Position numbers and translations under genes: made by a program. Of a stretch of DNA of 64,000 nt, positions 1-64,000 are shown one piece after another (the stretch's first letter is position 1; the number at the start of each line of letters is the position of its first letter). The stretch comes from Methanogenium sp. S4BF. Its GTDB lineage: Archaea > Halobacteriota > Methanomicrobia > Methanomicrobiales > Methanomicrobiaceae. Where the stretch lies: positions 1,423,940 through 1,487,939 of the forward strand of contig NZ_CP091277.1 in the NCBI RefSeq assembly GCF_029633965.1. The letters are read 5' to 3'. The notes beneath the pieces are model-generated. The model had not been told where the DNA came from. It worked only from the letters and a program-made list of their open reading frames with translations, and searched no databases.

Positions 1-2897
1 GGCTTCGAGACATTCAGCCGGAATTTTGTCTGCCAGACCTGCCCCAGATGGATGGTGCCGATTTCAGCGGCATCAAATGTCAGTTTCTGATTATCATCAA
101 CCCAGTCACCAGTCTGGTCAATAAGCGTCAGGGGACGCACCACATTGTCTGAATCTTCGGACCAGTGAGGAGACAACGCGGTCCTCCAGCTTTTTATCAG
201 GGTCGATAAATTTTCCGCATATGTATACTCGAGTATGCGATTATCCGGGCCATTCACCTGTGTCACATTGTTCAGTTCAATATCGGTGAACATCAGATCC
301 ATAGTCGTATTCACACCGGCCTCAATTCTCAGTTCACCTGCAATAGCGAGATAAATGGCCGTGAGGTTATCACCCGTGGGTGCATGATAGTACAATCCAC
401 CAGTACTTGCAGCAAGGGTCTCGAGGGTGTCAATGCCATCTTCTGTAAGTCCATCCCCAAACGCAATTGAGTAGATGGCGATGTCATGATCGTTGGCATA
501 CACACTCAGGTTCTGCTGTTCGGGTGAAAGATCATCGTAGTAGTAATAATCATATGGATATTCACTGCCGCACGACCACCCGTAACAGTTACCGTTGCAA
601 TTGCCATTACGATGGCGATAACGATTACCATCGGAAAACAGGAGACCACGGGCAAGCGGATCACCACCCGTGTTGTAATCCCCGTCAGATAAGAGAATGA
701 CCGCCTGAACCGCATCTGAATCCCCATTTTCAATGAGTTCGGTTATCGCAAGGTACAGCCCGTGTCTCATCGGTGTGCCGTCCATCGGAACCAACTGACC
801 AACCATCCGGGTCACCGTATCGATTTCTTCGGTAAGGCCGCTATCCAGTGTGGCATAGTCTGCATAGGATTTCCCGTTGCCCGGGTAATGGGCATTGATG
901 TAGGCAGTATCTTCGGATGAATTATAACACGCATCATATTCATAACCCGGACCATACCCCGGGCCATACCCATAACTATAGTTGTAGCCGTAGCCGTAGC
1001 CGTACGTGTAGCCATAGCCATAACCGTAGCCATAACTCTGACCATGATGACCATGGCCATATTCTGACTCATCCAGCACATAATACGTATAATTCTCCTT
1101 GCTGTCATCCCCCGGCCAGTAATAAGCCCAGTAATCATAGATATCTGCACAGCCCTTTGCTCCAAAGGATGCCAGCCCGACCCGGTCCGTGCCCTTTGCC
1201 ATCTTCCCGTTAAAAGCATTCATGGCATCCATCGCTGAAACCATCCTGTCAGGATTATCCTCGAGCATACTTCCCGAACGGTCCGCACAGAGCATCACAT
1301 CAATTGGAGCAGGATAGAGCCCCCACCCATCTCCTGTCAGCCGGATGGTCGCATCAACCGTATCCCCCACCTCAACGATTGATGGACTGACCTCAGTTTC
1401 CACGCGGAGATAAGGATAGTTTCTCCATGTGAGAGCGATCGTTTGCGACTTCGTGTCCCACATTGCCAGAACATCACATGATTCTGATGCAGTCGCGCTG
1501 TAAGTTTCATCACCACTGCACGCAAAGGCACCAGGGGTAAAGTTTACCATAGCAATACCGCCCTCATTTGTCGTGACCGTTGCATCAGCAACACCGATGG
1601 TATCGTCAAGATAGGGATCTGACAGATGCGCATCATGCCACAGGCCCGGCGGGATGATAAAGAACCGGACAGTCTCTCCCGGCACCCCGTTCCCGCTTTC
1701 ATCCGTCACCTTCACAAGAATCTGCGCATTCATTTCAGGTGCCACATCAGCAGACGGCATAGACTGGGGATTTGCCGTCAGATACATCCCTTCAGGAGCG
1801 GTACTGATGAAACGGAGCTTCTGATCAACAGAAACAAAGGGATTTGCAACCGCTTCGGCATGAATCGTGTATGTGGCGGCGGAATCAAAGGGACCGAAGG
1901 AGATCTTCACGTCGCCGTCACTGTCTGTCCACCGGGTGAATACATCACCGGTGACATCATCACTAAAGGACAGGGCCTGGTTGCCGGACGGATTGCCATA
2001 TCGATCAAACAGGTGATATATCAGGTAAAATCTGGATTCGCCATCGGCAGGCAGACAGGGAGGGGTGGCAAAATTCGGGACGACAGAGACCACAATCGTA
2101 TTCGGTTCACCATCTGCAAGAGCGGTGATGGTCAGCCATTTATCATCCAGGCCCATGCCCGGCATCAGATGTATCAGGTACATCGGCCCCGCCTCGGTGC
2201 CTACCTTAAATGTCGCACTCACCAGCCCGTCTGCACTGACCGGTATAGTGACTGATTCTGCATCATACGAAGTGCCATTATACAATCCTGACCTGCTATG
2301 CGATGTGGTGGAGAAGGTCGCATACTCAGGGGTGCCCCCCGTTGCATCCTCATAGAGACTCGTTATAGCATTGCCGTATACATCCTCCATCGTCATGATG
2401 ATGTCTGTTGCCTCTCCGAGAGAGACTTCACTTTCAAATGCAAGGTCCCGGATCTTCATCGGGGCGTTATGATCAATCGGCTGATACACAGTCCGGTAAT
2501 AGTCATACCCAACGCCATCTGCGGTGTAATTGATCTGCACCAGTATCGGTGCATTCCCTGCCGCATTCTCTGATGCAGAGAAGACGGTTTCATAGGGCGC
2601 AGCGGCGACATAACCCTTTGAAACATCACCGTATGTATCCTTCTCAACCGAGGTAAACCTCACATAATGGATATCCGGCGACATGCTGCCGGTATAGTCC
2701 ACATGGATCGTCGAAGAGATGCCATTCCCTGCGACAAGCCAGCCGTTTTCATCATGCAGATCTGCAGGATTCCCATCATCGATGATGAAACTGATGGCAA
2801 CATCCGCATCGGCAATTGGATCTGCTGCTGACACCATGATGGGAAACACACCCGTTATTACAGCCGCCACCATCAAAATCCGTAATAAATTGTTCAT
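1..2897 (-). CDS. Secreted VWA-domain surface protein, copy 1 (3' end cut by window edge)
   Basis: Open reading frame running off the left edge. It starts at ATG 2897 with a hydrophobic signal peptide of about 25 residues ending VSA. It aligns along its length with the neighbouring gene at 3481-6597, so roughly 160 C-terminal residues lie outside the window. N-terminal beta-rich (Ig/invasin-like) repeats precede a VWA domain whose metal-site motif DRSGS is near residue 536 and whose LLSDGDYN strand is near residue 745. Two insertions are absent from the paralog: a Tyr-Gly-rich tract (bases about 940-1062) and a Cys/Asn/Gly patch (about 560-615). Likely exported and involved in adhesion or envelope structure; its ligand is unknown. 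No C-terminal anchor can be judged. Confidence 0.85.
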   Translation of the reverse strand, partial: MNNLLRILMVAAVITGVFPIMVSAADPIADADVAISFIIDDGNPADLHDENGWLVAGNGISSTIHVDYTGSMSPDIHYVRFTSVEKDTYGDVSKGYVAAAPYETVFSASENAAGNAPILVQINYTADGVGYDYYRTVYQPIDHNAPMKIRDLAFESEVSLGEATDIIMTMEDVYGNAITSLYEDATGGTPEYATFSTTSHSRSGLYNGTSYDAESVTIPVSADGLVSATFKVGTEAGPMYLIHLMPGMGLDDKWLTITALADGEPNTIVVSVVPNFATPPCLPADGESRFYLIYHLFDRYGNPSGNQALSFSDDVTGDVFTRWTDSDGDVKISFGPFDSAATYTIHAEAVANPFVSVDQKLRFISTAPEGMYLTANPQSMPSADVAPEMNAQILVKVTDESGNGVPGETVRFFIIPPGLWHDAHLSDPYLDDTIGVADATVTTNEGGIAMVNFTPGAFACSGDETYSATASESCDVLAMWDTKSQTIALTWRNYPYLRVETEVSPSIVEVGDTVDATIRLTGDGWGLYPAPIDVMLCADRSGSMLEDNPDRMVSAMDAMNAFNGKMAKGTDRVGLASFGAKGCADIYDYWAYYWPGDDSKENYTYYVLDESEYGHGHHGQSYGYGYGYGYTYGYGYGYNYSYGYGPGYGPGYEYDACYNSSEDTAYINAHYPGNGKSYADYATLDSGLTEEIDTVTRMVGQLVPMDGTPMRHGLYLAITELIENGDSDAVQAVILLSDGDYNTGGDPLARGLLFSDGNRYRHRNGNCNGNCYGWSCGSEYPYDYYYYDDLSPEQQNLSVYANDHDIAIYSIAFGDGLTEDGIDTLETLAASTGGLYYHAPTGDNLTAIYLAIAGELRIEAGVNTTMDLMFTDIELNNVTQVNGPDNRILEYTYAENLSTLIKSWRTALSPHWSEDSDNVVRPLTLIDQTGDWVDDNQKLTFDAAEIGTIHLGQVWQTKFRLNVSK

Positions 2898-3480
2898 ATG
2901 ATAATCTCCGCCACCCTATTGGCATGCAAATTGTTGTGCAAAAGACACTGCGTACATCATTCACACTAACTATTATAAAACAGGTTAATTTTTGATTATA
3001 TATAATTTATTCAAACGGGAACAAAGGAAAAAATATTCGACATATGCATGAGCAACATCGAATAAAGAGCATTTGTCGATTATTTCAGGATAAAAAGCCC
3101 AGATTAACGACTAAAAAGGATTCACAATCTGAAAAATTGCATCTGAAAAACGATTGATAATAGCATATAAACTTTATTCATTCGTATTTTTCATTGTAAT
3201 AGACTAAATTCCATAATATTGGGCATTTAATTAAAAATAATATCAAAATTAACACCTTTACAGGAACAGAATTCCGCAACCAGGTGCACAGGAAAAGCAA
3301 TGCAAATGTGCCTTCCACTTTATGCATACGATAGTGCATAGTAAATCTGTCATTGGCAAAAAACAGCAGTCACAAAAACCGGAATCTGCCGACCCACCAC
3401 CTATTTTTTTTCGCACACCCGGTAAGCTGAAACCAGGCGCTCAGGCAATTCCCGGCGGATTCGTCCGATGAAAAAAAGAG
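2898..3480. other. AT-rich intergenic region between VWA paralogs
   Basis: 583 bases with no credible gene. On the minus strand a TATA-like stretch (TTATATATA, about 2997-3006) lies roughly 100 bases before ATG 2897 and is the best promoter candidate for copy 1. A run of seven T on the minus strand (about 3470-3477) directly follows the stop codon of the upstream gene and may be its terminator. The strong AT bias contrasts with the flanking coding DNA. Confidence 0.55.
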
Positions 3481-6400
3481 TTATTCAAGGCGGATGAAGT
3501 ACTGCCCGCCCTGGCCGATAATTATGGTATATGGCGTCTCAATGACGGAATCCGGCGCATCCGGTGCGATGGCACGCACCCTGAGTTTATACTCACCTGA
3601 CGGGAAATCGGCTACATAGAGCTGGCGGGTATGGGAAAGCGCACCCACCGGCCCTGTCACCGGCAGTTCACCAAAGGTGGACCAGATGCCGTCATTCACA
3701 TTCTGGTAATACAGATACTGCGTAGCAGTCTGGGTCCCGGAGTAATTCAGGTTCCAGTCCATCGTCAGGTAGTTTTCGATCACGTCACCATTCTCTGCCT
3801 CGGGACAAACCAGATCATAGACCCGCAGACCACTGAAATTGATGCCGGTAGCAGTCAGGTTGGCAACAGCGGTGATGTAGGTCTTAGGCAGGGCCAGAGC
3901 ATCGGCGCCATCATTAAAGAAGATTGAAGACCCCTCTCCGAAGATGTTGATATTGCCCGGCTTCGACACATTCATGCGGAACACCGCCTGCCAGGTCTGC
4001 CCCAGACGGATGGTGCCGATTTCACCTGAGTCAAAACTCAGGCCCCGGTTGTCATCCCAGTCATCAGTCTGATCAAGAGTCAGGGGGCCAATGATGTTGG
4101 GGGACGCTTCTGAACCGGTGGCATTCCAGCTCTTCACAAGGGTTGATGCACCATATTCGTATTCATATTCCAGTATCGGATCATCGGGATCGTTGAACTG
4201 TGATACATTGTTCAGTTCAATATTACTGAACATCACATCCATCTCTGTATTGACACCGGCCTCGGTCTTCAGATCACCTGCGATGTCTGAATAAATACCT
4301 GCGAGGTCATCGCCGGTGGGTGCATAATAGTAGGTTCCGCCCGTCGTTTCAGCAAGCGTCCTGAGAGTCGTCACCCCGCCACTGGAGAGCCCGTCTCCAA
4401 ACGCGATTGAGTAGATGGTGACATTATTATTGGCGGCATACAGCGCCAGGTTCTGCTCTGAAAGGTCGCTGAACCGGTAATAATTGTATGTCCCGGTGCC
4501 AAAGTCATCGGGGTCATAGTAGGAGTACCCGGAACCACGGGCAAGAGGATCGCCATAATAGTTGTAATCACCGTCTGAGAGCAGGATCACAGCCTGAACT
4601 GCATTCTCACGGCCGTTTTCAATGATCTGCTTCAATGCGAGATACAGGCCGCCCCGCATCGGGGTGCCGGACATCGGTACCAGGTCAGCAATAGTGCTTT
4701 CCACCGCATCACGGTTCGTTGAGAGCGAGAGGTCAAGCGTGGCATAATCTGCATAGGATTTCCCGTTGCCGGTATAATGCGTGCTGATATAGGAATTATC
4801 ATCGTACGACGTACTGTCGCTGCCTGCCCAGTAGTCATAGTAGTAGGTAAGAATATTTGCAGCGCCTTTGACCCCAAACGACGTCATCCCGACCGCATCC
4901 CTGCCCTCGGTCATCTCTCCGTTAAAGATTTCGAGGGCACCCATCAGGGAGACCATCCGGTCCGGATTATCTTTCAGCATACTGCCGGAACGGTCCACAG
5001 CGAGCATCACATCTATCGGGTCGGGGTAGAGTGCCCAACCGTCACCAACCAGCCGGATGGTCACATCCACAGGATCCCCCACCTCAACGGTTGCCGGGTC
5101 TACTTCAGTCTCTACCCGGAGATAGGGATAGTTCTTCCATTCGAGATCAATCATCCGTGTCTTTGTACTCCACATGGCCACAACCGTACATGAATCTGAA
5201 GCGGTCGAACTGTAATTCACATCACTGATGTCAGTGGTAAAAGCCCCGGGCGTAAAATGGATCGTGGCAATGCCATCCGCATCGGTAAGTGCTGTTGCAG
5301 GTTCGGGAAGGAACGGGGCAGCGGTCTGTGCCGAAGAATATCCTGAAGGCGGGGCTAAGATGAAGAATGTGACCTCCTCTCCTGCAACGCCGTTTCCGTT
5401 CTCATCGGTTACTTTTGCCATGACATCCGCACCTGTTGCGGTTATCACATCAGCAGACGGCATGGACTGCGGATTTGCCGTCAGAAGTATCTCCGCAGGA
5501 GATGTGTTGGTGAAACGGACCACCTGTTCAACGGCCACAGACTCATTCTCCACCGCATGCGCATGGATGGTGTAGGTGCCCATCCAGTCAAAGGGACCGA
5601 AGGTGAACATGATCTGGCCGTCACTGTTCGTCCGCTGGGTAAACGCATCGCCTATGATATCATCCGTGAAATAGACAGTCTGGTTTCCGGACGGATTGCC
5701 ATACTTGTCAAACAGGTTGTATGTCAGATAAAATTTGGATTCACCATCCGCCTGAATATACGGCGGGGTGCCCACATTCGGATGCACAGAGACTGCTATC
5801 GTATACGGTGCACCATCTGCAAGGGCATCAATCGTCAGCCATTTATCCGTCAGGGCTGCATCCGGCACGACATGAATAAGGTACTTCGGACCTGCCTCGG
5901 TGCCGACCCTGAAAGACACACCGACAGACCCATCCGCATCGACCGCTGCATCCACCGATTCGCCATCATATCCGGCACCATCAAAAAATCCCGAACCGGC
6001 ATACCGGGTGGTTTCAAATGTCACACCCTCCGGCGTACCCCCGGTAGCATCCTCATAGACGGAAGTTACCGTATTGCCATAAGCATCCTCCATCGTCAGC
6101 ATGATCCCGGTCACTTCATCAAGCGTGACTTCACTCTCAAATGCAATGTCCTGGATCTTCATGGGAGTATTGTGGTCAATCGGCTGATAGACGATCGTCT
6201 CATAGTCATACCCAACCTCATCTGCGGTGTAATTGATCTCCACCCGGATTGGTGCATTTCCGGCCCGGTTCTTTGACGCAGAGAAGATGGCCCCGTAGGG
6301 GGCACCGGTAACATAGCCTCCCAAAATATCACCATATGTATCCTTCTCAACCGAGGTGAACCTTACAAAATGGATATCCGGCGACCCGCTGCCGGTATAG

Positions 6401-6597
6401 GCGACGGTAATCGTCGACGTGATGCCGCTCCCTGCGACAAGCCACCCGTTATTGTCATGCAAATCTGCAGGATTGCCGTCATTGATGATGAGATCGATGG
6501 ATAGATCTGCATCGCTAATTGGATCTGCTGATACGATGAACGGAAGTACACCAACAATAACCCCCACGATCAGCAGAATCCGTAATGAATTCCACAT
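3481..6597 (-). CDS. Secreted VWA-domain surface protein, copy 2
   Basis: 1038 residues. Signal peptide about 1-24 (hydrophobic, ending VSA). Beta-rich modules follow, including a bacterial Ig-like group 1 / invasin-like module at about 365-475 (DENGNGVAGEEVTF). A VWA domain spans about 525-770 with the MIDAS motif DRSGS and an LLSDGDYNYYG strand. A C-terminal beta region ends without a transmembrane anchor or PGF-CTERM signal. It is a tandem paralog of the gene at 1-2897, sharing nearly all of its first 500 residues. Likely exported and calcium or magnesium binding through the VWA fold. Family assignment is firm; biological role is inferred only as surface adhesion or architecture. Confidence 0.9.
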   Translation of the reverse strand: MWNSLRILLIVGVIVGVLPFIVSADPISDADLSIDLIINDGNPADLHDNNGWLVAGSGITSTITVAYTGSGSPDIHFVRFTSVEKDTYGDILGGYVTGAPYGAIFSASKNRAGNAPIRVEINYTADEVGYDYETIVYQPIDHNTPMKIQDIAFESEVTLDEVTGIMLTMEDAYGNTVTSVYEDATGGTPEGVTFETTRYAGSGFFDGAGYDGESVDAAVDADGSVGVSFRVGTEAGPKYLIHVVPDAALTDKWLTIDALADGAPYTIAVSVHPNVGTPPYIQADGESKFYLTYNLFDKYGNPSGNQTVYFTDDIIGDAFTQRTNSDGQIMFTFGPFDWMGTYTIHAHAVENESVAVEQVVRFTNTSPAEILLTANPQSMPSADVITATGADVMAKVTDENGNGVAGEEVTFFILAPPSGYSSAQTAAPFLPEPATALTDADGIATIHFTPGAFTTDISDVNYSSTASDSCTVVAMWSTKTRMIDLEWKNYPYLRVETEVDPATVEVGDPVDVTIRLVGDGWALYPDPIDVMLAVDRSGSMLKDNPDRMVSLMGALEIFNGEMTEGRDAVGMTSFGVKGAANILTYYYDYWAGSDSTSYDDNSYISTHYTGNGKSYADYATLDLSLSTNRDAVESTIADLVPMSGTPMRGGLYLALKQIIENGRENAVQAVILLSDGDYNYYGDPLARGSGYSYYDPDDFGTGTYNYYRFSDLSEQNLALYAANNNVTIYSIAFGDGLSSGGVTTLRTLAETTGGTYYYAPTGDDLAGIYSDIAGDLKTEAGVNTEMDVMFSNIELNNVSQFNDPDDPILEYEYEYGASTLVKSWNATGSEASPNIIGPLTLDQTDDWDDNRGLSFDSGEIGTIRLGQTWQAVFRMNVSKPGNINIFGEGSSIFFNDGADALALPKTYITAVANLTATGINFSGLRVYDLVCPEAENGDVIENYLTMDWNLNYSGTQTATQYLYYQNVNDGIWSTFGELPVTGPVGALSHTRQLYVADFPSGEYKLRVRAIAPDAPDSVIETPYTIIIGQGGQYFIRLE

Positions 6598-6740
6598 CTG
6601 TTATCCCCCCAACTGTACTGTTTTTTTCAAAAATAAGCGGGCACATCAACGGCCCGCCCCATGGTCTAATTAATCTTTAATCGCCCGACATATTTAAATA
6701 TAGAGAAATTGGTACTTTTGAAAAAAGGGATAATCCGGAG

Positions 6741-8129
6741 TCAGAGATGCCGGGATTTGGGGGGACGTTTGCCGCGCCGTTTCAGAGAAATCATCCCCCG
6801 TTTCAGGTAAAACACTGCTCCAACAAGGATAACAGCCACAATAATAACGAAATAAATAGGGTTGAATTCCGTATTCATCTCAATATCAACCGCCATTTCG
6901 GTGGCACCCAGAGGTATCTCCCGGGTGGTGTCTACCGGTGTATACCCATCTTTACGGACCGAAATACGATATACGACATTGCTCTGCAACGCTGCTGCAT
7001 ATGTGCCATCCGCCTTTGTTATACCGTAATATATATCATTGACAGAAACACTCGCCCCGGCAACCCCCTTATAGTCGCGGTCATGCACGGTGATGGTAAC
7101 GGCAGTATCTGCATAATCCAGTTCAATGATGACATCCTGCAGGGAGTCATCGGCGGTGACGCTTTTTGTGACTGTGGTAAATCCGTCTTTTGCTGCCTGC
7201 ACCTCATGCAGACCGGCCTCAAGGTAGACAATGCCCGTTCTGCCATAGTCATTGGTCGTATTGGTATTCTTACCGTCAATGAGAACCGTTGCTTTGCCCA
7301 CAGGCATCTTTTTGACGTCGTACACAGAGACCGTCACCGGGTAGAGGGTCTTTGAAAGCTCTGCACGGTATACCAGCATATCACTTGCAATATACACTTC
7401 ATCTGAATAGGCAAGGTATTCACCTGTGGTGATGCGGATGGTATGGGACCGTTCCCGTTCCACAAATGAGGTGACCTTTCCCTCCGCACCCGTTTCACCA
7501 AAGAAGATACCGTCAATATAGACATCTGCACCGGAGAGAGGAAAACCCGTCTCTTTATCGTCAACTTCAACGATGAATACATCATTTCGTATCAGGCGAT
7601 AGTCAACCGCCTTGCCGGCATTCTCCACCTCTACCGTCTTGTACAGGGGATCATAATTGGTCGCACGGACTTCCACATTGTAGATAGAGCCTGCTCTGAC
7701 AGCGAATTGAGCCACTCCCCCATTCCCTGTGGTGACCGTATTGACATACTCCTCCCCCGTCACTTTCACCAGTGCACCGGGGACAGTCTCGAGAGAGTCT
7801 GCATCATAGACCGTTACCGTAAGGGATGCCGACTGCCGGGACATCTCGGCACGGATACTGCTCTGCGTTTCAGAGAGCAGGGACTGCCAGGGCACATACC
7901 CCGTCTTCTCCAGCCCAAGCCTGAATGATTCGCTGAGGCCATGTTCATAGATATACTGACCGGCCGAATTTGTCTCCCCCTCATACAGACCATTTATATA
8001 GATTCTGGCACCGGATATCGGACTGCCAGAGGTATCATCAACCGCGGTAACTGTCAGAACGACAGCCTGCCCACAACCGCAGAGTATACCAAATAAAATT
8101 AATACAGAAACGGTGCGGAACCAGTTCAT
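6741..8129 (-). CDS. Membrane-anchored protein with five PEGA/carboxypeptidase-regulatory-like repeats
   Basis: 462 residues. The N-terminus is a signal sequence with a lipobox-like LCGC (Cys19). Five repeats of about 75-80 residues follow, each opening with a strand of the type TVTVYD, then a P(V/L)xGAxVxI(D/N)G turn and a G-x-T stretch, as in PEGA or CarboxypepD_reg beta-sandwiches. A transmembrane segment at about 427-446 is followed by a basic tail (RRGKRPPKSRHL), so the repeats should face outward. It begins 26 bases after the AMP phosphorylase stop codon and may share its transcript. No enzymatic motif is visible; a cell-wall or surface scaffold role is inferred. Confidence 0.75.
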   Translation of the reverse strand: MNWFRTVSVLILFGILCGCGQAVVLTVTAVDDTSGSPISGARIYINGLYEGETNSAGQYIYEHGLSESFRLGLEKTGYVPWQSLLSETQSSIRAEMSRQSASLTVTVYDADSLETVPGALVKVTGEEYVNTVTTGNGGVAQFAVRAGSIYNVEVRATNYDPLYKTVEVENAGKAVDYRLIRNDVFIVEVDDKETGFPLSGADVYIDGIFFGETGAEGKVTSFVERERSHTIRITTGEYLAYSDEVYIASDMLVYRAELSKTLYPVTVSVYDVKKMPVGKATVLIDGKNTNTTNDYGRTGIVYLEAGLHEVQAAKDGFTTVTKSVTADDSLQDVIIELDYADTAVTITVHDRDYKGVAGASVSVNDIYYGITKADGTYAAALQSNVVYRISVRKDGYTPVDTTREIPLGATEMAVDIEMNTEFNPIYFVIIVAVILVGAVFYLKRGMISLKRRGKRPPKSRHL

Positions 8130-8155
8130 AAAAGAAAATATTATATTACTATAAT

Positions 8156-9694
8156 TTAGTCCATTCGGTCCAGCTCAATGGAATCCTGGGGGATTCTGTC
8201 GAGGAGCATCCCCTCCACCACTACCGGATACAGGCGGCGGGCTTCTTCAAGGGCCCGGTCCAGATGCTCCTTGCGGTCCGCATAAATCGTATAGATGGTC
8301 TCCCCTTTCCTCACCTGCGTGCCAATCTTCGCATTACAGTAAATGCCTGCCCCCTTATCGTGCGGGGCACCTGCAGTACGGGCAACAGTAATCAAACCGG
8401 TATTATTGAGGCTGACCACATAGCCGGATACCGGTGCCGGAATAGCCGCCTTAAATTCACCCGGAAGAATATCTGATGAACGGACATCCGGTTTACCTCC
8501 CTGCACCGCGATAATTTCACGGAATTTCTCCAGCGCCGCACCGGAGGCAAGAAGCGAGCGGGCCATCTCTTCCCCGCCGCCGCGTTGCGCCTTGCCTGCC
8601 ATCTCAAGCAGAATGCCTGCAATTGCCACGCTCTTTTCAATCAGTGAATTTGGCTTCTCCGCCCCTTCGAGAACGGAAAGCGCCTCTGAAACCTCAAGAT
8701 TCGGCCCGATGGCACGCCCTACCGGCGAGTCTCCGTAGGTGACGGCGCACTCCACCTGCATCCCCAGCCTGCTTCCGATCTCGATGAAGTCCTGTGCCAG
8801 CCGGCGGGCATCCTGCATGGTATGCACCTTGGTGGTGGGTCCGACCGGGATGTCAATCACCACCATCTCGGCACCGACGGCAAATTTCTTCGCCATGACA
8901 CTGGCAATCATCTGGCCGCGTTCGTCTATCTTGAAGGGATACTCCACCCGGATGATGAGATCGTCTGCCGGTGCGATATTTGTCGACCCGCCCCAGACAA
9001 TCACGCCGCCTGTCCGCTCGGTCATCGTCTGCACTTCGGTTGCAGTGAAATTGACGGGGGCAAGGACCTCCATCAGGTCTGCTGTTCCGCCCGCACCGGT
9101 AATGGCACGGGAACTGGTCTTCGGTATGGTGAGACCTGCAGCAGCGATTATGGGCACCACGATGAGAGTGATCTTGTTGCCCGGCACACCCCCGATGGAG
9201 TGTTTGTCCACCACCGGATGGCTGCCGAACTCAATCTTTTCCCCCGTATCCACCATTGCACGGGTGAGCCACTCCACCTCATCGAGGTCCATCCCGTTGA
9301 TGTAGCTTGCAGTGACAAAGGCGGTGATCTCATTGAGGGACAGGTTCTCATTCACCATATCACGGACAATCGTCATCATCTCTTCAGCGGTGAGATGGCC
9401 CTTGTCCATCTTCTTGCGGATGAATTTAATCGATGCGGGGGGAATCGCCGTATGCACCTCAACGGCATCCCCGTCACTGAGACCCAGATCAGAGCATGTC
9501 ACATTATAGAGTGCAATGGTTCCGGGAGTCAGGATTGAGGTCGTAATGTCAACGACTATGGGGGCAGATTTTCCGGTTTCCTGATGGATAACACGGAGAC
9601 GGTCACCGTCAAAGACTCCGAGGCGGCGTGCATCCTCCTGATGGATTACCGCACCACGGCCAGCGATATCGACACGTTGTACTACAAGCTGCAT
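8156..9694 (-). CDS. deoA: AMP phosphorylase (archaeal thymidine phosphorylase family)
   Basis: 512 residues. It phosphorolyses AMP, CMP or UMP to ribose-1,5-bisphosphate and the free base, the first step of the archaeal pathway that feeds type III RuBisCO. The archaeal N-terminal extension ([10 protein letters not shown] onward) precedes the thymidine phosphorylase core, with the signature [12 protein letters not shown] and the glycine-rich [17 protein letters not shown]. The start is placed at ATG 9694 because AGGTGA stands 5 bases before it and family members begin at this point; an upstream in-frame GTG at 9727 lacks a good ribosome site. The isomerase and RuBisCO partners are not in the window. 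Assignment is firm from family similarity. Confidence 0.93.
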
Positions 9695-9848
9695 ACAGTT
9701 CACCTGGCAGAAAAGCTTCTCTGCCACATACAGAGAATTGAGAGGACAGGACTATAAGGCTACCTGATTAGAGCAGAGATTTAACCATCCTGAAATCCGG
9801 ATGCAGTTTGTGAAACAGATAAAAACACGACCACATGGAATGTGATCC

Positions 9849-9865
9849 AAAAAAAAAGTTGGGTT
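9849..9865 (-). terminator. S-layer gene terminator: AACCCAA plus T9
   Basis: On the minus strand the S-layer stop codon is followed within a few bases by AACCCAA, one base, and nine T. The same arrangement follows mtrH and mcrA. An oligo-T tract is the known intrinsic termination signal in archaea; the AACCCAA element is an observation from this window. Confidence 0.7.
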
Positions 9866-9868
9866 AAT

Positions 9869-12394
9869 TTAGTCCTTGCGGACAATGAGTGCTGCTACAG
9901 CGCCAAGGCCAATGAGTGCAACAAGAACACCAAATCCAGGTGTTGCGGTTGGCTCAGGGGTTGCTGCTGTAGTTGGGACTGCAGTAGCGGTTGGCTGTGC
10001 AGTTGGGACTGCAGTAGCGGTTGGCTGTGCAGTTGCTTCTGCCTTCAGGACATTGAAGGTCTGGGTTGCAGTCTGCTGTGCTTCGATTCCCTCAACGGTA
10101 ACGATGTACTCGTCAGGAGTGAATGAAGATGCGTCAACTGCGAATTCCCAAACGTTCACGCCATCTTTGTCACCTGCGGTAACAAGGACAGTGCCGGATG
10201 CACCGGAGAATGAACCGCTCTGGGTCTTCTCGGTTGGCTTGAATGAGGCTGAGGTTGCTTCAACAATCAGGCTGTCGCCAACTGCGAGGTTGGTGGTACC
10301 GGTGATGGTGAAGGTCTCGCCGACATACTTGTCGCCGATTGCATCGATCATGATCCAGGGTTCCTCAATCATGAAGGTGAGCTTGTAGTAGGTATCATCA
10401 ATGTCAGGGCTGTCCATTGCATTGACAAGTGCGGTTGCTGCATCTGATCCCTGGAGACTGCCTGGTCCCTCAATGATGAAGACAGGCACAAATGGGTTAA
10501 GAATTGGGCGGTCGACACAAGTCTGGCCTGCGGCCGGGCAGTTTGCTCTTGTAGCAAGGTCGAACTGGTCATTGTACATCGGGTGCTGAACAACAACAAA
10601 GTACTGGCCTGCTGCAAGGGTGTCAGTGCCTGTGAACTTGTAGCTGAATGCTCCGTTATCTTCTACAGTCTCGGTCTGGATGTCATTGAAGTTCTTACCC
10701 AGAATCCAGATTGCGACACCAGGTGTGGGGTCACCCTCTGCATTACCGGTAATGTACAGGTCATCTCCCCGTGCAACGGTTGCTGAGGAAGTGGTTGCTG
10801 TAACGAATGGCTTCTTGATAACGATTGATGCAGTTGCATAGATTGCATTGTTTGCACCAAGGTCGTCCTTGTTGGTTGGTGTGGTGACTGAGTAGATGGT
10901 GTAGGTACCTGCATCGAGGTTAACACCTGCAGTGCTCCACTTGTATTCCCAGGTGTCATCAGTCTCAACAGTGACTGGTGCCCAGGATCCTGCTATTGGG
11001 TTGTTGTCGGTTGTACCGCCAGTGACAACTCCATCCTTTGGATCGGTGATTGGAGCTCCCTTGGTCTTCAGGTTTGGACCTGTGATGAAGAGCCAGGTGT
11101 CGTCACTGTCTGTGTTTGTTCCGGAGATAACAATCTCCTCACCGATGTAGTATGAACTGTCACCGGATGCGGTAACTGTGACTGCTCCCTTCTCGACCTT
11201 TACCTTGACAGTGTCATAGGTTGGGCTGAATGGGAAAACAGCCTGATAGTAATCAGTCCGGAGAGTGTATGTCTGGTCCTTTGTGGTGTCGTCAGTGCCG
11301 AAACCAACAGTACGGGTTCCTGAGCTGGAGAGTGTGACCATTGCATAGTATCCACCGGATGCAGGTGCACTTCCGGAAACATCGGTAAGAACATTTGTTC
11401 CACCAGCTACGCCGGAGAATACATATGCACCAGCGAGAGCGTTGTTAACGGAAACACTGTTCTGGTTGTCTTTGATGTATGGAACTGTGTCAGGTGCAGA
11501 GATGCTGCTTGTGCCCTTTACCCAGAGAACATACTGTTCGTTTGGCCGACCGGTAATGGTGACTGCAAAGTCGTTGTTGCGGACAACAGTGTCCTTGTTT
11601 GCTTCGATCTTTACGTCATCTTTGCCGACTTCGAGTGTCTTAACTGCGGACTTGGTGACACCAGTGACGGTTCCTACGTTGTCCTTTGCATTGTTCAGGT
11701 TGACTTCTGCATAGAATGTGTAGACACCAGCCTTGTACTGGCTTGATTCAAGGTCCCAGTTAGGAACACCAATACCACTAGCGCCGAGTGAGTCGGGCAG
11801 ATAGTACTGTGAGTTGGTTGGAGCAAGACCTGTGAGTGAACTGACAAAGCCTGTTGCTGCATCCTCGACAAGTCCTGTGTAGGTGGTACCTTCTGAGTCA
11901 ACAACTACGACCTTAATCGCAGTGCTCTGTCCCGCAAGGGCAGGGCGCTGGTTAACGACCTGGTACAGGTTGCTGTCAAGACGGAAAGCCATTGTAGTAC
12001 CGGTCTTAACGACACGCTCATTGGTCATGTCCTCGCCAGTGACGGTGTTGTATACCTTCACATCAATTGATGGCATCTGGACGTTGATTGCTACGACACC
12101 AAGACCACCAGCTTCGTACCAGTTACCTGTGCGGGTCTGGAACGTTGCGGGGTCAATCACTTCATTACCAGCACCCTGTGTGGTATAGGTTGCTGATGGT
12201 GAAGCGGTTGTTGGGTCGTCACCTGCTGCAAACCACTCAAGGGTGGGTGCAACACTTGTAAAGGTGAGGCCTTCCTCACCAACGAATACTACTCCACCCA
12301 GAGGGACAACGGTCAGATCTGCAGATGCTGGTGCAACTGCGAGAAATGCCACTGCCACAAGGGCAAGGAGTGCAATGCTAATTTTTGCTTTCAT
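9869..12394 (-). CDS. Major surface-layer glycoprotein with PGF-CTERM anchor
   Basis: 841 residues. A signal peptide (MKAKISIALLALVAVAF, cleavage after ASA) is followed by long beta-rich extracellular repeats, some with the surface-glycoprotein motifs WVKGTSS and LFITGPNL. A Thr/Pro/Ala-rich stalk (repeats of TAQPTATAVP) precedes a C-terminal PGF-CTERM signal: TPGFG, hydrophobic helix, RKD. Archaeosortase A would process this and attach a lipid. The start is ATG 12394, since GGAGG lies just upstream within a longer ORF whose first ATG (12406) overlaps that site. Codon use is biased toward a narrow set as in mcr and mtr, suggesting very high expression. Very probably the S-layer subunit. Confidence 0.9.
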   Translation of the reverse strand: MKAKISIALLALVAVAFLAVAPASADLTVVPLGGVVFVGEEGLTFTSVAPTLEWFAAGDDPTTASPSATYTTQGAGNEVIDPATFQTRTGNWYEAGGLGVVAINVQMPSIDVKVYNTVTGEDMTNERVVKTGTTMAFRLDSNLYQVVNQRPALAGQSTAIKVVVVDSEGTTYTGLVEDAATGFVSSLTGLAPTNSQYYLPDSLGASGIGVPNWDLESSQYKAGVYTFYAEVNLNNAKDNVGTVTGVTKSAVKTLEVGKDDVKIEANKDTVVRNNDFAVTITGRPNEQYVLWVKGTSSISAPDTVPYIKDNQNSVSVNNALAGAYVFSGVAGGTNVLTDVSGSAPASGGYYAMVTLSSSGTRTVGFGTDDTTKDQTYTLRTDYYQAVFPFSPTYDTVKVKVEKGAVTVTASGDSSYYIGEEIVISGTNTDSDDTWLFITGPNLKTKGAPITDPKDGVVTGGTTDNNPIAGSWAPVTVETDDTWEYKWSTAGVNLDAGTYTIYSVTTPTNKDDLGANNAIYATASIVIKKPFVTATTSSATVARGDDLYITGNAEGDPTPGVAIWILGKNFNDIQTETVEDNGAFSYKFTGTDTLAAGQYFVVVQHPMYNDQFDLATRANCPAAGQTCVDRPILNPFVPVFIIEGPGSLQGSDAATALVNAMDSPDIDDTYYKLTFMIEEPWIMIDAIGDKYVGETFTITGTTNLAVGDSLIVEATSASFKPTEKTQSGSFSGASGTVLVTAGDKDGVNVWEFAVDASSFTPDEYIVTVEGIEAQQTATQTFNVLKAEATAQPTATAVPTAQPTATAVPTTAATPEPTATPGFGVLVALIGLGAVAALIVRKD

Positions 12395-12434
12395 TCTAGC
12401 CTCCATACGATTAAGTTGAGGAACAGCTACCAGA

Positions 12435-12452
12435 TTTCGTCAGATGACGAAA
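12435..12452 (-). promoter_or_regulatory. Perfect hairpin in the S-layer mRNA leader
   Basis: TTTCGTC and GACGAAA form a perfect 7-bp inverted repeat around an AGAT loop, about 40 bases before ATG 12394 and inside the predicted leader. It could stabilise the message or bind a regulator; function is inferred. Confidence 0.5.
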
Positions 12453-12510
12453 AACGATTCACTTTGCTCCATACTCCGAACGACGGAATATACCACAATA
12501 TTTGACAAAC

Positions 12511-12524
12511 ACTTAATATATCCT
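12511..12524 (-). promoter_or_regulatory. S-layer gene promoter (BRE/TATA)
   Basis: Minus-strand AAGGATATATTAAG matches an archaeal BRE plus TATA box. Transcription would start near 12490, giving a leader of about 95 bases. A second weaker candidate (TGGTATATTCC) lies near 12487-12497. Confidence 0.55.
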
Positions 12525-12828
12525 TTGTGGTTGAGCAGATTTTGATCGACGGATGAGACGGCGAAATAGTCCGCCAAAACTCGAATATCAGGGTTATTTC
12601 ACTACCAATAAGCAGGGAAGCACAATGCACCCACCCCCCGACACATCGGGAGAGACGGATACGGCCGATGTCATTGATGGTCGAAAACCGTCGGGAATAC
12701 GCGCCCCGCAGACAGGATAAACACCATGCATAAAGACCAGCCACCGGACCGCCGCATACCTGAGGACCATATCGTCAGATTAATTACCTGCCAGCAATAA
12801 CATAGTAGCGCAATACTTTGCATTGCAC

Positions 12829-12901
12829 AGTCCGGTAGTGTAGCGGTCAATCATGTGAGACTCTGGATCTTGCGACAGCAGTTCGAATCTGCTCCGGACT
12901 A
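12829..12901 (+). tRNA. tRNA-Gln (anticodon CTG)
   Basis: 73-nt cloverleaf. Acceptor stem AGTCCGG pairs with CCGGACT, the anticodon loop CTCTGGA carries CTG, and the T arm contains GTTCGAATC. The discriminator base is A and CCA is not encoded. A T-rich stretch (CTTCTTTTC) follows and may terminate it. Confidence 0.93.
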
Positions 12902-13285
12902 TAACCCTTCTTTTCAGCATTCTTTGAACAATGAGCAGCGCAGACAGCATTTCAGATGAAATGCACAGACAGTAGCTTAAAGAGCCAAATCAGAGCCAAT
13001 ACCGATTTTAAGACCCATTTGAAATCTCTTCCAAAATCAGAACAGAACAGACCCGCCCTTTACGCATCAGTAAGCCCCACCCCCTGCCGCACCCCATACC
13101 GGACACACCCAAACCCAACCACATCACCACAGGCAGCACAACGCAGACACGACAGAGAGTCTCACCCAACGCACCACACCCCGCCAGACGGGCATCTGTA
13201 CGCCGGGGAGCAGGAGATCACCCCGGACACCTTCGTTCCAGGCCGTCCCCGGCTCAAAAATTGTCCCGGCCCACCTGCCGGCCGT
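12902..13285. other. Intergenic region after tRNA-Gln, no gene recognised
   Basis: 384 bases between tRNA-Gln and the 3' end of the DUF1614 gene. The sequence is unusually rich in C and A on the plus strand (runs such as CCCACCCCC). A plus-strand open frame crosses it into the DUF1614 gene, but it encodes a His/Pro/Thr-rich string without family likeness and is not credited. Confidence 0.5.
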
Positions 13286-13996
13286 TCAGGCAAGAAATGC
13301 TGCCAGAATGCCGCTGAGGAAGATCCCGTCAAACGTGCCTGCCCCGCCGATACTTACCATCGGGGCCCCGATTTTATCCAGATGACGCCAGTTTAAGAGA
13401 TCAGCACCGATTAATGTCCCCATCGTTCCGCCTGCAAACGCAATCGGCGGAGCCGCCAGCGGATCTCCGAACGAGAAGAGAATACCGCACATAAGCGCAC
13501 AGAGCGGCGGAAGAAAGATTGGGGTCGCAATGCCCATGCCGGGAACCACCTTTGCCGCACTGTGCGTTATACCCGCCACCAGAAGAATTCCCGCACAGCC
13601 CCCCATAATAACAGACAATGGTGCCGGGAAAAGTGCAGGCGAAGAGAGTACATAGTATACCAGATAGAGCGTGACGAAAAGCGGGACAACAACGCCGCCC
13701 ACATTCACGGCAACGGTGGTGTCAGGACCCTCATGCACCGCATACACCCTGCCAAACCGATCTCTGAACTGATATGCACGGTTTCGTGCACCTTCAATCC
13801 GGGTCACGGGGATGTTGATGAAACTCCCGATAATCGATGCCAGAATTAAAAAGAAAACCTCCCAGCCGGAGAATCCAAGGCTCCTGAATGCCCCGCCGAT
13901 CACTCCAAGGAAGAGCAGGGGAAGAAAGACCAGAAGGAGCACGATCAATACTAATATGAGCAGAAAGGAGAACGGATTGAAATAATACTGCCTCAT
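13286..13996 (-). CDS. DUF1614 family membrane protein
   Basis: 236 residues with about seven hydrophobic segments, the first very strong (residues 9-35, FSFLLILVLIVLLLVFLPLLFLGV). Family features include the (I/V)NIPVTRIEG loop after the second segment and the Gly-rich GGAGTFDGIFLSG near the C-terminus. Members are widespread in methanogens and their function is unknown. It lies 20 bases after the fibrillarin gene in the same direction and is probably the last gene of that operon. AGGAG stands immediately before the ATG, closer than usual. Confidence 0.8.
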   Translation of the reverse strand: MRQYYFNPFSFLLILVLIVLLLVFLPLLFLGVIGGAFRSLGFSGWEVFFLILASIIGSFINIPVTRIEGARNRAYQFRDRFGRVYAVHEGPDTTVAVNVGGVVVPLFVTLYLVYYVLSSPALFPAPLSVIMGGCAGILLVAGITHSAAKVVPGMGIATPIFLPPLCALMCGILFSFGDPLAAPPIAFAGGTMGTLIGADLLNWRHLDKIGAPMVSIGGAGTFDGIFLSGILAAFLA

Positions 13997-14016
13997 TCTC
14001 CTGATGCCCCCGGCCC

Positions 14017-14622
14017 TTATGCCCCCTTTGTGCAGATCATCGCCGTATGATCACGGTGATACGGATTCAGTGTGCCGGTCCAGACGATGGTGAGGCCCAT
14101 CTCACGCAGTGCTGTACGGGTCTCTTCTGCAATCTCCTCCGAGCTTTTGCGGACATCCACACTCCGTGCCTTCAGCATCAGGACCGCGATTCCGCCGGTT
14201 TTGAGGAACGGCAGATTCTTTCTGAGGATGTCAGCCTGATTTGGCTGTGCCACATCCTGGTAGATCATATCCACCGCCTCCACAAAGCATCCATAAACCT
14301 CTGGGCGGTTTACGTCCGCCATGATGGGCACAATATTCAGTCTGCGGCGTGCCACCTCAATCAGGTCCTGCATCGGACGGGGAGCAAATTCAACGGCATA
14401 TACTGTCTCTACGTAATCTGCCACGTGGGAAACCGTCGTACCGTTTGCCGCCCCCAGATAGAGCACCCGCATATCCGGTGTCAGATCCAGCGGAGCACCG
14501 TTCAGAATGGCCGCAGGCAGTTTGCTGCGGTGCGGGTCCCATACCCGGCACCCGTTCAGCATCCGCTCGCCATAGACACCGCCTTCCCCGACGGATACAA
14601 TCGTCCCGCGAATGACCTTCAT
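14017..14622 (-). CDS. flpA: Fibrillarin, C/D-box RNA-guided rRNA 2'-O-methyltransferase
   Basis: 201 residues. This is the catalytic subunit of archaeal C/D RNPs, transferring methyl from S-adenosylmethionine to ribose 2'-OH of rRNA and tRNA at sites chosen by guide RNAs. The Rossmann motif LYLGAANGTTVSHVAD binds SAM; the acidic DVAQPNQ and the C-terminal NPYHRDHTAMI complete the fibrillarin signature. The N-terminus is short, as in archaea, without the eukaryotic GAR domain. Its ATG overlaps the nop5 stop (ATGA), so the two are translationally coupled, fitting a stoichiometric complex. Confidence 0.96.
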   Translation of the reverse strand: MKVIRGTIVSVGEGGVYGERMLNGCRVWDPHRSKLPAAILNGAPLDLTPDMRVLYLGAANGTTVSHVADYVETVYAVEFAPRPMQDLIEVARRRLNIVPIMADVNRPEVYGCFVEAVDMIYQDVAQPNQADILRKNLPFLKTGGIAVLMLKARSVDVRKSSEEIAEETRTALREMGLTIVWTGTLNPYHRDHTAMICTKGA

Positions 14623-15479
14623 TTCTTCTCACCACCCACGGCATCAATCCTCTGCTGGGCCTGTTCAAGGAAGCCCGGGTCTGCCTCACCGCGATAATAA
14701 TCAATCTTTGCCGCAATCGCCAGTTTTCCCGCAACCGCACGCGACACCTTCCCCCGCACATCGCGGGGGGCATTGTGCACCCGGCGGTGCTGGAAGATGA
14801 TCCCATGCTTGGGCGGCGGACTGCCACCCCTGAGATGGGTAAAGAGTGCCCCTTCCGCACCCAGCACCTGAATAGTCGATGCCGGCATACCGGCAAGGAC
14901 TGCAAGACCCCCGGCACGTTCCATCAGCCGGGCGGCCACGAGACCGCCCACAAGAGTACTGCAGTTGGGCATCACCGTATCCGTCCGCGTTGATATATCC
15001 CGCATCAGGGTGGTGCGCTGGTCGGAGAGGGCATCAATCTCTGCACAGATACGCCCGAGAGGGCCCTTCTCCTTCTTCATCACCCCAATCATCCGTTTCG
15101 CACTCATCGCCTTGTACTTGCGGGAGAATCCCGGATTCCTGACCAGGTACCACTCAACGGCCTTCTCGGTCAGAAGATTGACCACTTCATCAATCTCATC
15201 CAGCATCCGGACCATCTGCATCAGTTCAGCATCACCTTCACTGAACGCTGCGGTAATCTTACGCCGTGCATCCCGGATAGTCACATTGCGCAGCCGTACC
15301 AGATACTCCGCACGATCCGCAAAAAAACCACAGGCGCATGCCTCATCCACGGAGACCGGAACAAATCCGGAATCCACTTTCCCCCGTATCGTTTCGCACC
15401 GTTCCAGGATCCTGTCTTCATCGCCCTGGGCAGGAGTGCAAACACTGCCGTCAATGTCACCGAACCAGTAACTGCGCAT
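14619..15479 (-). CDS. Nop5 (Nop56/58-like), C/D RNP scaffold protein
   Basis: 286 residues, short compared with many archaeal Nop5 proteins. It bridges L7Ae-bound guide RNA and fibrillarin. A variable N-terminal domain that docks fibrillarin is followed by a coiled-coil (about 60-150) and the Nop domain with NCSTLVGGLVAARL and GGSPPPKHGIIFQH, the RNA-protein contact motif. It ends at a Tyr/Arg-rich segment without the long Lys-rich tail of eukaryotic homologues. First gene of the nop5-flpA-DUF1614 operon. Confidence 0.94.
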   Translation of the reverse strand: MRSYWFGDIDGSVCTPAQGDEDRILERCETIRGKVDSGFVPVSVDEACACGFFADRAEYLVRLRNVTIRDARRKITAAFSEGDAELMQMVRMLDEIDEVVNLLTEKAVEWYLVRNPGFSRKYKAMSAKRMIGVMKKEKGPLGRICAEIDALSDQRTTLMRDISTRTDTVMPNCSTLVGGLVAARLMERAGGLAVLAGMPASTIQVLGAEGALFTHLRGGSPPPKHGIIFQHRRVHNAPRDVRGKVSRAVAGKLAIAAKIDYYRGEADPGFLEQAQQRIDAVGGEKK

Positions 15480-15564
15480 CTACCCTACCATTGCATATCA
15501 GCACTAATAAAGTGGTTGGAGAAGGGGATTTCAGGACGCAAACCAGCTTAAGGCAGAAGAGCAA

Positions 15565-16518
15565 ATGGTGTTCCACAAGAGAATACCCATGATCGCTGCT
15601 GCAGTACTGTTATTTGTGTTTGGTATGGGGCTTCTTGTCAAAGGGGCCGACTATTTTGTAAAAGGCGGCGGCGGCCTTGCTGCCCGCTACGGTGTATCCT
15701 CAGCCACCATCGGGTTTACGGTAATCGCATTCGGCACCTCACTGCCGGAGTTTGTGGTGAGTGTCAATGCTGTCATCTCCGGCAACTCCGGCGTGGCGCT
15801 CGGCAATGCACTGGGCAGCAATATCGCAAATATCGCCCTTGTCCTCGCCCTGTGTGCAATCATCAGCCCCGCCATGTTCATGGCCGGGCCGTCCGGGAAG
15901 GGCCGGGTGGAGAATGAGACCATCCTGATGATCGCAGCCACCCTCTTTTTTGCCGTGCTGGCCATCACCGGCGAACTCACCCGGCTTTCCGGTGTGCTGA
16001 TGCTCATCGTGTTCTGCATCATCCTCTACATCACCGTAAAGAAACTCGGCGCCGAACCGGTGGAGCGTATTGAAATACACGGCAGAATGGACTGGGTACT
16101 GACCGCAGGCGGCCTGATTGCCGTTATCATCGGGTCCCAGCTGGTGCTTGACGGCGCCATCACCATCGCCGAGGCATTCGGCATCCCGGAGTTTGTCATC
16201 GGCATGACCATCGTCGCAGTCGGCACCTCGCTCCCGGAGCTTGCCACCTCCCTCGTTGCAATCCTGCGGGGTGACCTCGGCATCTCCGCAGGCAACCTGA
16301 TGGGAAGCAACATCTTCAACCTCCTCTTTGTTCTCGGCACCGGCGCACTTCTTCGTCCGATACCCATTCCGGCATATACCGATGTCATTGTTGTCGTGCT
16401 CTTCTCCCTTGCCGTCATCCCGGTTGTCAAAGGGAAGCCCCGCATCATCAGGGCATGGGCCTCACTTCTCGTGGTGGCATACTTCGCCTATATGACAGCC
16501 CTCTATATCGGGTTCTGA
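15565..16518 (+). CDS. CaCA-family Ca2+/Na+ (cation/proton) exchanger
   Basis: 317 residues, about ten membrane helices. The two inverted alpha repeats that form the ion sites are clear: GTSLPEFVVS...GNALGSNIANI near residues 53-90 and GTSLPELATS...GNLMGSNIFNL near 216-250. Each carries the essential acidic residue of the family. It would exchange Ca2+ against Na+ or H+ across the membrane. The start is uncertain: ATG 15565 or ATG 15589 (MIAAAVLLF), neither with a strong ribosome site. Divergent from the nop5 operon and convergent with the next gene. Confidence 0.92.
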   Translation: MVFHKRIPMIAAAVLLFVFGMGLLVKGADYFVKGGGGLAARYGVSSATIGFTVIAFGTSLPEFVVSVNAVISGNSGVALGNALGSNIANIALVLALCAIISPAMFMAGPSGKGRVENETILMIAATLFFAVLAITGELTRLSGVLMLIVFCIILYITVKKLGAEPVERIEIHGRMDWVLTAGGLIAVIIGSQLVLDGAITIAEAFGIPEFVIGMTIVAVGTSLPELATSLVAILRGDLGISAGNLMGSNIFNLLFVLGTGALLRPIPIPAYTDVIVVVLFSLAVIPVVKGKPRIIRAWASLLVVAYFAYMTALYIGF

Positions 16519-16588
16519 GCACACCCGGATCACACACCCCATTTTCCGTGCATGCCAGTTCACCGCCGTCCGGTTCGCCTCCGTCTTT

Positions 16589-17797
16589 TTAGAGAATAGT
16601 AAGCGAGAACAGAATCACCGGCACCATCACCGCACCCATACAGGTGACCCGCCGGACATTGACAAGCGACGGGATAAGCCCGACAAGGGTGGCACACACG
16701 AGAATCACCAAGCCAAAAAGCCCGGTCAACAGAAATGCCAGCAGTGTGACCACTCCTATCACCGCATAGCTCATCGCCCGCACCGGGATGCCCCCCAGAA
16801 ACCGGGCACCCCGCCCGCAAAGAAGCGTGATCACAAACCCGCAGAGTGCAGCGGCCACTCCGCCGGCCAATATCAGCAGGGGTGAGGGCATGCCGATGGT
16901 GTCGAGGACAACCATCACACCGTTTCGCATCCGCCCCAGTGCAACGAGTGCGGCAAGACCGAGGAAGGCATTCGCCGTGTTGGCCGCACTGGTGGCGATG
17001 ATATACCCTTTCCCCTCGCTGCCAGCCTGAAAGAGCGGCGAGAGAAGGGCGTTGGCTGTCGCATTGGAGAGGCCCGGCAGCCACCCGACGACAGCACCCG
17101 CTATGGTGCCCATGCCCGCGTGCCGGACAATACCTGTGCCCGCGGCAGATATACCACCCCGCACCTGCTCCGGCATCTTCCCGCCGGAGGCACGGAGCAG
17201 GACCGAGATGCCGAAGAGTCCGGTCAGAAGCGGCATCAGCACAGAAGAGACACCTGATGTATGGGAGATCAGCCACGCATAGCGGAAGGCAAAGACGCCC
17301 AGAATGCCTGAGAGAAGAAAGACCACAGCAGACCATTCTGGCGATTCGGAACCGAGGATCATAAGACCGGCAACAAGGATGAGAATGATGCCCAGCCACC
17401 AGTCGATAAAGGGCTGCAGACCCGGCAGAAAGAGCATGAAGACGGCAAAAAGCGGCATCACCATCACCACCGAGACTGCACTCCCCAACGCAGAGAGACG
17501 GACGGCCTCCTCGCCCCTGCCCTGCATGCAGAGGGCATGCGCCGGGAGCACAGTGATAGCAGTATCCGCATCCGGGACACCGAAGAAGGTGCTCGGGACA
17601 CAGTCGGTGAAGGTATGCACAACAAGGGCACTAAAAAGGGCAACTCCCACCGCCGGCGCACCAAGAATGGCGAGAAGTCCGCTTTCGGCTGCCACCAGCA
17701 TGCCTGCCATCGTATTGGCATGGATACCGGGGACAAGACCGCTTATGGTGCCGAGAATGGTGCCGATGAGAATGCCTGCAATGATCTCCGCTGCCAC
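16589..17797 (-). CDS. TctA/DUF112-like polytopic membrane protein
   Basis: 402 residues with ten or more hydrophobic segments. The opening GTISGLVPGIHANTMA and the middle GAVVGWLPGLSNATANA are paired P-G-(I/L) motifs, as in the two halves of TctA permeases. Archaeal members (COG1784) occur without the periplasmic and small membrane subunits of tripartite tricarboxylate transporters, and none is seen here. Substrate unknown. Divergent from the HemD-Cbf5 gene with 83 bases between starts. Confidence 0.8.
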   Translation of the reverse strand: MAAEIIAGILIGTILGTISGLVPGIHANTMAGMLVAAESGLLAILGAPAVGVALFSALVVHTFTDCVPSTFFGVPDADTAITVLPAHALCMQGRGEEAVRLSALGSAVSVVMVMPLFAVFMLFLPGLQPFIDWWLGIILILVAGLMILGSESPEWSAVVFLLSGILGVFAFRYAWLISHTSGVSSVLMPLLTGLFGISVLLRASGGKMPEQVRGGISAAGTGIVRHAGMGTIAGAVVGWLPGLSNATANALLSPLFQAGSEGKGYIIATSAANTANAFLGLAALVALGRMRNGVMVVLDTIGMPSPLLILAGGVAAALCGFVITLLCGRGARFLGGIPVRAMSYAVIGVVTLLAFLLTGLFGLVILVCATLVGLIPSLVNVRRVTCMGAVMVPVILFSLTIL

Positions 17798-17880
17798 AAA
17801 TAATCTGTGGCATGCAGTGAGGGAAAAAACATCCGATACGCAAAAAGCAATGATACCTCAGGGTGCATATATACAGTAAC

Positions 17881-19737
17881 ATGAAGATTGCAATCACCAG
17901 GCTTCCGGAAAAGGCAGGCTCCGACCAGCCGCTCTGCCGGGAATTCGGCCACGAATGCCGTATTGTCTCCCCGATGCAGGCACAGGTCTACGAGGATGCC
18001 GTGCAGGCCTTTGCCGCTGCCGCAAATGAGGAGACCTATGACTGCATCTTCTTCACGAGTGCCCTTCCCGCCCGTCTCATCGGGCCACTCCTGAAGACTG
18101 CGGCACGCATCATCGCAATAGGCCCGCAGACAGCAGAATATCTGGAAGAGGGAGGCGTCACCGCAGAGACCCTGCCGTCCCATTACTCCCGTGACTTTGT
18201 ACCCTATCTCGGGGACTGGATACAGGGAAAGAAAATAGGCATCCCCCGTGCAGATGTCCCGAACCCTGAGCTTATGGCGGCCATAGCAGAAGCCGGGGCA
18301 GAGGCCTGTGAGGTGCCGGTCTATGCGCTGGAGCCGACAAATACCCTGCTTGAGACAGGGGATGCGGAGGCAATCCTCTTCACAAGCGCCAATTCCTACA
18401 CCTATGCACAATACCGGAAAGACGGACTTCTCCCCATGGCAATCGGTGAGATTACCGCAGAGCGGATGAGAGCGGACGGAACAGAGCCGGTTGTTGTTGG
18501 AAACGGAACCCTCATGGGAACCCTTGCGGCACTGAACCACTACCTGGAAGAGAACGGGGACGCAGCTGCGGGACTGAATCTTGATATGCCACGCGGAGGC
18601 ATCATTGCGGTGGACAAACCCCGGGGACCGTCCAGCCACGAGGTGGCCGCATGGGTCCGTGACATGCTGGGGATGCCCTGCGGTCACGGCGGGACACTGG
18701 ACCCCGATGTCTCCGGTGTTCTCCTCGTCATGGTGGGCAGGGCCGCCCGGCTGGCGCCGGTGATTCTCAGTCACGAAAAGGAGTACATTGCCCTGCTCCG
18801 GCTTCACGGGGATGCGACGGAAGAGCAGATCCGGGAAACGGCATGGGAATTTATCGGAAAGAACTACCAGCGCCCGCCCCTCAGAAGTGCGGTCGCCCGG
18901 GCACTCCGTATCCGGACGATGTACGAGATCGATGTGCTCGGCATCGACGGCCGGGACGTGCTTCTCCGTGTCCGCTGTGAGGCAGGCACCTACATCCGGT
19001 CCCTCTGCCGCCATATCGGGTTTGCCATCGGGACCGGCGGCCAGATGGTCGAACTCCGGCGGATACGGTCCGGAGGATATGACGAAACGATGTGCTGCAC
19101 CCTGCACACCCTGCGGGATGCCGTGGAGCGGGCAAAGGAAGGAGACCGGGAAGAACTGCTCTCATACATCCGCCCGCCGGAATCGGTGCTGGAGGGCATC
19201 CCTACGGTCACTATCCGTGACACCGCGGTTGATGCACTCTGCCACGGCGCATCCCTTGCAGGCGTTGGCATCACCGCCGCAGATTCCTTCAAAAAGGACA
19301 CGGACGTCGCGGTGATGACCGCACAGGGCGAACTGGTCTGCATCGGCACGGCGCTGGCCCCTTCCGACGCAATTGTACCCGGCGCACCGGGCATCGTCAT
19401 CCGGCCGAAGATGGTGATTATGGAGGCAGGCACCTATCCCAAAGGCTGGGTGACAAAGCCGCCTGCACCACGACCGGAGAAAAAACCTGAACCCGCACCC
19501 CGGACAGAGGAGAGGGGAGAGAAGGCAGGGAAAAAGGGAACCACATCCGACAAGCGGCAATCACTGCGCCCCGGACCAAAAAAACGTCCCGATGACAGTA
19601 AAAAATACCTGAGCACCAGCAAAAACGGCAGACGCCGTGGTACGGGGGAGAAACCATCCAAATCCAAAGGGGAGAGGAAGGGCCAGACCACATATGCCGG
19701 AAACAAATCAATCCAGCGCAAGAAGGGAAACCGCTGA
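17881..19737 (+). CDS. Uroporphyrinogen-III synthase / Cbf5 pseudouridine synthase fusion
   Basis: 618 residues from ATG 17881 (an in-frame GTG at 17863 is less likely; MKIAITR is a typical HemD start). Residues 1 to about 225 are a complete HemD fold, with FFTSALPARL, AIGPQTAEYL and LFTSANSYTYAQ; this cyclises hydroxymethylbilane to uroporphyrinogen III for siroheme, B12 and F430. From about 236 (GGIIAVDKPRGPSSHE) a full Cbf5/TruB domain follows, with catalytic Asp274 in GGTLDPDVSG, then a PUA domain (about 440-515). The tail from about 525 is rich in Lys, Arg, Pro and Ser. Cbf5 modifies rRNA in H/ACA RNPs. No stop or frameshift separates the domains; an internal ATG at 18586 could give free Cbf5. 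Confidence 0.88.
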   Translation: MKIAITRLPEKAGSDQPLCREFGHECRIVSPMQAQVYEDAVQAFAAAANEETYDCIFFTSALPARLIGPLLKTAARIIAIGPQTAEYLEEGGVTAETLPSHYSRDFVPYLGDWIQGKKIGIPRADVPNPELMAAIAEAGAEACEVPVYALEPTNTLLETGDAEAILFTSANSYTYAQYRKDGLLPMAIGEITAERMRADGTEPVVVGNGTLMGTLAALNHYLEENGDAAAGLNLDMPRGGIIAVDKPRGPSSHEVAAWVRDMLGMPCGHGGTLDPDVSGVLLVMVGRAARLAPVILSHEKEYIALLRLHGDATEEQIRETAWEFIGKNYQRPPLRSAVARALRIRTMYEIDVLGIDGRDVLLRVRCEAGTYIRSLCRHIGFAIGTGGQMVELRRIRSGGYDETMCCTLHTLRDAVERAKEGDREELLSYIRPPESVLEGIPTVTIRDTAVDALCHGASLAGVGITAADSFKKDTDVAVMTAQGELVCIGTALAPSDAIVPGAPGIVIRPKMVIMEAGTYPKGWVTKPPAPRPEKKPEPAPRTEERGEKAGKKGTTSDKRQSLRPGPKKRPDDSKKYLSTSKNGRRRGTGEKPSKSKGERKGQTTYAGNKSIQRKKGNR

Positions 19738-20027
19738 GATCAGGTATTCACCCATTCTTTTTTTAGCGCCGGTTCATCGGATTTCTTCCATGGTCCGGTC
19801 AGCATTCCCGCCACCCGCTACCGCCGTATGCAACCGCACACCAAAAACGCATCTCACGTACACCGCAGATACTCGTCCGCACCAATAATCCCGCAATTAT
19901 CTGCGCACCCGGCCGGTGAGCCACAGGGAACCCGTCTCGACGGCCCGTTTCGGCAGCAATCCGTCATTCGAAAACCCATAGCATTAAGAAATGCAGTCCC
20001 GAATATAGTAGGGCAGCAGCATGCTGT

Positions 20028-20113
20028 GCTGAGGTAGTCTAGTCTGGTAGGGCGCAGGCCTGGAAAGCCTGTGGGGCGTTGGCCCCTCGGGAGTTCAAAT
20101 CTCCCCCTCAGCG
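20028..20113 (+). tRNA. tRNA-Ser (anticodon GGA)
   Basis: 86-nt type II tRNA. Acceptor GCTGAGG pairs with CCTCAGC, the anticodon loop CTGGAAA carries GGA, and there is a long variable arm (TGGGGCGTTGGCCCC) and the T arm GAGTTCAAATCTC. Discriminator G; CCA not encoded. An AT-rich GAATATAG about 25-30 bases upstream may be its TATA element. Confidence 0.94.
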
Positions 20114-20353
20114 CTTGTTATTTTTTTGTCGCCACTATTCAGCTGCAGTTCTCTATTTCATTCACATCAGTGAATACTGACCGCCATCATCATCGCCCCT
20201 TTCGATGTCAGAACCAGTCCGGCATCACGTGCTTTTCAGTATGTTGCATGCACCTGAAGGAAGATCAGATGATCTCTCCCCGCACGTAAACGAGGTTCTG
20301 CCACCCAGCGGGCATCTGACATCCCCTCTGTTGAAAAAAAAACAGAACCGAAT

Positions 20354-22093
20354 TTATTCCGGATATCTCCATGCCCGGGGAGGGATGCGGATCTCAAAAC
20401 GGGCCCCTTCTCCTTCGGTTCCCGTCTCAGAGATGCCAATATCGGTAACGGAGAGAATCTCACGGGAGAACGACAGTCCGAACCCGGTATTCTTTCCGTA
20501 CCCGAACCGGAATATCTTCTCCTTCTCATCCTCACTTACACCCGTGCCGTCGTCTTCGAAAAGAAGCACCAGTGTGCCGTCGGCCTGCTCTTCGGTGGTG
20601 ATACGAACGCATTTTACCGTTTCGCCGTGACGAATCGCGTTTTCGAGCAGATTATACATCACCTTTTCAGAAAGGGGGTCAGCAAACATCTCCACCGGAA
20701 TGATCCGTACCTGTATGTCAACACCCTCATGAGGGAGACCCTGTACCGCATGTTCAATCATTGTTCCAAGCCCCTGCCATACGGGTGTTTTCGAACCGAT
20801 CTCCTGATACTCGCGGGAGAAACGGAGGTGCTGAATAATCTTATCGACAATCCCAACGGAAAGTGAGAGATACTGCCCGCTCTCCCCGCCATGAGGGTCA
20901 TCTTCAAGAATGGCCAGATAGCCGGAGAGAGCGGTGACAAGATTGCTGATGTCGTGCCGGGTCAGTTGCGAGAGCAGGGATATTTTTTCATTTGCAATCC
21001 GAAGAGCGGTCTCCGATGCCTTCCTCTCCGTGATATCACGAATGATAAGGACGATGCCGGCAGGCTTCCCGTCCCGGTCCATGACCATCGACCCCGCAAT
21101 ACTGACAACACGGGGTACCTCATGGGGGAGGATTAGCTCGAAGTCCGAGACCCTCACCTCCCCTCGGAACGTCTGCCTGATGGCCCCATATGCCTCATCG
21201 GGGATGATCGAACTGACGGATCTGCTGATAAGACCTGCCTCCGTAGCACAAAAGATCTCTGTCGCGGACTGGTTCACCGCGATGATCTGCCCATCCAAAT
21301 CTGTCAGGACCATCCCATCAGGCATGGTCCGGAGGATCTCGGCGACCGCCGTCTCCGGGCTCAGCACAAAGAGGCCGTACTTCCGAATGGCATAAACGAT
21401 GAGCACAGAGAAGATGACAATCCCGATGAAGACCAGATTCGGGGTATGAATGCCAAAGAGCGGGAGAATCGCACCCGAGAGGGACCCAAAGACGATGACC
21501 GTTGCAACACCGACACAGACAAGGCGATTCTGATGCCGGATCCTCCCGGAGGGTGCCCGCTGCCATGAGAGGTAAATAGCGTAGAATGCCCAGACCATGA
21601 GAAGAAAGTAATAGCAGGTAATTATCTGGCAGACGGGATTTGTCAGCACCGGCAGGTAGACATAGCCAAAACCCGGTTCGTAGGTAATGGCATAGACCCA
21701 GTCGGTGGATATCCCTATCAGGGCGAACAGGACAGCAGGCAGATAGAGGCCCGTACCCAGGGTAAATGCTCGTTGCATGCCTTTTGAGGGGATGGCATCA
21801 GTGAATGCAATGATAAAATGGACAGAAATTGCGAACACGATGGTCCAGACAGAGCTCGCCTTCAGCCAGAAGAGGAAGCCGGCATAGTCGGCAGCCTGCC
21901 AGATGAAAAACTCCCCGAGGGCCCAGTACGTCGCGGCGAGCATCAGTGCCAAAAAGAGGCGATGAATCGTTGACCCGGGTTTTTGCGCATAGACAAAGAT
22001 CCCCAGACTATAGGTGATAAGTGCCGAAACGAGACAGAAACCGACGAGAGCTTCAAAAATGAGCGGTGATACTGCAGGCATCACATCCACCAA
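20354..22093 (-). CDS. Membrane PAS sensor histidine kinase, 7TM type
   Basis: 579 residues. Seven to eight hydrophobic segments fill about residues 9-240. A PAS domain (about 245-360, ending IRDITERKASE) is followed by a dimerisation helix with the phospho-acceptor RHDISN, and then an HATPase: N box NLLENAIRHGE, G1 box DDGTGVSEDEKEKIF, G2 GKNTGFGLSFS. This HDISN-type kinase is common in methanogens. No response regulator lies nearby, so partner and signal are unknown; the 7TM region may sense a membrane or small-molecule cue. Confidence 0.92.
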   Translation of the reverse strand: MVDVMPAVSPLIFEALVGFCLVSALITYSLGIFVYAQKPGSTIHRLFLALMLAATYWALGEFFIWQAADYAGFLFWLKASSVWTIVFAISVHFIIAFTDAIPSKGMQRAFTLGTGLYLPAVLFALIGISTDWVYAITYEPGFGYVYLPVLTNPVCQIITCYYFLLMVWAFYAIYLSWQRAPSGRIRHQNRLVCVGVATVIVFGSLSGAILPLFGIHTPNLVFIGIVIFSVLIVYAIRKYGLFVLSPETAVAEILRTMPDGMVLTDLDGQIIAVNQSATEIFCATEAGLISRSVSSIIPDEAYGAIRQTFRGEVRVSDFELILPHEVPRVVSIAGSMVMDRDGKPAGIVLIIRDITERKASETALRIANEKISLLSQLTRHDISNLVTALSGYLAILEDDPHGGESGQYLSLSVGIVDKIIQHLRFSREYQEIGSKTPVWQGLGTMIEHAVQGLPHEGVDIQVRIIPVEMFADPLSEKVMYNLLENAIRHGETVKCVRITTEEQADGTLVLLFEDDGTGVSEDEKEKIFRFGYGKNTGFGLSFSREILSVTDIGISETGTEGEGARFEIRIPPRAWRYPE

Positions 22094-22538
22094 AAACCTG
22101 CAGAGGTCTGCTGCCTCTTTGAAAGCCAGACACCCCGCTGCCTATCGATCTCTGGTCTCATCATCCGGCACATACGCAATACAAAAGGCTCTGTTTTCCA
22201 TTATGAAAATGTTTTCCTCATATTCGGAGATAAAAGGCCGGAATAATAGAGAAATAACGGATCATCTGCAGAACAAAGAATATCACCTGAAGCCGACATG
22301 GAAATAGTGTTGCCGGTCATAAAGCCGGCATACCAAACCGCGTCCCAAGATATACCTGCGCCGACTGTCCGGGTTCAAATGAGAAGGGGGGAAAATCCGG
22401 ACATACATCCGCCACGGAAAGGAAAGCCTGCCCATAATGAAACCCGAAAGGTCACCGGATAGCAACCGGCACATTCCCTCACAGGAGGATGAGAGAACAG
22501 GCATCCGGGAGGGTGGCGGGCAGGAGGCTGCCCCCTCA
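22094..22538. other. Intergenic region between rubredoxin 3' end and histidine kinase start
   Basis: 445 bases. It should hold the minus-strand kinase promoter. A small inverted repeat (GCCGG and CCGGC around eight bases, about 22315-22332) could be a transcription end signal for rubredoxin. Short open frames on both strands have no family likeness. Confidence 0.4.
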
Positions 22539-22700
22539 TCACACAATCATCACAAAACTCTTCTTCTCCGCACCGCACCGCGGGCAGACCCAGGTGGCGG
22601 GCAGGTCTTCAAACGGGGTGTTCGCCGGGATGCCCTGCGTGTGGTCACCGCTCTCCGGAAGATAGACATAGCCGCATTTTTTGCATCTATACTGGTTCAT
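22539..22700 (-). CDS. Rubredoxin
   Basis: 53 residues, the standard rubredoxin size. Two CxxC pairs, YRCKKCGY near the start and WVCPRCGA near the end, hold one iron. The conserved middle ([18 protein letters not shown]) is present. It is a small cytoplasmic electron carrier, in methanogens usually linked to oxygen or peroxide detoxification. ATG 22700 is chosen because rubredoxins start at this point; the longer open frame upstream overlaps the promoter of the divergent M24 peptidase gene. Confidence 0.95.
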
Positions 22701-22816
22701 GAATCTGACATTCCCGGCAGAGCATATATCTGTTTGGTGGCGTGCTGAGTTCCGGCAGAAATCCGGCATACAAAACCATCACACCCGTTATCACCGGGGA
22801 GTGCATACCTGTAGCC

Positions 22817-24016
22817 ATGACTGCACCCGTCCCCCTCACTGAACTGCAGCAGAGAATGAGACGATTCCGGGATCGAATGGATACAAGAGAGCCGGACTGG
22901 GAGTGTGTGGTGATATTCAGCAATATCAGCCTCTACTACTTCACCGGCACCCGGCAGGATGGCATGCTCCTCATCCCCCGCAGCGGTGAACCGATTTTCC
23001 GGGTCAGACGCAGCTATGAACGGGCCTGTCACGAATCGGCATTCCCCCGGATTGCACCAATGCGGAGTTTCCGTGATGCGGCAGGTGATCTGCCGGTCAT
23101 GCCTGCCACCGTCCACATGGAGACTGAGGTGGTGCCGCTTGCCCTGCTTGAGCGTTTCCGCAGACACTTCCCGGTCAAAACAATTTATGCGGCAGACACC
23201 CATCTTGCCGCTGTCCGGGCGGTGAAAAGCCCGTATGAACTCAGCCTGATGGAAGAGGCGGGCCGGATTCACCAGAGAGTGCTCGAAGAACGGGTCCCGG
23301 AACTGCTCAGGACAGGTATGAGTGAAGCGGAGTTTGCCTCCCTCCTTTATCCGGTCCTCATCGAGGAAGGGCACCATGGCATCGTCCGGTTCGGCATGTT
23401 TGACACCGAGATTGTCATGGGACAAATAGGATTCGGAGAGAGCAGCCTTTACCCCACCGCATTCAACGGGCCGGGGGGCTGCCTTGGCCTCTGTCCGGCA
23501 GTCCCGCTCCTGGGGAGCAGGAAGCGGACCCTCAAAGACGGCGATCTGGTCTTCGTGGACATCGGCTGCGGCGTGGAGGGCTATCATACCGACAAGACCA
23601 TGACCTATGTCTTCGGGAAGGGCCTTCCGGCAGAAGCCATCCTCGCACACCGCCAGTGTGTCGAAATCCAGGACAGGATGGCTGCCATGCTCAGGCCCGG
23701 CGCTATCCCCTCAGAAATGTACCGGACCATCACAGACTCCCTCTCCCCCGCATTTCTGGAGAATTTCATGGGGTTCGGTGACCGGCGGGTGAACTTCCTC
23801 GGCCATGGCGTGGGTCTTCTCATCGATGAACTGCCGGTTATAGCCCGTGGCTTTGACGAACCCGTCACAGAAGGGATGGCATTCGCCCTTGAACCCAAGA
23901 AAGGTATCCCCGGTGTCGGGATGGTGGGAATCGAGAACACCTTTATCGTCACCCCTGCAGGGGGACGGTGCATCACCGGCACCCACCCCGGACTTCTGCC
24001 GGTGCCGGTCAGATAA
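22817..24016 (+). CDS. M24 family metallopeptidase (Xaa-Pro aminopeptidase-like)
   Basis: 399 residues from ATG 22817; an in-frame GTG at 22742 would add a segment without family likeness. An N-terminal creatinase-like domain (about 15-135) precedes the pita-bread catalytic domain. Metal ligands appear in order: Asp in LVFVDIGCG and Asp in YHTDKTM, His in GHGVGL, Glu in [11 protein letters not shown] and Glu in VGIENTF. All five expected positions are present, so it is likely an active dimetal peptidase acting on X-Pro peptides. It is divergent from the rubredoxin gene. Confidence 0.9.
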
Positions 24017-24080
24017 CCGGCCTTCCGGATAGTCCGTACCCATTCTTTTTCCCCGACCCGGCCTCCGGCAGCCCGCCATA

Positions 24081-24088
24081 TTTATATA
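24081..24088 (+). promoter_or_regulatory. TATA box of the small siroheme protein gene
   Basis: TTTATATA preceded by GCCATA. Transcription would start near 24110, and the ribosome site GAGGT at about 24140 is correctly spaced before ATG 24153. Confidence 0.55.
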
Positions 24089-24152
24089 CCCCGCCACCGT
24101 ATTGCGGGATCATTTACGGCAGCAAAGAGCGCCGGAACTGAGGTAATAAAAA

Positions 24153-24848
24153 ATGGAAGACGGTCCCCGAGGAGCAATCCTCCAGCGTGATAAACAATCC
24201 TATGCAATCGTCCCCCGTACACCCGCAGGGATTGTCAGCCCGGAAGATCTGGAGAATATCATCAAGGTTGTCCGGCGCTATGAGATCCCGGTGATAAAAA
24301 TAACATCCGGACAGCGGATGGTGCTTGTTGGCATCAAAGAAGACGATGTGGAGAAGATATGGAATGAACTGGGCATGACTGTCGGTGAAGCCACCGCACC
24401 CTGTGTGCATTATGTGCAGGCATGCCCCGGCACCGTGGTCTGCAAATACGGGCTGCAGGATTCACTTGGTCTCGGACTTGAACTTGAAGAGATGTACCAG
24501 GACATGCATCTGCCGGCAAAGCTGAAGATGGGCGTCTCCGGCTGCCCACGGTGCTGTGGTGAGAGTCACCTGAGAGATATCGGTGTGCTGGGCACCGGGA
24601 AAGGCTGGACCGTCATTTTCGGCGGCAATTCCGGCGGACGGCCACGCATCGGAGATGTGATTGCAAAAGAACTCTCGGCAGATGAGGTAAAAGACCTGGT
24701 AAAACGCCTCCTTGTGTATTACCGGGATACCGCAAACCCCGGTGAAAGGACCGCCCGTTTCGTGGAACGGGTCGGCATGGACACCATCAAAAGCGATCTG
24801 CTCTCGAAAATACCATACATACCTCTTGCGGGTCTCAATCTGCAATAG
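24153..24848 (+). CDS. Small sulfite/nitrite reductase-like siroheme protein
   Basis: 231 residues. The N-terminal half is the ferredoxin-like half domain of nitrite/sulfite reductases. The C-terminal part carries the siroheme-[4Fe-4S] ligands C-x5-C (CPGTVVC) and C-x3-C (CPRCC). The size matches the single-domain, low-molecular-weight sulfite reductase group found in methanogens (Dsr-like proteins), not the two-repeat assimilatory enzyme. It may reduce sulfite or act on another siroheme substrate. It is monocistronic with its own TATA box and a GAGGT ribosome site. Confidence 0.85.
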   Translation: MEDGPRGAILQRDKQSYAIVPRTPAGIVSPEDLENIIKVVRRYEIPVIKITSGQRMVLVGIKEDDVEKIWNELGMTVGEATAPCVHYVQACPGTVVCKYGLQDSLGLGLELEEMYQDMHLPAKLKMGVSGCPRCCGESHLRDIGVLGTGKGWTVIFGGNSGGRPRIGDVIAKELSADEVKDLVKRLLVYYRDTANPGERTARFVERVGMDTIKSDLLSKIPYIPLAGLNLQ

Positions 24849-24969
24849 ACAGAAATTCTACGTCCCCATCATTTTTCCGGCACAAAAACGAGGCGTAAAT
24901 GGCTTCCTCAATATGGAAACAAGCCTTCAGCCACCGGTGTCCGCACCATCCGGTGTGTGAGGCGGCAGA

Positions 24970-26193
24970 TCATACCGCCACTCCTCCCTCACCCTTCTCC
25001 ATGACAGACCGTGCATAGAAGAAGACCGGAAGGGCGATGCACTGCATCACTGCCATAAAGCCGATAACAAGCGTGATGGAGACGCCATAGGCCCATCCGA
25101 GAATCAGGCTCCCCCCGAACCATGACGCCCCGTACACCGTATTGAAGATGCCGTAGGCCAGTCCCCGTTTGGAAACGGCAGTATAGTCAGCGACCGCTGC
25201 CCTGAGGATCGTCTCCTGTATGCCCATCACAGAGCCCCAGAGCAGGGCTGCCGGAAGGGCTGAAGAATATGAACCGGCAAATGCGAAGAAGGGAATCACA
25301 AGGCTGATAACCGGTGCTGCACCGAGAATGATGAGTCCGTGCCGGTCGTACAGCCGCCCGGCGATCAGTGCCACCACCGCATCTGCCCCCATTGCAATCG
25401 CATAGAAGAGCGGGATCTGCTCATACGGGACGATGCCGGCAGATGAATAGTGAAAGGCGATGAGGGGAAATACGGCAAACCCTGCCATGGTCAGCGCAGT
25501 GAACACGCCATAGGGCACCAGTGCCCGCGTTGAGAGCTTCTTCCCGGAGATGCCCGATGCCACCTCCATCTCCTCCGGCACCGGCGCCTTCATCCGGGTG
25601 ATGAACAGTGCGGCCATCATCAGTACAAAGGGAATGAGGAGCAGGACAAACCCGCCCCGGTAGTCACCCTGCACCAGAAATGCGGCAGAGAATATGAGCG
25701 GCCCCGCGATGGCCCCCACCTGATCCATCGCCTCGTGGATGGCAAATCCCCACCCTCTTCCGACAGGAGCCGTCACATTCGAGAGGATGGCATCCTTGGC
25801 CGGTGCCCGGATGCCCTTCCCCATCCGTTCAATGATATAGAGGACGGCGGCAATCTCCCATGATCCGGCAAGAGCAAGAAACGGGACTGCAATGAGCATG
25901 CCGTACCCCATAAATGTCAGTGCCCAGTAATGACGGGTGGAGTCGGCGACATATCCCGACACCAGGCGCAGGCCATACCCGACAAACTCCCCAAAACCGG
26001 CTACAAATGCGACCACAAATGCACTTCCGCCGAGGAGGTAGATGTACGGGCCCGCCACACCCCGTGCCCCTTCGTAGATCATATCCCCGAAAAGGGAGAC
26101 AATGCCAAAGAGAAGGATAATGGCATAGGCCTTCCGTCTGCTGCCGCCAGAGAGGGAGATGACCGGTTCCATGAATGAGTGTTCCTGCGCCAT
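24970..26193 (-). CDS. Major facilitator superfamily transporter
   Basis: 407 residues, about 12 membrane helices. The loop between helices 2 and 3 (SGYVADSTRHYW) and the RMGKGIRAPAKDAILS segment are MFS-type cytoplasmic loops, the latter resembling a family of archaeal and bacterial permeases of unknown substrate. Converges with the siroheme protein gene. The upstream region carries a duplicated TCCGGACGA motif that could be an operator. Substrate not predictable; drug or metabolite export is one option. Confidence 0.82.
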   Translation of the reverse strand: MAQEHSFMEPVISLSGGSRRKAYAIILLFGIVSLFGDMIYEGARGVAGPYIYLLGGSAFVVAFVAGFGEFVGYGLRLVSGYVADSTRHYWALTFMGYGMLIAVPFLALAGSWEIAAVLYIIERMGKGIRAPAKDAILSNVTAPVGRGWGFAIHEAMDQVGAIAGPLIFSAAFLVQGDYRGGFVLLLIPFVLMMAALFITRMKAPVPEEMEVASGISGKKLSTRALVPYGVFTALTMAGFAVFPLIAFHYSSAGIVPYEQIPLFYAIAMGADAVVALIAGRLYDRHGLIILGAAPVISLVIPFFAFAGSYSSALPAALLWGSVMGIQETILRAAVADYTAVSKRGLAYGIFNTVYGASWFGGSLILGWAYGVSITLVIGFMAVMQCIALPVFFYARSVMEKGEGGVAV

Positions 26194-26663
26194 CGATAAT
26201 CAACCAATGGGTCGTACAGCAACACTGTCCGGACGACACAAAATCCGGACGAATTCACTGTTGATTCCTCCAATCAGGCTCATCTTCAGGGAACAAATCG
26301 AGTGAGAACAAGCCTTGTCCGGGCAACAGAACAATCCCTTCCGGATGCGGTGAAACCGGAATAAGACCCCGGCATTGCCCCTGTGTCGGGCAAACAACTC
26401 CCTGTACCATGCGCGCTTTTGCCTCTCAATCCCGCCACAATCCGGCCCCCATCCTCTCCGGAACGGCGGCAGATACCCTCCCGGGTTTTATCGCCGGTTA
26501 TTTCAGCGATGTGAGAAAAATCTCCATTCTCACCACCAAACCATTTATGAATCAAAACCGGGAATAGAAAGACAGGGAGGGCATTCCCACGCAGAAACCA
26601 CATATACACCGAACAGCAGATTCTGCCCGGCCAAAGGGCCTGCGCCAGAGAGCCATACTCACC
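26194..26663. other. Divergent regulatory region, MFS / metal ABC transporter
   Basis: 470 bases. TCCGGACGA occurs at 26228-26236 and again at 26244-26252, directly before the MFS gene. A TATA-like CCATTTATGA at 26541-26550 fits the metal transporter operon and would start transcription near 26570, followed by GGGAGG (26575-26580). No convincing gene. Confidence 0.45.
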
Positions 26664-27557
26664 ATGGTGATTGTCATGGCATCTGCTGTATTCGGCTGCG
26701 GATGTATAAATGATATAACACCCGTGGCGCCTTCATCCGGAGAGATGAACCACACAGCACCACTCCCCGTCGCAGTCACCATCCCGCCGTACCGGGAGTT
26801 TGCCGAAGCCGTCGGGGGTGACCGGGTAACGGTCATGGTTATGGTGCCTCCCGGCGCCAGCCCGCACACCTACGAACCCACACCCGGACAGCTGAAGGCA
26901 CTCTCAGAAACACCGCTCTATCTGGCAGTGGGCACCGGCATCGAATTTGAGGATGCCTGGATGAAGAGGCTGACCTCGGTGAACCCCGGCATGCAGGTCG
27001 TGGACACATCGGCAGGCATTACCCTGGTATCCACGGATGCCGGGGGCATCCCCATCACGGATGGCAGTATTCGCTATGACCCCCATGTCTGGCTATCGCC
27101 GGTAAATGTTCGTATCATCGCACGGAACATTGCCGATGCCTATATCACGGAATCACCTGACGATGCCGCATATTTTGAGGCACGGTATGCCGCCTATGAT
27201 GCATACCTCGCACGCCTCGACGAAGAGATTACAGAAGTCTTCGCCGATGCGGGAGAGAAAACCGTGCTTGTCTATCACCCCGCGTGGGGATATTATGCCG
27301 ACCGCTACGGGCTTTCCATGACATCGGTTGAAGCGGACGGGAAAGAGCCCTCACCGGCCACACTCAAAACAATCATCACCGCCGCAGAAGAGAAAGGCAT
27401 CCCGGTCATATTTGCCTCCCCGGAATCCCCGACCCGCAATGCACAGGCCATTGCAGATGAGATCGGCGGCAGTGTCGTCTATATCAGTCCCCTTGCAGAG
27501 AACTACACCGAAAACCTGATGCAGGTCACCGGGGCCTTCCGGACATGGGCGGTGTGA
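26664..27557 (+). CDS. Zinc/manganese ABC transporter substrate-binding lipoprotein (ZnuA-like)
   Basis: 297 residues from ATG 26664. A hydrophobic leader ends in a lipobox region (FGCGC), so the protein is lipid-anchored outside the membrane. Cluster A-I metal-binding features: His in SPHTYEP, His in YDPHVWLSP, His in YHPAWGYY and an acidic residue near the end. The first ATG leaves a signal sequence without the usual basic n-region. The frame stays open upstream to 26568 and encodes RPKGLRQRAILT, so a non-ATG start is possible. First gene of a three-gene operon with ATPase and permease. Confidence 0.9.
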   Translation: MVIVMASAVFGCGCINDITPVAPSSGEMNHTAPLPVAVTIPPYREFAEAVGGDRVTVMVMVPPGASPHTYEPTPGQLKALSETPLYLAVGTGIEFEDAWMKRLTSVNPGMQVVDTSAGITLVSTDAGGIPITDGSIRYDPHVWLSPVNVRIIARNIADAYITESPDDAAYFEARYAAYDAYLARLDEEITEVFADAGEKTVLVYHPAWGYYADRYGLSMTSVEADGKEPSPATLKTIITAAEEKGIPVIFASPESPTRNAQAIADEIGGSVVYISPLAENYTENLMQVTGAFRTWAV

Positions 27558-27559
27558 GC

Positions 27560-28342
27560 ATGAAACCGCCGGTGATCGAAGTGGAGCACGTAAGCCTCGG
27601 CCAGAACGGCCAGGTGATGCTGGAGGATATCAGCCTCACGGTCCGGGAACATGAATTTCACGCCATCATCGGCCCCAACGGCGGCGGAAAGACCACACTC
27701 CTGAAAGTGATCCTCGGCCTCATCCGGCCGGATTCAGGCACAGTCAGGGTATTGGGCGGCACTCCCCATGAGATGCGGGTGCATCTCGGGTATGTGCCCC
27801 AGTTCCGTACATTTGACTTTCAGTTCCCGATATCCGTGCAGGACATGGTCGCATCCGGACGCCTCGGCCATCTGGCAGGCCCCTTCCAGCGGTTCACCCG
27901 TGAAGATGAGGACGCGGCAGACGAGGCGATGGAGACGATGCAGATTACCCACCTGAAAGACCGCCCCATCCATGACATCTCGGGCGGTGAGCGTCAGCGG
28001 GCGATCATTGCCCGTGCCCTCGCCGGAAGACCTTCGGTTCTGCTCCTCGATGAGCCAACCGTCTATGTCGACAGCCCGACAGCAGTGCGCTTCTATGATA
28101 TTCTCAGCCGGCTGCGGGAATCGATGACCATCGTCCTTGTCACCCATGACATCAGCGCCCTCTCACCGGATGTCACCCACATCTCCTGTGTCAACCGCCG
28201 CCTCTTCACGCACCATGACAATCAGATCACCGATGATATGATCCAGGGCGCCTATCCCTGCCCGGTGGATCTCATCGCTCACGGCGTCCCCCACCGGGTT
28301 ATTCCCGACCATGAGAACCGGGTCTTCGGGGGCAGGAAATGA
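27560..28342 (+). CDS. Metal ABC transporter ATPase (ZnuC-like)
   Basis: 260 residues. Walker A GPNGGGKTT, signature ISGGERQRA, Walker B VLLLDEPT, and switch His in LVTHDIS. It powers the adjacent permease for Zn2+ or Mn2+ uptake. ATG 27560 lies 2 bases after the binding-protein stop codon; an earlier in-frame ATG (27545) overlaps that gene. Its stop overlaps the permease start (ATGA), showing tight coupling. Confidence 0.94.
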   Translation: MKPPVIEVEHVSLGQNGQVMLEDISLTVREHEFHAIIGPNGGGKTTLLKVILGLIRPDSGTVRVLGGTPHEMRVHLGYVPQFRTFDFQFPISVQDMVASGRLGHLAGPFQRFTREDEDAADEAMETMQITHLKDRPIHDISGGERQRAIIARALAGRPSVLLLDEPTVYVDSPTAVRFYDILSRLRESMTIVLVTHDISALSPDVTHISCVNRRLFTHHDNQITDDMIQGAYPCPVDLIAHGVPHRVIPDHENRVFGGRK

Positions 28343-29160
28343 TCGAGGCGCTGGGGTTTGAATTCTTCCGCAATGCACTCATCGCGGGACTCCTCGCAAG
28401 CATTGCCTGCGGCGTCATCGGCAGTTTCGTGGTCGTCAAACGCATGGCGTCCCTCGCAGGCGGCATCTCCCATGCGGCCTTCGGGGGGATCGGCCTAGGG
28501 TATTTTCTGGGTATCGACCCGCTTGCAGGCGCCGCGGCAGTCGCCCTCGGCACCTCTGCTGCCACCGCATGGATACGGATGAAGGCGCACCAGCATCTCG
28601 ACACACTCGTGGGTGCGGTGTGGGCCACCGGCATGGCGGCAGGCATCCTTTTTATCTACATCACTCCCGGATTTGCGCCTGACCTTTTCAGCTACCTCTT
28701 CGGAAATATTCTCCTGGTCCCCCGTGGCACGCTCTATTCCATGGCCATTCTCACTGCAGGCATCTGCGGCATTGTGGCCATCCTCTACCCCCGCCTTGTG
28801 GCAGTCACCTTTGATGAGGAGTATGCCTCGGTGATGGACCTCCACCCCGACCGAATCATGGTCATCCTCCTGCTTCTGACCGGCCTCACCGTGGTGATGC
28901 TCATCCAGATCGTGGGCATCATACTGGTGATTGCCCTCCTGACACTCCCTGCGGCAACCGCCCGCCTCTTTTCCCGCAGCATGAAAGGGCTTATTGTCGG
29001 TGCATCGCTCCTCGGCATCGTCTTCACCACTGCAGGCATCTGGCTCTCCTATGCCTTTGACATCCCGTCCGGTGCGACGATTGTGATCGTGAGTGCATGT
29101 GTGTATTTCGGAGCGCTCCCCCTGCAGCGGCGGATACAGGGGCGCAGGAAATCAATCTGA
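28339..29160 (+). CDS. Metal ABC transporter permease (ZnuB/ABC-3 family)
   Basis: 273 residues with about eight membrane helices of the ABC-3 family. The conserved segment GGISHAAFGGIGLGYFLGI and the late LLTLPAATARL are typical. It forms the membrane channel for the ZnuA/ZnuC-like partners just upstream. The metal cannot be decided from sequence; zinc or manganese are most likely. No Zur or MntR-type regulator is in the window. Confidence 0.93.
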   Translation: MIEALGFEFFRNALIAGLLASIACGVIGSFVVVKRMASLAGGISHAAFGGIGLGYFLGIDPLAGAAAVALGTSAATAWIRMKAHQHLDTLVGAVWATGMAAGILFIYITPGFAPDLFSYLFGNILLVPRGTLYSMAILTAGICGIVAILYPRLVAVTFDEEYASVMDLHPDRIMVILLLLTGLTVVMLIQIVGIILVIALLTLPAATARLFSRSMKGLIVGASLLGIVFTTAGIWLSYAFDIPSGATIVIVSACVYFGALPLQRRIQGRRKSI

Positions 29161-29245
29161 AAAATGGACTCCCGTAAAGCTCCATTAAGAGAGAACGGCG
29201 GAACCTCACAGGCAAACAGACAAAAAACAGGGAAAGAGGGAGAGG

Positions 29246-30754
29246 TCAGGGTGCCGGCATATACCGGACGCACGGGTTGCTTTCTTTGTCGTATAAGGTC
29301 AGGTCATTTTCCCGGATCTTATAGGAGGCGGCATCCTCCAGTGCTGTCAGATAGCCGCTTTCCTGCTCCATCACCCCTTCCGGGGATTTGCAGTACATCA
29401 TGGAGAGACCCAGCGGACCAACGGAAAACTTCTGTCCATCCGTCGTATATGAGCCAAAATAACTATTGCAGCCTGCACGCCCGGTTACCTGCCAGTCAGT
29501 CCCAAATACCGCTGTCAGCTCTGTGCCCTCCAGTACGGATACCAGATTCCCGTCCGCATCCCGGTATGAAACCGTCAGCCAGTCACCTGCCAGAGGATTC
29601 GCCCGTTCGAGAGTATAAGTTAAAAGAGTGATTCCGTCTGCATCACGCACCGTGAGCGTGTCCGGTGTCCGGTCAATCATGCCTGCATCACCAAGAAGGA
29701 CCAGATACCGCGCTTCCTGCTCCATCACCCCGTCAGGTGAATCGCAGTACATCCTTGTTGAGCCGACAGGCCCGATGGTCATTTCCATCCCGCTCACCGT
29801 ATAGGGCGCAAGATAATCGTTGCACCCGGCACTGCCGGTCACCTGACCGTCTGCACCAAAGACCGCAGTGACGATAGTGCCAGCCCGTGGTGAAACCACC
29901 CCGCCCTGCCCGTTGTTATATCCGGACAGTTCCCAGGTCACCCCTTGTGGGTTGGGAGTATAGGGTCCGAACACTGCCATCTGACGGCCATCTGCACTCA
30001 CGAGGGACAATTCACCTGCCCCGACGCGGTATGAGGCGGCAGCCTGCACAGCTGCAAAATATGCACTCTCCTGATCCATCACGCCATCCGGGTCCATGCA
30101 GTACATCTCAGTCATGGCAAGAGGCCCGATGGAAATGCTTTTTCCGCTCACGACATATGAACCGGAATAGCTGTTGCATCCCGCATTTCCTGACATCTGC
30201 CCGTCTTCACCGAACATGGCCGTGACAGAACTTCCGGTGACAACTGAGACAAAACCTCCCGCTCCGTTATTGTAGCCGGTAAGCTCCCATTTCGTCCCTG
30301 CCAGATTCTGATCCACCATCCGGAAGATGAGAATCGCCTGTCCTGATGGATCTGTGAACGTAAGCCGGTCACCGGATATCGTGTACCCGGCAACGGTCCC
30401 AAGAAGGGCCAGGTACTGCGCTTCCTGATTCATGACATCCGCCCTGTCACAGTACATCAGCGTCACCACGGGGAGATCCAGGGTAAGTGACTGCCCGTCC
30501 GTGAGATATGCCGCATGATACCTGTTGCACCCGGACAAACCTGAGACAGATCCCCCGACAAACTCTGCAGTGACGGGAGCTTCGGCAATCGCTGCGGTCA
30601 TTGCCCCATCCACACCCACATATGTCTCAAGCAACCAGACTGGACCGGTCAGTTCCCCCCCTGTAATCTCCTCCGGCTCCTCCGTACATCCACAACAGAA
30701 GGATACGGCTAAGACAAGGATACACGCCCCCACGGTCAATACACCTCTTCTCAT
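29246..30754 (-). CDS. Lipoprotein with four META (HslJ-like) domains
   Basis: 502 residues from ATG 30754. The signal sequence ends in a lipobox region (VSFCCGC). Four META domains of about 115 residues follow. Domains 2-4 repeat W-x-L or W-L-T at the start, the motif G(R/N/S)AGCN(S/D)Y in the middle, and MYC-x-(S/D)P-(D/E)GVM-(D/E)QE-(S/A) later; domain 1 is more divergent (GLSGCNRYHA). Each has paired Cys that could form a disulfide. META proteins are linked to stress and heat-shock phenotypes in bacteria; the molecular role is unknown. Confidence 0.88.
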   Translation of the reverse strand: MRRGVLTVGACILVLAVSFCCGCTEEPEEITGGELTGPVWLLETYVGVDGAMTAAIAEAPVTAEFVGGSVSGLSGCNRYHAAYLTDGQSLTLDLPVVTLMYCDRADVMNQEAQYLALLGTVAGYTISGDRLTFTDPSGQAILIFRMVDQNLAGTKWELTGYNNGAGGFVSVVTGSSVTAMFGEDGQMSGNAGCNSYSGSYVVSGKSISIGPLAMTEMYCMDPDGVMDQESAYFAAVQAAASYRVGAGELSLVSADGRQMAVFGPYTPNPQGVTWELSGYNNGQGGVVSPRAGTIVTAVFGADGQVTGSAGCNDYLAPYTVSGMEMTIGPVGSTRMYCDSPDGVMEQEARYLVLLGDAGMIDRTPDTLTVRDADGITLLTYTLERANPLAGDWLTVSYRDADGNLVSVLEGTELTAVFGTDWQVTGRAGCNSYFGSYTTDGQKFSVGPLGLSMMYCKSPEGVMEQESGYLTALEDAASYKIRENDLTLYDKESNPCVRYMPAP

Positions 30755-31060
30755 ACGTCCCTGAATAACACCGGAACAATATATAAATGATGGTGAAAAC
30801 GATACCACACCACCCAACCCACTCATCCCGTCATTCTGAGGAACAGACGGAGCAGCAGAACGGAGAAGAGGTGTCGTGAGATATGTATGATACCGGATGC
30901 TGCGCGGAAGGTGCGTTTATACGGGCATGAAACCGCAAAGCCACCAAAGATGCGTGCGGCACCTTTTCTCATCATCGCTGATTCGCGGTAAGGCCGGCTG
31001 GTGAGGCTGGTGAAACAGGCAGCATCAGTATAAAAACGTGGAAAATGGGAGGAATCAGGA
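30755..31060. other. Intergenic region, no gene seen
   Basis: 306 bases. It should contain the META lipoprotein promoter; minus-strand CATTTATATATTG at about 30776-30788 is a good TATA candidate, about 25-35 bases before ATG 30754. The rest, up to the iorB stop codon, shows no gene or repeat. Confidence 0.45.
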
Positions 31061-31642
31061 TTATTTCTGTAGGCACGCCCGGCCCAGTTCAAAGGCCCGG
31101 AGATTGGTCTCCACCGTCTTCGGCGGCACAGACCGGGAGATGGCCTCCCTGAGCGCCTCAACACTCAGCGGCAGTGCGTGTGACGCCGCACCCAGCATCA
31201 CCACATTCTGCGCGAGAATGGTGCCTGCCTCCGTTGCAAGCCCTGCCGCGTCAATCGCGGTGCAGGAGATATCTGCGAGGCGCTCCAGAATCTCAGCCTG
31301 CGTCGGCACCTCCGCACCGGCGGTGAAGGCCGATGTCGGGATAATGACGGCATCACTGGTCACGATGCTGCCGCCGGGTTTGAGGAAGTGGCGGTAGCGG
31401 AGGGCTTCCAGCAGGTCAAACGAGATGATGATGTCAGCGGTACCCGGCGAGATGAGAGGGCCGTAGATTCCGCCAATCCTGATATGGGTCTCCACAGACC
31501 CACCCCGTTGTGCCATACCGTGGGTCTCTGCACCGCGGACCGGCAGACCCGCAATCAGGCATGCCTCGCCGAGAATGTTTGAGGCGAGAATAGTGCCCTG
31601 TCCGCCGACGCCGACAATCAGCACATCAAAGGATTGGCTCAT
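31061..31642 (-). CDS. iorB: Indolepyruvate ferredoxin oxidoreductase beta subunit
   Basis: 193 residues, the usual size. This is the gamma-type domain of 2-oxoacid oxidoreductases, with VGVGGQGTILASNILGEA at the start and GLPVRGAETHGMAQRGGSV. It pairs with IorA to oxidise aryl pyruvates to aryl-acetyl-CoA, reducing ferredoxin; in methanogens it may also run in reverse to make aromatic amino acids from aryl acetates. The ATG overlaps the iorA stop (ATGA). Confidence 0.95.
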   Translation of the reverse strand: MSQSFDVLIVGVGGQGTILASNILGEACLIAGLPVRGAETHGMAQRGGSVETHIRIGGIYGPLISPGTADIIISFDLLEALRYRHFLKPGGSIVTSDAVIIPTSAFTAGAEVPTQAEILERLADISCTAIDAAGLATEAGTILAQNVVMLGAASHALPLSVEALREAISRSVPPKTVETNLRAFELGRACLQK

Positions 31643-33408
31643 TTCGAACCTCCCTTATGAATTGCACCCGCAGGACAGATGTCAGCACAGACCGAACAGC
31701 CGCTGCAGAGGCTTGTTATAACCGCCTTTTCGTTGTGGAATTCGATTGCCGGGCACCCGAACTTCACACAGAGACCGCAGCCGGTGCAGACCTCCGGGTC
31801 CACCACATACGGTTTCCGGCGGACGCCCTCACGGCGTGCCGCAATCACACATGGCTGCCGGGCCACGATCACCTTTACGCCGTCGCGCTCTTTTGCCGTC
31901 TGCAGTGCCTGAAGAAGACCGGTGAGATCATAGGAGCTGATCGTCTCGACCCAGGGCGCGCCGCATGACCGGCAGATTGCCTCAAGGGAAACAGGAGGAG
32001 AGGCGACACCGGCGGCAGTCACGCCGGTATTCGGGTTGGGCTGGTGGCCGGTCATCGCGGTGATGCGGTTATCGAGAATGACCACTGTCATATTGGCGCC
32101 ATTATAGACCGCATTCAAAAGACCCTGAATGCCGGTGTGCAGGAAGGTCGAGTCACCGATGGTGCAGACCACCGGCCGGGTTTCACCGGACTGCGCAATG
32201 CCGCTTCCGACCGTGACAGACGCACCCATACAGATGGTGGTGTCCACCATGCCGAGCTGGATGCCCAGAGTATAACAGCCGATGTCACTCGGGAAGATGC
32301 CGTCCTTAAACACCTTCTTCATCGCATAGAAGACCGCACGGTGGCCGCATCCGGCACAGAGAAGCGGCGGGCGGGCCGGGATGCCGGCCTCCGGCTCGAC
32401 GGCAGGGTAGGTCTTTGTCGGAGTGAACCCGGCCGAGAGCATCGCCTCTGCCACGGCAGCGGGGGAGAGTTCACCTTCCATCGGCAGATGACCGTCCATC
32501 TTCCCGTGCACGACGGTCGTTGTCGCGGCCATGCGAACCGCCTCTTCGATAACCGGCGAGAGTTCTTCGATGACAAGGACCGTCTCATGCTGGTCAACAA
32601 ACGCTTTGAGCCATGCGGCGTCAATCGGGTAGGCACCAATCTTTGCAAACGAGACATCACCTGAAATCAGCTCTTCGGCGTAGGATGCGGCAATACCGCC
32701 GCTGATGATGGCTGTCTTCCCGCGCACCTCTGCGGTGTTGAACCCTTCATCAACAAGCATCTTCGCAAGGCCCGGCTGTTTTTCGTTGAGTATTTTGTGC
32801 AGCACCCGCGTATGTTTCGGGATGACTACATACTGCTGAGGGTTGCGTACAAATGCACCCTTCCGGTGCCCGGTGCCGGGCTCGCCCGGCTCAGCGTCAC
32901 TTTTAGAGTGGCATATGCGCGTTGTCGGCCGGAAGAGCACCGGCAGACCCACCTTTTCAGAGATTGCAAAGGCTGCCTTCATCATCGAATGCGCTTCACG
33001 GACACTTGCAGGGTCCAGGCACGGGATCTTTGCAAAGAGGGCATAGCGCCTGCTGTCCTGTTCATTCTGTGAACTGTGGGCATACGGGTCATCGGCAGAG
33101 AGAATCACAAACCCGCCGGTGACACCGGTGTAGGCACTGGTAAGCAGCGGATCCGCTGCCACATTGAGCCCCACATGCTTCATGGTCACCAGAGAACGGA
33201 TGCCGGTCCATGCCGCAGCAAGGGCATTTTCAAAGGCAACCTTCTCATTAACGGACCATTCAACGTAGAAATCGCGGTCTTTCTGGTGGCGGAGGTAATC
33301 AATCACTTCTGATGAAGGAGTCCCCGGGTACCCGCTCGCAAAGTCAATCTCTGCTTCCAGGCACGCATGGGCGATCACCTCATTCCCCAGCATATATCGA
33401 GTATTCAT
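31639..33408 (-). CDS. iorA: Indolepyruvate ferredoxin oxidoreductase alpha subunit
   Basis: 589 residues from ATG 33408 (the next in-frame ATG at 33393 is also possible; a longer frame reaches 33471 but lacks family likeness). N-terminal pyrimidine-binding domain (ASGYPGTPSSEV), middle domain, then the TPP-binding domain (LCAGCGHRA, GDSTFLHTGIQGL). The C-terminal ferredoxin domain carries two clusters, CTGCGLCVKFGCP and CSGCSVCADICP. First gene of iorAB. Confidence 0.95.
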   Translation of the reverse strand: MNTRYMLGNEVIAHACLEAEIDFASGYPGTPSSEVIDYLRHQKDRDFYVEWSVNEKVAFENALAAAWTGIRSLVTMKHVGLNVAADPLLTSAYTGVTGGFVILSADDPYAHSSQNEQDSRRYALFAKIPCLDPASVREAHSMMKAAFAISEKVGLPVLFRPTTRICHSKSDAEPGEPGTGHRKGAFVRNPQQYVVIPKHTRVLHKILNEKQPGLAKMLVDEGFNTAEVRGKTAIISGGIAASYAEELISGDVSFAKIGAYPIDAAWLKAFVDQHETVLVIEELSPVIEEAVRMAATTTVVHGKMDGHLPMEGELSPAAVAEAMLSAGFTPTKTYPAVEPEAGIPARPPLLCAGCGHRAVFYAMKKVFKDGIFPSDIGCYTLGIQLGMVDTTICMGASVTVGSGIAQSGETRPVVCTIGDSTFLHTGIQGLLNAVYNGANMTVVILDNRITAMTGHQPNPNTGVTAAGVASPPVSLEAICRSCGAPWVETISSYDLTGLLQALQTAKERDGVKVIVARQPCVIAARREGVRRKPYVVDPEVCTGCGLCVKFGCPAIEFHNEKAVITSLCSGCSVCADICPAGAIHKGGSK

Positions 33409-33557
33409 ACCTGACAAAAGGTATGAGAAAAAAGGGTTTATACTATTCTGATCCATTGCGCTGCCGAACACATCAGACGCACAGGAACAAAACCCCCGGA
33501 CAAAATCAAAACTGTTAATTACCCGGCAATCCCATCTAATTAGGTAATTCTAAGACA

Positions 33558-33630
33558 GGGCCCGTAGCATAGTCGGTGGTGCACCCGGCTGATAACCGGG
33601 AGGTCGTGCGTTCGAGTCGCACCGGGCCCA
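33558..33630 (+). tRNA. tRNA-Ile (anticodon GAT)
   Basis: 73-nt cloverleaf. Acceptor GGGCCCG pairs with CGGGCCC, anticodon stem CCCGG/CCGGG, loop CTGATAA with GAT, T arm GTGCGTTCGAGTCGCAC. Discriminator A; CCA not encoded. Short T runs follow. Confidence 0.96.
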
Positions 33631-33710
33631 TCCTTTTCATATTTTTCTGATGATGAGAGTCATCCGTTTCATTTCATTTCCTTAATAAGGAGAGGCCCAC
33701 AATACACTGT

Positions 33711-34181
33711 ATGGACACACGACAGGTCGCAGCTGTCTTCATCGCAGGTATTGCCGTCTTCGCATATCTCTCAATCACCGGCCAGTTTGCAGCAAGCATC
33801 GTCGTCATGCTCTTACTGATAATCGGGATGACCGCCTATATGACCATGCTTGGGAAAACACTCAGTAATGTTCCTGAGCTGACGGCAAGGCTCAGTCCGG
33901 ACGCAAAGAAGATCATCATCAGAAACTCAGGGAACACCAGCGCCGTGCAGATTCATGTCGCGGTTGTCCCTCTTGATATTGAATATGATGTTGCAGAAGT
34001 CTCTCCTGATATGGAACACACGTACGCTGTTGAACGTATGATCAGTGAAGGAAAGGCATACATCACATGGAAAGACCACGAGGGCCATGCGTTCAGCCAT
34101 GAGAGCCCCATCTCGGCACTGGGTAAAGGAGAGGATGACCTGCTCAAACCCATGTTTCCGATGTTTGATATCAAAAAGTGA
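33711..34181 (+). CDS. Small membrane protein with cytoplasmic or external beta domain, unknown function
   Basis: 156 residues. Two adjacent hydrophobic helices (about 7-24 and 27-47) are followed by a soluble domain of alternating strands (KKIIIRNSGNTSAVQIHVAVVP). The protein ends in a Met/Pro/Phe-rich segment. The family is not recognised. The ATG at 33711 follows TAATAAGGAGAGG at some distance. It is transcribed convergently with the small secreted protein at 34357. Confidence 0.65.
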   Translation: MDTRQVAAVFIAGIAVFAYLSITGQFAASIVVMLLLIIGMTAYMTMLGKTLSNVPELTARLSPDAKKIIIRNSGNTSAVQIHVAVVPLDIEYDVAEVSPDMEHTYAVERMISEGKAYITWKDHEGHAFSHESPISALGKGEDDLLKPMFPMFDIKK

Positions 34182-34356
34182 TCAAACAGGCAATACCGGG
34201 ATATTCTGGCGGACGCGGCAGATATCACCAGCATCAGGGTATCTTCAGGAGAAGTGAACGGGCATACATCACTGCAGCATGCCCCGTTCCCGGATCAATT
34301 ATTCAGCACTTTTTTGTACGGATTCAGAAGGTTTCGTTCCGTCAGGCGATTCCCGA

Positions 34357-34824
34357 TCATCTGCTCAATTCTTCACCATCACCGGAAGGCCCCTCTTCAG
34401 AAAGCTTCTTTATCAGCGCATGAACCATGTCCATGTCCCCCAATGCAAAGGCGGTGCGGATTTCTGTCACATCGATGCCCTGTTCTTCAATAGTGGCAAT
34501 ATGTCCTGCAATCTGATCTTCACGCTTTACCTCTCCAATCCGGTCCCGGCCGCATTCAGCTCCTTCTGACCGTATCTCATGGTCTTCATCGGTACTGACA
34601 GGTCCCTTATCACGAAGTTCTGCCGGCTGCGCATGAACCGTGTCCATGTCACCTGACTCAAAGGCGACGCGGATTTCTGTTACATCAATGCCCTGCTCTT
34701 CAAGAAGAGCAGGACTGTCCACCATCTGCCGGCCGGGGTCCGCACTCACAGGGAAGATGACAAGTGCAAAGAGACAGAGAGTCACTGCAAAACCCGCCAG
34801 CAGTATCTTTGAATGGGTTATCAT
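34357..34824 (-). CDS. Small secreted protein with repeated TEIR-GDMD units
   Basis: 155 residues. The signal peptide (about 1-28, ending PVSA) is closely similar to that of the Cys-rich protein at 35317. Two near-identical units, each LEEQGIDVTEIR or IEEQGIDVTEIR, then AF, two residues, GDMD and VHA, sit at about 41-70 and 112-140. A charged linker contains a single Cys. The predicted mature protein is acidic. Its promoter carries the palindromic operator shared with the 35317 gene and the FHA-regulator operon. No enzyme motif; function unknown, probably external. Confidence 0.75.
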   Translation of the reverse strand: MITHSKILLAGFAVTLCLFALVIFPVSADPGRQMVDSPALLEEQGIDVTEIRVAFESGDMDTVHAQPAELRDKGPVSTDEDHEIRSEGAECGRDRIGEVKREDQIAGHIATIEEQGIDVTEIRTAFALGDMDMVHALIKKLSEEGPSGDGEELSR

Positions 34825-35316
34825 ATGGATTCATTTCCTTTTTTTCATTGCCGGGTGCTCAAGGGGCCGGGCATATATCTCCGGAACCCCGGTCCCTGAA
34901 TATAGATCCCCCTGTTCAGGGATAAATGAACAAAATAGCCGTGATTTCATAGCAGAACCGGACGGTTGTATCCTGCAAATCCGAAAGAATACCTCCCACT
35001 GGTGAATCGGGAGAGATGCCTGAAGGCAAACCACTATCTGCAAATATATCAGCCATCCGTTTTCAGACGGATTATCTGTGTCAGGACTGAACACGTGTCA
35101 AAAAAGGAACGGAAGAGTTTCCCCGATTATGGATGGCGGGGCTGATTCTCATACCAAACCATTTCTGGCGGTCAGGGAATACCCATTTTGTGGTGGATAG
35201 TATGGTTCGTTTGTGATAGGTGCAGTATATGCATCAGGTACTTTCACAAGGCATTTCCGGGAAGAAAAGGGAGAATCACTCCCCCGATCTGCGGACACAC
35301 CCTAATTTTGAATCGG
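34825..35316. other. Intergenic region with shared-operator promoter
   Basis: 492 bases between two secreted-protein genes. The promoter and operator near 34922-34967 are described separately. The rest (about 35000-35316) shows no gene; an 87-residue minus-strand frame (34831-35094) overlaps the promoter and is not credited. Several short A-rich tracts are present. Confidence 0.5.
34922..34967 (-). promoter_or_regulatory. Operator-TATA promoter of the 34357 gene
   Basis: On the minus strand AACC-GTCC-GGTT forms the palindrome (34956-34967). Exactly 28 nt after TCCGGTTC comes TTTATC (TATA element, 34921-34926). The block from TCCGGTTCTGC through TTTTGTTCATTTAT is nearly identical to that before the 35317 gene. 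Confidence 0.7.
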
Positions 35317-35778
35317 TCACTCAGATGAAGCCATGCCTGAGGATTCGGCTCCGGACCCATAACCCGGTCCGAACCCATTTGTAAAGCAGTTCAGGATTCC
35401 ATTCTGCATGCACGCACCACGCAGTTCTCCCAGCATGGCACCAATCGTTTCCATGTCACCCGATGCAAGGGCGGCACGGATTTCGGTCATCCCAATGCCC
35501 CCCGCATCCGGCATGGCAGTCCGCCCACCCATAATCCGGTCACATGTCTGGTTACAGGTCTGGTTACAGGTCTGATCACAGGTCTGGGTGCAGGTCTGGT
35601 CGCGCGTCTTATCGCAGTCACCGGCACACATCCCTGTGCTTTCTGCAGCAGAACCATTGCCTGCGCCATTGCCGGCACCTTTGCCCATCCCGGATGCACT
35701 CACCGGAGAGATGATGAATGCACAGAGGCAGAGACCCACGACAAGGCCTGCCAATAGTGTCTTTGAACGTATTTTCAT
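35317..35778 (-). CDS. Small secreted Cys-rich protein with C-x3-C array
   Basis: 153 residues from ATG 35778; the frame is open further upstream but crosses the promoter, and a GTGATC ribosome site precedes this ATG. Signal peptide about 1-29 (ending PVSAS). A Gly/Asn-rich stretch follows, then Cys51, 55, 63, 67, 71, 75 and 79 in C-x3-C spacing, encoded by 12-base tandem repeats (35541-35612). A single MTEIR, AALASGDMET unit at about 97-115 matches the neighbour at 34357. Two more Cys lie near 123 and 131. It could bind metal or form disulfides outside the cell. Shares the operator with the kinase operon. Confidence 0.75.
   Translation of the reverse strand: MKIRSKTLLAGLVVGLCLCAFIISPVSASGMGKGAGNGAGNGSAAESTGMCAGDCDKTRDQTCTQTCDQTCNQTCNQTCDRIMGGRTAMPDAGGIGMTEIRAALASGDMETIGAMLGELRGACMQNGILNCFTNGFGPGYGSGAESSGMASSE
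35541..35612. repeat. 12-bp tandem repeat inside the Cys-rich protein gene
   Basis: About six units of the form TACAGGTCTGGT on the plus strand, the central ones nearly perfect. In frame they encode QTC preceded by Asp, Asn or Thr, so slippage would change the number of C-x3-C units without a frameshift. Confidence 0.8.
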
Positions 35779-35870
35779 TTTGATCACTTCCATTTCAATA
35801 TCTGACAGGTGCAGGACAGACAGCCTCAGGCGCCCCCCGCTCCCTGAACATACATCCCTTCTGCTCAGGT

Positions 35871-35922
35871 ATAAATGAACAAAATAGGAACACTCCCACC
35901 GCAGAACCGGATAGTTCCATAC
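35871..35922 (-). promoter_or_regulatory. Operator-TATA promoter of the 35317 gene
   Basis: The minus strand reads GTATGGAAC-TATCC-GGTTC (imperfect palindrome, 35904-35922). The TATA element TTTATA starts exactly 28 nt after TCCGGTTC. Roughly 80 bases here align with the promoter of the 34357 gene. Confidence 0.72.
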
Positions 35923-35977
35923 ATGCAGCCATGCCGTTTCAAAAAAAAAATAGAGAGAAGACGAGCCGGGACAGAAC

Positions 35978-37504
35978 TCAGGCATCCGCCGGATATGCCG
36001 TCCCTGCCGCATCCAGTGCCTTCAGCAGTTCATCTGCCGACGGAAAACGGTCAGCGGGATTCTTCTCCAGGCACCGCAGAATAAGTGCATCCAGCGGCTT
36101 CAGGGACGGATTATGGGAAGAGGGAGGCTGCGGTTTATGCTCCAGGATGGCAGCCGTCATCTCGCCCACACCGGTTTCGGAGAACGGGCGGACACCGGTC
36201 ACACATTCATAGAATACCACACCCACCCCGTAGATGTCGGTCCGTTTATCCGGCGACCCGAACCGGGTAGGGGCAATCTGCTCCGGGGCCGCGTAGTTCA
36301 GTGAGAAACCAGGGGGAGTTGTTTCATGCCCTTCGGTGAGCACGGTCCCCAGCCCCCAGTCGGTAATCTTCGCCATTCCCTCAGCGGTGATAAGAATATT
36401 CTGCGGTTTGATGTCCCGGTGGATGATGCCGTTTGCATGCGCATACGCGATGCCCTCCGTAATGCCGCGGATAACAGCCACTGCCTCTGCAGGGTCCAGC
36501 GGGAGGGGGCGGGCGGCAAGCGATCCCGGCAGATACTCCATCTCGACAAAGGGAACCGGCAGGATGTTCACCGAGAAGAGGGTCACAATATTCGTGTGGG
36601 AGAGATGTTCCCAGATGCGCATCTCTTTTAAAAACATCTTCCCGGTCACCTCATCAAAACTGATCGGAACTTTCACCGCCACTTCCTCTCCGTCACAACG
36701 CCGTTTTGCACTGAAAACCCGTGCAATACCTCCTTTGCCGATAAACCTGACATTCTGGTAGCGTTCGTTGAGCGGCAACGGGAAATACGTTGAGCCCGGT
36801 GAGCTGTTCATCACGGCTGCTTCATCGGAAAAGGACCGGGAAGACCACGACGATGTCACGGCAACAGTCTCATCAGCTGATCCGGCCGCCCCTTCATTCC
36901 GGGGGCCATCCGCCATCTGCCGTTTCCCTGCAATAAGCCGGTACAGCAATGCACCACCGGCAGCTGCAAGAATGCCGACAACAACGAACAGCAGCACCGG
37001 GTCGACCCCGTACCGGTTCAGATACTGAATCAGACCGGCCCCTTCATTCGCACGGGATGACCCCTGAGGTGCCTGAGTCATCTGTGCAGGCCCACCGTCC
37101 TCCCGAACGGTCAGGTTCGTCTGATTTGTCTGGACGGCCCGGGTTGTTTCAGCCGGCGGGAACAGAACAGGCAGGGACCCCTGCACATCGTCTGTGTCAT
37201 ACGGCAGAACCTCCGTAGCATTACCGGAAAGAAGGCCGCGCCGCATTGCATCCATCGGACCCGCATCAGATGTCCGGTTGTTTGAACCCGGCGTCATACG
37301 GTGGGTTGCCTCAGGCTGAAGCACCACTTCCCCGGTCTGTGCGGAGCTGATCGCCGTCAGATTTTCCCCGGCATCATATCCCCGCCCATCAGGCGCCTCA
37401 CCCATCGCAGCAGCACCGGCACCCGTGCAGAGTGCGGCGGCAAGTATGCCGGCACAGAGCAGCATGAACCAGAACCGGAAACTACCCCTCTCAGACAGTA
37501 TCAA
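35978..37504 (-). CDS. Membrane Ser/Thr protein kinase (PknB-like, Hanks type)
   Basis: 508 residues. N-terminal signal or membrane helix (about 10-33), an external region of about 135 residues with several N-x-S/T sites, and a second helix at about 169-192. The kinase domain spans about 248-498: glycine loop GKGGIARV, Lys278 in VAVKV, Glu294, HRDIKPQN at 362-369, the metal motif as DWG (382-384) instead of DFG, and APE at 406-408. All catalytic residues are present, so it should be active, with the kinase inside and a sensor outside. Its start overlaps the stop of the HTH-FHA gene, so both come from one transcript. The FHA domain is its likely partner. Confidence 0.92.
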   Translation of the reverse strand: MILSERGSFRFWFMLLCAGILAAALCTGAGAAAMGEAPDGRGYDAGENLTAISSAQTGEVVLQPEATHRMTPGSNNRTSDAGPMDAMRRGLLSGNATEVLPYDTDDVQGSLPVLFPPAETTRAVQTNQTNLTVREDGGPAQMTQAPQGSSRANEGAGLIQYLNRYGVDPVLLFVVVGILAAAGGALLYRLIAGKRQMADGPRNEGAAGSADETVAVTSSWSSRSFSDEAAVMNSSPGSTYFPLPLNERYQNVRFIGKGGIARVFSAKRRCDGEEVAVKVPISFDEVTGKMFLKEMRIWEHLSHTNIVTLFSVNILPVPFVEMEYLPGSLAARPLPLDPAEAVAVIRGITEGIAYAHANGIIHRDIKPQNILITAEGMAKITDWGLGTVLTEGHETTPPGFSLNYAAPEQIAPTRFGSPDKRTDIYGVGVVFYECVTGVRPFSETGVGEMTAAILEHKPQPPSSHNPSLKPLDALILRCLEKNPADRFPSADELLKALDAAGTAYPADA

Positions 37505-38361
37505 TTCTCAGTTACCTCTCCACCTGATGCATCCCCCTGAATGAAGAGAAACCGTGCCCCCTTCATGCCCCGTGCCAGTTCAAGTACATCCCCGTCTTTC
37601 AGCGGATGCGCTGCACCCGGATGAACCTGCAGATCATTGATATATGAACCGCTGGTGCTTCTGCAGTCCTCATACGTCCACCCGGATTCACCTTTCCTGA
37701 TGACCCCGTGGGGCCTGGAGACACGGGTTACTGCCTCATAACGCCGGGAAAGAACAATCTCTGCATCCGGGCGGGCAGGCGAGGCAGGAATATACCGGGC
37801 AGGGGCATCCGGCCCGTCTGCAGGTGCAACCCCGCTGCCCGACGCATCGGCCCTGCCGATATGCACTCTCACATCAGTAAGGGGAAAGACAACCGCCTCA
37901 TCGGTCTCTTCCGGCATCACGAGGACCGGGGAGTCACCCGCATACTCAGCGGCCACCATCCGGCGCGTCTCCTCCGCCTTCTCAGCAAAGGCGCCGCCGG
38001 TGATTCTCACATCAATGTTGCTGAAGAAGCCAAGGTTTCTGATGACTGATTCCATCCCGCCTGAGACCAGCGAATATTTCCAGACCGGAAGGGCACCTTT
38101 GGACGTACACCGCCCGATGCCTGCCTTTTTCTGTACCACACCGGTATTCAGGAGTTTGACCATGTGCTTTTTCGTATTTTCATAGCTTGTCCGGATATGA
38201 CCGGCAATCTCCCTGAGTTCCATCGGCCCTGCTTCCAGCACCTTCAGAATCTTCAGTCGCGTGGGATTTGAGAGCGCATTCAGGTATTCAGACAGGTCAG
38301 CATAGTATTCCGGATCATCTGCCGCCACCACCGTCTCGTTCATCGGATCGTTGTTCTGCAT
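37501..38361 (-). CDS. ArsR-like winged-helix / FHA-domain transcription regulator
   Basis: 286 residues. A winged-helix domain at about 21-80 (LSNPTRLKILKVLEAGPMELREIA) resembles ArsR-type regulators. A middle region (about 85-160) is followed by an FHA domain at about 160-275 with GR in HIGR, S-x-x-H in SRPHG and N in STSGSYIND, the phosphothreonine-binding residues. It would bind a phosphorylated Thr, most simply on the kinase encoded next. A good ribosome site (GAGGTGA) precedes the ATG and overlaps the end of a 20-codon ORF. The operon promoter carries a perfect 10-bp inverted repeat also found before two secreted-protein genes, which this protein may bind. Confidence 0.9.
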   Translation of the reverse strand: MQNNDPMNETVVAADDPEYYADLSEYLNALSNPTRLKILKVLEAGPMELREIAGHIRTSYENTKKHMVKLLNTGVVQKKAGIGRCTSKGALPVWKYSLVSGGMESVIRNLGFFSNIDVRITGGAFAEKAEETRRMVAAEYAGDSPVLVMPEETDEAVVFPLTDVRVHIGRADASGSGVAPADGPDAPARYIPASPARPDAEIVLSRRYEAVTRVSRPHGVIRKGESGWTYEDCRSTSGSYINDLQVHPGAAHPLKDGDVLELARGMKGARFLFIQGDASGGEVTEN

Positions 38362-38365
38362 TCCG

Positions 38366-38428
38366 TCACCTCACTTCCCGGACTCTGTCATATACCTGTA
38401 TACCAGCACCTGTAACAATATCCATCAT
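38366..38428 (-). CDS. Possible 20-residue leader peptide before the HTH-FHA gene
   Basis: ATG 38428 is preceded at 5 bases by GGAGGT, a strong ribosome site. The frame encodes MMDIVTGAGIQVYDRVREVR, and its TGA lies inside the ribosome site of the regulator. Translation could be coupled or regulatory. Too short for family comparison; real expression is uncertain. Confidence 0.4.
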   Translation of the reverse strand: MMDIVTGAGIQVYDRVREVR

Positions 38429-38704
38429 TGATACCTCCAGTATACGGTCTTCCCGGGTGCCCTGCCGCCTCCCGTGCACCCGGCATCTGACCCTGATATA
38501 CAGGACAAAAACACCGTGTCAGGCGCCAATTCAGCACCGGCCCCGTTTCCGGATAGGAATACGACCGGGATTCATCCGTCGTTTTTCGCCTGCATGTACC
38601 AGACACAGCAGGCACATTCAGAGACACAGGCGATATCCCCGACATCTCCTCCATGACTACCGCTATAGGAAGATGCAGATGAGAAGAAGTACGGCAGGAC
38701 GGCC
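38429..38704. other. Long leader of the HTH-FHA/kinase operon
   Basis: From the expected start near 38682 to the regulator ATG is about 320 bases. An 88-residue minus-strand frame (38388-38654) lies in it but has atypical codon use and overlaps the 20-codon ORF in another frame. It may simply be untranslated. Confidence 0.4.
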
Positions 38705-38757
38705 AATAAAACTATACAGCGGGAACAGTTCTGGTATGGAACCGGATGGTTCCATAC
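38705..38757 (-). promoter_or_regulatory. Operator-TATA promoter of the HTH-FHA/kinase operon
   Basis: Perfect inverted repeat GTATGGAACC / GGTTCCATAC around a 4-base centre (38734-38757). On the minus strand TCCGGTTC is followed exactly 28 nt later by TTTATT (38705-38710), the same geometry as before the two secreted-protein genes. Confidence 0.72.
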
Positions 38758-38807
38758 ATCCGCCCCGCATTCATACCAGCAGCGAATAACCGATGCTTAA
38801 ACCAGCA

Positions 38808-39368
38808 TCAGTTCGCGGCGTCTTTCTCTTCTGCAAGAAGGAACTCAAGGACCTTGCCCATTGCTTCATACAGGCCGGATTCATCCTTTGCGTACTGCTG
38901 CATCGCCTTGTAGAGCATCACTGCCGGCTCAAACCCGTACAGGGCAATCGCGTCCTCCGTAGAGAGGTCTTTTTTATACACATCGATTAAAAACCCGTCA
39001 CTGCTGTACATCAGTTCAGAGAATACACCTTCTGCATCCAGTACGAGATACTGGTTGTCCACCTTTTTTGTGGTGTCATCCGGCCGGTAGGGCAGCGGAT
39101 CCGTCTTGCCGAGAATCAGCATCTTCTGGTCAAAATACACCGTATCATAGAGTTCGCCCTTTCCGTCCTTCTTCCCCCTGAGCATCATCGAGAGGCCCGC
39201 TTTCGGGACAAGTGCCGCGGCATCTGCCGCAAGACGCGAGATCAGGCTCTCAACTTTCGCATGAATCTCAGGAGAGAGGGCATCCACCCCTTCTGTGCTC
39301 TTCTTTGCACAGGCAACTGCTGCCTGAAATCCCTCTTCAATCTTCTCTATATCGCATGAACCCTGCAT
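38808..39368 (-). CDS. Conserved cytoplasmic protein of unknown function
   Basis: 186 residues from ATG 39368 (an upstream in-frame TTG at 39386 is less likely). No signal peptide or membrane segment. The helical N-terminal half contains EKIEEGFQAAVACAKK; the middle has beta character (GELYDTVYFDQKMLILGK), and the C-terminal half is helical and acidic. No Shine-Dalgarno is evident, so the message may be leaderless. I do not recognise the family. It follows the methylthiotransferase cluster on the same strand but is separated by about 100 bases from the promoter of that region. Confidence 0.65.
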   Translation of the reverse strand: MQGSCDIEKIEEGFQAAVACAKKSTEGVDALSPEIHAKVESLISRLAADAAALVPKAGLSMMLRGKKDGKGELYDTVYFDQKMLILGKTDPLPYRPDDTTKKVDNQYLVLDAEGVFSELMYSSDGFLIDVYKKDLSTEDAIALYGFEPAVMLYKAMQQYAKDESGLYEAMGKVLEFLLAEEKDAAN

Positions 39369-39464
39369 GTGTGGATCGTTATACAAAAAGAGGTATTAAC
39401 CCTTCGCAAATAGTGAACCGGTACGAGGTCACGCAGAAGACAAAAGATAAGGCGGGAAGGAAAT

Positions 39465-40676
39465 TCAGACAGGTGCTGCCATCAGGTAATGACGGCGGTG
39501 CCCGGTAACCTTCACCCGAAGCCGGGTGCCCAGCGGGATCTCCTGTGGTATGACAATATTCTGGTAGGTGGCATCCCGTGCGATGACCGTCCCGTTCTTC
39601 TTCTGCTCGGTGACAAGCACCGAAAGCTCCCGTCCGATCCAGCGGAGGTTCTCTTCATCATAGATGCGTTCCGTGAGATGGGTAAGGGCACGGGACCGCT
39701 CCTTTTTGACCCAGTCGGGATGGTCGTGATACTGAGCGGCCGGCGTTCCCTCCCGGACCGAAAAACGGGTGATATTTACCTTGGTCGGGCGCACCCGGCC
39801 AAGCATCTCCAGTGTTTCATCAAACTCACGGCATCCTTCCGTGGGAAACCCTGCAATGATGTCTGTTGAAACCCGCACATCAGGAATTTCCGCACGAAAC
39901 GCCGCCACTACCGTTTCGAACTCCGCTGCCGTATACCCGCGGTTCATAGAGGCAAGGACGGCATCTGAACCCGACTGCACCGGCAGATGCACAAACCCGA
40001 AGATCTTTTCATGGGCAAAGGCAGGTGCGAGACGGTCGATGATCCGTCCGGCGGTCGCCGGGTTCATCATGCCGACCCGGAGACGGAAATCACCCTTTGC
40101 ACCGGCAATCCGCTCCAGCAGATCGGCAAGGTCTGTTCCCAGATCCATCCCCCAGGCACTTACATCCTGTCCGGTGAGCTGAATTTCATAGGCGCCTCCG
40201 GCCGCGAGCCGTTCTACCTCAGCAACGATTGCATCCGCTGAAAAACTCTTCAGCGGGCCGCGGGCCGCACGGGTGATGCAGTAGCTGCATGCACCGAGAC
40301 AGCCGGTGCCGGTCTGGACCACACCGGTGTGGGGATCCGTCATCGCCCCCACTTCAGGACATGTCATATACATCTCCTCCGGCAGAATCAGGTGCAGATC
40401 AGGGAATGTTTCCAGAAGTATTTCACGCTGGACCACCGGCATGCACCCGGTGACCACAATCTCCTTTCCGGCATATGCCCGGATACGGCGCAGCATCGCC
40501 CGTTCGGTTGCCCCGACAACCGTGCAGGTGTTGAGGATGATGCACTCCGCCTCCTCAGCAGGCACCCTGACACACCCCTGCCGTTCCGCAAGAGCAATAA
40601 TCTTCTCCGTATCGGCATGATTGAACGTACAGCCGTATGATTCGACGTGGATGGTCTTGTCTCGCAGGGTATCCAT
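39465..40676 (-). CDS. Archaeal/eukaryotic-type tRNA threonylcarbamoyladenosine methylthiotransferase
   Basis: 403 residues from ATG 40676, preceded by GGAG at a good distance; the longer frame overlaps the GNAT gene end. It has the N-terminal UPF0004 domain (VESYGCTFNHADTE, NTCTVVGATERAM), the radical-SAM motif C-x3-C-x2-C (CLGACSYCIT) and a C-terminal TRAM domain (GTRLRVKVTGHRRHYL). This class, like human CDKAL1, adds a methylthio group to t6A37 of tRNA. Probably the last gene downstream of the aromatic amino acid operon. Confidence 0.93.
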   Translation of the reverse strand: MDTLRDKTIHVESYGCTFNHADTEKIIALAERQGCVRVPAEEAECIILNTCTVVGATERAMLRRIRAYAGKEIVVTGCMPVVQREILLETFPDLHLILPEEMYMTCPEVGAMTDPHTGVVQTGTGCLGACSYCITRAARGPLKSFSADAIVAEVERLAAGGAYEIQLTGQDVSAWGMDLGTDLADLLERIAGAKGDFRLRVGMMNPATAGRIIDRLAPAFAHEKIFGFVHLPVQSGSDAVLASMNRGYTAAEFETVVAAFRAEIPDVRVSTDIIAGFPTEGCREFDETLEMLGRVRPTKVNITRFSVREGTPAAQYHDHPDWVKKERSRALTHLTERIYDEENLRWIGRELSVLVTEQKKNGTVIARDATYQNIVIPQEIPLGTRLRVKVTGHRRHYLMAAPV

Positions 40677-40705
40677 AAGTGCTCCGTTTTTGCAGAAATA
40701 CCGTT

Positions 40706-41203
40706 TCACCGGCAGGGTGATAATGATGAGGTTTGGGCAGTATTCAGGATCTTTTTCATAATCAGACGGTCTTCCCCTTCCCCAAAATACCCGCAAACAG
40801 TCTCTGTGACGATAAAACCAAGGGAGTCATACAGGGAGCGGGCAGGCCGGTTTTCCGGGTGTACCGAGAGGAACAGTTCCGGGATACCGGCCGCCTCAAC
40901 CCGCATAAGCAGGGCCTGCATCAGGGCGCGGCCCACTCCCCGCCCGCGATGGGAGGGCAGCACCCCGAGCCGAAGGACCCATGCCGCCGTACTGCCGCCG
41001 GTGACAGGCGCACCGATGGTGTAGCCGCATACCTGACCCTCACAGACGGCACAGAGAAACGTTGACCCGTACAGGGCCCCTGCCTGCCGGATAAATACCG
41101 CACCTGCATAGGGTTCGTTTCTCCCCATCCCGTTCAGGGCGCAGGCGGCGGCAAAGTCGTCATCGGTATACCGCCGGATGATGATACCGGAGTCTTCTGT
41201 CAT
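40706..41203 (-). CDS. GNAT acetyltransferase (RimI-like)
   Basis: 165 residues. N-terminal IIIRRYTDDDF, acetyl-CoA loop VLPSHRGRGVGRALM, and ENRPARSLYDSLGF, typical of RimI-type N-terminal acetyltransferases. ATG 41203 is chosen because GAGGAT precedes it and the extra upstream frame overlaps aroC. It starts 13 bases after the aroC stop and is likely co-transcribed. Substrate unknown; ribosomal or other protein N-termini are likely. Confidence 0.87.
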   Translation of the reverse strand: MTEDSGIIIRRYTDDDFAAACALNGMGRNEPYAGAVFIRQAGALYGSTFLCAVCEGQVCGYTIGAPVTGGSTAAWVLRLGVLPSHRGRGVGRALMQALLMRVEAAGIPELFLSVHPENRPARSLYDSLGFIVTETVCGYFGEGEDRLIMKKILNTAQTSSLSPCR

Positions 41204-41216
41204 CGTATCCTCATCC

Positions 41217-42218
41217 TCACTGTGGCCGGGATGCCAGAATGACATCCTGTTCACAGAGCGCGTCTGCAAGAACAAGAGCAAGCATGCTCTCTGCAACAAC
41301 TCCTATCCGCGGAACGATACAGGGGTCATGCCGGCCCTGCACCGTGACGGTAGTGTCCTTCAGATCAAGAGTGACCGTCTGCTGCGGTTGTGCGATGGAA
41401 GGGGTCGGTTTCACCGCAATCCGCACAACCACCGGCGCACCGGTCGAGATCCCGCCGAGGATACCGCCTGCATGGTTGGACAGATATCCGGCAGAGGTTA
41501 TGGCATCATTATGGGCCGACCCCCGCATACGGGCCGCGGCAAACCCGGAGCCAATCTCTACGCCCTTTACCGCACCGATGGAGAACATAGCATGGGCAAT
41601 CTCCGCATCCAGTTTTCCGGCCGCAGGAGCACCAAGCCCCGGCGGGCACCCGCTGGCGGTCACTTCCAGAATCCCGCCCACCGAGTCATGCTCCTCTTTC
41701 GCACGGAGGATGGTCGCCTCAAAGCGGTCCGGTGAGGACTCACCGCCGATCTCACAGATCCTGCTTTCGATGCAGATGCCCCGCCGGAGAAGCACCTGCA
41801 TCGCAAGCGCTCCGGCCATCACCCGTGCAACGGTCTCCCGGCCGGAACTCCGGCCGCCGCCCCGGTGATCCCTGCACCCGTACTTCTGGTGATAGGCAAG
41901 GTCGGCATGCCCCGGCCGGGCCGTATCACGGAGGGTGTCATATGCACTGCTCTGTGCATCCCGGTTGCGCACGATCATCGCCACCGGCATACCCGTCGTC
42001 TCGCCTTCAAAGACCCCCGAGAGGATCTCGACCTCATCCGGCTCCTGCCGGGGCGAGGTCAGGGGACTTTGCCCCGGCCGCCGCCGTTCCATCAGTGGCT
42101 GCAGGTCTTCAGTGCCAAAGGGCACCTGCGGGGGGCACCCGTCAACAACCACGCCCAGCGCCGGCCCGTGACTCTCGCCAAACATCGTGCAGCGGAAATA
42201 TCGTCCAAACGTATTCAT
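41217..42218 (-). CDS. aroC: Chorismate synthase
   Basis: 333 residues, the normal archaeal size. It converts EPSP to chorismate with reduced FMN. Signatures: GESHGPALGVVVDGCPP near the start, RQEPDEVEILSGVFEG, and the conserved Arg-rich GGGRSSGRETVARV. Its start overlaps the stop of aroK-aroE by 4 bases. Last core gene of the shikimate cluster. Confidence 0.96.
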   Translation of the reverse strand: MNTFGRYFRCTMFGESHGPALGVVVDGCPPQVPFGTEDLQPLMERRRPGQSPLTSPRQEPDEVEILSGVFEGETTGMPVAMIVRNRDAQSSAYDTLRDTARPGHADLAYHQKYGCRDHRGGGRSSGRETVARVMAGALAMQVLLRRGICIESRICEIGGESSPDRFEATILRAKEEHDSVGGILEVTASGCPPGLGAPAAGKLDAEIAHAMFSIGAVKGVEIGSGFAAARMRGSAHNDAITSAGYLSNHAGGILGGISTGAPVVVRIAVKPTPSIAQPQQTVTLDLKDTTVTVQGRHDPCIVPRIGVVAESMLALVLADALCEQDVILASRPQ

Positions 42219-43597
42219 CCCAGTATCTCCCGTATCATATCAGCGTCTGCGCCGATGCCGGTAAACAGGCGCATCTGTTCCTGTGCCTGATACACAAACA
42301 TCTCTGTGCCACGGATACACCGGCAGCCCACGGCCCGTGCATTCCTCAGCAGCAGGGTCTCCGGCGGCGTATAGACCAGATCAAAGACCGTATGGTGCGC
42401 CCGCAGATCACCTGCCGCAAGCAGACTGCCGCCGCGCCCCTCCATGCCCACCGGCGTTGCGTTCACAATCACATCCGTCCTCTCAGGGTTATACGCGTCA
42501 TGCGCACCGTATTCACACCCGAAAGAGCGGGCAATGCTGCGGGCCCGGTCCGGCGACCGGTTCAGCACAGTGACCGCCATCCCAAGGTCCTGCAGGGCAT
42601 AAACTGCCGCACGGGCGGCACCCCCGGCGCCGAATACCACCGCATCACCTGGCGGGGTGCCTGCAAGCGGCTGGCGGATTCCGGTCCAGTCGGTATTTGC
42701 GCCGGTCCACCCGTCACCGCACCGCACCATCGTATTCACCGCACCGATCGCACAGGCGTCTGCTGTGATCTCATCACAGTATTGCATAACATCTGATTTG
42801 AACGGAATGGTCACGGAAAGCCCTTTCACTCCGGCCGCCCGGACCGCCGCCATGATGGCACCCAGGTCGGGCCAGTCAATACGGGTATAGACACCATCCA
42901 CCCCGCAGGCGGCAAAGAGTGCGGTGAAGAGCTCAGGGCTCCTGCTGTGCAGACAGGGGCTGCCGATAACCGCAAAAAGACCGTGCAGGGGCATGCCCTC
43001 CACTCTGCAGAGGCGCTCTCCGGTCATCTCCCATTCATTCCTGTCCATCCGCGTCTGCTGCAGGAATGCGACAAGTGCCCTGCACGCCGCACCTGACTCA
43101 CGCTCTTTCACAAATGCCTGAATCCGGCTGACGGCTTCAGCATGGGAGAGCGCACCGGTATCAATGCAGAAATCTGCCGCCCCCCGGTACAGCGGCAGCC
43201 GGGCGTTCCTGACAGCAATGACCTCTTCGGTGTGGGACAGACCGGTTAACGGAGGACGGGTGCTTCTGTATGTCCGGGCCGCAAGGACAGCTGCATCTGC
43301 ATCCAGAAATACGGTGAGACTCCCGGCGCGGAGTGCCTGCACATTGCCGCCCGAAAGGACCGCACCGCCGCCCGTTGCAGCCACCACACCGTCCGGCGGC
43401 AGTGATCGGATGGCCGCAGTCTCTGCCGTTCGGAATGCAGATTCACCCCGCTCTGCAAAGATGGCGGGGATAGACATCCCTTCTGCCGCCTCCACCATCG
43501 CATCGGTGTCACAGAACCGATAGCCCATGGCCTCTGCGAGGAGGGCACCGATGGTCGTCTTCCCGCTGCCCCGGGGGCCGATGAGAACAACTCTCAC
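42215..43597 (-). CDS. Shikimate kinase (P-loop) / shikimate dehydrogenase fusion
   Basis: 460 residues. The first about 170 are a bacterial-type P-loop shikimate kinase: Walker A GPRGSGKTTIG, FCDTDAMVE, ESAFRTAE and the substrate loop ATGGGAVL. Most archaea use an unrelated GHMP-type kinase instead. From about 195 a full AroE follows: GSPCLHSRSPELF, the catalytic Lys in SVTIPFKSD, Asn in GAVNTM, ANTDWTG, and the NADP loop GAGGAARAAVYAL. The start is GTG 43597, which overlaps the aroA stop (GTGA) and has a purine-rich site before it; the longer ORF to 43654 lies inside aroA. It performs two steps, dehydroshikimate to shikimate and shikimate to its 3-phosphate. Confidence 0.93.
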   Translation of the reverse strand: MRVVLIGPRGSGKTTIGALLAEAMGYRFCDTDAMVEAAEGMSIPAIFAERGESAFRTAETAAIRSLPPDGVVAATGGGAVLSGGNVQALRAGSLTVFLDADAAVLAARTYRSTRPPLTGLSHTEEVIAVRNARLPLYRGAADFCIDTGALSHAEAVSRIQAFVKERESGAACRALVAFLQQTRMDRNEWEMTGERLCRVEGMPLHGLFAVIGSPCLHSRSPELFTALFAACGVDGVYTRIDWPDLGAIMAAVRAAGVKGLSVTIPFKSDVMQYCDEITADACAIGAVNTMVRCGDGWTGANTDWTGIRQPLAGTPPGDAVVFGAGGAARAAVYALQDLGMAVTVLNRSPDRARSIARSFGCEYGAHDAYNPERTDVIVNATPVGMEGRGGSLLAAGDLRAHHTVFDLVYTPPETLLLRNARAVGCRCIRGTEMFVYQAQEQMRLFTGIGADADMIREILG

Positions 43598-44859
43598 AGG
43601 ATGCCCCCTTCCCGGAGTGCGTCCCAGAATCCGGGGTAGGACTTCTGCACACATCCCGGATGCAGGATCCCCACATCACCCCGCTTCAGGGCAACCACCG
43701 CAGCACTCATTGCAGTCCGGTGATCATCCTCCGGATCGATGATGCCGCCGCCCGGCAGCCTGCCGGGGGTAATGGTGACGGCATTGTCCGACACATTCGC
43801 TGCCGCACCGCCGAGGGCCGCAATACGCACCACAGCCGCAAGCCGGTCACTCTCCTTGACACGCAGATTCCGGATGCCGGTGATGGTGGTCGGCCCGTCT
43901 GCAAAGGGTGCCACGGCGGCAAGCGTCAGGACCACGTCCGGCGCGTCACCCATGGCGGTCGTGATGCCCCGGAGCCTGCCGTCTGATGTGACCGTGACAG
44001 AGTCGGCACCTGATGTGACCCGGCACCCCATCTGTTCAAGCAGACTGAGAAACACCCGGTCACCCTGGCAGGAAGCGGGATTCAGGTGGGTGACCTCCAC
44101 CGTTCCGGTGCAGACGGCCGCCATGGCAAAGAAGTACGAGGCAGAGGAGTAGTCTCCCTCCACCGTATACGATGCGGGTGCATACCCGTCCGGAGATACG
44201 GAGAAACAGCGGTATCCCTCCCTCTTTACCGGAGCCCCGAAGGTGGCCATCACCTCCGCGGTGATATCAAGATACGCCCGTGACGCCGGTTCCAGAGGAG
44301 TGGTGATCACAGACTCTGTGGCACCGCACGGCGCCGCCATCAGGGCAGACGAGAGGAACTGGCTGCTTGCGGAGGCATCAATCTCCATTTTTCCTCCCCG
44401 GAATACCCCATCCACGCAGACCGGTGGAAACCCGGGCTCCTTCAGGTACCGGATCCTCCCCCCGATGGTATTCAGCGCATCCACCAGGGGTGCAACCGGC
44501 CGCTGCTGCATCCGGGTACTCCCCGTCAGGCGTACCGGTGCATCTGCCAGAAGTGCAAGGGACACGAGCATCCGCATGGACGTCCCGGAGCTGCGGCAGT
44601 CGATAGTGCATCCCGGGGATGCGGAGAAGTTCCCTCCCGTACCCCCCACCACCAGGTCACCGGTGTCCGTAATCGCTGCCCCGAGCTGCCGGAGGGCGGT
44701 GATGGTCACCCCGGTATCCTCTGACTGCAGGGGGCTGCGGACAACAGACCTGCCATCTGCACATGCGGCCGCGATGAGCGCCCGGTGCGTATAGCTCTTT
44801 GAGGCCGGTGCTCTGATACGGGCGTCAATTCCGGAGACGGCCGACAGGCGGAGGCTCAT
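43594..44859 (-). CDS. aroA: 3-Phosphoshikimate 1-carboxyvinyltransferase (EPSP synthase)
   Basis: 421 residues. It joins phosphoenolpyruvate to shikimate 3-phosphate. Motifs: PASKSYTHRALIAA, SGTSMRMLVSLALL, a DYSSASYFFAMA segment and RVKESDRLAAVV near the C-terminus. Overlaps the pheA stop by 4 bases and the aroK-aroE start by 4 bases. Confidence 0.96.
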   Translation of the reverse strand: MSLRLSAVSGIDARIRAPASKSYTHRALIAAACADGRSVVRSPLQSEDTGVTITALRQLGAAITDTGDLVVGGTGGNFSASPGCTIDCRSSGTSMRMLVSLALLADAPVRLTGSTRMQQRPVAPLVDALNTIGGRIRYLKEPGFPPVCVDGVFRGGKMEIDASASSQFLSSALMAAPCGATESVITTPLEPASRAYLDITAEVMATFGAPVKREGYRCFSVSPDGYAPASYTVEGDYSSASYFFAMAAVCTGTVEVTHLNPASCQGDRVFLSLLEQMGCRVTSGADSVTVTSDGRLRGITTAMGDAPDVVLTLAAVAPFADGPTTITGIRNLRVKESDRLAAVVRIAALGGAAANVSDNAVTITPGRLPGGGIIDPEDDHRTAMSAAVVALKRGDVGILHPGCVQKSYPGFWDALREGGIL

Positions 44860-45650
44860 CTCCTGCCCTCCAGCCGGCCATACCAGCCGAGATCTTTGAC
44901 CGTCGCCAGTGTCCCGACCGCATCCAGTGCCTCCGGGAGACCGGGGGCAATCTCCACATCCAGGAAGAAGATGTAGTTCCCCATGCCCCGTTTGGACGGG
45001 CGTGACTCGATACGGGTGAGGTTCAGCCCGGCCCGGTTAAATTCTCTCAGGAGATCATACAGAAGCCCCGGACGATCTGCATCGGGATCGATGATCAAAG
45101 AACACTTCCCCATTTCAGGCCGTGTTTCAGGACGCTGCGCCGATATGCGAAGAAACCGCGTGGTATTGTTCTGCGTGTTCTGGACACTGCGCTGCTGCAG
45201 GGGCAACCCGGCCATACTTGCGGCGGCCTCTGTTGTGATGGCACCGGTGCCGGGATGGGAAGCGGCCTGCAGAGCGCTTGCACTATTGCTCTCGGTGTGG
45301 ATGACCGGGACACCGAGAGTATCAATAAACCGCAGGCACTGGTCATGGGCCTGCGGGTGGGCATAGAGAGCGGTGATCTCTCCAGCCGGAACAGTGGCGG
45401 CAAAATGGTGGGCAACCGGGAGATAGGCCTCCCCGGTGATCACCACCGGAGCACGGGAGAGACAGTCCATCACCGGCCCCACCGCACCGGCGTCACTGTT
45501 CTCCACCGGCACGATGCCGTCGCACCTTTCTTCAGTTACCGCCCGGAAAACATCAGTAACGGTCGGAAGAAGAATGATTTCATCATCCGTAAGGGCACGC
45601 GCCATTTCATGGCTGAATGTCCCCTCCGGGCCCAGACAGCAGAGCGTCAT
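44856..45650 (-). CDS. pheA: Prephenate dehydratase
   Basis: 264 residues: the catalytic domain plus a C-terminal ACT domain. GPEGTFSHEMA, the VPVENSDAG motif and the NTTRFL motif of the active site are present. The ACT domain (about 180-260, with RIESRPSKRGMGNYIFFLD) should give feedback inhibition by phenylalanine. It is not fused to chorismate mutase, and no mutase gene is seen in the window. Overlaps tyrA and aroA by 4 bases each. Confidence 0.95.
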   Translation of the reverse strand: MTLCCLGPEGTFSHEMARALTDDEIILLPTVTDVFRAVTEERCDGIVPVENSDAGAVGPVMDCLSRAPVVITGEAYLPVAHHFAATVPAGEITALYAHPQAHDQCLRFIDTLGVPVIHTESNSASALQAASHPGTGAITTEAAASMAGLPLQQRSVQNTQNNTTRFLRISAQRPETRPEMGKCSLIIDPDADRPGLLYDLLREFNRAGLNLTRIESRPSKRGMGNYIFFLDVEIAPGLPEALDAVGTLATVKDLGWYGRLEGRR

Positions 45651-46486
45651 CTCTCCACCAGCCCCTGTATCAGGCGGTTTGTCGTCTCCATGGACGCGGG
45701 GATGACCGGTGCAAAGAATGCAGCATTCTCCTCAAAGAACGCTGCAAACCCCTCCGTATCACGGGTGCAGACAATCTCCTGCAGGCGTGCTGCGGCGGCA
45801 GAGAACGCCGTCACCACCTCACGCACCGCAGGATTGTCCTGCAGAATGGGCCCATAAAGTGCCGCATCCTGTCCGAGGATTCTCCCGATGATCCCGGTCT
45901 CAATCTGATAAATCGGACTCTGGTAGCGGAGCAGTGCTTCCGGTGAAGCCCCGACCTCCCGCATTGTCTCTGCGACAACAAGCGTGGAGAAATGCATCAG
46001 GCCCTGAATGACTGCCATCATCCGGTCATGCTCTGCTGCCGTTGCAACCGTCACCCGTGCCCCCTGCCGGGAGAGGATACCCATTATCTCATCGCCAGTG
46101 GCAGGCATGCACCGGGCAGGCACCGCAATCACCGTCTGGCCCTCAAGGGACGACACCCCCGGCCCGAACATCGGGTGCAGGCCAAGGACCTGCGCAGGGG
46201 TGGCAAGCATCGCCTCCATCGCGCCCTGCTTTATTGAAGTGAGATCACAGAGGAGCTGTCCCCCCGAGAGAAAGGGTGCAATATCATCAATAACTGCCAC
46301 CGTATCCCGGATTGGAACCGAGACCACCACGATCCGTGCCTGTTGTGCAAGATCGCGGGCAGACAGCGCAGTGGTGCGCCCCGAGACAATTACCCGGTAG
46401 CCTTCTTTCTCGAAGACATCCCGGAAGAACCGCCCCATCTCACCCCGGCCGCCGATGATGCCCACGGTATTGTCGTCAGGTTTCAC
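45647..46486 (-). CDS. tyrA: Prephenate dehydrogenase
   Basis: 279 residues. It makes 4-hydroxyphenylpyruvate for tyrosine. The NAD(P) loop GIIGGRGEMGRFF, DLTSIKQGAM and GLHPMFGPGV are the family landmarks. The start is placed at GTG 46486, with GAGGAG 7 bases upstream; it lies inside the end of the dehydroquinate synthase gene. A TTG at 46501 is the alternative. Confidence 0.93.
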   Translation of the reverse strand: MKPDDNTVGIIGGRGEMGRFFRDVFEKEGYRVIVSGRTTALSARDLAQQARIVVVSVPIRDTVAVIDDIAPFLSGGQLLCDLTSIKQGAMEAMLATPAQVLGLHPMFGPGVSSLEGQTVIAVPARCMPATGDEIMGILSRQGARVTVATAAEHDRMMAVIQGLMHFSTLVVAETMREVGASPEALLRYQSPIYQIETGIIGRILGQDAALYGPILQDNPAVREVVTAFSAAAARLQEIVCTRDTEGFAAFFEENAAFFAPVIPASMETTNRLIQGLVER

Positions 46487-47462
46487 GTATCGTCTCCTCA
46501 ACAGCTACCCCGAAATGACGGCCTCCCTGCTGCCGGTGGCCGAGGACAATGTCACCGGGTCTGAGGGCGGCAACCGAGATGGCGATGCCTTTGGCGCCCA
46601 CCAGACGCACGGTCTCTGCGTTCTGCAGCACAAGGGACGATTTCATCCCGGCATGCTCCACTTCGACAAGGACCATCGGCCGCCGTTCGGTCTTCACCCT
46701 GCCGACCATAGCAACCGTGGTGGACCCGTCCTCGCGGGCCACCAGCACCCGGTCCCCTGCCGTCACTTCAGAGAGGTATTTGGTCTTTCCGTCCGCCATC
46801 AGGACGTAGGCATGCACCGCACCTGCGTTCACCCGGAAGGGCCGGGGGGCGACATACGGGTTCTCCAGTGTCTCGGCCTGCACCAAAAGGAAGGCAGACG
46901 AGGTATTGCCGATGAGCATCCCTTCCCCTTCCTGCATCAGGGAGCAGGTATCCACACAGACCCGGTCACCCATAATGCCCGGAGATATGGCAGTCACCGT
47001 AAACGGCACCAGATCATAGTGGGGGGTGATGGCACGGACGCAGGCAGCGGTCCGGATGATCTCTGCCGGATCATCTGTGACGAGGCAGATGCCCGCCGTG
47101 CCGCGTTCAAGAACGGTCAGGGCCATCTGTGCCTCTTCTGCGGTGCGCACGGCGGCAATGATGCGGCCGGACTGCGAGACCAGATTCTCCAGCGGGATCA
47201 CCGACCAGTCAGTGGTGGTGACAATCACCGGCGCTTTCTCTGCCAGACGGAGAGCCTCTTCCTCGCCGGCCTTGCCGTCGATACAGACTTCATGCACATC
47301 CGTTCCCGGGACCAGATCGCCGTCCGGTGCGATGACCGTCACCCTCCCGAGTGCATGCAGCGGGGCAGCCTCTGTCGCCACCAGCGCATCTGCCCCCTGC
47401 TCGATGGCAGTCGTCGCACAGTCCTTGCCGCAGGAGCGGACATCCACCCAGAATGTCTTCAT
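46476..47462 (-). CDS. 3-Dehydroquinate synthase II (archaeal type)
   Basis: 328 residues. It performs the oxidative deamination and cyclisation of ADH to 3-dehydroquinate, the archaeal replacement for DAHP-based AroB. Starts MKTFWVDVRSCGKD; RPFRVNAGAVHAYVLMADGKTKYLSE and GRVKTERRPMVLVE are typical. Overlaps both neighbours by short segments. Confidence 0.95.
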   Translation of the reverse strand: MKTFWVDVRSCGKDCATTAIEQGADALVATEAAPLHALGRVTVIAPDGDLVPGTDVHEVCIDGKAGEEEALRLAEKAPVIVTTTDWSVIPLENLVSQSGRIIAAVRTAEEAQMALTVLERGTAGICLVTDDPAEIIRTAACVRAITPHYDLVPFTVTAISPGIMGDRVCVDTCSLMQEGEGMLIGNTSSAFLLVQAETLENPYVAPRPFRVNAGAVHAYVLMADGKTKYLSEVTAGDRVLVAREDGSTTVAMVGRVKTERRPMVLVEVEHAGMKSSLVLQNAETVRLVGAKGIAISVAALRPGDIVLGHRQQGGRHFGVAVEETIRET

Positions 47463-48244
47463 ACGCCGCTCTCCAGTGCGTCTTCAGGGGATACGCCCTG
47501 GTGAACCACATGCGTGATGGCGCGGATGAACCGGGCCGGGTCGTCACGCTGGAAGGCATTTCGTCCCATCGCGACCCCCGCCGCACCGGCGCCCACTGCC
47601 TCCCGAATCATCCTGAGAGTCTCCAGATCGCCGCCTTTCTCGCCGCCTGCAACCAGCACCGGCACCGCACAGGCACCGGTAATGGCCGCAAAACTCTCCG
47701 GGTCACCGGTGTAGCTGGTCTTGATGATATCAGCGCCAAGCTCTTCTGCCACCCGCACACAAAGGCCGATTGCCGCCGGGTCAGTGGGGTTGATGCCCTC
47801 ACCGCGGGGGTAGATCATGACAAGGAGCGGCATGCCCCAGCGGGTGCACTGCCGGGAGATGACTCCTGCCTCCTCGATCATCTTTGACTCATTGGGGGCC
47901 CCCAGATTGATGTGAATGGAGACGCAGTCTGCACCGAGAGAGATGGCCTCCTCCACCGAACAGACCGAGACCTTGTCATTCGGGTCAGGGTTCAGGGAGG
48001 TGCTCGCCGAGAGATGGACGATGAGGCCGATGTCAGGCCCCGCCTTCCGGTGGCCGTGGCGCACCATGCCCTTGTGGAGTACGATCGCATTCGCACCGCC
48101 CTCACTCACCGCCGAGATGACCTGCGGCATATCGTGCAGCCCGTAGATCTGCCCGAGCGAGAAGCCGTGGTCCATCGGTATGATCACCGACCGTCCGGTA
48201 TTCCGGTTCATGATCCGCTCCAGACGGATGGCCTTTCCAATCAT
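47459..48244 (-). CDS. 2-Amino-3,7-dideoxy-D-threo-hept-6-ulosonate (ADH) synthase or related aldolase, copy 2
   Basis: 261 residues of the class I aldolase/DeoC-LacD fold. Family landmarks: IRLERIMNRNTGRSVIIPMDHG at the start and the Schiff-base Lys in GADIIKTSYTGDPESF. It joins aspartate semialdehyde to a 6-deoxy-5-ketofructose phosphate unit, or makes that unit. Its tandem neighbour at 48241 is a close paralog; which one performs which step cannot be told here. Overlaps the next gene by 4 bases. Confidence 0.9.
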   Translation of the reverse strand: MIGKAIRLERIMNRNTGRSVIIPMDHGFSLGQIYGLHDMPQVISAVSEGGANAIVLHKGMVRHGHRKAGPDIGLIVHLSASTSLNPDPNDKVSVCSVEEAISLGADCVSIHINLGAPNESKMIEEAGVISRQCTRWGMPLLVMIYPRGEGINPTDPAAIGLCVRVAEELGADIIKTSYTGDPESFAAITGACAVPVLVAGGEKGGDLETLRMIREAVGAGAAGVAMGRNAFQRDDPARFIRAITHVVHQGVSPEDALESGV

Positions 48245-49044
48245 ATGCCCCTTCCTGCCCGGAGAATCTCTGCTGCCTCCTCTGCACTGCGGTGTTCATG
48301 GACCACCTGTGCCATCGCACGGACAAAGAGGTCCGGGTGCGGGTGCTGGAATGCATTTCTGCCGATGGAAATCCCTGCTGCGCCGCCTTCCATCGCCCCT
48401 TCGATCATCTGCAGGGTCGCAAAGTCATCCCCGCGTGCTCCGCCGGCGACCACCACCGGGACATGGCAGCCTGCAGTGACCTCACGGAATGAGTCCGGGT
48501 CACCCGTGTAGGGCGTCTTCACAATATCGGCTCCCAGTTCTGAAGCCACCCGTGCCGCATGCTTGACCTCATCGACCCCCTTCTCATTGAGCACATTCGG
48601 CCCACGCGGGTACATCATCGCCAGAAGCGGCATCCCCCATTCCATACACTCGACAGCGATTCTGCCGAGATCCTCAAGCATTCGTGCCTCAGAGTCGGCA
48701 CCGATATTGCAGTGCACCGAGACACCGTCCGCCCCCATCTTCAGGGCATTGGTAACGGTGTTTACGATGACCTTGTTATTCGGGTCCGGACCCATGTCAG
48801 TGCTTGCAGAGAGATGGAGAATCAGGCCGATATCAGGCCCGCCTTTCCGGTGCCCATGCAGGGCGAGTCCGATGTGGCCGATGACCGCATTGGCACCTCC
48901 CTGTGCCACCAGATTTACGCTTTCATCCAGATCGATAACCCCTGCAATCGGTCCGCTCGATACCCCGTGATCCATGGGGACTATTACCGTCGTGCCCGTG
49001 TCACGGTTCATAATTCTTTCCAGTCGGATTTGTTTTCCTCTCAT
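48241..49044 (-). CDS. ADH synthase or fructose-bisphosphate-aldolase-like enzyme, copy 1
   Basis: 267 residues from ATG 49044, which follows GGGAGA. Same fold and landmarks as copy 2, with the Schiff-base Lys in GADIVKTPYTGDPDSF. In Methanocaldococcus two such paralogs divide the work: one forms 6-deoxy-5-ketofructose 1-phosphate, the other condenses it with aspartate semialdehyde. The tandem pair here probably does the same. First gene of the operon; an AATAAAA element at 49078-49084 is its likely TATA box on the minus strand, giving a leader of about 10 bases. Confidence 0.9.
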   Translation of the reverse strand: MRGKQIRLERIMNRDTGTTVIVPMDHGVSSGPIAGVIDLDESVNLVAQGGANAVIGHIGLALHGHRKGGPDIGLILHLSASTDMGPDPNNKVIVNTVTNALKMGADGVSVHCNIGADSEARMLEDLGRIAVECMEWGMPLLAMMYPRGPNVLNEKGVDEVKHAARVASELGADIVKTPYTGDPDSFREVTAGCHVPVVVAGGARGDDFATLQMIEGAMEGGAAGISIGRNAFQHPHPDLFVRAMAQVVHEHRSAEEAAEILRAGRGI

Positions 49045-49365
49045 GGTAAGTATCTCCCGGCAGTTGCTGCCGAACAGAATAAAACGCACCTACCTTCAGA
49101 GAGTAAACGCAAACCGGTTAAAGATTGCGCTCACTTCGCAGTAGGGCCAAAAGAACTGATAATAACGATATGCGGAGTGCAAAAAGCCAGTGCTAAGGCC
49201 GGAAGCCATAACGGGCAATACGCATTCACCACACATTGGGGGAATATTGGACACATCTCAGATATAAAGATTTGTGAGAGGCAGAGAGGGATCAGAATCT
49301 TTATTTGCACCACCGCCATCCCCGGCAAAGAAGATAAACAATTAAAACCTATTTTTGGGGTACAG
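49045..49365. other. Divergent promoter region, aromatic operon / nad operon
   Basis: 321 bases. TTTTATT (minus, 49078-49084) fits the aromatic operon and CTTTATTTG (plus, about 49299-49307) fits nadX. An AT-rich CAGATATAAAG at about 49258-49269 might serve either strand. The long plus-strand open frame through here is antisense to the aldolase gene and is not coding. Confidence 0.5.
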
Positions 49366-50124
49366 ATGCGCAGGATTGGATTACTGGGGTGCGGTAATGT
49401 CGGCGAAATCATCGCACACAAACATGAGGGATTTGTTATTGCAGCCCTCCATGACGCAGTCTATGCCCGGGCAGTTGCCGTACAGGATCTGTGCGGGGCT
49501 CCGGCGTATGAGTCATTTGATGAATTCCTTGCACAGGATATCGATATTGTTGTGGAGGCCGCATCCGTCGCCGCGGTTCAGGCCCATGCAGAAGCAATTC
49601 TTCTCGCAGGAAAGGACCTGGTAATCCTCAGCGTCGGAGCCCTCACGGATGAACCGTTCAGGGACCACCTGAAGGCATGTGCAGCAAAGACAGGCAAAAA
49701 AATATACATCCCCAGCGGTGCTATCACCGGACTTGACAACCTGAAGGTCTGCCAGATTGCAGAGGTAAGTAAAATCCTTTTGCGGACCACAAAAAATCCC
49801 CGGTCACTGGGCATTGAGGCAGACAAACCGATGCTCCTCTTCAAGGGAACCGCACGCGACTGTATTCGCCGGTATCCGAAGAATATCAATGTCGCTGTTG
49901 CCATTGAACTTGCTTCAGGCCATGAAGCAGAGGTTGAACTCTGGGCAGACCCCAACACTGACCGCAATACCCATGAACTGTTTGTCGAGGGCGAATTCGG
50001 CGATATTACCATCACGGTGAGCAATCGCCCCAGTCCTGAGAACCCGGCAACCAGTTATCTTGCCGCCCTTTCCATACTGTCATTGTTACGCAACCTCGAC
50101 AACCCCATTCAGATAGGGACCTAG
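49366..50124 (+). CDS. nadX: L-Aspartate dehydrogenase (NAD biosynthesis type)
   Basis: 252 residues from ATG 49366; the frame stays open for 800 bases upstream but only antisense to another gene. NAD-binding loop GLLGCGNVGEII, IPSGAITGLDN and the C-terminal NPATSYLAALS are characteristic. It oxidises aspartate to iminoaspartate, the substrate of quinolinate synthase, in place of bacterial NadB. Four bases separate it from nadA. Confidence 0.95.
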   Translation: MRRIGLLGCGNVGEIIAHKHEGFVIAALHDAVYARAVAVQDLCGAPAYESFDEFLAQDIDIVVEAASVAAVQAHAEAILLAGKDLVILSVGALTDEPFRDHLKACAAKTGKKIYIPSGAITGLDNLKVCQIAEVSKILLRTTKNPRSLGIEADKPMLLFKGTARDCIRRYPKNINVAVAIELASGHEAEVELWADPNTDRNTHELFVEGEFGDITITVSNRPSPENPATSYLAALSILSLLRNLDNPIQIGT

Positions 50125-50128
50125 AACC

Positions 50129-51034
50129 ATGTACACTGACCAGTTAAAACGTATTGAACAACTCAAAAAGGAAAACAACGCGATCATACTTGCCCATAAC
50201 TACCAGCCCCCGGAGATACAGGATGCAGCGGATATCATCGGCGACAGCCTGGAACTGGCTGTGAAGGCCCGTGAAGTCACAGAGGACACCATCGTCCTCT
50301 GCGGGGTCCGGTTTATGGCAGAGACCGCAAAAGTGCTCAACCCGGAGAAGACCGTCATCCTCCCTGCAGCTGATGCAGGATGTCCCCTTGCAGACTTCCT
50401 CACTCCGGAGATGGTGCGGGAGGCGCGCCTCGCCCACCCGGGGGCAGCAGTCGTTCTCTACGTAAACAGTGACACCGCAGCAAAGGCAGAGGCGGATATT
50501 GTCTGCACCTCAGCAAACGCAGTAGATGTGGTGCGTTCACTCAAAGAGACGACCATTCTCTTCGGCCCGGATTCAAATCTGGCAGATTATGTCGCATCAC
50601 AGGTGCCTGAGAAGGAGATCATACCGCTGCCGAAAGGCGGACACTGCTATGTCCATGCACTTTTCACCTGTGATGACGTCATCGCAGCAGCAGAGCAGGG
50701 CTGTATGACGATCTGCCACCCGGAGTGCCGCCGTGAGGTCAGGAGAGGCGCCGATGTGGTGGCATCAACCGGCGGCATGGTGAAAATGGCACAAAATGCA
50801 GATTCATGGATGCTGCTCACCGAAAAAGGGATTGCATACCGGCTTGAAAAACTCTACCCGGAGAAGACATTCCTCGTCCGGGAAGACGCAGTCTGTGCCG
50901 ACATGAAAAAGATAACCCTCGATTTGCTGGAGCGCTCCCTCATCACCGGTGAGTATGCAGTACAGCTCCCCACCGATCTGATGGACCGGGCACGCGTCCC
51001 CATAGAAAGGATGATGGCACTCCGGCGGAAATAA
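50129..51034 (+). CDS. nadA: Quinolinate synthase A
   Basis: 301 residues. It condenses iminoaspartate with dihydroxyacetone phosphate using a [4Fe-4S] cluster. Motifs: AHNYQPPEIQDAADIIGDSL, CGVRFMAETAK, HPECRREVR, and three cluster Cys at about residues 84, 170 and 258 (GCPLA near 84, HPEC, and AVCADMKK). Middle gene of nadXAC. Confidence 0.95.
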   Translation: MYTDQLKRIEQLKKENNAIILAHNYQPPEIQDAADIIGDSLELAVKAREVTEDTIVLCGVRFMAETAKVLNPEKTVILPAADAGCPLADFLTPEMVREARLAHPGAAVVLYVNSDTAAKAEADIVCTSANAVDVVRSLKETTILFGPDSNLADYVASQVPEKEIIPLPKGGHCYVHALFTCDDVIAAAEQGCMTICHPECRREVRRGADVVASTGGMVKMAQNADSWMLLTEKGIAYRLEKLYPEKTFLVREDAVCADMKKITLDLLERSLITGEYAVQLPTDLMDRARVPIERMMALRRK

Positions 51035-51041
51035 CAGAATC

Positions 51042-51896
51042 ATGGCACTTCGGGAAGACCTCCTCAGATACCTGAATGAAGATATTCCGTACGGTGACGT
51101 CACATCGCGGGCAGTGATCCCGGACCGCAGGTGCATGGCCCGCATCACCGGCAAAGAAAACGCCGTTATATCCGGCCTTGCCGAAGCAGAGGCCATCTGC
51201 ACCTACTGCGGCATCACCTTCACCCGAAGGGTTTCTGAAGGTGCAGAGATTCAGCCGGGTGCCGTGATTGCCGAACTCGAAGGGACGGCATCAGCAGTCC
51301 TGATGGTGGAGCGCACCATCCTCAACCTGATGAGCAGGATGAGCGGAATTGCGACGGCAACCCGGCGGGCGGTGCTGGCAGCAGCAGCGGCAAATCCTGC
51401 GATCCGTATTGCAGGCACCCGCAAGACCGCACCCGGCCTGCGCCTCTGCGACAAGCAGGCGTTAATTACCGGCGGCGCTGACCCGCACCGCATGAGCCTC
51501 TCTGACATGATCCTCATCAAGGACAATCACCTGGCACTGGTGCCCCTCAAAGAGGCAGTCCGAAAGGCACGGGCATACAGCAGGTATGTCAACGTGGAGG
51601 TGGAGGTGGAGACGGCAGAAGATGCACTCATCGCCGCACAGTCAGGGGCAGACATCATCCTCCTTGACAATATGCTCCCGCGGGAGGTGCAGGGCGCACT
51701 TGACCTCCTCACCGAACATACCCTGCGCGAACGGGTGATTATCGAAGTTTCCGGCAACATCACGCCGGAAACCCTCGAGTCCTATGCCGTGCTCGGAATT
51801 GATACCATCAGCATGGGAAGCCTTACCCATACGGTAAAAAACATTGATCTTTCTCTTGAAGTAAAGGGTGCCGTGAACACGGTCCGAATTTTCTAA
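51042..51896 (+). CDS. nadC: Nicotinate-nucleotide pyrophosphorylase (quinolinate phosphoribosyltransferase)
   Basis: 284 residues. It converts quinolinate and PRPP to nicotinate mononucleotide. EDIPYGDVTSRAV at the N-terminus, AGTRKTAPGLRL with catalytic Arg and Lys, MILIKDNH and EVEVETAEDA are typical. Last gene of the operon, followed by 237 bases without a gene before the mtr terminator. Confidence 0.96.
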   Translation: MALREDLLRYLNEDIPYGDVTSRAVIPDRRCMARITGKENAVISGLAEAEAICTYCGITFTRRVSEGAEIQPGAVIAELEGTASAVLMVERTILNLMSRMSGIATATRRAVLAAAAANPAIRIAGTRKTAPGLRLCDKQALITGGADPHRMSLSDMILIKDNHLALVPLKEAVRKARAYSRYVNVEVEVETAEDALIAAQSGADIILLDNMLPREVQGALDLLTEHTLRERVIIEVSGNITPETLESYAVLGIDTISMGSLTHTVKNIDLSLEVKGAVNTVRIF

Positions 51897-52117
51897 AACG
51901 TTATTTTTCCTGCATTTTTCCGTTTTTCACATGTACTCAGCGTCCGGGACTCTGTCGGGCGGTGTATTCATACCGATGCTGAACAGACCCGGATCACAAA
52001 TCTCCGGTCATGATGCCGGGCGACAGAACACATACAGCGGAAGATGAAGATTCACAGACGCATTGTCAGAAGCTTTGCGCCGCTGTATCGTCCAGGACGG
52101 CACACACGACAACGAAC

Positions 52118-52135
52118 AAAAAAAAGTATTGGGTT
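52118..52135 (-). terminator. mtr operon terminator: AACCCAA plus T8
   Basis: On the minus strand AACCCAA overlaps the mtrH stop codon and is followed by TAC and eight T. Same motif as after mcrA and the S-layer gene. Confidence 0.7.
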
Positions 52136-53156
52136 AGACCAGCTTGAAGAGCGGGTGGTCCTCTGTTGCGACATCCACGCCAAGCTCTTTTGCTGCTTCA
52201 GCAAGGACAATATCGGTGAATGCGATTGCAGTGGATGCTGCTTCACAGTTCTCGATAGGTCCGTACATGATAAGGTCTGCACCAAGGGTTGCTGCCATGA
52301 TGTTACATCCGATATCAGGAGCGGACCATGCGGCCTGCCGGATACCTTCAATGCCACCAAAGTGGTGATGTGCCATCTGCTCAAGAAGAAGGTCCTTGCC
52401 CTCGTACTGGCTTGCAAGAACGCTCTTTCTCCAGCGCTTTAACCATGTCCAGGAGACGGTCATGTTGTGGTATGCACCACCGGTTGGGAGACCATGGATT
52501 GCCTTGCATGCAAGAATCTCACGGAATGAACCGCCTGACCCGAGACCGAGCGGTGTTGCTGCGGTGTCGAGGATAGGCCGGGTAATGCCGCACTCTTCTG
52601 CGATTGCAAGCATGGACTTTGCCTGACCAGCGACGCCACCCTCGGAAAGCACTGCCTCACGGCCCTTTACGGTTGGGTCGCCGGGGTTGAATGCCAGCAC
52701 AATTGCTGCGTTGACGTCACTGTTCTTGAGTGCCTCAATGTTCTCCGGAAGGATTGAACCATTGATTGAGTTGTAGATGGCACGGTCTGCCAGTCCGACC
52801 TCGGTTACGTACTCACATGCGTGAGCAAGTGCCGGAGGCATGGACGAGTCCATAAGGAATGCCGTCTTGTTGTCAATGGAGTCAAACCATGAGAAGTAGC
52901 TCTCAAAAGCCTCTCCTGATTCAGAGATGATCTGGATGAAGTGTTTTACACCAGTCTGGTCAGAAAGTTCCTGACACCTGTTCCAGAGCGCCTCTGCGCG
53001 ATCCTTGTCAATTACGCCCTTTTCATCGTCAATAACAGTCTCGTGCTTGTTATAGAAGATAGACGCACCGAGAACCCGGGGATATTCTCCGGGCTGCCCG
53101 CCAATCTTGGTACCGTTGAAATCGAATACCGCCTGTTCTTTCTCGAATTTGAACAT
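52134..53156 (-). CDS. mtrH: Tetrahydromethanopterin S-methyltransferase subunit H
   Basis: 340 residues. It transfers methyl from methyl-tetrahydromethanopterin (or sarcinapterin) to the cobamide on MtrA. TIM-barrel with GGQPGEYPRVLGASIFY, FNPGDPTVKGRE and ILDTAATPLGLGSGGS. Cytoplasmic, peripherally bound to the Mtr complex. A strong site (GAGGAGGGGG) precedes the ATG. Last gene of the mtr operon. Confidence 0.97.
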   Translation of the reverse strand: MFKFEKEQAVFDFNGTKIGGQPGEYPRVLGASIFYNKHETVIDDEKGVIDKDRAEALWNRCQELSDQTGVKHFIQIISESGEAFESYFSWFDSIDNKTAFLMDSSMPPALAHACEYVTEVGLADRAIYNSINGSILPENIEALKNSDVNAAIVLAFNPGDPTVKGREAVLSEGGVAGQAKSMLAIAEECGITRPILDTAATPLGLGSGGSFREILACKAIHGLPTGGAYHNMTVSWTWLKRWRKSVLASQYEGKDLLLEQMAHHHFGGIEGIRQAAWSAPDIGCNIMAATLGADLIMYGPIENCEAASTAIAFTDIVLAEAAKELGVDVATEDHPLFKLV

Positions 53157-53169
53157 TTTTTCCCCCTCC

Positions 53170-53910
53170 TCAGATAAATCCGCCTAACTTGGGGAGTAAT
53201 ACCAGTAACATCATGAATACAATCAGACCAGCGACAAGGCCATAGAGAATGCCGATGTCGCGGCCGACCTTACGGCCATAGCGCTGAGCAAGTTCTGCAT
53301 CTGCGAACTCCAGTTTCGTCTCGATAGCATTGAGTTTTGCCTCAATCTCAAGGAACTGTGGGTTTGCTGTTGCAGAGACGGCACCGCCGGCACCGCCTTC
53401 ATCACCGCTGACCTCGACAATCATCGGGTCTGCACCGAATGCACCGGGGTCTTTCCCTGCGCACTCGTTGATCTTTGCGGTGATCGCGCCCATGTCTTCG
53501 CTTTCCATGATGTCGATAATTTCGACCTGCTGCTGGAAGCGCTCGATTGCGGCTGCGTCAAGGTTCTCGATGAATGCGATAGCACCCTTGGAACCGACGA
53601 TCTTACCGCCCTCGACACCATTTTCGTGCAGGGCCTTCAGTGACTGGGCCGAAAGGTGACCCTTCACTTCGGTTCCGCAGAAAACGACGAAACGGATGTT
53701 CGGATTCGAGATGGTGTTTGCAATCAGCTTCTCAAGCCCGAGGTTCTCTGTCTTACAGGAACCACAGATCGCAGCGCCTGCGTCACAGATACCCTGTTCG
53801 TCAAGGTGAGACCCGAACGTACAGACTGCAACACAGCTCTCTGCATTGCCGGAGTGATAGTCACCCTGGATAACTGGCCAGCCTGATGCCGGGGATTTCT
53901 TATCTGCCAT
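53170..53910 (-). CDS. MtrA'-MtrG fusion subunit of methyl-H4MPT:CoM methyltransferase
   Basis: 246 residues. Residues 1 to about 172 are a complete MtrA corrinoid domain, differing from the neighbouring MtrA at only four positions (3, 43, 159 and 163) and keeping the cobalt-ligand His85 in VKGHLSAQ. After a short Gly/Ala linker, residues about 184-246 are Mtr[33 protein letters not shown] and one membrane helix (219-240). The usual order puts a separate mtrG here, between mtrF and mtrH. No free mtrG exists in the window, so this fusion must supply it. The start is 1 base after the mtrF stop. The linker region and MtrG part are in frame, without stop. Confidence 0.9.
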
Positions 53911-53911
53911 T

Positions 53912-54118
53912 TCAGATACCTCCCATCAGCAGTACAGGGACCATCACAAGGACGACGGAAACAATCAGACCGACTGCAAAGCCCATGATACCGCTGGCAC
54001 TAATTGCAGAGTCAAGCTTGTTGGTACGTGCAAGAATCTGCCCTTTGTACGTGATTTCTGACATAATGTCATCAATCGCTGCAGTACGGATTGTTGTGGG
54101 TTGTTTTTCATCTGTCAC
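53912..54118 (-). CDS. mtrF: Tetrahydromethanopterin S-methyltransferase subunit F
   Basis: 68 residues, the typical MtrF size: a soluble helix with [23 protein letters not shown] and one C-terminal membrane helix (about 45-66). Too short for more, but its position between mtrA and mtrG is conserved across methanogens. Five bases after mtrA. Confidence 0.93.
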
Positions 54119-54123
54119 TTATT

Positions 54124-54849
54124 TCACCCCATCAGAAGGAAGCCCAAAAGGACAAACGATATGATCAGTCCGATCATTACTCCCTCGACTTTACCGGAAT
54201 ACACACCCGCTGCATAGCGGTTGCGGTATCCCATGTCGGTGACCATCATCTGGATGATTTTCATCCGGGCGTGGATCAGGGCAAGTTCAGAGGACATCTC
54301 AGCTTCGACGCCTTCTGCACCGTCTCCTGCACCGCCTTCATCACCGCTGACCTCGACAAGCATCGGGTCTGCGTCGAATGCACCGGGGTCTTTCCCTGCA
54401 CACTCGTTGATCTTAGCGGTGATCGCGCCCATGTCTTCGCTTTCCATGATGTCGATAATTTCGACCTGCTGCTGGAAGCGCTCGATTGCGGCTGCGTCAA
54501 GATTCTCGATGAATGCGATAGCACCCTTGGAACCGACGATCTTACCGCCCTCGACACCATTTTCGTGCAGGGCCTTCAGTGACTGGGCCGAAAGGTGACC
54601 CTTTACTTCGGTTCCGCAGAAAACGACGAAACGGATGTTCGGATTCGAGATGGTGTTTGCAATCAGCTTCTCAAGACCAAGGTTCTCGGTCTTACAGGAA
54701 CCACAGATGGCAGCGCCTGCATTGCAGATACCCTGTTCGTCAAGGTGAGACCCGAACGTACAGACTGCAACACAGCTTTCTGCATTGCCGGAGTGGTAAT
54801 CGCCCTGGATAACTGGCCAGCCTGAGGCCGGTGATTTCTTATTTGCCAT
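54124..54849 (-). CDS. mtrA: Tetrahydromethanopterin S-methyltransferase subunit A
   Basis: 241 residues. Carries the 5-hydroxybenzimidazolylcobamide group that passes methyl from MtrH to coenzyme M; the cobalt ligand is His85 in [12 protein letters not shown]-terminal helix (about 220-240, [18 protein letters not shown]) anchors it. The first 172 residues are almost identical, also at DNA level, to the MtrA'-MtrG fusion. Confidence 0.96.
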
Positions 54850-54860
54850 ATTCTATCACC

Positions 54861-55145
54861 TCATAAGAATCCAAACGCGACTATCCCCGCGATGAAAAGT
54901 CCGACCGCAAATCCATACCACATTGCCGTGACACCACCTGCATAGAGCAGGGCTGTACCTCTGCCAGGGAAGGATGCAAGGAAGTCACCCTCTCCGGAGA
55001 GCATGTTAACGATGTCATCAGCAACCTTGTCGAGTTTCTCGACACGCTCAACCACCGGACCGAGGGATGCCCCTGCAGTGGTCACAAGACCGATCATGGG
55101 GTCAGCGACGAGACCATACTCAGGCAGTACCTGGATATATCCCAT
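54861..55145 (-). CDS. mtrB: Tetrahydromethanopterin S-methyltransferase subunit B
   Basis: 94 residues: a soluble N-terminal part (GYIQVLPEYGLVADPMIG) and a C-terminal membrane helix (AVGLFIAGIVAFGFL). Its ATG shares one base with the mtrC stop codon (TAATG). Confidence 0.95.
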   Translation of the reverse strand: MGYIQVLPEYGLVADPMIGLVTTAGASLGPVVERVEKLDKVADDIVNMLSGEGDFLASFPGRGTALLYAGGVTAMWYGFAVGLFIAGIVAFGFL

Positions 55146-56008
55146 TACTGTTCACCTCCGACTTCACGGATAGGCTGTGCGTCAAGCCATGCAAATGCGT
55201 CACGCTTCGAGAGCTTAATCAACTCACTGTAGGACCATCCCCAGAGGATGATTGAGATAGCAAATGAGATGACAACTGCGGGAAGTGAGAGGAAGGCGAG
55301 TGACATGACTGAAACGCCGATCATGCTCAAAAATCCGCACTCAAGTGCGCACATCTGTGTGCGGTCCCATGATTCGTTGGGGCCGAGACATGCATTGAAC
55401 GGGTGCTGGATAGCAATTGCGCCGAGCATGAAGATTGTTGCGAGCACACATCCACCGATAACAGATGCTGCGTAGCTTGCAATTTCAACACCAAAGACTG
55501 ATGTTGCACCGGTGATGAGGTCTCCGAAGGAGAACGTACCTGCAACCATTGCGGTGAAGCCGAGCATTGTCAGTGAACCGACAACGGTAAGCTCTGCAAT
55601 CATGCGGGTCATGACCGGGATGTTCATGTTGAGAACCTTGTCTGAGATGAATCCGAGGATTGCTCCGAGGATTGCTGCAACGATGACACAGCCGACAGGC
55701 ACAAGAAGTGGACTGATTCCGGCGAGTTTTGTTGCAAAGAGCATGGCAACGACACCGGAACCAAGCGCGATCATACCCGCGGATGGCACACCGGTACCAA
55801 GACCATAGCTGCAGAGGTTCTTAATTGAGTCTGTACCCCACCAGAGTGCGATGACAGCTGCAAGTCCGCCAAAGAAGGCGAATACTTCGGTTGACATCAG
55901 GGTGTTGAGGTAGACCAGATAGATACAGACCAGTGCGCCAATGAGCCCGATACCAAGCATGGTATTGTGGTCCATTCCGCCTTCTGATGCTTCAATTTTA
56001 ACTGACAT
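55145..56008 (-). CDS. mtrC: Tetrahydromethanopterin S-methyltransferase subunit C
   Basis: 287 residues, about seven membrane helices. With MtrD and MtrE it forms the membrane sector that couples methyl transfer to Na+ export. Typical segments are GTGVPSAGMIALGSGV and HPFNACLGPNESWDRTQM. Eleven bases after mtrD. Confidence 0.96.
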   Translation of the reverse strand: MSVKIEASEGGMDHNTMLGIGLIGALVCIYLVYLNTLMSTEVFAFFGGLAAVIALWWGTDSIKNLCSYGLGTGVPSAGMIALGSGVVAMLFATKLAGISPLLVPVGCVIVAAILGAILGFISDKVLNMNIPVMTRMIAELTVVGSLTMLGFTAMVAGTFSFGDLITGATSVFGVEIASYAASVIGGCVLATIFMLGAIAIQHPFNACLGPNESWDRTQMCALECGFLSMIGVSVMSLAFLSLPAVVISFAISIILWGWSYSELIKLSKRDAFAWLDAQPIREVGGEQ

Positions 56009-56019
56009 TCTCTAACACC

Positions 56020-56850
56020 TCAGATTACCACCAGAAGAATAGCAACAAGACCGCATGCTGCACATGCTGCAGACGATCCGATTACTGCACGGGGCCATCT
56101 CTTGAACTTCGGGTCGTGAGGACCTTCGATTGTACCGGTAATGTTGTACGCGGTAAGCACTGCTGCTACAAGGAACATACCAACCGCAAAGATACCTGCA
56201 AGGGATACTGCAAGTGTGGTCATGCCCTCAGGGGTCATGCCAAGGAATGACGGAAGTGCTTCCTCATAGACGGAGAGAAGTTCGAGATAGATGAGCGTAC
56301 CGCCCATACCACCGAAGATACCACCGAGTACACCACCAACGTAGGAGATGAACGGCAGTCCGTGACCCTCTGTTCCCTGAGATTTGTATGCAGGGAAGGT
56401 GTCACCGGTGATGGGGTCTTTGTCTATTTTACCTGATGCAGCGGGGATACCCATTGCATAGACATAGACAACGTTCACCATCAGACAGGTAATTGCCATC
56501 AGGAGACCGCCGCCCATTGCGCCTGCACCGAGTGCAACCCAGATGCCCAGCTCAGCTGCCCATGCGCCTCCGAAGAGACCTGCAAGGCCACCACCGGCAG
56601 CGAGCATTGCCACACCGGTAGCGATACCGGGTGCCTGGCCCATTGCTGCTGGTGCACCACCAACCGGCACAAAGTGCACACCAAAGGAGATGAGCACGCC
56701 GCCGATGATGACGCCGATGAGAGGGATGAGTGCTGCAGGATAGAGAGCATAGATGATGCCCACTGATACAAGTACGATTACAAGTGCGATTACAGATGCA
56801 GTCGGGTTAATACCCTCTCCGCCAGCTGAACCGCCGCCTAATGCACTCAT
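56020..56850 (-). CDS. mtrD: Tetrahydromethanopterin S-methyltransferase subunit D
   Basis: 276 residues, six to eight membrane helices. Family landmarks are GVLISFGVHFVPVGGAPAAMG and DKDPITGDTFPAYKSQGTEG. Membrane part of the Na+-translocating Mtr complex. Its start overlaps the mtrE stop by 4 bases. Confidence 0.96.
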   Translation of the reverse strand: MSALGGGSAGGEGINPTASVIALVIVLVSVGIIYALYPAALIPLIGVIIGGVLISFGVHFVPVGGAPAAMGQAPGIATGVAMLAAGGGLAGLFGGAWAAELGIWVALGAGAMGGGLLMAITCLMVNVVYVYAMGIPAASGKIDKDPITGDTFPAYKSQGTEGHGLPFISYVGGVLGGIFGGMGGTLIYLELLSVYEEALPSFLGMTPEGMTTLAVSLAGIFAVGMFLVAAVLTAYNITGTIEGPHDPKFKRWPRAVIGSSAACAACGLVAILLVVI

Positions 56851-57752
56851 GCTGTTGCCTCCTCTTCAGTTTCTGTTGTATACGGGCCGTAGGTCTTGCG
56901 TGCCCATGTCTCGACAAAGCGGTCGATGACCATGAAGACGATGATGATTACGGCACCGGCGATCACTGCTCCCCAGCCTGCTGCGAATGGCTCGAAGAGA
57001 ATGGTACGCCATAATTCGAAGAACACAATAAGACCGAAACAGATACCGGATGCGGGACCTGCTCCCTTGGATGTGAACCATCCATTGTCAAGTGAACTTC
57101 TCTGTCCTGCCTCTGCATACCGGACAATGTCACCGGATGCGGAGATAGGTAACCCAGCTCCGAAGGCATACTTCTGGTACTGACGTTCTTTTCCATAGAA
57201 CGGGTTACCAGTTGCAGACCCTGCTGCTCCCAGTGCGATACCCCATACGATACCCATCAATGGCAGGGGGAACGGATGTCCCAGTGCCTCGATGATGAGG
57301 AAACACATAGTAACAGTGGTGAAGACCGCAACGAATGCGTGGGCCATAGTCACAGTTGTAACCGATTTTAATATATCGATATAAACTGGCTGTTCAAATT
57401 TTGCGAGACTTGCCGTACGACCGAGATATGCAGTCGTGGCGTACACGCCCTGCACAAAGACTGCGACCGCAGAACCAATGATGAGAGCAAGAATCGCATT
57501 GTACTGAATCGCCATCAACGCCCAGGCAATTCCAGCAGCTAATGCCACCCATAGACCGTACGCAGGGGGTTCACCGGATACTGCTTTGTTGTAGATCCTG
57601 TGAATATACCCCATCTGCGGAGCCAGCTGAACCTGTGAGTTCGGGTCACCCTGTGATCCGATATCAGATTCAGTGTCCTCCGCAGCGCCAGCCACAGTAG
57701 CAAGAGCGCCGGCTAAAGCGCTGATACCGATGCCAAATAGTATTTCTTCCAT
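56847..57752 (-). CDS. mtrE: Tetrahydromethanopterin S-methyltransferase subunit E
   Basis: 301 residues, about six to seven membrane helices; thought to carry the Na+ channel function. MGYIHRIYNKAVSGEPPAYG near the start and ETWARKTYGPYTTE at the end are typical. First gene of the mtr operon, with AGGAGG well spaced before the ATG. Confidence 0.96.
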   Translation of the reverse strand: MEEILFGIGISALAGALATVAGAAEDTESDIGSQGDPNSQVQLAPQMGYIHRIYNKAVSGEPPAYGLWVALAAGIAWALMAIQYNAILALIIGSAVAVFVQGVYATTAYLGRTASLAKFEQPVYIDILKSVTTVTMAHAFVAVFTTVTMCFLIIEALGHPFPLPLMGIVWGIALGAAGSATGNPFYGKERQYQKYAFGAGLPISASGDIVRYAEAGQRSSLDNGWFTSKGAGPASGICFGLIVFFELWRTILFEPFAAGWGAVIAGAVIIIVFMVIDRFVETWARKTYGPYTTETEEEATA

Positions 57753-57783
57753 TCAGGCATCCTCCTGTGTGCCAAAGCACCAG

Positions 57784-57845
57784 AGTAACACGTTACACAA
57801 ACCCTTTTTGGTTCAATTAAACCTCGATAGGGATTTTATTAAAGG
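57784..57845 (-). promoter_or_regulatory. mtr operon promoter and leader inverted repeat
   Basis: Minus-strand CCTTTAATAAAA (57834-57845) is the best TATA candidate, giving a leader of roughly 60 bases. Inside it GTAAC-AC-GTTAC (57784-57795) is a perfect inverted repeat that could be an operator or hairpin. Confidence 0.5.
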
Positions 57846-57932
57846 TTTCGAAAAAAAGAGAATCACTATTTTACGATAGAAACGGAATGCAGGCTACGTT
57901 GCAAAATTAGCACCTGCTTGCTTTTGTTAATG

Positions 57933-57948
57933 AAAAAAAAATTGGGTT
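57933..57948 (-). terminator. mcr operon terminator: AACCCAA plus T9
   Basis: Four bases after the mcrA stop codon on the minus strand comes AACCCAA followed by nine T. It separates mcr from the mtr operon promoter. Confidence 0.72.
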
Positions 57949-57952
57949 GATC

Positions 57953-59659
57953 TTACCGTGCCGGTATGATCAGTGAGCGCTCGCCTGCTGGCTTGAACTC
58001 GCGGATTGCACCCTTTGCGAATTCGCGGCGGGGTTCGGAGAAGTCGAATGTGAGTGACGGATCTGCGAAACAGATCTTGATCAGTGGGTCGAAGCAGAAT
58101 GCGTCGCCGCGTCCGTAGTGCGCACCACCGACGATAGCTGCGTATTCTCCCTGGTGACCGACATTCATTGCGTAGTTTGGATAGTTTGGTCCACGGAGTT
58201 CGCCCATCAGACCGCGGTCAGGCTCCATTGAAAGGGAGTTTGCTGAACCACACTGGTCCTGAAGATCGTAGCCGAAGAAACCAAGACGTGACCAGCCTTC
58301 CTTGTGCATAAGCATGGAAAGGTACCATCCGTTCAGACCGGCATTGGAGTTTCCGGTACCGATGGAACAGGTCAGACCACAAGCTGCTGCAAGGACACCA
58401 GCACGCTGTGAACCACCGAAGTGGTCTTCCATTGCGGTTGGGTACTGCTCGTACTGCTCCATACCGTTGAGGTTGACCTCGGTTGTAAGATCGTTGACGA
58501 TCTCCTGGGTTGGAGTGATGGTTGCTGCGGGGTCTGGGTTGGTGTAGTCGAAGCCGTACTTGTCCTTCAGGTAGTCCATACCGTAGTAGGTGTACTCGTC
58601 GAGGATGTTGTCGGTGTATGCTGCAGTTGCATACTGTGTGAAACCGACACCACCGGACATGTAGGAACCGAGCCAGATCTGGTCGAAGAGCATGGTACCT
58701 GCACCGACAACCTCAAGAGCTGCACGGGCGGGGTCGTTCGGGTATTTCCGGTTTGCCTGGACAATATCGGAGAAGACACCGAATTTGATACCACCGGGCT
58801 CGTTTGGACCACGTGCACGGCGTGCCGGAAGGATGGATGCCATCTGTGAGACACCGGCGTGCTTTGCGGCGAATGAAAGGTCAGCGACTGCTGCTTCACC
58901 TGCACACATTCTGTATGCTGCGATGAAGGACATACCGATCTGCATAGCGGACCATCTGGAGGTGGTTCCACCATCACAGGTACGTGAGACAATGGTCGGG
59001 ATGTGGATTGCCTGGTACATCGACTTGCCAACCTGTGCCTTCAGGACTTCTGCCTGTTCGGATGGGAAGAGCTTCTCGATGTTGATCAGGAACTGTGGCT
59101 CAATGTCATCTGCCATTGCGTCGTCGCCAGTGAATACCTTACAGTAACAGTCATCGACAAGGCCCGGGTGGGTCTCGACCATGTGTTCCTGAACCACTGC
59201 TGCACCAGGCATTGCGTGATTGAGGATGTGGAGGTATTCGTTGATGGTCTCAGGGGTAACTTCCTTACCGAGACGCTTCTGGAGGGTTGCGTGTGCAAGA
59301 TCCATGCCGACAACGACAGTACGGCGGATGTCATCCCACATCTGCTGCATTGCAGCGTTGTTGACGAAGTGGAGGTCATCACCCTCTACGAAGACACCGG
59401 TGTTGGAGACTTCGTAGGTCATGAGCTGTCTCTGACCCATTGGCATACCACCAAGGTGGCAGTGCTCTGGATCATACATGGAGATACCGCGCTCCATCTC
59501 GATGCCCTTTGCAGCCTTCATGAATTCCCGCTTACGGGGAGACTGGCGGACACCGTTGAAGTTGTAGAACGTGGTCTTTACGGACTCAGGATCCTGGCCC
59601 TGGAACTTCTCTTTGAGTGCGTCAAGGAAAAGCTTCTGTGATCTCTCTATTTTTGCCAT
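57953..59659 (-). CDS. mcrA: Methyl-coenzyme M reductase alpha subunit
   Basis: 568 residues. It forms the F430 active site that releases methane from methyl-CoM and CoB. Residues at positions modified in characterised enzymes are present: His in QEHMVETHP, Arg in [11 protein letters not shown], Gln in GGSQRAG, Gly in [10 protein letters not shown] (thioglycine site) and the Asp and Cys of that motif. The C-terminus [16 protein letters not shown] is typical. ATG 59659 is chosen; GAGGAGTGA precedes it, and the GTG at 59668 overlaps mcrG. Confidence 0.98.
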
Positions 59660-59664
59660 TAAAA

Positions 59665-60429
59665 TCACTCCTCAACCGGCATGAAGCCGTATTTGGTTCT
59701 CAGTGAGTGGACACGGACGATGTATTCAATGTACTCCTCGTCATCACGGTATGATGTACCGACGAGTGAGTGGAAGATGGTCGAGTGTGCCTTGACCCAT
59801 GCGTCGTCGAGTGGCTTGCCGACTGAGACTGCACGGTCCAGGGGTTCTCCGATCTGGTCTTTCACGTAGATAACGACACCATCGTCACCAAGGACGCACC
59901 TCTGGAGCATGTCGAACATCAGGCCGTCTTCTGCAAGACGGAGTGAGTGTCCGTGCACAGTTGCGCCACGGATGCTGGTGAGAGCGGGCTCGAACATTTC
60001 GGTCTCGAGGAGCCACTTGGAGTATGCTTCGAGGTCACGCTCACGGCACTCGACGATCTGACGACCGGAGAGTGTACCGGGGTCGATGCCACGGAAGCGG
60101 TATGATTCAACGTAGGTACGCTGGTACGGCTGGGAAGGACCGTTGAACATTGAGTCAACAAACTGAATGTAGCGGACACGGTCTCCTGCCTTTGCACCCT
60201 CGGTTGGTTCCACAATCTTGCGGATTGGGCAGTCAGGTTCCTGCTGCTCTGCAAGTGGTGGGTGTGCAGTTGGATATGCGGAACCCGGTGCACGGTGACC
60301 GAGGACCAGCACAACATCTTCATCAGTTACATCGCGAACTTTGTCAAGTTCGACGTTCGGGTTCATCTGACGGCGCCTGTTTTCGGCGACGATAGAGGTA
60401 CCCGGACCATACTGTGGTGTGTATGCCAT
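59665..60429 (-). CDS. mcrG: Methyl-coenzyme M reductase gamma subunit
   Basis: 254 residues. Starts [19 protein letters not shown], with [17 protein letters not shown] as landmark. Completes the alpha2beta2gamma2 enzyme. It lies 12 bases after mcrC and ends 5 bases before the mcrA ATG. Confidence 0.98.
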
Positions 60430-60441
60430 ATTATTTTCACC

Positions 60442-61068
60442 TCAAGTTGGAGTTTTCATTTCTTTCAATACTGCCTGAACAACTTCAGCCAATTTATCCC
60501 GCGGCGGGGTCTGACCTCTGGTCACACCGCTGACAATTGCAGCCACCTCACCCTTTGTCCGGATGCGCTCCGGTGGCGGCATGACAAATGCGGTTTTGAC
60601 ACCGACTTTTGCGAGATCTTCATAGTCTATTGGTGCCTGTGAGACAACAACAGCGCGGACATTTGCCTGTGAGAGAATAAAACGCACCTTCTCCACCACA
60701 TGGGAACGTACATTCCCGTGGTGCAGAACTGCCACTTTATGCTGCTCAATCTGCGATACCTCTTTTCCTGAAAGGCCGAAATATGCCCCCAGGACAGAAC
60801 CGGCAATCTTCGGAGCATCGGAAGGAACGCCGCTTCCGGCGTTGAGCACCAGGGTGCTTACGGAAAATTCCACACCCTCCCTCCTCAGGGCGGACGTGAT
60901 ATCGCACACCGGCTTCGTCACATGGCGCCTCCCCGGGGACATACCGACGACAATCACATCAGGATGGCGGCACTCTGAAATCGTGCCCCGCTGGGCAAGG
61001 CCTCCGCCTTTCCCCATCCCCATGGACTCGCGGCAGTCAACAACCTGGGTTATGCGACCAATCGGCAT
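60442..61068 (-). CDS. mcrC: Methyl-coenzyme M reductase operon protein C (activation component)
   Basis: 208 residues. Not part of the mature enzyme; related proteins take part in ATP-dependent reductive activation of F430. DCRESMGMGKGGGLAQRGT and VGMSPGRRHVTKPVC are typical. The Cys in these motifs may be redox active. Confidence 0.95.
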   Translation of the reverse strand: MPIGRITQVVDCRESMGMGKGGGLAQRGTISECRHPDVIVVGMSPGRRHVTKPVCDITSALRREGVEFSVSTLVLNAGSGVPSDAPKIAGSVLGAYFGLSGKEVSQIEQHKVAVLHHGNVRSHVVEKVRFILSQANVRAVVVSQAPIDYEDLAKVGVKTAFVMPPPERIRTKGEVAAIVSGVTRGQTPPRDKLAEVVQAVLKEMKTPT

Positions 61069-61075
61069 GTGAACC

Positions 61076-61552
61076 TTATCTTCCCTGAATAATTACCGGC
61101 CCTTCTTTGTTGCGCGGATCCGTGAGGCCTAAAAGGCTTGGATCAACGTTCGGACCGTATTTGGCATAGTCTGCAACCGTTGCCTGGGTTCTCATGTACT
61201 TCTTCCCGGTCTGGAGCTGATACGGAAATTTCGTGAAAAACCTGTCACATAGTGCCCGGATTTCTTCAATTACACTGTCATCCCGCACCTCAAGGATAAT
61301 AGTCCCTAACTGAACACGGAGTTCAAATTCAGACCCCTTAACCGAGATGACCCTTCGGTTGGTATTGGGGTTGGGTTTCCCCCGTGCAGGTCCGTAGGGG
61401 ACCGTACGCGGGAGATTCGGACCATTTATCATCATCCGGAGTATTCCGGGGATAGTCACCAACTCATTGAGCAGCAACTCCGCGGAATCCGGTTTGAGCA
61501 TGCGGAGGGGTGTGATCCGGCACTGGGGGTAATCAACGACAGCTTCAGTCAT
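61076..61552 (-). CDS. mcrD: Methyl-coenzyme M reductase operon protein D
   Basis: 158 residues. It binds apo-reductase and is thought to aid assembly or F430 insertion. PQCRITPLRMLKPDSAE at the N-terminus, GPNLPRTVPYGPARGKPNPN, and a C-terminal helical part. Located between mcrB and mcrC, the standard place. Confidence 0.95.
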   Translation of the reverse strand: MTEAVVDYPQCRITPLRMLKPDSAELLLNELVTIPGILRMMINGPNLPRTVPYGPARGKPNPNTNRRVISVKGSEFELRVQLGTIILEVRDDSVIEEIRALCDRFFTKFPYQLQTGKKYMRTQATVADYAKYGPNVDPSLLGLTDPRNKEGPVIIQGR

Positions 61553-61569
61553 TCAAATCAGTTCTCTGT

Positions 61570-62871
61570 TCAGACACCGTCTGCGATATTCTGGATCGGT
61601 TTGTTGAACACGTCAATCTGGCCGTATGTCTCGCCCATGATAGCGGAAGTGCCCTCTGGGGTGAACATCTGTGTACCTGCATCAAGTGCACATGCTGCAA
61701 CGACACACGGAATTGCACAGCCATTTGCGTGGCGTGTTACGACGTGGTTACCGTTAAAGATACCAGGACCACCGCCACCATAGATGGAGTGGCTGAAGAA
61801 TGAGAAACCGACAGCGGTTCCCATTACACGACCGAAGTCGGTGCCGGGGAGACCGGTCTCGTGCTCAAGCAGATCGTTGAAGTACAGGAGAGTCGAGGAG
61901 ACTGCCTGTGCGAAACGTCCTGCACCACAGTTCACCATGGTTGCTGCCATGGTACCTGCTGCTGCATATGCGTTCCACATCATGGGGTCTTTGGTGTCAT
62001 AGAACTGGAAGTAGCTGCCCTTCTTGCCTGCAACGATGACCTTGTCTTCGATTGCACGCTCAACAAGGGACTGGACAACTGTACCGATGGTACCGGTCTG
62101 GCCGTTCTCTTTGGTGAGGTCGTAGACGAGGTTGTTTGCATTGAGGCCCTGGTATGCGTACTGCAGAAGCATGTGGCGCTCGAATGGGCCGATTGCGCCT
62201 CCCATCTCGAACTCTCCTGCGGTCTCGAGGGTTGAAGCGAGTGCTGCACCCTGCATTGCATTCCGTCCGGTCATCATAACGAAGTGGTTGACACCGATGT
62301 TACGAAGTGCAAAGCCGATACCCTCATTGTTCTGTGGAATGCTGAGAACAGAGCTTACGCCTGCGCCTGGCATGTCCATTGTGTGGGGGTATCCGCCCCA
62401 GGCTGCTGCCTTAACGGTGGATGCATTGAATGCATCAATGTTGAACTGGTCAACAATTGCGTAGGTGGTTGCTGCTGCTACAGCTGAGATAGCTGCATCA
62501 TAGGTTCCAGCTGCATCAAGGCGTGCTGATGGGACCTCGACGAGAAGGAGGTTTCCACCCTTGTACTCGTGAACGACTGTGTCGCCGCCCTCAACGTCAA
62601 CCATCTCTTTGATCTTTGCGATGATTGCGTCTTTGTTGTCCATAATCGGCAGGTCAAGTTCACGACCGAGGATGACACCCTTGCCGAGTTTACCGGCTTT
62701 GAGGCCGCCCTGAATGCCGCCGAGGTTGACTGCGATTGACCTCTTGGTGAGGTCGATGATCTTCCGTGATGCCGGGTTGACGAGCGGGCTGATCTTGTCG
62801 AGAGCAACGCCACTCTTCAGAAGTTTTCCGTCATCTGAATAGAGATCGATAGTGTCGGAATATTTTGCCAT
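61570..62871 (-). CDS. mcrB: Methyl-coenzyme M reductase beta subunit
   Basis: 433 residues. MAKYSDTIDLYSDDGKLLKSG at the start; FNASTVKAAAWGGYPHTMDM and FFSHSIYGGGGPGIFNGNH are landmark segments lining the coenzyme channel. First gene of mcrBDCGA, with GGAGG shortly before the ATG. Confidence 0.98.
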   Translation of the reverse strand: MAKYSDTIDLYSDDGKLLKSGVALDKISPLVNPASRKIIDLTKRSIAVNLGGIQGGLKAGKLGKGVILGRELDLPIMDNKDAIIAKIKEMVDVEGGDTVVHEYKGGNLLLVEVPSARLDAAGTYDAAISAVAAATTYAIVDQFNIDAFNASTVKAAAWGGYPHTMDMPGAGVSSVLSIPQNNEGIGFALRNIGVNHFVMMTGRNAMQGAALASTLETAGEFEMGGAIGPFERHMLLQYAYQGLNANNLVYDLTKENGQTGTIGTVVQSLVERAIEDKVIVAGKKGSYFQFYDTKDPMMWNAYAAAGTMAATMVNCGAGRFAQAVSSTLLYFNDLLEHETGLPGTDFGRVMGTAVGFSFFSHSIYGGGGPGIFNGNHVVTRHANGCAIPCVVAACALDAGTQMFTPEGTSAIMGETYGQIDVFNKPIQNIADGV

Positions 62872-63298
62872 TTATTTTCCTCCAATTACCCTTTTTGTGC
62901 AATGCGTTTCATTTTCTGAACAAAGACAGGATAAAAAATCCTGACGGAAATCGATGATAGTAACTACTGCACGTCCCCGCATGGGACAAGGAAGATATAC
63001 ACAATGTCAGAATATAAGTATTCCTAATCCCAAACAATATAATCTTAAAAAAATAAAACCTAAAATGTGAGAGATAGGCAAATCAACCCTCAGATCAGTT
63101 AAGATTCATAAACGGTATTACGAAACATACCTGATCGTAGCACAAGATGCAACAAAGATTGAATTTTTTTATCATTAGTATGATGCGCTTCTTTTGAGCT
63201 TTTTTTTCAAAAAAAAACGCGCATTTAGCCCTAAACTACACTTAATATATAGTGAATGGAAGAGTAATCAGAATTACCCCCCCCATCCAAACCGGTAC
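62872..63298. other. mcr upstream region with two TATA candidates
   Basis: 427 AT-rich bases with no gene. On the minus strand ACTTATATTC (about 63011-63020) would give a leader of roughly 115 bases before mcrB. A second, stronger-looking CTATATATTAAG (about 63242-63253) would give a leader of about 350 bases. Several T runs near 63196-63220 on the plus strand (A runs on the other) may end the upstream gene's transcript. Confidence 0.5.
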
Positions 63299-64000
63299 TC
63301 ACAGATTTTTTACAACGGAATCTTCCGGAAGTTTGGTCAGGACAGACTTCACAATCAGGTCAAACCCAATCTCATCCAGCTGGTCTGCCAGAAGGTGGGT
63401 GCCCACCGCCTGACGATAGATACGGTACATTGCCTCATCAACTGCCATCTCTGCTGCCTTCAGGGAATTTACCAGCACCAGACGACGGCCAACCTTCGGG
63501 TGACGGCCGCGTCTGCCGCCAAAGGTGATCTCGTACACCGGATCCTCTGCCGTTATCACCCCGTATGGACAGGTATGTACACAGGCACCACAGCGGATAC
63601 AGAGCTCATCATCCAGCACAATAACACCGTTTTTCACCTCAAGTGCATCTTCTTTGCAGTAATCAACGCAGGCACCACACCCGGTGCACCGTTCCGGATG
63701 ACGGACAGGTTTGACATGCCCGGTCACCCCCACTTCGCAGAGGCGTTCGCTCACACAGGAATTTGGACATGCAGAGATTCCGATACGGGTTTTGACCGGC
63801 ATCTCACGCCCGAAGTACTTTTTGTCAATATTGAGGGCAAACGGAATGGAATCAATATTTGCAAGCCGGCACCGTTCATTCCCCGGGCATGCCGTCACAT
63901 TGACCACATTCAGGTGTTCTGCACCAAACGGTGTCCCGTTCTCCATAAGAGCCACGCCGAGTGCCTCCAGATTCTCTTCAGGAACATGCGGAATTTCAAT
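63299..64000 (-). CDS. Siroheme sulfite/nitrite reductase-like protein with ferredoxin insert (5' end cut)
   Basis: The frame is open to the window edge, so the N-terminal part is missing. 233 residues remain. Siroheme-[4Fe-4S] ligands C-x5-C (CPGNERC) and C-x3-C (CPNSC) come first. Two ferredoxin clusters follow, CTGCGACVDYC and CIRCGACVHTCP, between the two cluster parts and the C-terminal half domain, as in DsrA-type proteins. Methanogens encode several such Dsr-like proteins of uncertain role. It lies directly before mcr in the same direction, but with 427 bases between, so separate expression is likely. Confidence 0.87.
   Translation of the reverse strand: MEIPHVPEENLEALGVALMENGTPFGAEHLNVVNVTACPGNERCRLANIDSIPFALNIDKKYFGREMPVKTRIGISACPNSCVSERLCEVGVTGHVKPVRHPERCTGCGACVDYCKEDALEVKNGVIVLDDELCIRCGACVHTCPYGVITAEDPVYEITFGGRRGRHPKVGRRLVLVNSLKAAEMAVDEAMYRIYRQAVGTHLLADQLDEIGFDLIVKSVLTKLPEDSVVKNL

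Follow-up and report, generated by a model that had tools for sequence, protein, structure and literature searches.

Within a 64,000-nucleotide stretch of DNA (the window) from a 2.51-Mb single-contig Methanogenium genome, an HTH-FHA regulator, a membrane Ser/Thr kinase and two small secreted proteins are encoded side by side. A preliminary description proposed that an external cue activates the kinase, that phosphorylation is read by the FHA domain, and that the HTH part controls the secreted proteins and its own operon. The question raised by this locus is whether the four genes form such a signalling unit, and whether the arrangement is peculiar to this site. The four genes were found at the place first described, in the order regulator, kinase, sec2, sec1 on the minus strand. 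The relevant features are as follows.

34357..34824, minus strand: sec1, small secreted protein (sequence features)
34922..34967, minus strand: sec1 promoter element, AACCGTCCGGTT, 29 nt, TTTAT (kept in G107)
35317..35778, minus strand (ATG at 35778): sec2, small secreted protein (sequence features)
35871..35916, minus strand: sec2 promoter element, AACTATCCGGTT, 29 nt, TTTAT (kept in G107 and G131)
35978..37504, minus strand: membrane Hanks-type Ser/Thr kinase, 508 aa (Pfam Pkinase, 1.3e-43)
36866..36868, minus strand: codon of kinase juxtamembrane Thr213 (DETVAV), proposed FHA docking site (kinase alignment)
37501..38361, minus strand: HTH-FHA regulator, 286 aa (Pfam HTH_5 and FHA; AF2 model)
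38332..38334, minus strand: codon of Thr10 in the N-terminal tail (ETVVAADD), proposed phospho-acceptor (conservation; tail pLDDT ~36)
38706..38751, minus strand: regulator promoter element, AACCATCCGGTT, 29 nt, TTTAT (kept in G107 and G131)
38734-38757, minus strand: whole palindrome of the regulator promoter, GTATGGAACC-N4-GGTTCCATAC

The four genes and their products

The regulator consists of a disordered N-terminal tail that includes Thr10, a winged helix (residues ~17-98) and a C-terminal FHA domain (~146-274). Pfam assigns only HTH_5 (3.3e-5) and FHA (1e-9), with no Trans_reg_C or BTAD. The AF2 model contains the winged helix, a linker helix and the FHA domain, with residues 1-15 disordered, and the monomer leaves the N-terminal tail unplaced. 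Residues of the FHA domain that bind phosphothreonine (G169, R170, S215, H218 and N242, in the motifs GR, SRxH and N) are present and conserved in homologs. The HTH had been called ArsR-like, and a resemblance to ArsR does hold, but the score against the ArsR/SmtB metalloregulator model NF033788 is only 35.3 bits, far under the curated cut-off of 55 for that family. Of 60 homologs, 59 have a Thr at position 10, and an alignment of 48 sequences (A4) shows no exception there. This Thr is followed by V, I or L at +1, a mostly hydrophobic residue at +3 and a mostly acidic one at +6, while residues 1-9 are not conserved. The regulator has, as GarA and OdhI do, a conserved Thr in the disordered N-terminal tail of an FHA protein.

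The stop codon of the regulator gene overlaps the start codon of the kinase gene in the sequence TTGA, confirming the overlap already reported. The kinase is predicted to have an N-terminal transmembrane segment, an external region of ~140 residues (close to the earlier estimate of about 135), a second transmembrane segment and a complete cytoplasmic Hanks kinase domain. All residues expected of an active Hanks-type kinase (Lys, Glu, HRD Asp, Asn and DxG Asp) are intact, as K278, E294, D364, N369 and D382, and are essentially invariant in 121 paired kinases. A juxtamembrane Thr is present in 98 of the 121 aligned kinases, and a T-hydrophobic-hydrophobic motif occurs in 75 of the juxtamembrane segments versus 21 in shuffles, though over a third of the kinases lack it. 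In the window, ETV is common to the tail of the regulator (NETVVAADD) and the juxtamembrane segment of the kinase (DETVAVTSS). The sensor domains of the kinases differ, being NosD beta-helix, PEGA or unassigned, and because of this variation the cues probably differ between systems.

Sec1 and Sec2 are paralogous, as had been claimed: each has a signal-peptide-like segment at its start, and a repeat of ~33 residues, EEQGIDVTEIRxAFxSGDMxxVxAL, occurs in both. Sec1 includes two such repeats (EEQGIDVTEIRxAFxxGDM), and Sec2 has Cys/Gln-rich CDQTCNQTC repeats and a single GIxxTEIRxAxxSGD repeat. Neither protein was assigned to a family in Pfam and NCBIfam searches. ALF, KfrA_N and Ank were rejected as families for related repeat proteins, either no single stretch passing alone or the score falling under the cut-off. 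An AF2 model of Sec1 built from four sequences is poor (pLDDT 53.5).

This genome encodes three FHA domains, each within an HTH-FHA protein. The window locus was designated type A. Type B (L064) has the gene order PP2C phosphatase, HTH-FHA, kinase, and type C (L065) has HTH-FHA followed by a kinase. Four proteins of this genome pass the Pkinase cut-off, three of which are the partners of HTH-FHA regulators.

Promoter elements in this genome

The three transcription units of the window have promoters of a common layout, AACY-N4-GGTT, exactly 29 nt and TTTAT. Allowing for variants, the element is a palindrome, AAC[C/T]-N4-[A/G]GTT, with the TATA-like TTTAT exactly 29 nt further on. The single promoter architecture described previously stands beyond chance, since AACYRTCCGGTTC has exactly three perfect matches in the genome and these are the three window promoters. 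In the promoter of the regulator itself, the palindrome and TTTAT are kept without the ATT element of the refined pattern below, and the TATA-like box is ~345 nt upstream of the ATG.

A relaxed pattern, AACYN4GGTT-N29-TTTAT, has six perfect matches, namely the three window promoters and those of three repeat-protein genes near the type B operon. For the refined pattern, AACYN4RGTT-N19-ATT-N7-TWTAT, the 2.51 Mb contain seven perfect matches and none at one mismatch, and its matches at two mismatches are about equal in number to those of a reversed control. All seven sites precede genes just downstream of the three HTH-FHA-linked kinases, and six of the seven genes encode secreted or surface proteins. 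They are sec1, sec2, four type B promoters, which precede genes for a CARDB surface protein (followed by an ABC transporter) and three repeat proteins, and one gene for a type C secreted protein. Type C loci have the same layout with a TATATAT box ahead of the secreted-protein gene that follows the kinase (G000, G075 and G049). The type B and type C regulator operons of this genome have promoters of their own without the element. The core is common to the loci of three paralogs while its flanks differ (GGAACC versus TGCAACC), which weakens the view of the window motif as belonging to a single regulator. Pattern searches are the basis of these genome-wide claims. Because the patterns had been derived from some of the sites that they match, the existence of those sites is not independent evidence; the lack of near-misses and the results from other genomes are independent of pattern design.

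Pairing and promoter recurrence in the Methanomicrobiales

A match to the regulator profile was found in 106 of 150 Methanomicrobiales genomes, representing 30 of 35 genera. Among the matches listed from a phylum-wide sample, full-length ones are confined to this order; in other genomes of the sample the HTH part alone was matched, and the FHA part rarely. A kinase gene on the same strand directly follows the regulator gene in essentially all of 60 loci examined. HTH-FHA and kinase genes adjoin in 70 of 80 named loci, so for this pair the co-occurrence in relatives whose absence was to have refuted the original proposal is present. Most exceptions end at a contig end; the others include one inverted kinase gene and one locus with PP2C and a second regulator in between. 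At Methanomicrobiaceae type B loci the operon includes a PP2C gene, and at some other loci PP2C adjoins the pair. The regulator and kinase-domain trees (57 pairs) correlate with r = 0.68. When kinases were exchanged 500 times among paralogs within a genome, the correlation averaged 0.33 and never exceeded 0.56, a pattern that would be expected of cognate partners.

The full cassette is less widespread. Only three of seven sampled Methanogenium genomes carry the type A regulator, kinase and secreted-protein genes, so that the four-gene set is patchy inside the genus; of the conservation sought in relatives, it is the pairing and the palindrome that recur across the order. Methanogenium marinum (G107) keeps the palindrome ahead of the regulator gene and a sec2-like gene, with base changes in both, and ahead of a sec1-like gene. 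It is also kept before the regulator and a secreted-protein gene in a further Methanogenium genome (G131), in an incomplete assembly where the regulator and kinase frames are broken by frameshifts. The system is not a single locus: this genome has three of the kind, and the order has many.

A simple promoter pattern gave 100 listed matches in the 150 genomes versus 13 for a reversed control. Of the listed matches, 43 have an HTH-FHA gene no more than 10 kb away (1.2% expected) and 57 are not near any listed regulator. Distances were calculated from coordinates copied from the regulator and promoter-pattern listings, and the binomial value of 2e-54 is overstated, as the genomes are related. Around the regulator genes there are 343 AACY-N4-RGTT sites, and 50 of them have a TTTAT beginning 29 nt further on; at most other distances the background is 0-3, with minor peaks at 21, 28 and 50. 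When the sites are aligned, a further half-site, AAYC, appears 21 nt beyond the first, and ATTT stands ahead of the box.

In several families the genes downstream of the elements encode small secreted proteins or lipoproteins. Methanomicrobiaceae have repeat proteins in this position, a second family has Cys-rich CDATCDQTR proteins that resemble Sec2 of the window, and Methanoregula-type genomes have MDTGKILIGFAF-type proteins encoded divergently from the regulator. Of the 22 genomes in the family that match the regulator, 20 also have a promoter match; among the six that do not match it, promoter matches are absent from four. A sec1-like gene with its element persists in G075 and G079, in which no type A regulator was found; the element is therefore either read by another paralog or orphaned. 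Most Methanoculleus-type (f4) regulators have no element detectable by this pattern, and may use a variant.

Proposed mechanism and relation to known systems

Gene pairing, co-variation of the partners, the promoter code and its placement, the conserved threonines, and the intact catalytic and FHA residues are observed. Together they support the circuit as originally interpreted, which is still inferred in the absence of binding or phosphorylation data. We consider it likely that an order-wide phosphothreonine module controls adjacent secreted and surface genes through AACC-N4-GGTT, with DNA binding, phosphorylation, the order of docking, activation and the cue all being inferred. The kinase would sense a cue through its variable outside domain and autophosphorylate, probably at the juxtamembrane Thr, and the FHA domain of the regulator would dock onto this phosphothreonine. 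The docked kinase would then phosphorylate the near-invariant Thr of the N-terminal tail, and the phosphorylated tail would bind the FHA domain of the same or the partner subunit, a closure predicted to rearrange the winged-helix dimer on AACC-N4-GGTT. By analogy with GarA, OdhI and DgcB, the tail Thr and the Thr-hydrophobic motif of the kinase suggest such FHA docking and a tail switch. Binding would most likely activate the adjacent secreted and surface genes and, here, the regulator-kinase operon, because the site precedes the TATA-like box at a constant distance of 29 nt. As a guess, the secreted repeat proteins may bind the outside domain of the kinase as feedback.

Chance neighbourhood of an ordinary ArsR-like regulator and an unrelated kinase, with the promoter likeness left by duplication of sec1 and sec2, is scarcely tenable. 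Common ancestry could explain the promoters of the two paralogous genes, but the regulator promoter is non-paralogous and yet has the same core and spacing, and the order-wide pairing, tree co-variation and promoter code contradict the idea. Reading of the palindrome by a different transcription factor, the HTH-FHA/kinase pair being merely linked to it and acting elsewhere, also appears very unlikely. Such a factor would fit the lack of binding data for the HTH-FHA protein, the element-bearing sec1-like genes of G075 and G079, which have no window-type regulator, and the type B and C regulator operons without the element. However, the perfect matches in this genome all lie within the three HTH-FHA/kinase loci, presence of promoter and regulator largely coincide in the family, and elements stand beside different regulator paralogs in distant families.

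The same circuit could also operate with the opposite sign, the unphosphorylated regulator acting as a repressor on the palindrome that phosphorylation and FHA closure release. Repression is common among ArsR-type proteins, the AAYC half-site 21 nt downstream approaches the ATTT element and the TATA-like box, and the palindrome in the regulator's own promoter is placed as for an autorepressor. This remains possible but rather unlikely, as the main palindrome is upstream of BRE/TATA at a fixed 29-nt distance, where archaeal activators such as EarA and Ptr2 usually bind (PMC5512572). Direct phosphorylation of the HTH by the kinase, with the FHA domain only a tether and the N-terminal Thr not a switch, has a precedent in EmbR: in a surrogate host, PknH/PknB phosphorylate it on several threonines that are not part of a tail motif (PMC9239209). 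It is nonetheless doubtful here, given that Thr10 is near-invariant while residues 1-9 vary, and that the +3 position is usually hydrophobic, as in the DgcB tail (PMC6733907). The activating tail switch is the preferred reading.

The closest functional parallel, with a different HTH, is EmbR/PknH of Mycobacterium tuberculosis, where a winged-helix protein with a C-terminal FHA domain is encoded upstream of a membrane Hanks kinase in one operon, as in the window and in the paired loci of the order. The FHA domain of EmbR is required for its phosphorylation by PknH (PMC9239209), and its structure (2ff4) is among the top Foldseek matches of the regulator model. EmbR has an OmpR/PhoB-type DNA-binding domain and a BTAD, whereas the archaeal regulator has an ArsR-like HTH and no BTAD and, unlike EmbR, a near-invariant Thr in its N-terminal tail, a single operator code and a cis-linked regulon of secreted proteins. 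GarA and OdhI of actinobacteria and DgcB of Bdellovibrio combine an FHA domain with a phosphorylatable Thr in their own N-terminal tails, as proposed for the regulator. GarA and OdhI are recruited by autophosphorylated threonines of the kinase (PMC8546545), and the FHA domain of DgcB binds its own phosphorylated tail (PMC6733907). The matches of the family profile (sequence) and the model (fold) include FHA structures of EmbR, GarA, OdhI and DgcB. The outputs of GarA, OdhI and DgcB are enzyme binding or a GGDEF domain in contrast to a DNA-binding HTH, and no description of operon pairing with a kinase was found for them in these two sources (PMC8546545, PMC6733907).

In Sulfolobales, the archaeal FHA protein ArnA likewise belongs to a Hanks-kinase network that affects transcription, but it has a Zn-ribbon where the regulator has an HTH (Pfam, AF2), works with the vWA protein ArnB, and by itself showed no DNA binding in S. 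islandicus (PMC4858521, PMC10470591). Two-component systems also comprise a membrane sensor kinase and a cognate DNA-binding phospho-reader in an operon, with modular sensors and nearby targets; they use a His-Asp phosphorelay and a receiver domain in place of Ser/Thr chemistry, a Hanks kinase and an FHA domain.

A search of open-licence full texts turned up no account of an archaeal HTH-FHA regulator, nor of this system, an apparent archaeal counterpart of bacterial sensor-regulator pairs. Whether these proteins form a Methanomicrobiales class of phosphothreonine response regulators of their own, with a self-docking phospho-tail, a cognate kinase that is almost always co-inherited, a common operator, secreted or surface targets and possible feedback, is evenly balanced at present. 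The literature found on archaeal FHA signalling is mainly on Sulfolobales, where kinases, readers and promoters have been linked one by one. In this methanogen order, the kinase and reader genes, often accompanied by a phosphatase gene, seem to adjoin their operators and targets, and the targets predicted over the whole genome of this species amount to about eight promoters. The system would offer a second case of the EmbR/PknH logic, assembled from different parts, and a complete archaeal phospho-signalling pathway becomes testable with a few proteins and oligonucleotides.

Further kinases and regulator loci of the genome

Three features of the Methanogenium sp. S4BF genome (G000) lie outside the type-A locus of the window.

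G000:C1:1753842-1754474 (L290), fourth Hanks-type kinase, without an FHA regulator
L236:4824-10364 (G000:C1, ~1.240-1.245 Mb), type-B locus, four promoter elements
L065:7765-8708 (G000:C1, ~2.2158 Mb), type-C locus, secreted-protein gene 3' of the kinase, promoter element and TATATAT box

The type-B locus includes genes for a CARDB surface protein, an ABC-type ATPase, an FtsX-like permease and three repeat proteins, and the type-C arrangement is also kept in L067 and L216. The paired kinases of L109, L077, L118 and L236 have unlike outside domains, with NosD/beta-helix in several and PEGA in one; no domain was assigned to the outside part of the remainder of these kinases.

The window-type cassette in relatives

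L076:5559-7923 (genome G131), window-type regulator and kinase, both broken into several frames
L243:2791-3273 (genome G079), gene like sec1 (small secreted protein), with promoter element
L244:2678-3337 (genome G075), sec1-like gene, with promoter element

The split G131 genes are either pseudogenes or assembly errors in a genome that is 59% complete, and the promoter elements of this cassette are undamaged despite the split frames. A window-type regulator was not found in G079 or G075.

Placement and spacing of the promoter element

Methanoregula-type genomes have a small secreted gene divergent from the regulator, with the element placed between the two.

L106:5335, promoter element
L109:6313, promoter element
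L113:6491, promoter element

At these elements a second AACC half-site often follows 21 nt further on. When counted over regulator neighbourhoods, TTTAT shows minor peaks 21 and 50 nt past the palindrome, besides the main peak at 29 nt, and the 50-nt peak suggests tandem palindromes, as 50 = 29 + 21.

Elements of the form AACCCGGGGGTTAAATGAAATAATCC...ATTTTCTTCATTTAT are clustered in genomes G037 and G060, distant from every listed regulator.

G037:C1:14393 and 14723 (L279), example of clustered elements

The clustered elements have longer sequence in common, and possibly belong to a repeat family or to a regulon that is larger and unlinked.
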